Shown here one piece after another: positions 1-36,439 of a DNA stretch of 36,439 nt. The notes below the pieces were generated by a model. It did not search any database. It was not told the DNA's origin and worked only from the letters and a program-made list of their open reading frames with translations. Numbering within the stretch: position 1 is the stretch's first letter; the number at the start of each line of letters is the position of its first letter. The stretch lies in the NCBI GenBank assembly GCA_024276465.1, contig JAJRXD010000169.1, positions 1 to 36,439 on the forward strand, read 5' to 3'. This DNA is from Deltaproteobacteria bacterium (GTDB lineage: Bacteria; Desulfobacterota; WTBG01; CAIYCZ01; CAIRTM01). The translations under genes and the position numbers were made by a program.

Positions 1-181
1 AGATAAAGACAGCATAGTGTAACAGCATTTCACTCATTCTCAGCAGACATCCATGTCTGCTTCCGAGGTAAGCATTACACTTCACCATCCAGGTGAAGCT
101 TATGTAATGCTTAAATCCGTTCAATGCTATTACACTATGCTGCTGTTTGTGGCATCATGTTTTTTTAGAATCGCTCAATTT
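1..181. repeat. Nested palindromic repeat element
   Basis: Outer arms at 12-29 (gcatagtgtaacagcatt) and 123-140 are inverted copies with one mismatch in 18. Inside are two further hairpins: a perfect 8-bp stem at 43-60 (GCAGACAT, loop CC) and a long imperfect stem at 69-113 whose arms are TAAGCATTACA and its complement, with an inner TTCACC/GGTGAA stem. The right flank (131-181) is repeated, in the opposite orientation, at about 11149-11194. It looks like a small non-autonomous mobile or structured intergenic repeat; no coding potential is visible. The left boundary may lie outside the window. Confidence 0.6.
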
Positions 182-197
182 AGGTTCCGGTAAAAAC

Positions 198-1280
198 CTA
201 CAAAAAACTTAGGATAAATCCTTTAAGGGCATCCATGTCCCGCAGCTTCATTGTTCTCATGACATACAGGTGAAAAGCCGCCAGGACATTGGATGTTATC
301 ATATATGCACAGGTTACAAAAATCATCCTTTTAAATTCCGGATATTTAGACCGTATTCCCTTTACAATAAACAATATAACAGCAGGATAGCAGATAAAGA
401 AAAGCCTGGGGTTGTGTACAAAAATCAGATAGGTTGTAAAAAAAGATGCAAGATAAATAAAACAGTATTTTTTATAGACTGTCTCGCTCCTCCATCCTTT
501 GAAAAAGAAAAACCATCCCCAGTTAAAACAGAAAACAGCCGCTGAAAACAGATAAAAAATCCCCCTGTGCCTCGGGCCTCCAAATATTTTAAAATCATCT
601 AATGAGAGATGAAAAACAGAATAAGCACCAAAGGTCAGGATAAGGCAGGATGCGAACACCATAATTGCACTTTGTCTCCTTTTGTCTGACAAAAAGCCCA
701 GGCAGACAAAGACAAGCAGCGTGACCAGTATTGGTTTAGTAAGGATTGCAACCGCGATGATAAGCCCGTAAAAAATAGAAAAACCTTTTTTATCCCTGAA
801 GCAGAAAAACAGTAACAATATGAGCGATGCAAAGAAATATGCTCCCATGTCTGTCATTACAGGCAGCCCCCACTCAATAACAGGAAGGGAAGAAGTTAAA
901 ATAAGCCCCCCTGCAAAGGCTGATGAGTTATCCCTTAAAAGTATTTTAAGCAATTCATAAAAAATCAGCACTGTAGCCAGCCACAAAAGGATATTAACAC
1001 ATAGAAATGCTGCAGTAATTCCTGTTGCCTTTCCGAGAACAGATGCAAAAAAAGGGATAACAGGACTGAAAAGCCTGTAGCGCAGCAGGGGAATGTCCTC
1101 GGGCAATATATCAGCACCCAGAAAATAATCGGCAACAAGAAGATATCCCCGGCTGTCCTCTGCATAGACTGCAGACCAGTTGTCAATATTGCTCAGACTG
1201 TTAAGCAATATAGAAGAAATCCCTATCTGAACAAATGTGCACAGAATAAGACAGAGCCTGTAATAATTATCTTTTTCCAC
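198..1280 (-). CDS. Polytopic membrane protein, GT-C glycosyltransferase-like
   Basis: Integral membrane protein with about nine to ten hydrophobic segments and little else. A short N-terminus leads into a first membrane helix, followed by a loop containing AEDSRGYLLVADYF. This resembles the first external acidic loop of GT-C enzymes that use polyprenyl-phosphate sugars. That assignment is inference; no diagnostic motif is decisive. The open frame extends to a TTG at 1328, but that codon lies inside sequence matching the terminal repeat of the 177-bp elements at 16528 and 19478. I prefer GTG at 1280, preceded by a purine-rich GGAAAGAGAAAG. The divergent glycosyltransferase genes at 1627 and 2567 support a role in cell-envelope glycan or lipid-linked sugar assembly. 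It could also be a plain membrane protein of unknown function. Confidence 0.7.
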   Translation of the reverse strand: MEKDNYYRLCLILCTFVQIGISSILLNSLSNIDNWSAVYAEDSRGYLLVADYFLGADILPEDIPLLRYRLFSPVIPFFASVLGKATGITAAFLCVNILLWLATVLIFYELLKILLRDNSSAFAGGLILTSSLPVIEWGLPVMTDMGAYFFASLILLLFFCFRDKKGFSIFYGLIIAVAILTKPILVTLLVFVCLGFLSDKRRQSAIMVFASCLILTFGAYSVFHLSLDDFKIFGGPRHRGIFYLFSAAVFCFNWGWFFFFKGWRSETVYKKYCFIYLASFFTTYLIFVHNPRLFFICYPAVILFIVKGIRSKYPEFKRMIFVTCAYMITSNVLAAFHLYVMRTMKLRDMDALKGFILSFL

Positions 1281-1312
1281 GATGTAAATCTTTCTCTTTC
1301 CGGATATTGCCG

Positions 1313-1338
1313 TAGACAAATGATGCAAAATTCAGGTG
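1313..1338. repeat. Solo terminal-repeat fragment of the 177-bp element
   Basis: About 23 of 26 bases match the right terminus of the element at 16528-16704, ending in GCAAAATTCAGGT. No second terminus is visible nearby, so it appears to be a remnant. It overlaps the possible TTG start of the membrane protein gene at 198-1280. Confidence 0.45.
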
Positions 1339-1626
1339 TCATATTAATCCTGAATTGCAATATGATGCAAGGGGAAAAACACCTGAAATACATTGTCCTC
1401 AAAAGTATTTTATGCTATAGGTTTTTGGACCAGGAGGCTGTCCGGGAGGGACAAAGACAATTGGGTTGACGGTCATTGATCCAGGGCTTGTCCCGGGAGT
1501 TGCGAGTTTAAAAATATTTCAACACAAAACACGTAATTCGTAACATCTGGTAATAAAAAATGCCATGAAAAAAAATTATTACTTATAAAGATAAAAAGTC
1601 TTGTCAACAATAAACCAGGGACAAAC
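1339..1626. other. Intergenic region between divergent envelope genes
   Basis: AT-rich spacer that must carry the promoters of the divergent membrane protein and glycosyltransferase genes. I see no convincing paired -35/-10 boxes. The 16-mer ttgtcaacaataaacc at 1601-1616 recurs with one mismatch at 30307-30322, also upstream of a gene. Confidence 0.4.
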
Positions 1627-2580
1627 ATGAATGAGGATTCAGACCGGAAAACCAGTTTCAGTGTCGTAATACCCTGTTATAATGAAGAAAAAAGTTTAAA
1701 GGAACTATACGACAGACTTACAGCAACTTTTTCAGCCATTAAAGGTGAATATGAGCTGATTTTTGTTGATGACGGGAGTACAGACAATTCACTTTACGTT
1801 CTAAAAGAGATCTCAAACAGAGACAAAAGGGTTAAAATCCTTCATTTAAGAAAAAACTTTGGCAAATCCCAGGCACTGTCCCAGGGATTCTGGTATTGCA
1901 ATGGTGAAACCATTATCACACTGGATGCTGACCTTCAGGACATTCCGGAAGAAATTCCAAAACTGATTGAATCCCTTGATAAAGGTTTTGATCTTATATC
2001 AGGATGGAAGAAAAAAAGAAATGATCCTGTTGGCAGAAAAATTGCTTCCAGAATATTTAATTTTTTTACCTCTGCCATTACCGGCATAAAAATTCATGAC
2101 TTTAACTGCGGTCTTAAGATTTACAGAAAAGAAGTAACAAAGAGCCTTGTCCTGTATGGCGAAATTTACAGGTTTATTCCTGCCCTTGCAGGATGGAAAG
2201 GATTTCTTGTTGGAGAAGTAATAGTGAAGCACGGTCCCAGAAAGTATGGAAAATCAAAATTCGGGACCGAAAGATTTCTCAGGGGGTTTTTAGATCTGTT
2301 AACTATTATCTTCCTCACAAAATACACACAAAGGCCATTACATCTCTTCGGACCGCTTGGGATTGCCCTGTCAATACTGGGTTGTGCTCTCGACGCATAC
2401 CTGGCCCTGCTGTGGTTTTCAGGACAGCATATAGGTCATCGTCCTTTATTGGCATTAGGCACTCTTCTTATTATTATCGGGATACAGTTCATCTTTTTCG
2501 GACTGTTAGGTGAGTTAATAGTTTTTTCTTCCAGAAAAGAAAAGGACTCTATTGTCAAGGGCACCTATGGTATCAAATAA
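1627..2580 (+). CDS. Family 2 glycosyltransferase, DPM1/GtrB-type polyprenyl-phosphate sugar transferase
   Basis: Transfers a sugar from a nucleotide sugar to a polyprenyl phosphate at the cytoplasmic membrane face. A GT-A domain fills residues 10-230: nucleotide-binding start VVIPCYNEE, VDDGSTD, and the metal-binding DADLQD. It continues with the GWKKKRNDPVGRK and SRIFN segments typical of the DPM1/GtrB/ArnC group. Two C-terminal membrane helices (about residues 237-260 and 272-295) match GtrB-like proteins, and 317 residues is the usual length. ATG at 1627 is preceded by CAGGGA. It overlaps the next glycosyltransferase by 14 bp, implying translational coupling. The sugar cannot be told from sequence. 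Family confidence is high. Confidence 0.93.
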   Translation: MNEDSDRKTSFSVVIPCYNEEKSLKELYDRLTATFSAIKGEYELIFVDDGSTDNSLYVLKEISNRDKRVKILHLRKNFGKSQALSQGFWYCNGETIITLDADLQDIPEEIPKLIESLDKGFDLISGWKKKRNDPVGRKIASRIFNFFTSAITGIKIHDFNCGLKIYRKEVTKSLVLYGEIYRFIPALAGWKGFLVGEVIVKHGPRKYGKSKFGTERFLRGFLDLLTIIFLTKYTQRPLHLFGPLGIALSILGCALDAYLALLWFSGQHIGHRPLLALGTLLIIIGIQFIFFGLLGELIVFSSRKEKDSIVKGTYGIK

Positions 2581-3598
2581 TGCCCATACTGAGCCTCCAC
2601 GCGTATCACTGATAATTCCAACCCATAACCGCAGGGACGAGCTTGCAGAGCTTCTCTCCTGTCTTGAAAAGCAAACCCTGCCCCGGAACCAGTTTGAAAT
2701 CATTGTGGTTGATGACGGTTCAGACGATGACACCCTGACCTGTCTCAAAAATCTGGTAAATAAAGGTAAAAACAATTTATATTTCTTTTACCAGAAGAAC
2801 ATGGGCCCAGGGGCTGCCCGCAATCAGGCAATGCTTATGGCCAGGGCTCCTGTTTTTGCCTTCACTGACACTGACTGCCGCCCTTTTCCCAGCTGGCTTG
2901 AAGAGCTGTTACGGATGTTCAGCGAAAAAGATGTGGGAGCGGTTGGTGGAGCAGAAGAGATTCAGGCCGGTGATTCTGCACTCATGCATGCTATTCATTT
3001 CTGCATGACCTCTTCTTTTACCACAGGAGGGATGAGAGGAAAAAAAGGCAGAAAATTAGCACGCTATTATCCCCGTACTTTTAATATGGCAATTTCCAGA
3101 AAAGCTTTCCGGGAAACAGGCGGATTTAAACCCCTCTATCATGGTGAAGACATAGAGCTTAGTTTCAGGATAAAAAAAGCAGGATTCAATATCTGCTACA
3201 ATGAAGATGCAAAAGTCTATCACAAAAGACGCTGCTCAATAAAACAGTTTTTTTTTCAGGTGTTAGCTATGGGAGAAGCGCGTGTAACACTGGCAAGCCT
3301 TCACCCTGAAATGCTTGAAACACTTCACGTGCTGCCTGCTGCAGCTGTTCTGACTTTAACTCTGTTTTTAATCCTTTCTTTTTTTTCAAGCCTCTTTTTA
3401 ATTCTGTTCAAGGCATTACTTATAACAGGTGCCTGCTTTATTGCCCTCATAGAATATTGTACTTTCAGACAAAAAAGGGGATTCAGGATGATGGTGCTTG
3501 TGCCCCTTGTTTTTATTGTCCAGCAGTCTGCATATGGCATGGGCTTTTTGCGGGGCATCTGTAAAAAATTTATCTGTCCCCGGTTTTGCAGACAGTAG
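2567..3598 (+). CDS. Family 2 glycosyltransferase with C-terminal membrane helices
   Basis: GT-A glycosyltransferase: VSLIIPTHNR at the start, VVDDGSDDDT, the metal-binding DTD within FAFTDTDCRP, and the acceptor/base segment GGFKPLYHGEDIELSFRIKKAG. Two hydrophobic segments at the C-terminal end anchor it in the membrane. The open frame begins with a TTG at 2552, but ATG at 2567 has AAGGG six bases upstream and gives a 14-bp overlap with the preceding gene, so I chose it (343 residues). The product probably adds a sugar to a lipid-linked or envelope glycan together with the upstream GtrB-like enzyme. Its last 29 bp overlap the 3' end of the convergent rhodanese gene. Confidence 0.9.
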   Translation: MVSNNAHTEPPRVSLIIPTHNRRDELAELLSCLEKQTLPRNQFEIIVVDDGSDDDTLTCLKNLVNKGKNNLYFFYQKNMGPGAARNQAMLMARAPVFAFTDTDCRPFPSWLEELLRMFSEKDVGAVGGAEEIQAGDSALMHAIHFCMTSSFTTGGMRGKKGRKLARYYPRTFNMAISRKAFRETGGFKPLYHGEDIELSFRIKKAGFNICYNEDAKVYHKRRCSIKQFFFQVLAMGEARVTLASLHPEMLETLHVLPAAAVLTLTLFLILSFFSSLFLILFKALLITGACFIALIEYCTFRQKRGFRMMVLVPLVFIVQQSAYGMGFLRGICKKFICPRFCRQ

Positions 3599-4724
3599 AG
3601 TCAGTCTCGTTAATAAGATCTGCACGAGGAGCAAAAGAATCAGCGTCAGTAATCTGCTGTACAGCTGATCCCATATCCACACTGTATGAAATTGCCTCAG
3701 AACGCTCTTGTGTATCTGTCCTCCAGGGAGAGTCTGCTTTTAAAGCCCCTAACTTTTCCTCATCAGCCATCTGTCCCCATTCTGCCCAGGAACCGTCATA
3801 AAGCTTAACAGAATATCCCATCACAGCATCCAGGGCTAAAAACATAACCGAAGCCCTCCAGCCGGTATGGCAGTAAACATATGCTGTTTTTGTTCTGTCA
3901 ATCCCTGTTGCATCCATTATGGAGATAATATCCTGGCTGGGAAGCAGGGGATTAGAAGAGCTTTCATCAACCAGCAGCCCTGTATAATTAAGGTTAACAG
4001 CGGTTTTGATATGCCCGACAAACGCTTCCGGGGCCCCTGAAATGCCGCTGTATTCATTGGAAGTCCTTACATCTATTACTACAGATTCAGGGTCTGCATC
4101 TTCTGCTATCTCTATCATGTCACTTATGGAAGCCCTCAGGGAGCTGTTTTGTGTTAAACTGCATACACTGAAATCAGAACGCTCAGGTTCAGGTGGGACT
4201 GCTTTTTCAAGCGGGAAACCTGCTTCAACGTATGTTGCGTTAGTCCCGTTCATCACTTTAAGTCTCTGTTTTGGGAAGCCCCAATATCGAAAAATGAAAT
4301 ATGCTCTGCCAATTGCCAGCATATTATCACCTGTAATAACAATAACTGTTTCCTGGTCTATGCCCAGCCCCTGGATGAGAGCTTCCACGTCATCTTTTGC
4401 CGGAACCATTGATGCAATGTTTGCTACCCCGTCTGATCTTTCCGCATTCAGGTCAGAATCAGTATCCAGCAGATATGCCCCAGGCACAAAACCACCGCCT
4501 GTATAATTGCTCTGGTTGGTTGCGTCCACTATTACCATTTTGCTGTAACCAAAGGAGTCAACGCCATATCCATTTGTTACCCAATCGTTCAGTGCCTCAG
4601 GCGTAATCATGACAGCTACTTCAGGTTGCTGATCACAGCCACACTGCAGAATAAGAGCTGCTGTCAGCAAAATTGATACTAAAGCAGCTGTTGGAAAAAT
4701 TCTTTTATTCTTTAGATAAATCAT
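3570..4724 (-). CDS. Tandem-rhodanese lipoprotein (sulfurtransferase-like)
   Basis: Secreted lipoprotein with two rhodanese folds. A signal peptide with hydrophobic core PTAALVSILLTAALIL ends at Cys28/Cys30, a plausible lipidation site, so it should sit on the periplasmic membrane face. The first rhodanese domain (about 40-175) has TGDNML at the active-site loop with no cysteine, so it is probably structural. The second (about 195-330) has VVIDVRTSNEY and the loop YCHTGWRAS with catalytic Cys285, so it may carry persulfide sulfur. This inactive-active arrangement is typical of two-domain rhodaneses. ATG at 4724 has a strong GGGGAGG site. Exported rhodaneses in sulfur-metabolising bacteria are thought to handle sulfane sulfur; the substrate here is unknown. 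Confidence 0.9.
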   Translation of the reverse strand: MIYLKNKRIFPTAALVSILLTAALILQCGCDQQPEVAVMITPEALNDWVTNGYGVDSFGYSKMVIVDATNQSNYTGGGFVPGAYLLDTDSDLNAERSDGVANIASMVPAKDDVEALIQGLGIDQETVIVITGDNMLAIGRAYFIFRYWGFPKQRLKVMNGTNATYVEAGFPLEKAVPPEPERSDFSVCSLTQNSSLRASISDMIEIAEDADPESVVIDVRTSNEYSGISGAPEAFVGHIKTAVNLNYTGLLVDESSSNPLLPSQDIISIMDATGIDRTKTAYVYCHTGWRASVMFLALDAVMGYSVKLYDGSWAEWGQMADEEKLGALKADSPWRTDTQERSEAISYSVDMGSAVQQITDADSFAPRADLINETDSTVCKTGDR

Positions 4725-4965
4725 CTACAGACCTCCCCTGTTTTTGATAAAACACAATGTGGCTGTTGAAAAAAACCCCACTGTTTCCAAAATCATTGAC
4801 AAAACTGAAAACGCAGTTAAAGAACCTCTTTATAAAGTTGTCTGGCATGAAAACAAAAATCCCCCTGACACCAACTTTTAAAAACAGGAGTAGGGGAATC
4901 TTGCATCTATGAAATTATGTGTGAGGAAAAAAATCTGCCTGCTATATAATATGCAAATTTCCTCG

Positions 4966-5352
4966 TTAATTATTAGTGGTATCAGCTCTGACAGTTATTC
5001 CAATAGCATCAAAACCAAACAGACCTGCAGAATCAGTCGCCTTCAGACTAACATCATAGCTGCCCTCTGCCAGATCTGAACTGGTAACAGTATTGCCGGT
5101 TCCCAGTTCAATTATCCCGCTATCGCCTGATGCTGCATTCCAGACCAAAGAATCACCTGACATCTCCCCATCTTCAGGGTCAGTCGCAGTGCCGGTAAAT
5201 GTTATTGTCTCGCCCTCAGTAAAAACTGCTCCATCATCCGGGCTGGTGATGGTAACTTCAGGGGGCACGTTTACATCACATGACACTAAAAAGAAAGAAA
5301 AAGACAGCAGACAGAGCAGTAAAATTTTGTTACCATTAAATAGTTTCTTCAT
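4966..5352 (-). CDS. Small lipoprotein with a bacterial Ig-like domain
   Basis: A 128-residue protein with a lipoprotein signal: MKKLFNGNK, hydrophobic core, lipobox LVSC at Cys25. The remainder is one Ig-like/PKD-like beta-sandwich module: PPEVTITSPDDGAVFTEGE, then TGTATDPEDGEMSG, SLKATDSAG and ITVRAD near the end. Such modules usually mediate adhesion or protein contacts. A strong AGGAGGT lies upstream of the ATG. It follows the signal-less spacer after the siroheme protein gene and could form a small unit with the rhodanese lipoprotein, but 241 bp separate them. No specific function can be assigned. Confidence 0.85.
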   Translation of the reverse strand: MKKLFNGNKILLLCLLSFSFFLVSCDVNVPPEVTITSPDDGAVFTEGETITFTGTATDPEDGEMSGDSLVWNAASGDSGIIELGTGNTVTSSDLAEGSYDVSLKATDSAGLFGFDAIGITVRADTTNN

Positions 5353-5481
5353 ATTATTGACCTCCTTTTAACATTATTAATTTAGCCTTCTACCCTATAT
5401 GATCAAACCCGTTATGGGTGGAGTAGTGTTCAATTTATTAAACAGGGAAGGATATGTCAAGCAATAAATAAATTTATAAAT

Positions 5482-6357
5482 CTAAGGCTTGAATTTTTCA
5501 AGCCCGTGTTTATTCACCACTTCCCAGAAGGGTATAACCCTGCCCTCTGTGGGTGTATCCCTGAGAAGGTTTATTGATTTTTCAAGTATCTTCAAAACCC
5601 CCTCCATGTCTGTAAATTCAGTCACCAGTTTACCAATCTGGGGATGCCTCGAGCAATTACCTCCTACAACAACCTTATATCCTCTTTTTTCTGTAGAAAT
5701 CACACCCTCTTCACACACCTCAACACATCCTGCACACATGACACATCTATCATAATTAATAACAGGCTTACTGTTTTCAAGAGCAATGGCATTTTCAGAG
5801 CAGTACTTCACACATTTACCGCACTGTATGCACCCTGAATCCTTAATGCCGGGCTTGAAGACACCAAGGACCCCAAAATTTGAAAAATAGGGGGAAAAAC
5901 ATGCATTCGGGCACCCTGTTATCCCTATTCTGAAGGCATGATGGGTCATGATTGAGGTCTCGGCTTTATCCATCATTACCTGTGTGGTAGCAAGCTCTTT
6001 CAGCTTGTTTCTTAATGGGGTTAAGAGCCTTCTCATATTCTCTCTTTTTTCAAGGGTACTTGCACCAAATTTTAATGGGCACAACTCTATTGTGTACAGC
6101 TCTTCCTCCTCTTCCACAAAAAATTCATCCGGCAAACCAGCATCCTCACCCTTGAGCATCAGGCCAAGCACCTCCATTGCCTCTTTGCCAAGAGCATCTG
6201 CGTATCCTTTTTCTGTCTCTCCGGCTATTTCAACAGTAACCGTGTTTAATCCTTTTTTCTTTGCCCTCCTCACTGCGTCCATCCTGGCATAGTGTGCGAT
6301 CATTGGTGGAAGAGGAATATTTTCAACAATTTTTTCTGCTTCTTTTTCCCATTCCAT
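5482..6357 (-). CDS. Siroheme sulfite/nitrite reductase-like protein with PCP_red N-terminus and 2x[4Fe-4S] ferredoxin
   Basis: Three modules in one cytoplasmic 291-residue chain. Residues 2-45 (WEKEAEKIVENIPLPPMIAHYARMDA) match the small PCP_red helical domain first described in protochlorophyllide reductase. Residues about 85-170 resemble a sulfite/nitrite reductase hemoprotein half, with TGCPNACFSP giving the C-x3-C pair (Cys149, Cys153). The usual upstream C-x5-C pair is not visible; only Cys93 precedes it. Residues 174-217 hold a two-cluster ferredoxin: C176-x2-C179-x2-C182-x3-C186 and C205-x2-C208-x2-C211-x3-C215. AGGAGAG precedes the ATG. Likely an electron-transfer or dissimilatory sulfur/nitrogen redox protein, common in sulfate reducers. 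Whether it binds siroheme and is catalytic is uncertain. Confidence 0.85.
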   Translation of the reverse strand: MEWEKEAEKIVENIPLPPMIAHYARMDAVRRAKKKGLNTVTVEIAGETEKGYADALGKEAMEVLGLMLKGEDAGLPDEFFVEEEEELYTIELCPLKFGASTLEKRENMRRLLTPLRNKLKELATTQVMMDKAETSIMTHHAFRIGITGCPNACFSPYFSNFGVLGVFKPGIKDSGCIQCGKCVKYCSENAIALENSKPVINYDRCVMCAGCVEVCEEGVISTEKRGYKVVVGGNCSRHPQIGKLVTEFTDMEGVLKILEKSINLLRDTPTEGRVIPFWEVVNKHGLEKFKP

Positions 6358-6497
6358 ATCTACTCTCTCCTTTAATTTTGATTAATTTAATTGTCTGATT
6401 CGCGAAGCATCTGCTGCGCTGCACCCCGAAGGAGACAATAATACCAAAGGTTGTTCCGAATGTCAAAGAAGTGGCTGTGCCTGCATAACAAAGCCTG

Positions 6498-7430
6498 TCA
6501 CAGGTTAAAAAGCCTGTGAGCATTGCCCCCCAGAACAGATGCAACCTCTTCCTCTGTAAATTTGATTCCATCAGGCGCCTTCCATGGAAGCTCTTTAATC
6601 AGCCTGACCCAGTCCCTGTTTGACATGACAGAACGAAATGACGGGCTGTCTGAGCCGAAAAAAATCCGATCCGCCCCTCCAAAATCCATCAGTTCGCGCA
6701 GGGCTTTACAGAAACCCGGGTAGTTTCTGTCTGCAATCAGCTGCCATGCTGAAATGTCCACCATAATGTTCAGCTTTACAGTCATTATTGAAAGAATCTG
6801 AGAATAGCTGAACATTCCACCGCTGTGGGCAGCGATAATTGTGAGGTCTGGAAAGTCTGCAGCCAGATCATCAAGATGAATGGCCTGGGAATATTTACTT
6901 CTGAAAGGCATCATCATGGAACCTGAATGGATAAGCACAGGCATATTCCACTGGCAGGCTTTTTCAATCAGCAGGCAGACTTCTTTCTGGCTGGGGTAAA
7001 AGCCTGCAGATGGATGAAGCTTAAGGCCCTTCATGCCCCATTCTTCTACGCACTTCCGGAAAATATCCGCAGCCTGTTTGCGCCTTGGATCAATACCGGC
7101 AAAAGCAATCAGTTTTCCAGGATGTTTTTCAGCCAGTTCTGCATATTTCCTGTTAACATCTTCGATTGACAGCTCCGGGTCCCCCAGTGCCACACCAAAA
7201 TCAACCGGGAAAATGATGCTGGTATCTATTCCAGCTTCCTCCATTTCAACAAGAAGTGATTCTGCCTCAGGGTCGTTACATGATTCTATGAGCAAATCAC
7301 CTACATCTTTATTTGTCTCATGTATACCCTGTTTTGCAAATTCACGGGTCATAAACCTGGCAACCCCGTAAAAAAACTCCCTGGGGACCCATCCTTTTGC
7401 AAAAAGATGTGTATGAATATCTACAATCAT
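6498..7430 (-). CDS. Amidohydrolase-2 family metal-dependent hydrolase
   Basis: TIM-barrel amidohydrolase of 310 residues. Metal-binding positions are visible: H6 and H8 in DIHTHLF, H168 in VLIHSGS, H202 in AAHSGG and D261 in GSDSP, with GLKLHP (residues 135-140) on the strand that precedes the third metal ligand. The pattern fits family PF04909, which includes decarboxylases and hydrolases such as ACMSD-like and 6-hydroxy-ring hydrolase-like enzymes; substrate unknown. Start ATG at 7430 has a very good AAGGAGG site. It begins 18 bp after the end of the BipA gene on the same strand, so the two are probably co-transcribed. Confidence 0.9.
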   Translation of the reverse strand: MIVDIHTHLFAKGWVPREFFYGVARFMTREFAKQGIHETNKDVGDLLIESCNDPEAESLLVEMEEAGIDTSIIFPVDFGVALGDPELSIEDVNRKYAELAEKHPGKLIAFAGIDPRRKQAADIFRKCVEEWGMKGLKLHPSAGFYPSQKEVCLLIEKACQWNMPVLIHSGSMMMPFRSKYSQAIHLDDLAADFPDLTIIAAHSGGMFSYSQILSIMTVKLNIMVDISAWQLIADRNYPGFCKALRELMDFGGADRIFFGSDSPSFRSVMSNRDWVRLIKELPWKAPDGIKFTEEEVASVLGGNAHRLFNL

Positions 7431-7448
7431 ATTACCTCCTTTATGCTT

Positions 7449-9233
7449 TTACATTTTGCGCAGCCTGATTGCCCTGGGGGTTATTTCCACCAGCTCATCA
7501 TCATTGATATAGGCTGTGCAGTCTTCAAGGCTCATCTCAAGTGGAGGTGTCAAAACAATGCTATCGTCTGATCCGGCAGCGCGGATGTTGGTAAGTTTTT
7601 TTCCCTTAGCCGGGTTAACCACGAGATCTCCTTCGCGGCAGTGCTCCCCGATAATTTGACCATTATACACTTTAACACCAGGGCCGCAGAACAACTTTCC
7701 GCGCTCCTGCAGATTATGCAGGGCATAGCCAACCGTGGTGCTTGGGTCCTTTACCACCAGGGCTCCGTTTCTACGGTTTGTAACATTGCCGGCATGGGGC
7801 CCATAGTGGGAAAAAATATAGTTCATGATGCCCATGCCTTTTGTAAGGGTCATGAATTCGGATCGAAAACCTAACAGGCAGCGCGTGGGGATAACATACT
7901 CTATGCGCGCCATCCCCCCTCCCTGATGCAGCTGGTTGATTTTACCTTTCCGTGCACCAAGGTTTTCAATAACAACCCCCATATATTTCTCATCAACGTC
8001 AATTGTCAGCTCCTCATAGGGCTCCAGCAGCTTGTCATTCTCTTGTTTCATGATTACCTGGGGGCGGGTCACCTGAAACTCATAGCCTTCACGCCGCATA
8101 TGCTCTATGAGAATGGAAATATGCAGTTCCCCCCGGCCTGAGACTTTAAAACCGGTTCGGTTGGACAGCTCCTCAACCACCAGCGCAACATCGGAAAGGG
8201 TTTCACGGCGCAGCCGGTTATCAAGGTGCCTGGAGGTAACATAGGTTCCATCCTGGCCTGCAAAGGGCGAGTCATTGGGGATAAAGTTCATGGAGATTGT
8301 GGGCGGATCGATTTCCGTTGGCGGCAGCGGACGAGGATTATCCGGATCAGTTAATGTCACACCCACCGTAACTTCATCTATGCCAGCCACTGCAACTATT
8401 TCACCAGTCCCGGCAAAGCTGGCAGCAATTTTTGAATTGCCTTCAAAGCGGTAGAGCTTGGTTATACGAGCTGGCAGAAGAGAGCCATCCCGCTGTGCAA
8501 CCACGATTTCATTGTTGATGCTCATGGTTCCCGATGTGATTTTTCCAATTCCCATGCGTCCCAGATAGGGAGAATAGTCAATGGAACTGACAAGCAGCTG
8601 CAGGGGTGCTTCAGGATCACCTGACGGAGCCGGAGTATTGGTAATAATTTTTTCGCAAAGCGGCTGCATGGATTCTGGCGTACTGTTCAGATCATCCACT
8701 GCATAACCGTCCCGAGCTGAAGCAAAGAGGACCGGAAAATCCAGCAGGTCTTCCGGGGCATTGAGCTTTACGAACAGGTCAAAGACCTGATCCACCGCCC
8801 AGTCTGAACGCGCTGCAGGCTTGTCTATTTTATTAATTACAACAATAACAGGAAGAGAAAGAGCCAGAGCTTTTTTCAGAACAAAATGGGTTTGCGGCAT
8901 TGGTCCTTCCTGGGCATCAACCAGGAGCAGTACGCCATCAGCCATCTTCAGAACCCTCTCCACCTGTCCGCCAAAATCAGCATGCCCCGGTGTATCGATA
9001 ATATTGATCAGAAAATCCTGGAACATAAAGGAGCCGTTTTTGGATGCAATGGTAATACCACGCTCGCGCTCAATGTCCATTGAGTCCATAAGCCGTTCTG
9101 CCATGAGCTGATTGTCACGAAACATACCGCTTTGTCTGAAAAGCTGGTCCACAAGTGTTGTCTTCCCATGGTCAACATGGGCAATAATAGCAATATTACG
9201 AATTTTATTCTGCTTTACAGGTTTTATATTCAT
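7449..9233 (-). CDS. typA: Ribosome-associated GTPase BipA/TypA
   Basis: Translational GTPase of the EF-G superfamily that assists 50S subunit assembly and stress or low-temperature growth. The N-terminal G domain shows G1 AHVDHGKTTL, G3 DTPGHADFGG and G4 NKIDKP. Domains II, III and V follow, then the BipA-specific C-terminal domain, with VIPTRCLLGFRSEFMT, a hallmark of the family. At 594 residues it is close to the typical 600-615. ATG at 9233 lacks a clear Shine-Dalgarno sequence. The amidohydrolase gene follows 18 bp later. Assignment is firm. Confidence 0.98.
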   Translation of the reverse strand: MNIKPVKQNKIRNIAIIAHVDHGKTTLVDQLFRQSGMFRDNQLMAERLMDSMDIERERGITIASKNGSFMFQDFLINIIDTPGHADFGGQVERVLKMADGVLLLVDAQEGPMPQTHFVLKKALALSLPVIVVINKIDKPAARSDWAVDQVFDLFVKLNAPEDLLDFPVLFASARDGYAVDDLNSTPESMQPLCEKIITNTPAPSGDPEAPLQLLVSSIDYSPYLGRMGIGKITSGTMSINNEIVVAQRDGSLLPARITKLYRFEGNSKIAASFAGTGEIVAVAGIDEVTVGVTLTDPDNPRPLPPTEIDPPTISMNFIPNDSPFAGQDGTYVTSRHLDNRLRRETLSDVALVVEELSNRTGFKVSGRGELHISILIEHMRREGYEFQVTRPQVIMKQENDKLLEPYEELTIDVDEKYMGVVIENLGARKGKINQLHQGGGMARIEYVIPTRCLLGFRSEFMTLTKGMGIMNYIFSHYGPHAGNVTNRRNGALVVKDPSTTVGYALHNLQERGKLFCGPGVKVYNGQIIGEHCREGDLVVNPAKGKKLTNIRAAGSDDSIVLTPPLEMSLEDCTAYINDDELVEITPRAIRLRKM

Positions 9234-9689
9234 ATGGAAAAAGTATAAAAATTAAACTGTTAATATTTTCATTATTAAAAATCCTCTTATGAGCATTCCA
9301 GCAACAGCAAACAACCTGTTTCAGCATAGTCATCAATTAGTTGTGATGGAAAAGCATATACGTTCAGGGTGGTCAACTGACAGGGAGGGGCCCACTATCT
9401 GTCGGAGAATCAAAGAGTTAAACATACTGCCGTCAAAAAATCAAGAAAAATATTTTTCTTTTCAGCTTTTTTCTAATCATGAGCAAGCCGGAATCCTGTG
9501 TTTTTGCTTTCACTATCAGTTTTATTTTACTCCAGCTCCGATATGTCCATCTGGAGTGCCTGGCTGCAAGACTCTATCTCTGCCTCCACGGGATATTCGA
9601 CCATGCCCAGCATCTGGCGCACCCCTGAGGATCAAGTATCAGGGAGATTGAATCCCCCCGATGCATCGGCGGGTACAAGTTAAAAACGA
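9234..9689. other. Long intergenic spacer, no supported gene
   Basis: A 456-bp gap between the end of the sigma-54 regulator gene and the start of typA, which are both on the minus strand. Plus-strand open frames of 120 and 61 codons exist, but they lack a ribosome site, have no recognisable domain and are in composition unlike the neighbours. A short palindrome CCGATGCATCGG lies at 9658-9669 and belongs to the CCGA..TCGG family seen at 19056 and 36387. The typA promoter should lie at the left end. Confidence 0.5.
9658..9669. repeat. Short CCGATGCATCGG palindrome
   Basis: Perfect 12-bp palindrome flanked by C and G runs, located 20 bp beyond the stop of the sigma-54 regulator gene. It may act as a weak 3'-end stabilising hairpin, or be one of the dispersed small palindromes of this genome. 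Confidence 0.35.
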
Positions 9690-11072
9690 TTAATCACTGG
9701 AGTCAAACTTTATACCATATTCTGTAATTTTACTCAACAGCGCAGGGTAGCTGATCTCAAGAAGTTTTGATGCCCTGCTTTTGTTGCCGTGAACTTTTTT
9801 CAGAGCCTTTCTGATCAGTTTTCCTTCCATAATGCGGGTCAGCTTTTTGATTGAATAATCATTTTCCGGAATATGCCATATATCATCGCTGTGATTTGCT
9901 GTGATTGATTCAGGAATATCATTAACATCAAGGGTTGATTCCCCTGTCAGGATCATTGATCGCTCTATGATATTTTCAAGCTCTCTTATGTTTCCCGGCC
10001 AGTTGTAGGAGGATAAAATTTTACGAGCCCCGGAAGCTATTTTTTTAACAGCAAGCCCGTGAATTTTATTATACTTTTTAATAAAATGTTCAATCAAAAG
10101 GGGGATATCCTGCTTTCGCTCCCGAAGAGGGGGGATATGAATGGGCAGCACATTCAGCCTGTAATACAGATCCTCACGAAACAAACCCTTTTCAACTTCA
10201 CGCAGGAGGTCTTTAGCTGTTGCAGTGATTACCCTGACATCAACAAGGACAGTATGCTCATCACCTATCTTTCTTATCTCACCTTCCTGCAGAGCCCTTA
10301 AAAGTTTGACCTGCAGGTTTGCAGGGATATCCCCTATTTCGTCAAGAAAAAGGGTGCCTTCATCAGCCTCTTCAAAAAAACCTTTTCTGTCCTGGGTGGC
10401 TCCGGTGAATGAGCCCCTTTTGTGGCCGAAAAGCTCGCTTTCAAGCAGTGTTTCAGGAATGGCGCCACAGTTTATGGCCAAAAAAGTTTCAGATCTTCTC
10501 TGGCTGCTGTAGTGAATAGCCCTTGCTACAAGCTCCTTGCCTGTACCACTTTCTCCGGTGATAAGAACAGAGCTTTTAACGTTCGACACTTTTTTTATAA
10601 GATCCAAGACACTCAAAATTTCGGGGCTTTCACCGATGAGGTTTTTAAAGCTGTGTTTCTCCTCAACCTCTTTACGCAGAGTAATATTTTCTTTTTTGAG
10701 CTGCTCACGCTCCTCAGCTTTCTTTAAAGCAAGAAAAATTTCAGCCGGCTTAAAGGGCTTGGATATGTAATCGTATGCCCCAAGCTTCATGGTCTCAATA
10801 GCAAGGTCGATGGTGCCATAGGCAGACATGGTTATAATGGTGGAGGAGATTTTTCTCCCTGAGACGTTTTTTAAAAATTCGATGCCGTCCATTCGCGGCA
10901 TGCGAAGGTCACAGAGGATGGTATCAAAAGCCTGCTGTTCCAAAACAGCCAGAGCATCCTCTCCATCAGCAGCAAGGTGCACATCATAGCCTTCTTTGGC
11001 AAGCATGGCTTTCAGAACATGCCGCATATTTTCTTCATCGTCTATTATGAGAATTTTTCTTCTTTTTTGCAT
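9690..11072 (-). CDS. Sigma-54-dependent response regulator (NtrC/PilR family)
   Basis: Transcriptional activator of sigma-54 promoters. The receiver domain (about 5-120) contains the DD pair, phospho-acceptor Asp55 in CDLRMPRMDG and Lys105 in SKPF. The AAA+ domain (about 145-375) has Walker A GESGTGKE, the sigma-54 contact loop as GSFTGA (Ser for the usual Ala) and Walker B TLFLDEIGD. The C-terminal Fis-type helix-turn-helix is KSRASKLLEISYPALLSKI. The frame opens at a TTG (11105), but ATG at 11072 gives the receiver its normal N-terminus and has ACAGG upstream. It follows the sensor kinase gene in the same direction after a 256-bp gap that contains repeats. It is the likely partner of that kinase, perhaps controlling type IV pilin. 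Confidence 0.95.
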   Translation of the reverse strand: MQKRRKILIIDDEENMRHVLKAMLAKEGYDVHLAADGEDALAVLEQQAFDTILCDLRMPRMDGIEFLKNVSGRKISSTIITMSAYGTIDLAIETMKLGAYDYISKPFKPAEIFLALKKAEEREQLKKENITLRKEVEEKHSFKNLIGESPEILSVLDLIKKVSNVKSSVLITGESGTGKELVARAIHYSSQRRSETFLAINCGAIPETLLESELFGHKRGSFTGATQDRKGFFEEADEGTLFLDEIGDIPANLQVKLLRALQEGEIRKIGDEHTVLVDVRVITATAKDLLREVEKGLFREDLYYRLNVLPIHIPPLRERKQDIPLLIEHFIKKYNKIHGLAVKKIASGARKILSSYNWPGNIRELENIIERSMILTGESTLDVNDIPESITANHSDDIWHIPENDYSIKKLTRIMEGKLIRKALKKVHGNKSRASKLLEISYPALLSKITEYGIKFDSSD

Positions 11073-11148
11073 TTTAAAAACCTGTGTTTTTTCAGGTTTA
11101 TTCAACCTGTTTGATTTCCCTTTGTCCTGTCTGGCTTCTTTCTAACTT

Positions 11149-11194
11149 GAACGATTCTAAAAAAATATGATTTCACAAACAGCAGCATAGTGTA
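11149..11194. repeat. Second copy of the 131-181 repeat
   Basis: The stretch with acgattctaaaaaaa followed by cacaaacagcagcatag matches the reverse complement of 131-181 at about nine bases in ten. Here it lies between the sensor kinase and regulator genes. Confidence 0.55.
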
Positions 11195-11199
11195 AAAGC

Positions 11200-11244
11200 A
11201 CCCCCCTCTTTCCCCCCTTACCAAGGGGGGATGAAAGGGGGGTT
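11200..11244. repeat. C-run/G-run palindromic repeat
   Basis: CCCCCC runs interrupted by CTTT form an inverted repeat with GGGGGG runs across a short ACCAA centre, giving a very stable hairpin. Repeats of this style are widespread intergenic elements in many bacteria. Placed 3' of the kinase gene and 5' of the regulator gene, it could separate or modulate their expression. Confidence 0.55.
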
Positions 11245-11328
11245 GTCTCTTTTCCACCTTACCGGCAAATTTTCTTATAATACTTTGTGCCTCAACAAAC
11301 ATTGTCTTTATCTGAAAAATCCCTCAGA

Positions 11329-12843
11329 TTAGATTCTTATTACCGGAAATATTATTGTAAAGGCTGTTCCCTTTCCCCGGGTACTGGAAAAACTGATTTT
11401 CCCACCTGCAAGCTCAACGATTCTATGCACATTTGAAAGCCCGAGGCCTGTACCTTTTCCCTGCTGCTTTGTGGTGAAAAAAGGGTCAAAGACTTTTCCC
11501 TGGTTTTCAGGAGCAATGCCTTCACCCGTATCCGTAACAGTACAGACAATTTTGTCTTCTTCCTCAGTTCTGTCAGTGCTGGTTGAAAATGTTAATGTTC
11601 CCCCGCCGGGCATTGCATCTCTGGCGTTCAGGACAAGGTTAACTATAAGTTGTTTTATCTGTTTTTCATTGGCATACAGATCAGGCAGAGCATTGTCAAA
11701 ATGAAATACCAGCTTGATATTATTAAATTCCTTTTGATAGGAGATCAGTGAATATGTACTTTTAATAATTTCGTTCAGATTAATTTTCTGTATTTCCCTG
11801 GAGGATGGCTGGGCATAATCAAGCAGATCTTTTATGATAGTATTGAGTCTTTCAGACTCAGATTCCATTCTGTCCAGATAGTCAAGACGTTCTTTTTCAG
11901 TGGTATCACTATCTTTAAGCATGTGAATATATCCCAGGATTATTCCGGCTGGGTTGCCTATTTCATGTGCAATGCCTGCTGCCAGCCTTCCTATTGATGC
12001 AAGCTTTTCTGACTGGATTATCTCTTTCTGTGCCTCCCGGAGCTGAAGGTTTTTTCTCTCAAGAGCATGAAACTGCTCCTGAATTTTGTCCTTTTCCTCT
12101 GTTATTTTTTCAGACATGGCTTTAAGAGCTGTGGACAGCTTCCCGAACTCATTGCTGTTTGAAAAACAGAGTGGCGTGCTGTCAAAGTTCCCTTCGGATA
12201 TGTGTTCAGTCAGCTTGATCAGTTTTTTCACCGGGTTCAGAAGGTACCGGGACAGGAGAAATGTCCCGAATGCTATAAGTATCACAGCATCAAAAAGAAT
12301 GTATGCAAAAATTATTTTTGATGCTTTTGTAATGCTCTGGTTAACTTTGTACAGGGGGAACTCGGCTTTCAAAAAACCAGCCTTTTGCCCCTGCATCTCA
12401 ACAGGACCGGAAATTATCAGTTGGGGTCCTGAAACAGGCGACCCTTTAACTACTTTTTTGTAGACTGATTTTAATTTCACTGCCTGCATTACATCAATAT
12501 CAGGCAGAAACTGACCTGTCTTGTTTTTGTCTGAATGAGCAATAACGGTTTGCCTGTTGTCTAAAAAGAAAATCTGCCGGCAAATATCCCTTTCCACATA
12601 ACTGCTGAGAAGGCTTTGAAGCTCTGATTCCGGAGAAGGGTCTTTAATAATATCCGGGTTTTGTGTCAGCATGTGGGAAAGGTTTGTTTCAATTGATGAA
12701 AAGATAAGTTCTCCTGCCAAAGTACGCTGTTTAAACATCTCACGTTCTGTAATACGAAAAACCACAATACTGATAAGTCCAACAGCAAGAGCCATAAGCA
12801 GGAAAATATTCCAGAATATGGTTGTTCTTATGCTGATATACAT
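11329..12843 (-). CDS. Membrane sensor histidine kinase (PilS/NtrB-like)
   Basis: Two membrane helices (about residues 8-30 and 176-200) enclose a roughly 145-residue external sensor region. A HAMP linker follows (202-250, beginning NPVKKLIKLTEHISEGNF), then a coiled helix. The HisKA box has phospho-acceptor His293 in AAGIAHEIGNPAG. The HATPase domain shows NLVLNARDAMPGGG, DTGEGIAPE, FDPFFTTK and GTGLGLSNVHRIVE. The HEIGNP box is typical of kinases that pair with NtrC-like regulators, and such a regulator lies downstream. It starts one base after the prepilin peptidase stop, so the two are translationally coupled. The signal is unknown. Confidence 0.95.
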   Translation of the reverse strand: MYISIRTTIFWNIFLLMALAVGLISIVVFRITEREMFKQRTLAGELIFSSIETNLSHMLTQNPDIIKDPSPESELQSLLSSYVERDICRQIFFLDNRQTVIAHSDKNKTGQFLPDIDVMQAVKLKSVYKKVVKGSPVSGPQLIISGPVEMQGQKAGFLKAEFPLYKVNQSITKASKIIFAYILFDAVILIAFGTFLLSRYLLNPVKKLIKLTEHISEGNFDSTPLCFSNSNEFGKLSTALKAMSEKITEEKDKIQEQFHALERKNLQLREAQKEIIQSEKLASIGRLAAGIAHEIGNPAGIILGYIHMLKDSDTTEKERLDYLDRMESESERLNTIIKDLLDYAQPSSREIQKINLNEIIKSTYSLISYQKEFNNIKLVFHFDNALPDLYANEKQIKQLIVNLVLNARDAMPGGGTLTFSTSTDRTEEEDKIVCTVTDTGEGIAPENQGKVFDPFFTTKQQGKGTGLGLSNVHRIVELAGGKISFSSTRGKGTAFTIIFPVIRI

Positions 12844-12844
12844 C

Positions 12845-13618
12845 TTATTTGCCTAATGTCAGATACAGATAAATAAGCTTTTCCCCAAAAACAAGTGCGC
12901 AAAAAGCGCCTGCCGACAGGAATGGACCGAATGGTATGGCATACTTCAAGTCCCTGCCTTTAACTGCAATAAGGAGAATGCCTGTTATGCTTCCTGCAAA
13001 TGCCCCGAGGATCAGGGACAAAAGAGCACCTTTCCAGCCAAGAAATGCACCGATCATGGCCAGAAGCTTTATGTCTCCTCCACCCATACCCTCCTTTTTG
13101 GTGAGCAGTTGATAACCTGCTGCAAAAACATACAATGTGCCGCCGCCGACAAGTATGCCGGCAAGGGACTCAACCGGGTCTGTCCAGGGAACAAAAAAAG
13201 AGCATAAAAAGCACAGCGGAATTCCGGGCAGGCTGATAACATCAGGAATTATCTGGTGCTTTAAATCTATGAAAGTAATGATTATAAGGGCTGAACAGAA
13301 TATAAAAGATATTATAAAAGCCCACGTGGCTCCAAAATAAAAAAACAGCAGGAGCATCAAAGCCGGGGTCAGGAGTTCCACCAGAAAATACTGGAATGAA
13401 ATCGGCGAAAGACAGTATCTGCATTTTCCTCCAAGAAGAATGTAGCTTACAATTGGAATATTGCAGTAAAAAGGTATGGGTTTTTTACATGCAGGGCAGT
13501 GGGAGGCAGGAAATACAATTGACATTTTAAGGGGAATACGAACTATACATACGTTCAGGAAGCTCCCGATTATGCTGCCAAGGAGAAACAGGGCAATAAA
13601 CAAAGTCCACTCTGACAT
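12845..13618 (-). CDS. pilD: Type IV prepilin peptidase / N-methyltransferase (A24)
   Basis: Inner-membrane aspartic peptidase that cleaves and N-methylates type IV pilin or type II secretion pseudopilin precursors. The N-terminal part carries the methyltransferase-associated zinc site as two CxxC pairs (CPACKKPIPFYCN, GGKCRYC). The catalytic aspartates are in IDLKHQIIPD and GMGGGDIKLLAMIGAFLGW, the family signature. It has about seven to eight membrane segments and 257 residues, the normal length. It lies 6 bp after the cyclase gene and 1 bp before the kinase gene, so the three form one tight operon. No pilin or pilus machinery gene is in the window. Confidence 0.97.
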   Translation of the reverse strand: MSEWTLFIALFLLGSIIGSFLNVCIVRIPLKMSIVFPASHCPACKKPIPFYCNIPIVSYILLGGKCRYCLSPISFQYFLVELLTPALMLLLFFYFGATWAFIISFIFCSALIIITFIDLKHQIIPDVISLPGIPLCFLCSFFVPWTDPVESLAGILVGGGTLYVFAAGYQLLTKKEGMGGGDIKLLAMIGAFLGWKGALLSLILGAFAGSITGILLIAVKGRDLKYAIPFGPFLSAGAFCALVFGEKLIYLYLTLGK

Positions 13619-13624
13619 AATTTT

Positions 13625-15811
13625 TCAGTTTTCAATTTTTTTATGCATTTTGCCGATATTTTTTTTCAGCCAGACTGCGCTGGCAAACAGGCCTGTTAAC
13701 AGGCCTGCAAAAAACCCGAATTTCAGGTAATTAACAAAATGTGTTTTTGTTATGGATGAAAAAGAATTTTCATATCCCTGGTACAGCAGCAATAAGCTTG
13801 TAAAAGAAAACATTGTGATTGCTGCAGTAATAAAATAAAAACCCACGGTTTTCAAAGAACATTCAAGGGCAAATACAATATTTTTTATGATTTCAAGCCG
13901 GCTTTGGCTGGAAGCAATTTTTTCAGACTCCCTTGACAGCCTTTCTAACATTATTTTGGTTTCTTTAAGGCTCGGGGGGGGGACTGTTTCAGAAACTTGC
14001 TTTGCCTCCCGAAGCTGTTTTTCAAAATTATCGATAATCCTGAAATTTCTTTTTGATAACATGTTTTTGTAAGGGAACCGGGCAAGATATTTTGAATTAT
14101 TTGCAAGCCTGCTGGCAAAGCCGGATATTTTTTTCTTCAAATAACCCTGGCGGTAATTAACAGCCCGTTTGATCAAAAGATTAATATTTACCTCAAAGCC
14201 AGGGATATCCACAAGTCCTGACAAACTTTCCTTTTCGAAGGAATCAGATGCTTCACCAAACAGTTTAAGAGCTGTACTAAAATCCATGTCATCTCTGCTG
14301 AACCACCCTTCATGCTTTTCAATAATATTTTTTATGTTGTTTAAGCTTGTTTCAGCCCTGGTGCGTATGTTCAACATCTCACTGTTAAGAAGGGGGATAA
14401 TTTCGCCCTGCTCCCTGGATAATTCAGGATCCAGGGAGATCATAAGGCAATAGCGTGGTGACTGGGACATTAGATGTCTGAAAATTTCAACAGCCGGTTT
14501 GATTTTCCCTGATTTTGCAAGGATAACAGCAAGATAATACCTGGCTTCATTCCAGTCATGAAAAAGGGCTATGGCCTTTTCAATTTCCTTTTGTGCATAA
14601 GACAGAGAGCCTGACACTTCATACAGCCTGGCTATTAACAGATATATGTGACGTTTCATGAAGTTGCTTATGGAAAAAGACAGAGCACTGTTGAAATAAG
14701 AAAGGGCCTGTTCCGGGTTTGATTTTTCCATAGCTAATATCCCCATCGCTACCTGTGGCCTGTAGTTATCTACCTGCTCCTTAACGGCTTTTTCAAACCA
14801 TGCCTTTGCTTCGTCAAGCTTTGAAACCCTGAGACAATCTTCTCCCATCAGGAGCGATCCTGTTTTGTCAGGAAGTTCAACTTTGTCAACTCTGTTCTCC
14901 AGAAAGAGCTGGTGTGTTGACCTGAGCTGAAAAATTTCAGTGGTTTCATAAAAAGAGAAAAAGCAAAGGGAATAGGGGTCTTCTCTGTCCTCTTTAAAAA
15001 GGATTTCAAAACGCTCTTCATCTGACCCTCTTTTTAACGGTTTCACAATATCATGAAATCTTTCCTGGAAAAGCCTGCGTATTTCAATTACAGGGAGGTA
15101 CCCTAACCTTTCCAAAAAGTTTGTTGGTTTCCGGAGAAGCTTTGAAGGACAACCGCTCATTGGGTGTCTGGTTGTTCCGCAGTAAAAGCAGGGCGTTTCG
15201 TCCGGGGTTTTGCTTTCATACGGAACAATGGGAGTAAACAGATGCTTTTGCTTTTCAGGTTTATCCCAGTCCACAAGAAATACTTTAATATTTGCTGCTT
15301 GTTCTGTTTTTTCCTTAATGTCACAGGCAACAAAATGAATATCAGGTGAATCTTTTGTTTCTTCGTAAAATGATTCGGTAATAATTATTTGACGGGCATC
15401 ACAGCACGTAACAAGTTTGCCAGCGATATTTACCACATCTCCAAAAACATCTTTTTCTTCAATTATGGCATCCCCATAATTCATGGAAATTTTTATTAGA
15501 AGATGATCACTGGGACTATGTTCAGCATTATGCTTTTTAAGCCTTTTCTGAATGGCAACAGAAGCCCAGAGAGCTTCCCCTGGTGCCAGAAAATAGGCCA
15601 TGATTGAATCACCTATTGTTTTAACAACAACCCCCCTGTAAGCTTGTACAATAGGAAAAAGCATGTCATTGAGCTTTTGTATCATGATCCGGCCAGCCAG
15701 ATTCCCATGGGTTTTATAAAAGGCAGTTGATCCTTTTATGTCAGTAAAAAGAATAGCAACCCTTTTGTTTGTGCCCGACTGGCCATGGCTGTTTGCTGAA
15801 TTTTTTGTCAT
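13625..15811 (-). CDS. Class III adenylate/guanylate cyclase-like protein with zinc knuckle, TPRs and C-terminal membrane helices
   Basis: A cyclase homology domain (about 17-185) starts ILFTDIKGSTAFY, with metal-binding Asp24 and Asp68 (KTIGDSIMAY). The transition-state motif reads VNIAGK instead of VNxAxR: Asn128 is present but the usual Arg is Lys132. Next comes a retroviral-type zinc knuckle, CFYCGTTRHPMSGC, exactly C-x2-C-x4-H-x4-C (Cys208, Cys211, His216, Cys221). A TPR region (about 325-450) precedes a helical segment and two membrane helices near residues 660-715. The frame opens at TTG 15826; I chose ATG 15811, but neither has a good Shine-Dalgarno sequence. It heads the prepilin peptidase-kinase operon, suggesting cAMP or cGMP-linked, or purely structural, control. 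Activity is uncertain. Confidence 0.88.
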   Translation of the reverse strand: MTKNSANSHGQSGTNKRVAILFTDIKGSTAFYKTHGNLAGRIMIQKLNDMLFPIVQAYRGVVVKTIGDSIMAYFLAPGEALWASVAIQKRLKKHNAEHSPSDHLLIKISMNYGDAIIEEKDVFGDVVNIAGKLVTCCDARQIIITESFYEETKDSPDIHFVACDIKEKTEQAANIKVFLVDWDKPEKQKHLFTPIVPYESKTPDETPCFYCGTTRHPMSGCPSKLLRKPTNFLERLGYLPVIEIRRLFQERFHDIVKPLKRGSDEERFEILFKEDREDPYSLCFFSFYETTEIFQLRSTHQLFLENRVDKVELPDKTGSLLMGEDCLRVSKLDEAKAWFEKAVKEQVDNYRPQVAMGILAMEKSNPEQALSYFNSALSFSISNFMKRHIYLLIARLYEVSGSLSYAQKEIEKAIALFHDWNEARYYLAVILAKSGKIKPAVEIFRHLMSQSPRYCLMISLDPELSREQGEIIPLLNSEMLNIRTRAETSLNNIKNIIEKHEGWFSRDDMDFSTALKLFGEASDSFEKESLSGLVDIPGFEVNINLLIKRAVNYRQGYLKKKISGFASRLANNSKYLARFPYKNMLSKRNFRIIDNFEKQLREAKQVSETVPPPSLKETKIMLERLSRESEKIASSQSRLEIIKNIVFALECSLKTVGFYFITAAITMFSFTSLLLLYQGYENSFSSITKTHFVNYLKFGFFAGLLTGLFASAVWLKKNIGKMHKKIEN

Positions 15812-16015
15812 TAGCTGTACTGACAATGCCTAAAGTTGACGACTTTGTAAATCCCGCCAAGCGGGACGTATTTGCACGCCTTGTATCTGTAGCTTTTTAC
15901 TTTGTCGCCTGGTTTTGGCTTTTTGCACCTTCATTAAAGTTGAGAGATTTATTTAAACCAGGATTTTGCAGCAGGCATCGTAGAGACACACAAAAATGCC
16001 TTTCTTGTGAATCAT
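15812..16015. other. Intergenic spacer with CCCGC hairpin
   Basis: Non-coding gap between the two minus-strand signalling genes. It holds a perfect hairpin TCCCGC-CAA-GCGGGA at 15852-15866. The promoter of the cyclase operon should lie here, but I cannot identify boxes. Confidence 0.4.
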
Positions 16016-16492
16016 TCAATTCAGGAAAGTTGCCAGAACTATTCCCAATATAAGCCAGATGGGTATTGACAACAGAAGCGCCCAGGCAAATCCCCGAACA
16101 TTTTTCAAGCGCGCAGTTAATGTTTTTCTTTCAAAGGCACGATTGATTCGATGTTTAATATCTTCTACGTTGAAGGGTTTTGTAATATAATCATAGGCTC
16201 CCTCTCTTATTGTTTTCATTGCTGTTTGTATAGTGGGATACCCTGTGATCATAATAAAGATTGCTTCCTCATCAATTTCGCAAACTTTTTTGAGAAGTTC
16301 CAGCCCGTCCATATTCGGCATAATCAGGTCGGAGACTATCAAATCAAACCGACCCTTATTGAATTTGTTAAGAGCATCCTGTCCGTCGATTGCAGTTTCC
16401 ACATCAAGGTTCATCTGAGTTAAACACTCAGCAAGAAGATTGCGGATACTCTCTTCATCATCTACAACCAGAACCCGGCCAAGAACGCCCAT
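16016..16492 (-). CDS. CheY-like receiver domain with a C-terminal membrane anchor
   Basis: Single response-regulator receiver domain (residues 5-120): acidic pair DDEES, phospho-acceptor Asp55 in VSDLIMPNMDG, Thr83 in MITGYP, and Lys105 in TKPF. There is no DNA-binding or enzymatic output domain. Instead, after a basic linker (ERKTLTARLKNVRG), residues 134-157 form one strongly hydrophobic helix ending at the C-terminus, so the receiver should hang on the cytoplasmic side of the inner membrane. ATG at 16492 has AAGAGGA upstream. The divergent PilZ and CheZ-like genes 0.6 kb away suggest a phospho-signalling role that a CheZ phosphatase could reset; this link is inference. Confidence 0.9.
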   Translation of the reverse strand: MGVLGRVLVVDDEESIRNLLAECLTQMNLDVETAIDGQDALNKFNKGRFDLIVSDLIMPNMDGLELLKKVCEIDEEAIFIMITGYPTIQTAMKTIREGAYDYITKPFNVEDIKHRINRAFERKTLTARLKNVRGFAWALLLSIPIWLILGIVLATFLN

Positions 16493-16527
16493 TTTTTCCT
16501 CTTTTTAAATCGGTAAATTGTTCTTAT

Positions 16528-16704
16528 ACCTGAATTTTGCACCACTTATCGTAACGAGGCACCAAAACCCTTGTGTTTAAAGGGTAGTTGGAGTAATTTT
16601 GACTCGCAGGCATAGCATTGCTATGAAGAGAATCGAAATTGCGAAACACCCTTTAAACACAGGGGGCTTCAAGCCGTAGTAGATAAATGGTGCAATATTC
16701 AGGT
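16528..16704. mobile_element. 177-bp MITE-like inverted-repeat element, copy 1
   Basis: The ends are inverted (acctgaattttgcacc on the left; the right end is its near complement), and the inner arms continue to pair for most of the length, with a centre at the CATAGCATTGCTATG palindrome. Both ends sit at TA: TA-CCTGAA...TTCAGG-TA, which fits the TA target of IS630/Tc1-type transposases. No transposase is encoded. A second copy of the same 177-bp length, inverted, lies at 19478-19654. This copy is 35 bp upstream of the receiver-domain gene start, so it sits in that gene's leader or promoter. Confidence 0.75.
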
Positions 16705-17069
16705 AATATATAATAAAAAGTATAGAGTAAAAGAGTTTACGGGTCAACGCAAAACAGGCTGTTTTCTTTGATTTGACAGTTATTGTTTAAAATGATATCT
16801 CTTTTTTGTATTTCTCAGTCCGGAATTATTTCCCGGCAGTGTTAGAAATATCATAAAAAACAGGGGCCAGAAGTTGAAAGCCTAAGACAAATAAGGACTA
16901 ACGACTGTCATTCCCGCAAAAACGGGAATGAAATTTATTTAATGACGGTTAAATAGCATTAACAGGCAGAGACAGGCTGTTTTACATTAACGCTTTGATA
17001 TTTCCAACTGTCTAACAATGCTGCTGCAAAACTTTTGACATAAGGATTGTTTTAGCAGGGGGACAAAAA
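16705..17069. other. Intergenic spacer upstream of the PilZ gene
   Basis: AT-rich spacer of 365 bp with one common-type palindrome, TCATTCCCG-caaaa-CGGGAATGA, at about 16909-16932. No gene is supported. The PilZ-CheZ promoter should lie toward the right end, but no clear boxes were seen. Confidence 0.4.
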
Positions 17070-17417
17070 ATGAATAATCGAAGGGCTTTTGAGCGCCTCC
17101 AGAAAGAATATCACATTGAATATGGTCCTTTTTCATCAATGGTTGATCAGGATATTTTGAAGGCCAGTGTGTTAAAAAATCTTAGTGCTGGCGGGATACT
17201 GTTTTGTTCACAGGAACAGCACACTGTTGGTTCCCAGATTTTTTTAAAAATACATGTCCCGGGATGGAAACAGAATGACGACAGAATTGAAAAGGAGACA
17301 AAGGAGGGCTCTGAGATGCTTCTGAAAGTTATAGCAGAAGTTCTGCATGTTGATTCTGACACAAAAAACAACTGTTTCTGGATAGGGGCAAAATTTTTAG
17401 GCCAGGTACACAATTAA
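17070..17417 (+). CDS. PilZ domain protein (c-di-GMP-binding type)
   Basis: A 115-residue stand-alone PilZ domain. The two c-di-GMP-binding motifs are present: RxxxR as R5AFER9 near the N-terminus and (D/N)xSxxG as N37LSAGG42. The first precedes a beta-barrel in which hydrophobic strands alternate with turns. Such proteins transmit c-di-GMP levels to motility, pilus or exopolysaccharide systems. A purine stretch with AGGGGG precedes the ATG. It ends 15 bp before the CheZ-like gene and is probably co-transcribed. The prepilin peptidase and two-component genes nearby fit a motility or pilus context. Confidence 0.88.
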   Translation: MNNRRAFERLQKEYHIEYGPFSSMVDQDILKASVLKNLSAGGILFCSQEQHTVGSQIFLKIHVPGWKQNDDRIEKETKEGSEMLLKVIAEVLHVDSDTKNNCFWIGAKFLGQVHN

Positions 17418-17432
17418 TTTCAGGATGAAAAA

Positions 17433-19016
17433 ATGGAAAAAAAAGCAAAACTGCCTGTTATACATCTTGAGTTGAATGCAGGTGTTTTCAAAATTTCGAC
17501 TCAGGAAGCAATTTATGAAATTTCTGTTAATCCGGAAAGCAGTCTTACCAGGATTGTTGATCAAATAGTTGAAAAGGAGATTGTGGCTGAACCTGCTGCT
17601 TCAGCACAAAAGCCTTCATTCGAAGAGGTCTCGCCTTCTGCGGGGAACACAATGAAATCAGCTGCGGCAGATTCTTTTTATAAAGAAGTTTCAGAGGAGA
17701 TGTTTAAGGAAATAGGTAAAGTGGCCCGCACATTATCCCTTTCTATTAAAGACATTCCTGATGGGGCTGTGGAAAAGGTTGATTTTGAAAAAGCAGGGAT
17801 TGATCTGGAAAGCGCTAAGGGCTCTCTTGAAGATATTGTTAAAATCACTGAAAAAGCTACAATGGATATTATGGACATGCACGACAGTATCAGTGGAAAC
17901 TGTGATACCATAAAAAAGAATCTCTCTGACATACGGAAATTGCATTTTATTGAAAAACATGTTGAAGGGGATTCCGGAGACAGTGCCCTGATTTCCTGTG
18001 AGTTTCTGGAAGATATAATCAAGAAAGAAGAGGGTCTGAAAAATCTCATAAAAGAACTGCCTGAAAGCCATAAAGAACCTTCTTCAACCGGGCATGAACC
18101 AGAACCGGCAACAGAAAAGGTGAGGGTATACAAATTTGATCTGGATGTTGTTTTGCAGACCCTTTATGAGCTTTGCACTAATGAATCCGTGAAAAAAAAC
18201 CACATAACACCAATGAGAGCTGACAAAGACTCTGAGTTTGATATTGACGGGGTTCTCAAAGCATTTTCAGACATGGCTCCAAACATTGCCACAGAAGAAA
18301 ACTTCTTTAATTTCCCTGTGACGGATATCCTCAAGATACTTTTCAGGTTTTCAAAGAGTGAAAAAAGCAAACAGGTCTTAAAGAAAATGAATCAGACAGC
18401 AGACAGTATTTTTCTTGACCAGGTTCTGCCTATAGAGGGCAGTGTGGAAGAGAAGGAAGTTACTGTTGCAAATGAAACCAAAACAGCACCCCCTTCCGAT
18501 GAATCAGATTCAGGCCCAAGGCAGAAGGCTCTAAAATTAATTGATGAAAACATAGGCGATTTAAAAAAAGAAACTGAACGATTCAGGGCTGCCGTGCATG
18601 AAGGTGAATCAACAGATCCCGAGGGGATTTCAATGATAAAAACAGAAGATCGGGAGATATTAGTTTCTGCGCTTGAGTCAACTGAGAATGTCATCCAAAA
18701 AATCATTTCCAACCTTACCTCCATATTGGAGTCACTGACATTTCAGGACCTTTCCGGCCAGCGTATTAAAAAAATTGTTGCTGTGCTTACAGATATTCAG
18801 ATCCAGATGCTGAGTACACTTGTGTCGTTTGGGACTAAACTTAAGATAAAGAAGAACGAAAAGGATGTTACACCAGGGGAAGCAGAGGCAAAAGCAAGCC
18901 GGGAAGTAGATAGAATGATGGAGATGGTTGCTGATGAGGCTGCTAAAGGAAAAGACACACCAGGCCCGCTGGATCAAAACGCTGTTAATGATCTTCTTGC
19001 AGAACTGGGGTTTTAG
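17433..19016 (+). CDS. CheZ-like phosphatase with a large central insertion
   Basis: Both ends match CheZ, the CheY-phosphate phosphatase. The active-site helix reads FQDLSGQRIKKIV (Asp439, Gln443, equivalent to the catalytic Asp143/Gln147 of E. coli CheZ). The extreme C-terminus VNDLLAELGF matches the peptide with which CheZ grips CheY. Residues about 85-165 (IGKVARTLSLSIKDIP, then ITEKATMDIMDMHDSI) resemble the N-terminal half of the CheZ four-helix bundle. Between them are some 270 extra residues, including a compact segment at about 232-335. The total is 527 residues against about 214 in E. coli. Probably cytoplasmic, it lies directly behind the PilZ gene and would act on a CheY-like receiver. 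Confidence 0.85.
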   Translation: MEKKAKLPVIHLELNAGVFKISTQEAIYEISVNPESSLTRIVDQIVEKEIVAEPAASAQKPSFEEVSPSAGNTMKSAAADSFYKEVSEEMFKEIGKVARTLSLSIKDIPDGAVEKVDFEKAGIDLESAKGSLEDIVKITEKATMDIMDMHDSISGNCDTIKKNLSDIRKLHFIEKHVEGDSGDSALISCEFLEDIIKKEEGLKNLIKELPESHKEPSSTGHEPEPATEKVRVYKFDLDVVLQTLYELCTNESVKKNHITPMRADKDSEFDIDGVLKAFSDMAPNIATEENFFNFPVTDILKILFRFSKSEKSKQVLKKMNQTADSIFLDQVLPIEGSVEEKEVTVANETKTAPPSDESDSGPRQKALKLIDENIGDLKKETERFRAAVHEGESTDPEGISMIKTEDREILVSALESTENVIQKIISNLTSILESLTFQDLSGQRIKKIVAVLTDIQIQMLSTLVSFGTKLKIKKNEKDVTPGEAEAKASREVDRMMEMVADEAAKGKDTPGPLDQNAVNDLLAELGF

Positions 19017-19055
19017 CTAAACGCAGGCATATCAATAGATATGTTGAGGAGTGAA

Positions 19056-19073
19056 ATCCCGATCTGTCGGGAT
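19056..19073. repeat. Short ATCCCGA..TCGGGAT palindrome
   Basis: Perfect 7-bp stem with TCTG loop, 40 bp after the CheZ-like stop codon. Same family as the palindromes inside the tRNA-Asn pseudo-copies and at 9658. Confidence 0.5.
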
Positions 19074-19170
19074 AGCAGGGATTTTTAAAGCCGGAGTCCC
19101 GATTTCAGCGGAACTGCAGTATCTGGGTTAAAAAAGGGGGGGCTTGCAGGGTGAAATTTTTTAATTAAGA

Positions 19171-19194
19171 GACAGGGATAAAAAAAAGCCTGTC
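19171..19194. terminator. GACAGG/CCTGTC hairpin between convergent genes
   Basis: Six-bp stem with a 12-base loop containing an A-run, located between the ends of the CheZ-like and tatA genes. The U-rich part is in the loop rather than after the stem, so it is a poor intrinsic terminator and may only be a hairpin repeat. Confidence 0.3.
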
Positions 19195-19209
19195 CCCTGA
19201 ATTACAGCC

Positions 19210-19392
19210 TCAATCAATCTCTTTTTTCTCTTTTTCCGCTTCATTACCTGTTTCGGGATCATTTACGGATTTTTTGAAGTTCTTAATGCCTTTTCCCAAA
19301 CCCTTACCGATTTCCGGCAGTTTGCCAGCTCCGAAAATTACGAGAATAATTACAAGAATGATTATTAATTCAGGCATGCCTATGCCAAACAT
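19210..19392 (-). CDS. tatA: Sec-independent protein translocase TatA
   Basis: Pore-forming subunit of the twin-arginine translocation system, which exports folded, often cofactor-containing proteins. The short 60-residue protein has an N-terminal membrane helix ([15 protein letters not shown]), the conserved [22 protein letters not shown] amphipathic region, which is diagnostic of TatA/E, and an acidic-basic tail. It is an isolated gene: no tatB or tatC is seen in the window. The leader has AAGGGGA upstream of the ATG. Confidence 0.96.
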
Positions 19393-19477
19393 TTCCGTCC
19401 CCTTTTAACTAAGGTTAATATATCTTGCTTTAATAATAATTATGTCAGTATAAAAAGCAAGAAAAATCTCAGGTGCT

Positions 19478-19654
19478 ACCTGAACATTGCACCATTTATC
19501 TGCTGCGGCTTGAAGCCCCCTGTGTTTAAATGGCGTTTCGCAATTTCCATTCTCATCATAGCGGTGCTATGCCTGCTAATCAAAATCACTCCAACTGCCC
19601 CTTAAACACAACGGTTTCAGCGCCTCGCAACAACAACTGGGGCAAAATTCAGGT
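19478..19654. mobile_element. 177-bp MITE-like inverted-repeat element, copy 2
   Basis: Same length as the copy at 16528-16704 and, when one is reverse-complemented, alike along the whole length at roughly 80-85 percent by eye. Ends again at TA-CCTGAA and TTCAGG-TA. Its right end overlaps the last codon of the LOG-family gene, whose TGA stop is formed by the terminal repeat. The two copies bracket the PilZ, CheZ-like and tatA genes in opposite orientation. Confidence 0.75.
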
Positions 19655-20299
19655 AATAACCGTCTGCTGGATAATTTTTACTACTTCATCCGGCTCATCA
19701 ACTATTCTGAACAGGTCCATATCTTCTTCTGATATCAAATTACGTTCGAGAAGGGTTTTTTTTATCCAGTCATGCAGTCCGCCCCAATAGTCAGAGCCCA
19801 CTAAAATTACCGGAAAAGGTTTTATGCGGTTTGTTTGAATCAATGTTATGGCCTCAAAAATTTCATCAAGCGTTCCAAATCCGCCTGGCATTCCAATGTA
19901 GGCCTGGGCATATTTAACAAACATTACCTTGCGCACAAAAAAATACTTGAACTCTACCTGAGTATCTGCAAAAGCATTGAATGTCTGCTCCATTGGCAGG
20001 TGGATGTTAAGTCCAATTGATTTGCCGCCACCATCGATTGCACCTTTGTTTCCGGCTTCCATGATTCCGGGACCTCCGCCCGTAATTATATTAAAACCGT
20101 TTTCAGCCAGTTTTTTTGCTATTAACTCTGTTTTTTTATAGATTTTGTCTTCAGGGTCAGTCCTTGCAGATCCAAAAATGCTTACACTTGGATAGACATC
20201 GGTCAGGGTCTCAAAACCCTCAACAAACTCTGCCATTATTTTAAAAAGACGCCATGCATCACCAAGATTAAATGAATCCAGAAGGTATTGTTTTTCCAT
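19649..20299 (-). CDS. LOG-family Rossmann-fold protein (TIGR00730-type nucleotide phosphoribohydrolase)
   Basis: Member of the LOG/lysine-decarboxylase-like family, in which characterised members release base from nucleoside 5'-monophosphates such as cytokinin ribotides. Diagnostic motifs are GGGPGIMEAGNKGA (74-87) and PGGFGTLDE (138-146). The older name lysine decarboxylase is misleading. At 216 residues its length is normal. A GGGAGA site lies upstream of ATG 20299, and it starts 14 bp after the MBL hydrolase gene, so the two form an operon. Its stop codon is contributed by the repeat at 19478-19654, so the C-terminus may have been shortened or altered by that insertion. Confidence 0.93.
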   Translation of the reverse strand: MEKQYLLDSFNLGDAWRLFKIMAEFVEGFETLTDVYPSVSIFGSARTDPEDKIYKKTELIAKKLAENGFNIITGGGPGIMEAGNKGAIDGGGKSIGLNIHLPMEQTFNAFADTQVEFKYFFVRKVMFVKYAQAYIGMPGGFGTLDEIFEAITLIQTNRIKPFPVILVGSDYWGGLHDWIKKTLLERNLISEEDMDLFRIVDEPDEVVKIIQQTVIT

Positions 20300-20313
20300 A
20301 GTATCTCCCTGAG

Positions 20314-21711
20314 TTATAATTCAAACGACTCTTTAAAAGCTGGAATAACAACATCCCAGTCCAACAGGTTTTTGATCTTATCTGCCAGAACCTGTGAAGA
20401 ATTGGGTTCACCGTGAACTATGAATGTTTTCAAGGGTGGCCTGTTGAATCCCATGAGCCATGCAAGGATTTCATTATAATCCGCATGCCCGGAAAATCCT
20501 GATATGTTTTCAATTTTTGCCTTAACCTTAATTGACTGGCCATGGATTTTTACCTCTGTTTTTCCCTCAAGTATTGCCCTGCCCCGTGTTCCCTCTGCCT
20601 GGTATCCGACAAAGAGGACAGTGTTTTCAGACTTTGAAAGCCTGTGCTCCAGGTGATGAAGGATTCGGCCGCCCTGAAGCATCCCGCTGGCAGAAAGAAT
20701 AATTGCAGGGCCCTTCACATCGTGAAGTGCTTTTGATTCTTCAACATCTTTTACACAACGCAGATGTCCGGGTCTTAAAATATTTTTCCCTTCAAGAAGC
20801 AAAAGTTTTGCCTGAAAGTCATATTCACTTGTCCATTTCTCAAACACTGATGTTGCATTTATAGCCATGGGAGAATCAAGGTATACCGGAAGGGACGGTA
20901 TTATCATTTTCTCTTCAAGTTCCCGAATATAAAACAGCAGTTCCTGACTTCGCTCAACAGCAAATGAAGGAATTACAAGAATGCCTCCCCTCTGTATGCT
21001 TTCATTAATTACACGCGCAAGTTCCTTGTCCCTCTGTTTGTGGTCTGAACTGTGCAGGCGATTGCCATAGGTTGACTCTAAAATTAAATAATCAACTTCA
21101 TGTACCTGGACAGGGTCGCGCAGTATCGGCCTCATGGGACTTCCCAGATCACCGCTGAAAAGAAACCTCCTTGTTTTACTGTTAACTGTGGTTTTAATAT
21201 CAACAAATGAAGATCCCAGGATATGGCCTGCGTCCTTGAATTTCACCCTGAGCCCATCGCTAATGAGTATGTCCTCACCATAGTGAACGGACTGAAAAAA
21301 GGAGAGGGCATTTTCAACATCTTCAACAGTATAGAGTGGCAGTGCAGGCTTATGCTTTGAAAAGTTTTTTTTGTTTGCCCACCTTGCGTCTTCTTCCTGT
21401 AGATATCCGCTGTCATGGAGCATTATTTCACACAGGGCATGAGTGGCATGGGTGCAGTTGATTTTACCGGAAAAACCCTGTTTGCAAAAGCATGGTATAT
21501 ATCCGGAATGATCAATATGGGCATGGGTCAGGAGTATCCTTTCAATTTCCGATGGGGGAACAGGAAAGGGTTCCCAGTTTTTAAGCCTGTTTTTTTTTAA
21601 TCCCTGAAAAAGCCCGCAGTCAACAAGAAACTTACGGCCCATGATTTCAAGCAGAAAGCGCGAGCCTGTAACAGTGCCTGTGGCTCCAAAAAATGATAAT
21701 CTGGTATGCAT
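20314..21711 (-). CDS. MBL-fold / beta-CASP metallo-hydrolase (RNA-processing type)
   Basis: Metallo-beta-lactamase fold with the beta-CASP insert and the C-terminal RNA-specificity region, as in RNase J/CPSF73-like bacterial exonucleases. The zinc site is in LLTHAHIDHSG (His63, His65, Asp67, His68). Further motifs are FSGDLGS, the second beta-CASP segment LILESTYGNRLH, and HGEPNSSQVLA near the C-terminus. At 465 residues it is the usual length. It is probably cytoplasmic and acts on RNA, but bacterial members of this branch are poorly characterised. It is first in an operon with the LOG-family gene. Confidence 0.93.
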   Translation of the reverse strand: MHTRLSFFGATGTVTGSRFLLEIMGRKFLVDCGLFQGLKKNRLKNWEPFPVPPSEIERILLTHAHIDHSGYIPCFCKQGFSGKINCTHATHALCEIMLHDSGYLQEEDARWANKKNFSKHKPALPLYTVEDVENALSFFQSVHYGEDILISDGLRVKFKDAGHILGSSFVDIKTTVNSKTRRFLFSGDLGSPMRPILRDPVQVHEVDYLILESTYGNRLHSSDHKQRDKELARVINESIQRGGILVIPSFAVERSQELLFYIRELEEKMIIPSLPVYLDSPMAINATSVFEKWTSEYDFQAKLLLLEGKNILRPGHLRCVKDVEESKALHDVKGPAIILSASGMLQGGRILHHLEHRLSKSENTVLFVGYQAEGTRGRAILEGKTEVKIHGQSIKVKAKIENISGFSGHADYNEILAWLMGFNRPPLKTFIVHGEPNSSQVLADKIKNLLDWDVVIPAFKESFEL

Positions 21712-21884
21712 GATAAACCCCGGCTTTATTGTTTATGTTCTGTATGGTATCCTTTTATGAGTACAGCAGAATTTAATCGACCATTGCTTCTAATATCTTA
21801 AGTTTCTTCTTGAAATTATAACACACATTATGTCAAAATGAAGATAAATCAGACTTTTGATCTTTTTTGAATTTTGAAGACATT

Positions 21885-22422
21885 ATGAAAAAACTTTTTT
21901 TTATAACATTGCTGTCTGTTGCGCTGCTGACAGGCTGTGATTTAGTAACCCCCCCTGATTCAGCTATCCGTGGTGGCGCTCTGCTGGATGTCAACTCGAC
22001 TTCACCCAACATTCAACAAGCATATCCTGCCAGAGGACTACACGGGCATGGTCTCAGCCTGGTACTTTGGCCAAGCCACCTGAAGCTATTGTCGAGCCCA
22101 GTTCGGGCTTCTGGACCAGCTCCAAAAAGAGATCAACGCTGGCTATCCTGATGCAGGTGTTTTTATTTTAGGTGTTAACGATGCAGGCCATGACAGCAGT
22201 AATGAAGAAATATGCCGGGGCCGTGATATTGCCTGGCTGCAGGACACAGAAGAGACAGACTGGTGGGGAAGCTGGGGGGTGACCTACCGTGATGTAGTTA
22301 TTCTCAACAGGGACGGCAGCGAGGCAGATGTTTTCAATCTTTCAGATCATAATCTTTCAGACACCGAAGAATATGCTGCACTCAGGGACATGATTCTTGA
22401 AGATGCCGGGCAGGAACAGTAA
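21885..22422 (+). CDS. Probable selenoprotein: thioredoxin-fold lipoprotein with U-x-x-C motif (frame-shifted)
   Basis: ATG 21885 starts a lipoprotein signal (MKKLFFITLLSVALLTGC). The mature part continues in the next frame, with a one-base correction near 22008, and reads on to TAA 22420-22422. The redox region is VSAWYFGQAT-U-SYCRAQFGLL, where U is an in-frame TGA (22081-22083) and the resolving Cys is TGT 22090-22092. Corrected, the protein has 178 residues with Sec66 and Cys69. Downstream of the TGA a hairpin AGCCC-AGTTC-GGGCT (22095-22109) fits a bacterial SECIS. The rest (GVFILGVNDAG, WGVTYRDVVILNRDG) fits a thioredoxin/redoxin fold. Anchored in the envelope, it is likely a thiol-redox protein. 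No selA, selB or tRNA-Sec is in the window. Confidence 0.75.
22095..22109 (+). promoter_or_regulatory. Bacterial SECIS-like hairpin
   Basis: Five-bp stem AGCCC/GGGCT with loop AGTTC. It starts 11 bases after the in-frame TGA, so the loop begins 16 bases after it. Bacterial SECIS elements sit immediately downstream of UGA with a short upper stem and a G in the first two loop bases; all are met here. Confidence 0.65.
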
Positions 22423-22531
22423 GTCAAAGGTGCTGTCAAAAATTTCATAAAAAAGGGAGGATCAATAGCTGCAACTTAAACCCTGAATACAGAGTTTCCT
22501 GTCAATAACATGCCGAAAAAGAACTGCTTTT

Positions 22532-22759
22532 TCATTTTTCAGCAGTTATTACACGCAAAACCTCCTCGGCAACTGCCCTCATCAGCAAGTTCTCATCATT
22601 CAAGGCATCAGCAAGACCTTCAATTTTCCCTTCTTCAACAAATGCCGTGGTAATTCTAACTGCCCTGTGCAACTGTTCTTTGCTGATGTCTGAAAACAGA
22701 TTTTTATAGTGTTTCTCAATATTAGTTGATTCCGAGTGTTTATTTTCCAGTGCTTGCAT
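22532..22759 (-). CDS. Small hypothetical protein
   Basis: A 75-residue protein starting MQALENKHSE. The open frame reaches back to 22789, but ATG at 22759 has a GGAG site six bases upstream and so is preferred. It is predicted to be soluble and mostly helical, with no signal peptide and no cysteine. The motif LADALNDENLLMRAVAEEVLRVI looks like a HEAT-like or small regulatory helical pair. No family recognised. It stands alone between the selenoprotein and lipoprotein genes. Confidence 0.6.
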   Translation of the reverse strand: MQALENKHSESTNIEKHYKNLFSDISKEQLHRAVRITTAFVEEGKIEGLADALNDENLLMRAVAEEVLRVITAEK

Positions 22760-23070
22760 GGCTGGCTCCTTTTTTAAGCAATCATACATTCATAATATAT
22801 ATAATGCTTTCACAAACAGAAAAAAAATACTATAGGACAAAGACCTCATTTTCATAGGGAATTCTCCCAAATTAAAGATAATTTTGCAGAAACAACGGGA
22901 AGATTCTTGATTGGCTTGACAAATAAAGGAGATAACAGCATTGACAGGACACCTTAGCTGGCAAAAAAGGAGAGGGTGGGAAACATTGTAATCCTGTTTG
23001 TACCTGTTGCTACAAGTCGTAAAAAGTAAAAAGTTCACAAGCCAGGGGCAACAAAGTCGTCATATACTAA

Positions 23071-23457
23071 TTAATAGCACTCCTGACCACTGTAATAATA
23101 CGGGGTGTCATCTAAGGTAATTCCATCATTGTATATAAAAAGAGTGTATTGCTCCGGATCATAACTATAATATTCAAGATACAGCTCATTTTCAGAAACA
23201 GTATATGTGCCGGCGTATGACACTGTTCCTGATTCGGGTGTCCAGAATATATCCTCAAATTCGGATACACCGTCAAACCAGAATTGATGAAAAATTTCAT
23301 TGTTCTGAGAATAGCAGCCACTGAGACTTGCATTTTCATAAACAATGCTGCTGTCACAGGATGCAAGGGCTAAGCACAGGATAATAATAACAGGGGCAAA
23401 TATGTAGCGGGGTTTTGTCTTTAAAGGATGAAAGAAAACAGTTCTCTTTGTAAACAT
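23071..23457 (-). CDS. Small lipoprotein of unknown function
   Basis: A 128-residue lipoprotein. ATG at 23457 has a strong GGGAGGA site; the longer open frame to 23565 lacks one. The signal hydrophobic core is followed by lipobox LASC. The mature part is rich in Tyr, Glu and Ser, and the segment SYAGTYTVSENELYLEYYSYDPEQYTL looks like a small beta-sheet or lipocalin-type domain. Only two Cys occur after the lipidated one. Function unknown; probably periplasmic. Confidence 0.7.
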   Translation of the reverse strand: MFTKRTVFFHPLKTKPRYIFAPVIIILCLALASCDSSIVYENASLSGCYSQNNEIFHQFWFDGVSEFEDIFWTPESGTVSYAGTYTVSENELYLEYYSYDPEQYTLFIYNDGITLDDTPYYYSGQECY

Positions 23458-23565
23458 TTTATTCCTCCCTAAGTATATTAATATTGTCAGAACAGTCAGT
23501 CCATCTTTTATAGTGCCAAAAGCTTTATTATAAAAACTGACAGAGAACAATACAAGCAAAATCAA

Positions 23566-23836
23566 GTTTTTTATCTAAAAGAGACAATCTACTCACACCC
23601 GTTCTTCCCCCTGTTTAATGTCCTGCCTGAGGGCAATAATTAAACATGTTCAAATATGTTGGAGCAGACCATGTTTATTTCTGGCAACTTGCCGCATGAT
23701 AAATAAGCTGCGTGGCTCCAACAGACAAGCATGCACACATAAATCTGAGTGGATTAAAAAGACTGCGACAAAGAAAAAATGACGGTATTTTTGAGGACGA
23801 AAAATCTTTAACTATTTGTTTTTACATTGAAAAATG
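23566..23836. other. Intergenic region with a long inverted repeat
   Basis: 271 bp without a gene between the lipoprotein and tRNA-Pro. An inverted repeat TTGGAGC...GCTCCAA spans 23659-23721 with inner TTTAT/ATAAA pairing. Function unknown. Confidence 0.35.
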
Positions 23837-23913
<77 letters not shown>

Positions 23914-23978
23914 ATAAAAAATTAATTTTGAAAAATAGCACAAATTAAATAAATTAGCAACTGTTTTTCAGCATATGT

Positions 23979-24581
23979 TTAGCTGCTTTGCTGAAAGAAA
24001 CCGGGTAATATCTTTTTTAACTCCTTGATTGCCCTGGACCTGTGACTGATCAGGTTTTTCTGCTGCGGCTTCATCTCTGCAAAAGTAAGGCCTGAGTCCT
24101 CATCAAAAAAAACAGGGTCATAACCAAATCCATTACTTCCCCTGCCCTCTTCTATAATAATGCCCCTGCATGAGCCTTCAACAACCTGTTCCCCGGCTTC
24201 CGGGTCAACAACTGCAATGACACACCTGAACTGTGCCCCCCTTTTATCCCTTGAAACTCCGCTGAGTTTTCTTAAAAGCTTTTCATTGTTTTTTCTGTCA
24301 TCTGCCTTTTCTCCGGAATATCTTGCTGAATAGATTCCGGGCATGCTGTTAAGAAAATCCACCTCAAGGCCAGAATCATCTGCCACAGTGACAAGTCCGC
24401 AATATTCTGCAATTGTCCGTGCTTTTTTCAAAGCATTTTCTGCAAAGCTCTTACCGTCCTCAATAACCTCCGGACAACCCTTAAAACTGTCAAGGGAAAT
24501 AATGGTCACACCAATATCCTTCAGCATTGTCCTGAATTCTCTCAGTTTGTTTGAATTAGTTGTGGCAAGAACAATTTTCAT
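23979..24581 (-). CDS. rdgB: XTP/dITP diphosphatase (RdgB/HAM1 family)
   Basis: Removes non-canonical purine nucleotides (ITP, dITP, XTP) by hydrolysing them to the monophosphate and pyrophosphate, protecting DNA and RNA. Motifs: N-terminal ATTNSNKLREF, central VADDSGLEVD with the catalytic acid, GRGSNGFGYDPVFF, and C-terminal SHRSRAIKEL. At 200 residues it is normal length. Minus strand, upstream of tRNA-Pro. Assignment is firm. Confidence 0.97.
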   Translation of the reverse strand: MKIVLATTNSNKLREFRTMLKDIGVTIISLDSFKGCPEVIEDGKSFAENALKKARTIAEYCGLVTVADDSGLEVDFLNSMPGIYSARYSGEKADDRKNNEKLLRKLSGVSRDKRGAQFRCVIAVVDPEAGEQVVEGSCRGIIIEEGRGSNGFGYDPVFFDEDSGLTFAEMKPQQKNLISHRSRAIKELKKILPGFFQQSS

Positions 24582-24732
24582 AGTAATGTTTTAAGTCCCT
24601 GTGAATCCATGTCCATGATACTTTAAAAGTCGGGACGAAAACGAATAAAAAACTTTTACAACTGCTGTCCTGTTTTCATCATGTCAAAAAATCGCTGATT
24701 GCTCAATTTTCAGATCCTCGCTTTACCTGCTT

Positions 24733-27700
24733 TTATCCCCTCAACCTTCTGGCAGCATTAAGGGCTGTCTGTGTAAAGCTGTCTATAAGGCTGTACATGG
24801 AAGGAACAATAATAAGAGTAAGGAACGTTGAGGTCAGAAGTCCACCGAAAATTGTTACTGCAATAGGTGAAAAAAGCTCTGCACCTTCTCCACGGCCTAA
24901 TGCCATTGGAATTATGGCAAGGCATGTTGTCAGAGTTGTCATAAGGATTGGTCTCAGCCTTACAGCACCTGCAGTTACAATAGCCTCATGTTTTTCCATT
25001 CCTCCGGCCCTGAGCTGATTTATATAATCTACAAATACAATCCCGTTATTAACAACAATACCGGCAAGCATCATAATGCCTATAAAGGACATGATGGAAA
25101 GGGATTTTCCGGAAACAAAAAGTGCAAAAGCTACACCGATAAAAGCAAGGGGGACCGCAATCATAATTGCAAAAGGCTGTGACATGGACTCAAACTGGGC
25201 AGCCATAATCATGTAGATCAGCAGCACAATCAGAATCATGACCCACAGCATGGTTGTCGCCATCTCTCCCATATCCTCTATTGACCCGCCAAACCTGTAA
25301 AAATAGCCTTCTGGCAGGGGATTGATGTTAAAGTAGTTTTTGATAATATCCCTGGCCTTCCTGAGATCAAACTTCTCAGGAGAATAGTTAGCGCTTACAG
25401 TAGCAATGCGCTCCTGGTTCTCTCTTTTTATCTCTATCGGCCCTTTTCCCTGCCTTATTTCCACAATATCAGCCAGGTTTACCTGAAAGCCCATGGGACT
25501 TGAAATGGTAATGTCCTTAAGATTCTGAATGGTTTTCCTGTCATGCTCTCTGAACCTCACACGTATATCATACTCATCGCCTGCCTCCCGATATTTTGTT
25601 ACCTTTCTGCCAAGAAGGGCGGTTTCTATTGTGTTTGCAACAAGACCAGTGGTTATTCCCATCATGGACGCCTTTTCCCTGTCCACATCAACCTTAAGCT
25701 CTGGTTTGCCCATCCGGAGGCTTTTGTCAACTTCAAGCATACCATCAGTGTTTTTCAGAAAATGTTCCACCCTGTCTGAAAGCTTCTTGAGAACGCTAAG
25801 GTCGCTTCCGTACAGCTTTATTTCTATGGGCCTGTCTCCGCCCTTGGTAAAATAATCTGTAGTCTGCATAAAGTAATATGTTCCATCAACAATATCAGGC
25901 AATCCTGACATCACATCTTCCAGGAACCTGGTGCTTGTCCGCTGCCTCTCAGCCTTGGGACAAATTTCAAAAAACAGCTCTGACTCATTGACACCAGCAG
26001 GTCCGGCACCTGATGTAAGATCAAACTTTGATGTTTCGGAAAGCCCTGTAAGGGAAAGAATGGCCTTGAATTCAGGCTGGGCCATAATTGATTCTTCGAT
26101 TGCTGAAACAAACTCATATGTTTCATCAAGAGACGTTCCTGGAGCAAGCTTTATTACACAGGTCGAATAAATTTCATCCAGCCTTGGCATATACTCACCC
26201 TTGACATACCTGATGAGAATAACACTCACAACGAAAACAATCACCGCCATAAAAACCATAAGGCCGCGATGTCCAAGGCTGAACCTTATGACCTTTTTAT
26301 AATAGGATGCAAGCCCCCCGTAAAATCTGTTTTCTCCGTTTCCGCTCCCCGGACTTAGAATCCTCGAAGAAATCATGGGAACAATTGTAAGCGCAACCAG
26401 CAGGGATGCAAAAAGGGCAAAGGTCACGGTAAGCCCGAGAGGTTTTGTAAACTCACCTGCCAGCCCACCTGCAAAAATAAGGGGGACAAAGACAATAACG
26501 CTGGTCAGGGTTGAAGCGGTAATGGCCATTGACACCTCGCTTGCTCCTTTTTTTGCAGCCTCCATCCGGTCTTCGCCTGACTCAATATGCCTGAAAATAT
26601 TCTCAAGAACCACTACTGAATTATCGACTATCATACCTACCCCTAATGCCAGCCCGCTGAGGGTTATAAGATTCAATGTATAGCCGCCGAAATCAATTGC
26701 TATAAAGGTGGCTATAATGGCAAAGGGGATGGTTATAACAAGGGTAAGGGTAGTTCGAACACTCCAGAGAAAAACGAAAAGAACAATTATGGTTATGAGC
26801 CCGCCCCACTTGACCGTGGTCTTGAGCTGCTGGACAGAATCTCTTATGATCTTTGAAGTATCCCAGACGCTTTTCAGTTCAATGTCCTGCGGCAGGCTGC
26901 TCTTAATTCTGTCAACTTCCTTTCTTACAGCATCCACAACCCGTACCGTATTTGCCCCTGACTCTTTCGTTACCCAGAAAATAATAGAATCTCTGCGGTT
27001 GGTTTTGCTGAAATTCCGAACCTCCTTGTAAGAATCTTTTACCTCGGCAACATCTTTAATATAAATGGGCGTTCCGCTTTCCACCTTAATAACAGTATTT
27101 GCTATATTTTCCGGGTTTTTAAACTTCCCGGTAGTGCGAACAATATATTCCGTTGTTCCCTGGATAAGATATCCCCCGGGCAGGTCTCTGTTCTGGGCTT
27201 TTATCACGGCAATAATCTCATCAAGGGACAGGTTGTGGGCTTTAAGCCTGCCCCTGTCAACGTCCACAAGAATTTCCCGTTCAAGCCCTCCTGAGACTGT
27301 CACGGAAGCAACACCCGGCATGGTCTCAAGCCTCTTTTCAATATGATCTTCCACAAGTTTCCTTAAGTTTCTCTGATCCCTGCCGGTATTGCTGAACACA
27401 CCGTAATAAAGTACCGGCATCATGTCCATATCAGCCTTTACTACCAGAGGGCGGTCAACCTCGTCAGGCATCATGTCATAGATAATATCCATCATGTTAC
27501 GGGCATCCTGAGCAACGAGATCAAGATTTGTACCCCACTCAAGCTCTGCCTGAATAACGGACACGCCTTCCCGCGACGAGGATTTAACCTTGCGTACACC
27601 TGATACCGTTGCAACTGCTTCCTCAAGGGGTCTTGTGACAAGGGTTTCAATCTCCTCAGATGATGTGCCTGGATAGGTTGTAATGACGGAAACTTCAGGG

Positions 27701-27825
27701 AACTGGAGATCCGGGAAGAAATCAAGCCCCAGCCTGGTAAATGAAACCAGGCCAAGGACCATTATTATAAGAATAATCATTGAAACTGTTATGGGTCTTT
27801 TAACGGAAATTTCAGGCAGGTTCAT
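24733..27825 (-). CDS. RND-family efflux transporter (HAE1/AcrB-like inner-membrane pump)
   Basis: Inner-membrane proton-driven pump of 1030 residues with the internal two-fold repeat of the RND family. It has twelve membrane helices: one at residues 10-30, five more around residues 340-500, then a second set at 520-540 and 860-1010. A large periplasmic loop follows helix 1 and another helix 7. The helix 4 motif GVGMIVDNSVVVLENIFRH contains the proton-relay Asp. It exports drugs, lipids or other hydrophobic molecules through an outer-membrane channel not encoded here. The membrane-fusion partner gene lies 228 bp upstream, and the arrangement adaptor then pump is typical. It could be a solvent, bile or cation system; the substrate is unknown. 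Confidence 0.97.
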   Translation of the reverse strand: MNLPEISVKRPITVSMIILIIMVLGLVSFTRLGLDFFPDLQFPEVSVITTYPGTSSEEIETLVTRPLEEAVATVSGVRKVKSSSREGVSVIQAELEWGTNLDLVAQDARNMMDIIYDMMPDEVDRPLVVKADMDMMPVLYYGVFSNTGRDQRNLRKLVEDHIEKRLETMPGVASVTVSGGLEREILVDVDRGRLKAHNLSLDEIIAVIKAQNRDLPGGYLIQGTTEYIVRTTGKFKNPENIANTVIKVESGTPIYIKDVAEVKDSYKEVRNFSKTNRRDSIIFWVTKESGANTVRVVDAVRKEVDRIKSSLPQDIELKSVWDTSKIIRDSVQQLKTTVKWGGLITIIVLFVFLWSVRTTLTLVITIPFAIIATFIAIDFGGYTLNLITLSGLALGVGMIVDNSVVVLENIFRHIESGEDRMEAAKKGASEVSMAITASTLTSVIVFVPLIFAGGLAGEFTKPLGLTVTFALFASLLVALTIVPMISSRILSPGSGNGENRFYGGLASYYKKVIRFSLGHRGLMVFMAVIVFVVSVILIRYVKGEYMPRLDEIYSTCVIKLAPGTSLDETYEFVSAIEESIMAQPEFKAILSLTGLSETSKFDLTSGAGPAGVNESELFFEICPKAERQRTSTRFLEDVMSGLPDIVDGTYYFMQTTDYFTKGGDRPIEIKLYGSDLSVLKKLSDRVEHFLKNTDGMLEVDKSLRMGKPELKVDVDREKASMMGITTGLVANTIETALLGRKVTKYREAGDEYDIRVRFREHDRKTIQNLKDITISSPMGFQVNLADIVEIRQGKGPIEIKRENQERIATVSANYSPEKFDLRKARDIIKNYFNINPLPEGYFYRFGGSIEDMGEMATTMLWVMILIVLLIYMIMAAQFESMSQPFAIMIAVPLAFIGVAFALFVSGKSLSIMSFIGIMMLAGIVVNNGIVFVDYINQLRAGGMEKHEAIVTAGAVRLRPILMTTLTTCLAIIPMALGRGEGAELFSPIAVTIFGGLLTSTFLTLIIVPSMYSLIDSFTQTALNAARRLRG

Positions 27826-27871
27826 TAAGATAAGCCTTAAAAAAAATCTCTTCCTGTTTGTTAATACTTAA

Positions 27872-27889
27872 CGCAGACTAAAGTCTGCG
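27872..27889. repeat. CGCAGACT palindrome between adaptor and pump genes
   Basis: Perfect 8-bp inverted repeat CGCAGACT-AA-AGTCTGCG in the 228-bp gap between the adaptor and pump genes. It may tune expression between the two; no U-tract follows. Confidence 0.5.
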
Positions 27890-28053
27890 GCTACCAGCGA
27901 CTGAACATATCAACTGGGGGTATCCACATCCTTTAGAAGGAGAAAAGGAAATTCCTATACAATCGAGTTAAGAAGACATGGGTTTTTAACACGCAACACT
28001 AAATGTATCAGTATCCCCTCCTGTGCATATCTAACCACATTTTTGTTTGTTTC

Positions 28054-29138
28054 TTACTCCTGGATCAAAAGCGGTGTTCCATCCTTTACAGCATACATCC
28101 CGTCGACAATTACACTGTCACCTTCCTTTATCCCGTCCAGTATCTCAACAAGCTCATGCGTTATCAAACCTGTTCTGACCTGTTTTATTACCGCCCTTTT
28201 TTCCTCTGCAACAAAAAGGGTTCTTTTGCCATCCCTGTTAACAAGCGCATCGGCAGGTACCAGCAGAGTGTTTGTTCTTTTTTCTTCCGGAATCATTACC
28301 CTTGCAAACATGCCTGATTCAAGGGTAAAATCATTTTTTGGGATCTCAATTTTAACTAAAAACTTTCTGCTGACAGGGTCAATAAGCGGGTTAACAGTAG
28401 TAATCTCTCCATCAAATGTTTTTCCGGGTATGGCATCAACAAACACCAGAACTTTTTTTCCGGCTTTAATCCACTGCTTCTTTGTCTCAATAATGTTTAC
28501 TTCAATCCTGACACTGCTGGTATCAACAAGATGTAAAACATAGTCATTTGACAGGGTTGAATAAAATTCTCCCTTGTTCATCTTCCTCTCAACTATAAAA
28601 CCCCGGTACGGAGCATAAAGCACGGAATCCTTCAGGTCTTGCTCTGCCCTTTCAAACCGGGCCCTGGCAATATCAGCCCGTGCCCGGGTCAGTTCCGCAT
28701 CTGTTTTAATATTATCGAGTATCTCCTTATCTATTATGTTTTTTTCAAAAAGCTCCCTGTTGCGTTTCAGTTTTAATTCAGTATTCTTCAGCTGCGCCAG
28801 GCTTTCAGCATAGGCTGCCTTTGCCTCCTTAAGTGCAAGGCTGAACCGAATCTGCTCCAGTTGCAAGAGGGGATCTCCCTTCTCTGTAAAGTCCCCCTCG
28901 TCAACAAAAAATTTCTCAATTCTTCCGCTTACAACAGGTCCGATATAAGCCTCATCTTTTGGTAATATTGTCCCGGTTGCATGGATTTCTGTCGAAATAT
29001 CGCCCTTAACAGCCTCTGTTATTTTGACCCCGGCTGGACGAAGCCTCTCCTTCTGCTCATCGGCACTGTTTGAGCCACAAGCCTGCAAGAAGAACACAAA
29101 AAAAGTGCTATAAAAGCCCCGTATTTACTTTGTTTCAT
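28054..29138 (-). CDS. RND periplasmic adaptor (membrane-fusion) lipoprotein, frame-shifted at a poly-T
   Basis: Membrane-fusion subunit linking the pump to an outer-membrane channel. The conceptual protein has 361 residues and starts at ATG 29138 with MKQSKYGAFIALFFVFF, then lipobox LQAC. The reading frame is broken at the seven-base T run (29098-29104 on the plus strand as A). One extra T restores a normal lipoprotein signal; as sequenced, only a GTG at 29097 gives an open frame lacking the signal. The body matches the family: barrel-sandwich segment IGPVVSGRIEKFFVDEGDFTEKGDPLLQLE, a long helical hairpin (about 95-165), and C-terminal barrel LVPADALVNRDG. It is upstream of the pump gene in the same direction. 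Confidence 0.85.
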
Positions 29139-29228
29139 TACTGTACAGTCAATAAAATTTTAAAAAATCAACTTTCCGAGCCCTTGGTGAGCAATTTCTG
29201 CAATTAGATTTTTTACAATCCCTTAAGC

Positions 29229-30023
29229 TCAATGGGGGATTTCCGGTGCAACAATAAGGCGGTCAATCCCTGAATTTTCCAGTTCCGCTGGAATACTGGT
29301 ATTTTTATAAAAAAGGGTATTTCCCCTGCGGATCAGGGTTGTTGTCATTGCTTTATTGTCAAGGTAAAAAGTGTATCTCCGGCATTCCCTGTTGCAGGGA
29401 AATACACCGATAAAACCCTTTCTTTCAGGGCGATCACAATTTGCAACCAGGCAGAATCGTGTGGTGGTAACATAAGCAAAAGGAACGTGAAGAGACAGTC
29501 TGAGCCCTTCAGGAACATCACTCAGGTCAATCCCCTGAAAAGGGTTGTCAAGTTCTACCCGTTTTATGTTGTTATCAGAAAGAAACTTCTGATATACAGG
29601 CACGCCTAAATTTGTTTTGCGCAAATGTTTGACTGCCTCTTCCGGAAGCCTGTCAAGAAAACTCACAATCCGTGGACCCCGTTTAACCTTGGTAAGAAGC
29701 CTCCCTAAAACAGGCACAAGACCTGGAAACCTTCTTTTCATTACACGTAAGACACCCCAGTCATTTATTACTACTTCGGTTTTTTCGGGCAGCAAAGGAA
29801 AGAGCTCCTCCAGTTTTTCAAGCCCTGCCTCTGTCACATACGGGGTAACAAATGTAAACTCAAGCCCCCTGTTTTGCACATGATCCATAACCCCGCACAG
29901 ATCATCCCTGCCAGGCAAAAGCCGGTCGCAAAACTCATCGCCAAAATACAGCCTTTTAAAATCTTCCGTAAGATATTTAAGGTTTCCCCTTTTTGAAATA
30001 AAAAGCACTTTTTCCCGTTCCAA
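29229..30023 (-). CDS. U32/UbiV-like Fe-S protein of unknown role
   Basis: 264-residue soluble protein. Segments VVINDWGVLRVMKRRFPGLVPVLGRLLTK and SLHVPFAYVTTTRFCLVANC resemble the U32 peptidase/UbiU-UbiV group, whose members carry a [4Fe-4S] cluster and support O2-independent hydroxylations. Four cysteines line up as RFCLVANC then a distant GVFPCNREC, a plausible cluster-binding set. The only visible start is TTG at 30023 with GGGGA upstream. It is separate from the efflux genes by orientation and spacing. Family placement is by eye and moderate; a true peptidase role is not supported. Confidence 0.6.
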   Translation of the reverse strand: MEREKVLFISKRGNLKYLTEDFKRLYFGDEFCDRLLPGRDDLCGVMDHVQNRGLEFTFVTPYVTEAGLEKLEELFPLLPEKTEVVINDWGVLRVMKRRFPGLVPVLGRLLTKVKRGPRIVSFLDRLPEEAVKHLRKTNLGVPVYQKFLSDNNIKRVELDNPFQGIDLSDVPEGLRLSLHVPFAYVTTTRFCLVANCDRPERKGFIGVFPCNRECRRYTFYLDNKAMTTTLIRRGNTLFYKNTSIPAELENSGIDRLIVAPEIPH

Positions 30024-30386
30024 CTTATCGTCCCCGATAATAAATAATTAAGTCGAATCAGGATGGCATAATTTATCTTTGTTGTCAAAAAATTGATGCC
30101 CGTATGACCTGTTCAATCTTCCGGGGTTTTCCATTGTGCAGGGAATAAGCAAAAGTTATGCAAAAGAAAACTCATCCTGTTTTACAGTTGTTTTTATTGA
30201 ATTTCAGCATTTCTCAACTACACTGATAAGGTAGTGTCAAGTTTTTATGAAAAGGTAGGAGCGCATTTATGCGCGAAAAGATTGGGGGAAAAGCGTAAAA
30301 AAAGTTTTGACAACAATAAACCGGTTCACAGAGAAACACTCTGTGGTTCGTTTTTGACATAACCGGTATCATCAGAAGGAGAAAAA
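30024..30386. other. Intergenic region with two hairpins
   Basis: 363 bp without a gene. A hairpin GCGCAT-TT-ATGCGC at 30261-30274 and another CACAGAG-AAACA-CTCTGTG at 30327-30345 followed by GTTCG and a T-run (30351-30355). The second could be an attenuator or terminator upstream of the beta-propeller gene. The 16-mer ttgacaacaataaacc (30307-30322) resembles 1601-1616. Confidence 0.4.
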
Positions 30387-32875
30387 ATGAAAATAAAAAC
30401 TTTAAAACTATTCCCTGCTTTATTTCTTACATTTTTCTTCCTTTGTGTCCATGCCTACAGTAATGAAATCAACTTTTCAGGTTCCTCATACTACCCTGCA
30501 AACAGCATCACAGGATACGTTTTTAATGATGTTAACAGAAACAGCAGGATGGATGAGGGAGAAAAAGGAATAAAAGGTATTCTTATATCATTTAGAAAAC
30601 CAAATCTCTCTTTAATAACAGCTGACACAGGGACTGCAATAACAGATAAAGACGGCAGATATGTTTTTTCAGGGCTTAAAAAGGGACTTTACCTGTTAAG
30701 TACCGACTATGATGATAACAAACTTACAACACCTAACCCTATGGTTTCAACATTGGGTCTTTTTGAAAATAACAGCGAGGTAAATTTTGGGGTTGGGGTT
30801 ATCACACAACCGGCAGATACGGGCAAGCTTGCCGAACTGTATCCAGTTGCTGATTGCAACGCTCTGGTTGCAGAGTTGAAGGAGCAGGCAATACTGGAGA
30901 TGGAAGCAAAGATTGATTCCCATGCAGCAGAAATCAGTGCATGCGGGGGGTGCTGCTATTATGAGTATTTTGGTGGACCTGTTCCAGCTCCACCCTCTCC
31001 AGACAATGGCGCTGGAAGCCACAGTTCCTCCTCGGAAAGTGCTTCAGAGTACTCTAACACAAACAACCAGGTATCCGGGGTTGATGAGGCTGACTTTATA
31101 AAAAACGACGGGGCATATATCTACATTCTGGCAGATAACAAATTCCAGATCATAGATGCATGGCCACCCGAAGAATCAGGCATTGTCAGCAGGGTTGACA
31201 TTGAGGGAACACCGAAAAAACTTTTTGTTGCATCAGATCGTGCGCTTATATATTCAAGCCTTGGCCATATCAGCACCCCTGACCCTTATCCTTACTATTA
31301 CGATGATTTCCTTTATTCTGACAGCGAATGCACATATGGGTATGACTGTGACTTTTCAGGCGACAACCGGAAACTGAAAATCACTTTGTATGATATTGCC
31401 GACCGGTCCAGCCCCAGACTCCTTCGTGAAATCAGGTTTTCAGGTTCATATATCAATGCGCGCCGCATTGGAACAGCAATCCATTCAGTTATCCTCTCGC
31501 CGGCTTTTTCATCCCCGGACATCAGGTACCAGCCGGAAATATTGGACAAGTGCCGGTATTATGAAAAAGAAGAACCGTCTCTTGAAGAAATCATGGCGGC
31601 TTTTGAAGCTCTTAAAGAAAAAAATCGTGAGATTATTGCTGATTCAACCCCTGCGGACTGGCTTCCCGGAATACAGGATACCCGTTACGTGAACAATGAG
31701 GCAATTACCCGCGAAGGTCTGCTGATTGACTGCAGTAACGTATATGAATCAGGCAGGCATGAGAGTAAATCTTTTTTAACGGTTCTTTCCCTTGATATAG
31801 ACAAGCTTGAAGAACTCAGCCAGACTACTGTTTTCGGCAACCCCGGAGCTGTATATGCATCTGCTTCTGCTCTGTATGTATCCACAAGGCAACAGTACAC
31901 CTACGATCAACCGTGGTACTATGACATTAATGCCGGAATTCAGCAGGCAAGCACAGTACATAAATTCAACCTTAAAAACAATCCTCCGGCATGTGAATAC
32001 ACAGGAAGCGGAGTAGTAAAAGGCAGTGTGCTGAATCAGTTTGCCATGGATGAGTTCGAGGGACATTTGCGTATTGCAACAACAACAGGCCATGTCCCTG
32101 ACTCAAACATGTACAGCACCTTATCTGTCCTCAGGGAAAATTCAGGCAGACTGGAAACAGTTGGTCAGATCGATAACATTGCACCCACTGAAGATATCAG
32201 GTCAGTCAGGTTTGACGGCAGAAATGCATTTATCGTTACATTTAAAAAAACAGACCCCCTGTATGCCTTTGACCTGAGCAATCCTGAAGCGCCCCGGATT
32301 GAAGGGGAACTTAAAATTCCCGGTTTTCCACCTATATGCACATGATGGATCATGATCATCTTCTTACCATCGGCTATGATGCTGATGACCAGGGGGATTT
32401 TGCATGGTTTCAGGGAATTCTCTTGCAGGTATTTGATGTGTCAACAATGTCAGACCCCAAACTTCTTCACAAGGAGGTAATCGGCACACGTGGAAGCACT
32501 TCTGAAGCAGCCACCAACCATCTTGCATTTAACTACTTTGCTCCGAAAGACCTTCTTGCCATACCCATTACAATATGTGATGGGGAATCATATGGTGGGG
32601 CATATGCCAATGACATGATTTTCAGTGGCCTGCTTGTCTACGATGTAACAGCAAACCATGGATTTACAAGGAGAGGCGGTATTTCTCATGTTAAGCCAGG
32701 CTCTGAAGACAGCTGGAATGCCTGCAGCAACTGGTGGACAAATTCCAGTTCAGTTGTTAAGCGAAGTATTTTTATGGACGACTATGTATACTCTGTGGCG
32801 CTTGACAGGATAAAAACAGCCAGCCTGGACAATCTTGGGGAAGATGTCAGCACTATATATCTTTTAGAAGAATAA
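30387..32875 (+). CDS. Secreted protein with SdrD-B-like domain and C-terminal beta-propeller (frame-shifted)
   Basis: A signal peptide (residues 1-24) is followed by an SdrD-B/Cna-like module (about 40-140, GYVFNDVNRNSRMDEGEKG, TDKDGRYVFSGLKKGLYLL). Next comes a short linker with a Cys pair, then the beta-propeller family signature NNQVSGVDEADFIKNDGAYIYILADNKF, with many beta blades. As sequenced, the frame ends at 32345 and the rest opens from 32336. A single missing T in the TTTT at 32324-32327 joins them and restores GFSTYMHMMDHDHLLTIG, typical of this propeller family, giving 829 residues. A strong GAAGGAG site precedes the ATG. Likely an extracellular or envelope protein; the ligand is unknown. 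Confidence 0.88.
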
Positions 32876-32892
32876 GAGGCAAAGGGTAGATT

Positions 32893-33666
32893 CTACTCAA
32901 AGACATAAATTCTTTTCCCCTCCTCAAGCATGGAAAGATCTCTCCAGGCTTTTTGAGAATACTTTGTATGGTCATGATAATCTAAAACAAGCTTATAAGT
33001 GTAAACAGCCTTGCGGCGATACTGGCTGGCCATTTCTCCATTCCTTATGTCCGGGGCAGTGGAAAAAGCATACATCTCATAAAGGATATGAAACCTGTGT
33101 GCTATTTTGTAAAGTATTTCAGAACGAAAGGATGTTGACGGGTAGTTCTGTAAAATTTCCTCCAGGCATTTAATTTCTTTCAAGAGCCCATCCGGCCTGC
33201 CATTATAGTTGCTTTCCCATGGAATAATCCTGTATGCTGCTTCATCTGCTATGGGACTGTCAGGGAACTTTGCAAGGATTGTCTTATAATGTATTAAATT
33301 ATACTTAAGCCCCTCAGATGTTTTTTCCCAGCAGTTGAAATGCCCGTACCTGGAAATAAATTCCTTCCTGACAATTTGTTCGTTTTCACCGTTTTCCACC
33401 TTTTGAATATATTCCTGTTCAAGAAGTCCTTCAAAGGACTCTCCAAGGCGCTGAAGAGCGATAGTGTATCCATTTGATTTCGGAAAATTACCGGTAAAAA
33501 GCTGAAAAAGTTCAATAGCGTCAGCATAATCACGAGCATCCAGAGCCTTCTGTGCCCGTAAAAAAACAAGCTGGTCATCTTTCTTTTTTCTCTCTTTCTG
33601 TGCCCCGGACATCAGGCAGCCAATAAAAGGCAGGAGTACTATCACAAAAATTATTTTTTTATGCAT
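32893..33666 (-). CDS. TPR-type lipoprotein (BamD/YfiO-like)
   Basis: Lipoprotein with a short signal ending at a lipobox-like FIGC (Cys17), then about 235 residues of helical repeats. Repeat-like segments: AQKALDARDYADAIELFQLFTGNFPKS, YKTILAKFPDSPIADEAAYRI and YKLVLDYHDHTKYSQKAWRDL. The arrangement resembles BamD-like TPR lipoproteins, but the essential BamD pattern is not certain. A role in envelope assembly or complex scaffolding is inference. It is convergent with the beta-propeller gene (17 bp between ends). Confidence 0.75.
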   Translation of the reverse strand: MHKKIIFVIVLLPFIGCLMSGAQKERKKKDDQLVFLRAQKALDARDYADAIELFQLFTGNFPKSNGYTIALQRLGESFEGLLEQEYIQKVENGENEQIVRKEFISRYGHFNCWEKTSEGLKYNLIHYKTILAKFPDSPIADEAAYRIIPWESNYNGRPDGLLKEIKCLEEILQNYPSTSFRSEILYKIAHRFHILYEMYAFSTAPDIRNGEMASQYRRKAVYTYKLVLDYHDHTKYSQKAWRDLSMLEEGKRIYVFE

Positions 33667-33722
33667 ATGACCATATTAATCTTCTGAAGGGTACTCTGCC
33701 TCACTTATTGACAACTTCATCA

Positions 33723-34403
33723 TTATTGCAAAAGAGAGCTCTTCCGCTTCTTATTCTGCCTGCCCATGGCAAGCCCGATCAACCAGCCACATAGAATAAC
33801 AATTGCTCCGGTTGCAAACCATTTGAGTGAACTTGCCATCGACAGCTTTTGTATTTCATCTTTTTGCCTTTTAACAACTGCATTGGCTGAGTCCAGTTCT
33901 GACAGTGCTTTTCCCAGTTCTTTTTTTGTAGAAAGATAAGTTGCAGCCCCTTTCTCCAAAGAGTCATATTGATTCTTAATTTTTCCGACTGCCTGAGTTG
34001 TCTTTTTCAACTCCTGTTCAAGCTCCTTTTTCTGGACAAGAAGGGCATCTCTCTGCTTTTCTGTTTCTCTCAGGCTCTGTTTCAGTGCACTGTTTTTCCT
34101 GCCTAACTCTTCAGCCTGTTTTTGCCAGGGCAACCTGTAAATCAGATAACGATTTAAAACCCATCCTTCTTTTTCTGTTCCATCTTTTCGAATAAACCGA
34201 ACATTGCTCCACTGACCCTCCTCTTTAATTACTTCCAAAGCCTGTCCGGACTTCAGCAGCAGAGTAATCTTGTTGGAATTGCTTGGGCCCGATCTAAGGG
34301 TAATTTCAAATGAGTCTGTTACATAAGCTGTTGAAGCAAAACTCATTTCACCTGCCAGGATAAACATAATCAAGAAACAGAATATAAGCATTTGTTTTTT
34401 CAT
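33723..34403 (-). CDS. SH3-domain and coiled-coil membrane protein (TIGR04211-like)
   Basis: 226 residues: signal peptide (1-24), bacterial SH3 domain (about 27-92, TLRSGPSNSNKITLLLKSGQALEVI and GWVLNRYL), a long coiled coil (about 95-190, rich in Glu, Lys and Gln), and a C-terminal membrane helix (about 193-215) with a basic tail. This layout is that of the YgiM/TIGR04211 family, thought to contact the cell wall. The periplasmic SH3 probably binds peptidoglycan. Role inferred; family assignment fairly firm. Confidence 0.88.
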   Translation of the reverse strand: MKKQMLIFCFLIMFILAGEMSFASTAYVTDSFEITLRSGPSNSNKITLLLKSGQALEVIKEEGQWSNVRFIRKDGTEKEGWVLNRYLIYRLPWQKQAEELGRKNSALKQSLRETEKQRDALLVQKKELEQELKKTTQAVGKIKNQYDSLEKGAATYLSTKKELGKALSELDSANAVVKRQKDEIQKLSMASSLKWFATGAIVILCGWLIGLAMGRQNKKRKSSLLQ

Positions 34404-34645
34404 TTCCTGCCTGCCTAACTATCTATATATATCTATTTTCCATTAAAGGGCAAATTATTCATGTAAACAAAACCCCGGATTTATTCCTTCTTGTATAAGG
34501 TTTTTCGGTTCAGCATTTGTCCGGAAGTGATGCATTATAAAGAAGCCACGATGATTGAGCAAGATAAAAATTGCACAAACATGGTGGAACGGGGGTATGC
34601 AAAAACAGAAACACACTTTATCCTTTCGGAGATGACTCCAGCACC

Positions 34646-35461
34646 CTACCACCAGAATTCAGGATATTTACGGTGTTCCGGAATATTGTTCACAATAAGT
34701 GCTGCCACCAGCATTATTAAAGCTCCCAGGCCAACCGGCACCAATACATACAGATAGCCAAGATCATGTATCTGCCGGCTTCCTATGACTGCAATCAAAG
34801 CAGTTGCTCCACCCGGTGGATGCAATGTTTTTGTTGCATGCATAGCTGCTATAGCTGTTGCAACTGCCATGGCAGAGGCCATCCACGGACTGAAGAAAAG
34901 CAGTTGATATGAAGCAACACCAATTACTGCAGAGACAATATGTCCGCCGATAAAATTTCTCGGCTGTGCCAGAGGGCTTTTAATCGCTCCATATATAAGC
35001 ACGGCTGATGCACCAAAAGAACCTATTATCATAATTAAATCCATTTGACCTACTATATTGAAATTGCAATAGGCAACAGCCGCAATTCCCAGAAATGCAC
35101 CGACCCATGACCAGCAGATTTCTTTTATTCCGACTTTTGGAGGGCTTTTCTCCGCGCCCTTCATTTTTTTTATATAATTTTTAAGTGACAGAGCTGAATG
35201 TCTGTCCTGAGCAGAAGCATCTGTAGCTCCATTTTCCTGAGCTGATGCACCTGGGAATTCCGGGAACAAAGCAGTTGATTCATTCTTAATGTGTCTGGAT
35301 AACAGGTGCTGATATGCATGCTGATATGCGTGACCGTATATTTCCTTAAAGTCGTCCGGCGTAATATCCACATACCCGGGCATTTCTCTCATCGCCTGGT
35401 AAATATCGCTTTCCGATATTTCGCGGGGTACAGGATTTTTGTTTTTTTTGGAATCTTCCAT
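34646..35461 (-). CDS. HPP-family membrane protein
   Basis: An N-terminal cytosolic region of about 110 residues (ISESDIYQAMREMPGYVDITPDDFKEIY) precedes four to five membrane helices. The HPP signature reads GSFGASAVLIYGAIKSPLAQPRNFIGGH and TLHPPGGATAL. Some HPP proteins are nitrite transporters; others carry CBS domains, and this N-terminus is neither. The transport substrate is unknown. ATG at 35461 is clear; the Shine-Dalgarno is weak. Confidence 0.9.
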   Translation of the reverse strand: MEDSKKNKNPVPREISESDIYQAMREMPGYVDITPDDFKEIYGHAYQHAYQHLLSRHIKNESTALFPEFPGASAQENGATDASAQDRHSALSLKNYIKKMKGAEKSPPKVGIKEICWSWVGAFLGIAAVAYCNFNIVGQMDLIMIIGSFGASAVLIYGAIKSPLAQPRNFIGGHIVSAVIGVASYQLLFFSPWMASAMAVATAIAAMHATKTLHPPGGATALIAVIGSRQIHDLGYLYVLVPVGLGALIMLVAALIVNNIPEHRKYPEFWW

Positions 35462-35615
35462 AAACTTATATTCTATATGTTTTAATCCAGAAGTCAGGTT
35501 AAGGCTTTTTGTCGCCTGCTTGAGTTCCTATCTAATATAGTTTATAGAATTCCAGGTTTTTTGTCCTTGACTTAAATCAAAAAAACGATTTTCAAAAGAT
35601 ATGTGCAGCGCTATA

Positions 35616-35648
35616 TGAAAAATAAAAAGGCCAGTTGATAAACCAGCC
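35616..35648 (-). terminator. Intrinsic terminator after the tRNA-half array
   Basis: Minus-strand stem GGCTGGTT-TATC-AACTGGCC (eight pairs including two wobbles) followed by TTTTTATTTTT. An identical sequence occurs at 35972-36004, before the GIY-YIG gene. It would end transcription from tRNA-Asn. Confidence 0.7.
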
Positions 35649-35713
35649 TCTATTTGAAAATTTGGCTCCCCAGCGCGGACTCGAATTCCGAAATCCTTCG
35701 GAATTAACAGCCT
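35616..35713. repeat. 98-bp direct repeat, left copy
   Basis: Identical to 35972-36069 apart from two substitutions. It contains one terminator and one tRNA-Asn half with its palindrome. The two copies flank the GIY-YIG gene. Confidence 0.85.
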
Positions 35714-35970
35714 TTATCTGCAATTAGCCACTCAATGTAATTCCTGCTCTTTTTGGCCTTGATCTCTTTTTCACGCTTTACTGCATCTGCCCGACTGCTG
35801 AATTCTTCATGATATATTAAAATCCACGGGCCTTTAAATCGCTTGGTTGTCTTACTACCTTGATATTCAGGGTCATTATGCTCAGACAACCTTCTATTGA
35901 TATTACTTGTCTGCCCTACATAATATCTGCCTGTTGTTACGCTCTCAAGAATGTACACAAAATACTTCAT
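35704..35970 (-). CDS. GIY-YIG endonuclease-like protein in the tRNA array
   Basis: 88-residue stand-alone GIY-YIG nuclease domain. MKYFVYILESVTTGRYYVGQTSN is the GIY-YIG start (Tyr-Val-Tyr and Tyr-Tyr-Val-Gly), followed by RRLSEHN and the basic, catalytic-type segment DAVKREKEIKAKKSRNYIEWL. Its last residues KGC and the TAA stop are supplied by the tRNA-Asn half: AAAGGCTGTTAA, with the anticodon loop giving the stop. It begins immediately after a terminator stem and has no Shine-Dalgarno, so expression may be weak or depend on readthrough. It is flanked by 98-bp direct repeats containing tRNA ends, as if inserted or amplified there. Such proteins are often homing or mobile-DNA nucleases; activity here is inferred. 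Confidence 0.85.
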   Translation of the reverse strand: MKYFVYILESVTTGRYYVGQTSNINRRLSEHNDPEYQGSKTTKRFKGPWILIYHEEFSSRADAVKREKEIKAKKSRNYIEWLIADKGC

Positions 35971-35971
35971 C

Positions 35972-36004
35972 TGAAAAATAAAAAGGCCAGTTGATAAACC
36001 AGCC
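35972..36004 (-). terminator. Intrinsic terminator between tRNA array and GIY-YIG gene
   Basis: Same GGCTGGTT/AACTGGCC stem and T-tract as at 35616-35648. It would block most read-through from the tRNA-Asn promoter into the GIY-YIG gene. Confidence 0.7.
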
Positions 36005-36069
36005 TCTGTTTGAAAATTTGGCTCCCCAGCGCGGACTCGAATTCCGAAATCCTTCGGAATTAGCAGCCT
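35972..36069. repeat. 98-bp direct repeat, right copy
   Basis: Second copy of 35616-35713, differing at two positions. Its terminator half lies directly upstream of the GIY-YIG start codon. Confidence 0.85.
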
Positions 36070-36254
36070 GTTTGAAAAATTGGCTCCCCAGCGCGGACTC
36101 GAATTCCGAAATCCTTCGGAATTAACAGCCTGTTTGAAAAATTGGCTCCCCAGCGCGGACTCGAATTCCGAAATCCTTCGGAATTAACAGCCTATTTGAA
36201 AAATTGGCTCCCCAGCGCGGACTCGAATTCCGAAATCCTTCGGAATTAACAGCC
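36019..36254 (-). repeat. Tandem array of tRNA-Asn 3' halves, 62-bp period
   Basis: Units at 36019-36068, 36081-36130, 36143-36192 and 36205-36254 repeat every 62 bp. A fifth related unit lies at 35663-35712, beyond the GIY-YIG gene. On the minus strand each unit reads GGCTGTTAA (anticodon loop), then a palindrome TTCCGAAGGATTTCGGAA, then the intact T-loop, acceptor and CCA end of tRNA-Asn. The array is in register with the true tRNA gene (next start 36267). One unit has GGCTGCTAA. Confidence 0.85.
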
Positions 36255-36266
36255 TATTTGAAAAAT

Positions 36267-36342
<76 letters not shown>

Positions 36343-36376
36343 GCAATTATTTGTCTGTCTTTTTCCCTCCCCTTTC

Positions 36377-36426
36377 AGGTGGTTAATCCCGATCCATCGG
36401 GACTCTACCGACTGAGCTACTGGGGA
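36377..36426 (-). pseudogene. Partial second tRNA-Asn copy with a palindrome
   Basis: Minus strand: the 5' half up to the D arm (TCCCCAGTAGCTC... to GTAGAG) is intact. The 5' anticodon stem is then replaced by a TCCCGATGGATCGGGA palindrome, followed by TTAACCACCT. The 13 bp beyond it (gcaattatttgtc) repeats the 5' flank of the real tRNA, showing an 84-bp tandem duplication. It cannot fold as a tRNA. Confidence 0.75.
36387..36402. repeat. TCCCGATCCATCGGGA palindrome
   Basis: Perfect 6-bp inverted repeat inside the partial tRNA-Asn copy. It resembles the TTCCGAAATCCTTCGGAA palindrome in the five tRNA-half units and the hairpin at 19056. Confidence 0.65.
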
Positions 36427-36439
36427 GCAATTATTTGTC

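Follow-up and report, generated by a model that had tools for sequence, protein, structure and literature searches.

At the end of the window (the whole stretch of DNA analysed here, 36,439 nucleotides, which is the complete contig C145), an intact tRNA-Asn gene is accompanied by tandem copies of its own halves and by the gene of a small GIY-YIG nuclease, and this arrangement is best explained by a tRNA-anchored, homing-type GIY-YIG nuclease cassette. We give this explanation, in which the tRNA gene is presumed to be cut by the nuclease, an even chance of being correct. The 5' halves of the tRNA lie upstream and the 3' halves downstream, most of them with a short palindrome that replaces the tRNA sequence at the break, and both the units and the cassettes are amplified in tandem.

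Results

Organization of the tRNA-Asn locus

On the minus strand, four 62-bp units come directly after the tRNA-Asn(GTT) gene (36342-36267), in exact register. Next are a terminator-like hairpin, the gene of the 88-aa GIY-YIG protein, a fifth unit and the terminator once more. The features are listed below.

36356-36439, minus strand: 5'-half unit, consisting of the tRNA-Asn 5' half, the palindrome TCCCGATGGATCGGGA (36387-36402) and then TTAACCACCTG
36267-36342, minus strand: intact tRNA-Asn, anticodon GTT (ARAGORN; Rfam RF00005, 64 bits; own-genome DNA search)
36193-36254, minus strand: 3'-half unit 1, with the anticodon loop GGCTGTTAA, palindrome (36228-36245), T-loop, acceptor and CCA
36131-36192, minus strand: 3'-half unit 2 (palindrome 36166-36183)
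36069-36130, minus strand: 3'-half unit 3 (palindrome 36104-36121)
36007-36068, minus strand: 3'-half unit 4 (palindrome 36042-36059)
35982-36007, minus strand: hairpin resembling an intrinsic terminator, 5' of the GIY-YIG gene (sequence recurs at 35626-35651)
35704-35970, minus strand: GIY-YIG nuclease gene, 88 aa (Pfam PF01541, 65 bits)
35651-35712, minus strand: 3'-half unit 5, which closes the GIY-YIG cassette (palindrome 35686-35703)
35626-35651, minus strand: terminator-like hairpin, second copy

The tandem repeat detected by TRF (36006-36289, period 62, 4.6 copies, 98% matches) and the coordinates confirm what the preliminary description had stated, namely that four units share the register of the tRNA-Asn and that a fifth lies beyond the GIY-YIG gene. 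The anticodon loop GGCTGTTAA (GGCTGCTAA in unit 4, with one base different), the T-loop TTCGAGTCC, the acceptor strand and CCA are kept in every unit, and in every unit the palindrome swap is also found as described earlier: TTCCGAAGGATTTCGGAA stands in place of the 15 nt CCACCTTGTCCGTGG, which make up the anticodon 3' stem, the variable region and the 5' strand of the T-stem, such that the T-arm pairing is lost. TTCCGAAGGATTTCGGAA is an 18-bp palindrome (22 bp when the flanking AA/TT are counted), and no other copy of it is found in the genome, even when two mismatches are allowed. The DNA search of the own draft genome likewise finds no tRNA-Asn-like 3' ends beyond the array. Two identical terminator-like sequences flank the GIY-YIG gene, which therefore belongs to a repeat unit as well. 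The gene ends in codons and a stop (GGC TGT TAA) that are the anticodon-loop sequence of unit 5, and, because the stop is the TAA of this loop, the gene and the tRNA fragment are fused.

Upstream of the tRNA, an 84-bp array of tRNA-Asn 5' halves is present, whose palindrome is unlike that of the 3' units. The unit at 36356-36439 is the last one visible in the window, which has an 83-bp overlap with the end of contig C175, where 3.9 copies of the 84-bp unit are found (10494-10818); the number of 5' units is provisional, since the assembly breaks inside the repeat. A promoter-like site (TTGACA-16-TAAACT) directly precedes the first 84-bp unit in C175, and, as the scan expects 0.8 such sites by chance, it is only suggestive of a real promoter. 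The complete locus would then consist of promoter, 5'-half array, intact tRNA, 3'-half array, terminator, GIY-YIG gene, 3' half and terminator. The large ORF adjoining the array in C175 is, on a reading by eye, presumably MutS2-like.

The RNA of the 84-nt 5'-half unit folds better than its shuffled versions (z -3.4), and in this unit (36356-36439) a downstream GGGGAG is able to pair with the acceptor 5' strand. No unusual stability is seen for the 62-nt unit (z about -0.7 versus shuffles), and this folding does not support the earlier suggestion that the 3' halves are processed into tRNA-like RNAs. Elsewhere in the window, another palindrome of the TCCCGA..TCGGGA family is found at 19057-19072, away from any tRNA, and the tRNA-Ile call of ARAGORN at 8861-8952, which sits within a TypA-like ORF, is probably false.

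Properties of the GIY-YIG protein

The 88-aa protein consists of one GIY-YIG domain (residues 2-76), and a separate DNA-binding region is found neither by Pfam nor in the predicted model (pLDDT 88). Residues Y6, Y17, G19, R27 and E67 are invariant in an alignment of 14 sequences. By sequence as well as by fold, the best solved relatives are the UPF0213 proteins 1ZG2 and 1YWL, with SLX1 next and I-TevI far weaker. For such a bare nuclease domain, it is no less plausible that the shape of the DNA is recognized than that a long sequence site is. The family is under purifying selection, with dN/dS values mostly of 0.05-0.2 among orthologous pairs (much higher values come from saturated, cross-clade pairs), and stop codons occur in some homologue copies (L030, L032). 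When the window protein is used as the query, no close relatives are found in phage records, and the searches of plasmids and viral contigs give one weak Azospirillum match and one partial match, respectively. Three more GIY-YIG domain matches are present in the same genome (L106 in G000:C178, L107 in C19 and L108 in C121).

Relatives and their tRNA isotypes

Close homologues are found in 26 of the 395 genomes of the phylum, the own genome counted, and in 68 of the same 395 genomes when a looser cut-off and an Asp-clade query are used; none of the genomes found in the searches was a second one from the genus of the window. The homologous genes encode 85-90 residues, and those of the Asn clade lie just downstream of tRNA-Asn. 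At the inspected loci, an intact tRNA precedes the gene on the same strand, at a distance of tens to a few hundred bp, and around the gene are copies of this neighbouring tRNA with the break at the anticodon arm. Two tandem 357-bp cassettes, identical over a run of 395 bp, come after the tRNA in the isolate Desulfoferrobacter suflitae DRH4 (L087). Many homologous loci hold one degenerate copy only, and at the gene-bearing loci L027, L028 and L030 there is no detectable tRNA fragment. At L055 (G209), a tRNA 3' remnant is seen 167 bp downstream of the tRNA-Asn start where the nuclease gene is absent, and this is possibly the scar of a lost cassette.

When 89 ORFs are grouped by the neighbouring tRNA, the Asn clade has 23 rows (two of them, L024 and L093, placed by inspection), the Asp clade 13 (two of them without a detected tRNA), the Ala clade 5 and the Lys clade 4. 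There are fewer Ser and Pro labels, and these are less clean, the distant row L177 is likewise at tRNA-Asn, and 35 rows, from many clades, have no tRNA label. The isotype label changes 13 times on the IQ-TREE tree versus 44.9 times when labels are shuffled; the tree is built on 80 columns, and its deep forks are unsure. Each of the main clades keeps to a single tRNA isotype, even across families and phyla of bacteria: the Asn clade takes in one Acidobacteria MAG and another that is placed in Myxococcota, suggesting that the gene has moved horizontally while its target stayed the same. Alternatively, the isotype fidelity could reflect vertical inheritance plus rare transfer. A further clade (L147, L156, L160 and L175, also L148 and L151) lies downstream of tmRNA and has a separate palindrome family, GCCTTCGCT..AGCGAAGGC, which starts at the CCA end.

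Geometry of the breaks

The breaks were mapped by placing the palindrome flanks on the intact tRNA, which is possible for part of the palindromes near the genes; the Ala copies were read by eye only. The recurrent replaced intervals of the Asn copies are 25-34 (with TTAACC as the right flank) and 39/40 to 45/46 or 52, and further recurrent intervals are 50-64 in the T-arm, 11-14 in the D-arm and 30-44 in Asp. The mapped Asn copies usually retain the TTAA of the anticodon loop and lack one strand of the anticodon stem. In the Asp copies, the anticodon arm, and in some of them also the T-arm, is swapped hairpin for hairpin; as a general rule a strict swap of this kind was dropped, since the Asn swaps end at TTAA.

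The fragments show a polarity. All 11 of the 5'-terminal fragments (starting at position 1-2) are upstream and 18 of the 19 3'-terminal ones are downstream (p=2e-7), where array members are taken singly and are not independent (per locus, the numbers are 7 and 14). The tails 3' of the palindrome agree perfectly with the host's own tRNA in 10 of the 11 tested, and uniquely so in four; rather than being displaced host sequence, such tails could be the result of later gene conversion. A single palindrome is common to all units of one array, which implies that capping preceded amplification and that capped copies are not barred from it.

Independent search and distribution of the palindromes

A DNA-only pattern that is independent of the protein, GGCTGTTAATYCCGCN{2,14}GCGGRATT, was scanned against 85,000 genomes. 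It gives 19 stretches, with the nuclease ORF in 10 and an intact tRNA-Asn in 12; several of these are loci from the first search, and two (L091, L097) look like chance matches. Where the gene lies no more than 900 bp from tRNA-Asn, an extra tRNA fragment (an exact match of at least 14 nt) is present at 14 of 19 loci, versus one of 10 relatives without the gene (Fisher p=0.0017), the gene-less relatives not having been picked for fragments.

Palindromes are more frequent near the gene than far from it in the Asn clade (3.3 versus 1.25 per kb, p=5e-7) and in the Asp clade (3.0 versus 1.25 per kb, p=0.002), and the unlabelled clades have no such excess (1.0 near versus 1.5 far per kb). The count of 0 for the Ala clade is due to its short palindromes, which escape a detector of 6-bp arms. 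When compared with its reversed control, TCCCGCN{2,10}GCGGGA has a median log2 ratio of 3.7 in 18 Asn-clade genomes and of 0.0 in 326 genomes without the gene, and this excess survives permutation of the labels within nine families (p=0.0013), seven of the nine families having that direction. Twenty-one genomes are strongly palindrome-rich and have no detected gene. The observed relation of palindromes and gene is one of association, not of causation. In the genome of the window, TCCCGATNNATCGGGA occurs at 94 places versus 3 for the control.

Discussion

A possible mechanism

We infer that the nuclease would break the tRNA gene at the anticodon arm, which is perhaps cut as an extruded hairpin, given that the protein is no more than a catalytic domain and most resembles structure-specific nucleases. 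Recombination repair would then copy a template bearing the cassette, whose homology would be tRNA-derived on both sides of the ORF (a full tRNA on the left, a tRNA 3' half on the right), so that no further shared flank would be needed for the cassette to home into a tRNA-Asn gene. Such repair would restore the essential intact tRNA and leave the displaced host halves in place, palindrome-capped at the junction; the expected product, being intact tRNA, terminator, ORF, palindrome and displaced host 3' half, would match the observed structure. One-sided or unequal repair could, by analogy with SegB, generate segmental amplification, giving the 84-bp 5' units, the 62-bp 3' units and the whole cassettes. 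It is possible that the palindrome at the junction is a captured genomic repeat, or that it is made by hairpin-templated end filling, which would also destroy the cut site. Against homing it can be noted that the supposed target is still present in the intact tRNA, which would somehow have to escape cutting, and that the protein has no separate DNA-binding domain. Of the three possibilities raised in the preliminary description, the best supported one is that a recombinase or nuclease acting on tRNA ends drives the amplification, and the GIY-YIG protein is the likely agent; what does not hold is the position, as the break is mostly in the anticodon arm and not at the tRNA end.

More speculatively, and we hold this to be doubtful, there may exist a class of minimal mobile elements, each a bare GIY-YIG cassette of a few hundred bp, in which isotype-specific clades parasitise tRNA and tmRNA genes across phyla by means of tRNA-derived arms on both sides, anticodon-arm breaks and palindrome-sealed halves, and which may help to spread the short palindromic repeats of many environmental genomes. 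In the open-access journal papers searched, no bacterial description of such a GIY-YIG/tRNA/palindrome arrangement is found. As tRNA genes are essential and nearly invariant, an element using them as target and portable homology could spread between distant bacteria and would need almost no genes of its own. The cassette would provide a testable chromosomal counterpart of phage SegB, suggest what some of the UPF0213-type GIY-YIG proteins that lack an assigned role may do, and link a nuclease to short genomic palindromes of unclear origin.

Comparison with known systems

The closest parallel is SegB of phages T4 and T6, a free-standing GIY-YIG homing endonuclease whose gene also adjoins tRNA genes. 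SegB cuts inside tRNA genes, and in phage T6 its activity, together with recombination genes, is required for the tandem amplification of a tRNA segment (PMC13096335). The reported SegB motif is RAWTSGAAC (PMC13096335), which on our reading is the reverse complement of the T-loop. SegB is phage-encoded and not isotype-biased (PMC13096335), whereas the genes described here are chromosomal, encode 85-90 residues and are faithful to one isotype by clade, and, unlike SegB, the cassette is ringed by palindrome-capped tRNA halves. The catalytic residues, the fidelity to a presumed target site (the tRNA being the putative cut target) and the selection on the gene are shared with homing endonucleases of the SegB type. 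The cassette may be likened to SegB-style nuclease-driven amplification, but it would stand apart from the SegB family in lacking a separate DNA-binding region for a long recognition site.

The small GIY-YIG proteins of UPF0213/COG2827 (PDB 1ZG2, 1YWL), deposited as hypothetical proteins, are of similar size and are the best solved match; in the literature searched, no association of them with tRNA or palindromes is found. The next-best match in sequence and fold is the structure-specific endonuclease SLX1, which cuts branched DNA according to the titles of its PDB entries, and which is much longer and has SLX4 as a partner. We know of no mobility of SLX1. The REP/RAYT system and the Rickettsia palindromic elements (RPE) also consist of short scattered palindromes, with a dedicated nuclease (RAYT) or with insertion into genes (RPE). 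RAYT is a Y1 HuH nuclease, which is a different class from GIY-YIG, and, to our knowledge, arrays of tRNA halves occur neither in REP/RAYT nor in Rickettsia palindromic elements. The rtT repeats of E. coli tyrT are tandem repeats of about 178 bp downstream of a tRNA gene, each with a tRNA 3' end; unlike the cassette, they have no palindrome swap and no nuclease gene. The GC clusters and double-hairpin elements of yeast mitochondria are short mobile palindromes, with some junctions in RNA genes, but they are organellar and have no linked tRNA-anchored nuclease.

Alternative explanations

It is also conceivable that the palindrome itself is the mobile entity, moved as in a REP/RAYT analogue by an SLX1-like GIY-YIG hairpin nuclease, and that the redundant tRNA copies are tolerant landing sites. 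The genome-wide occurrence of the palindromes, enriched in gene-bearing genomes even within families, is in agreement with this, as are the UPF0213 and SLX1 neighbours in fold and sequence and the hairpin-for-hairpin exchange of the Asp anticodon arm and some T-arms. However, the 21 palindrome-rich genomes without a detected gene imply that the enzyme is not required for the presence of palindromes, the Asn swaps cover less than a whole arm and break beside TTAA, and neither the 5'/3' polarity of the tRNA halves nor the isotype fidelity is explained by palindrome movement alone; we regard this account as rather unlikely. Functional tRNA-like RNAs (sponges, or regulatory or protective RNAs), selected as an array with a promoter upstream of the 5' halves, are improbable. 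One promoter-like site ahead of the whole array with terminator-like hairpins after it, the folding of the 84-nt unit and the precedent of the rtT repeats would fit such RNAs, but the 62-nt unit is not markedly more stable than its shuffles, its T-arm pairing is destroyed, and many homologous loci have a single degenerate copy.

Footprints of integrative elements, with the tRNA 3' end as attB and with 3' fragments left by repeated insertion and excision, are slightly less probable still. Although tRNA 3' ends are well known as integration sites and direct repeats of 3' fragments are found on both sides of the GIY-YIG gene, integrase elements would be expected to duplicate only the 3' part, whereas here the 5' halves have been amplified too, with 11 fragments upstream, which largely contradicts this explanation. 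Moreover, the units are merely 62-84 bp, the internal tRNA swap is left unexplained, and no recombinase is found in the Pfam-scanned subset of window ORFs or, by eye, among the listed neighbours in C175. The decoy attachment sites of the preliminary description find weak support, as the scanned window ORFs include no recombinase and 5' halves occur besides the 3' halves. An assembly artefact or random pseudogene decay is barely credible: the array lies at a contig end in a draft genome whose assembly leaves the number of 5' copies provisional, but the same architecture is seen in many independent assemblies, an isolate included. The search of relatives in the phylum reveals a recurrent system, and random decay does not fit because the replacements fall in the same tRNA intervals in many genomes and the palindromes are concentrated near the nuclease gene.

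Other repeats

Further repeats are seen in these genomes. At L072 (G000:C124, locus positions 13806-14002, 15240-15603 and 17910-18308), where no tRNA is found in the stretch, there are tandem units of ~100 bp that hold TCCCGATAAATCGGGA. Within the broken tRNA copies of L018, L042, L044 and L055, other repeats occur (GAGCTTGTCCTGAG-like and CGCCGAAGCTTTA-like), which we take to be widespread ones. TCCCGTTTTATCGGGA is found at several contig ends (G000:C25:38, C68:16, C125:11 and C157:37), suggesting a dispersed repeat that breaks the assembly.
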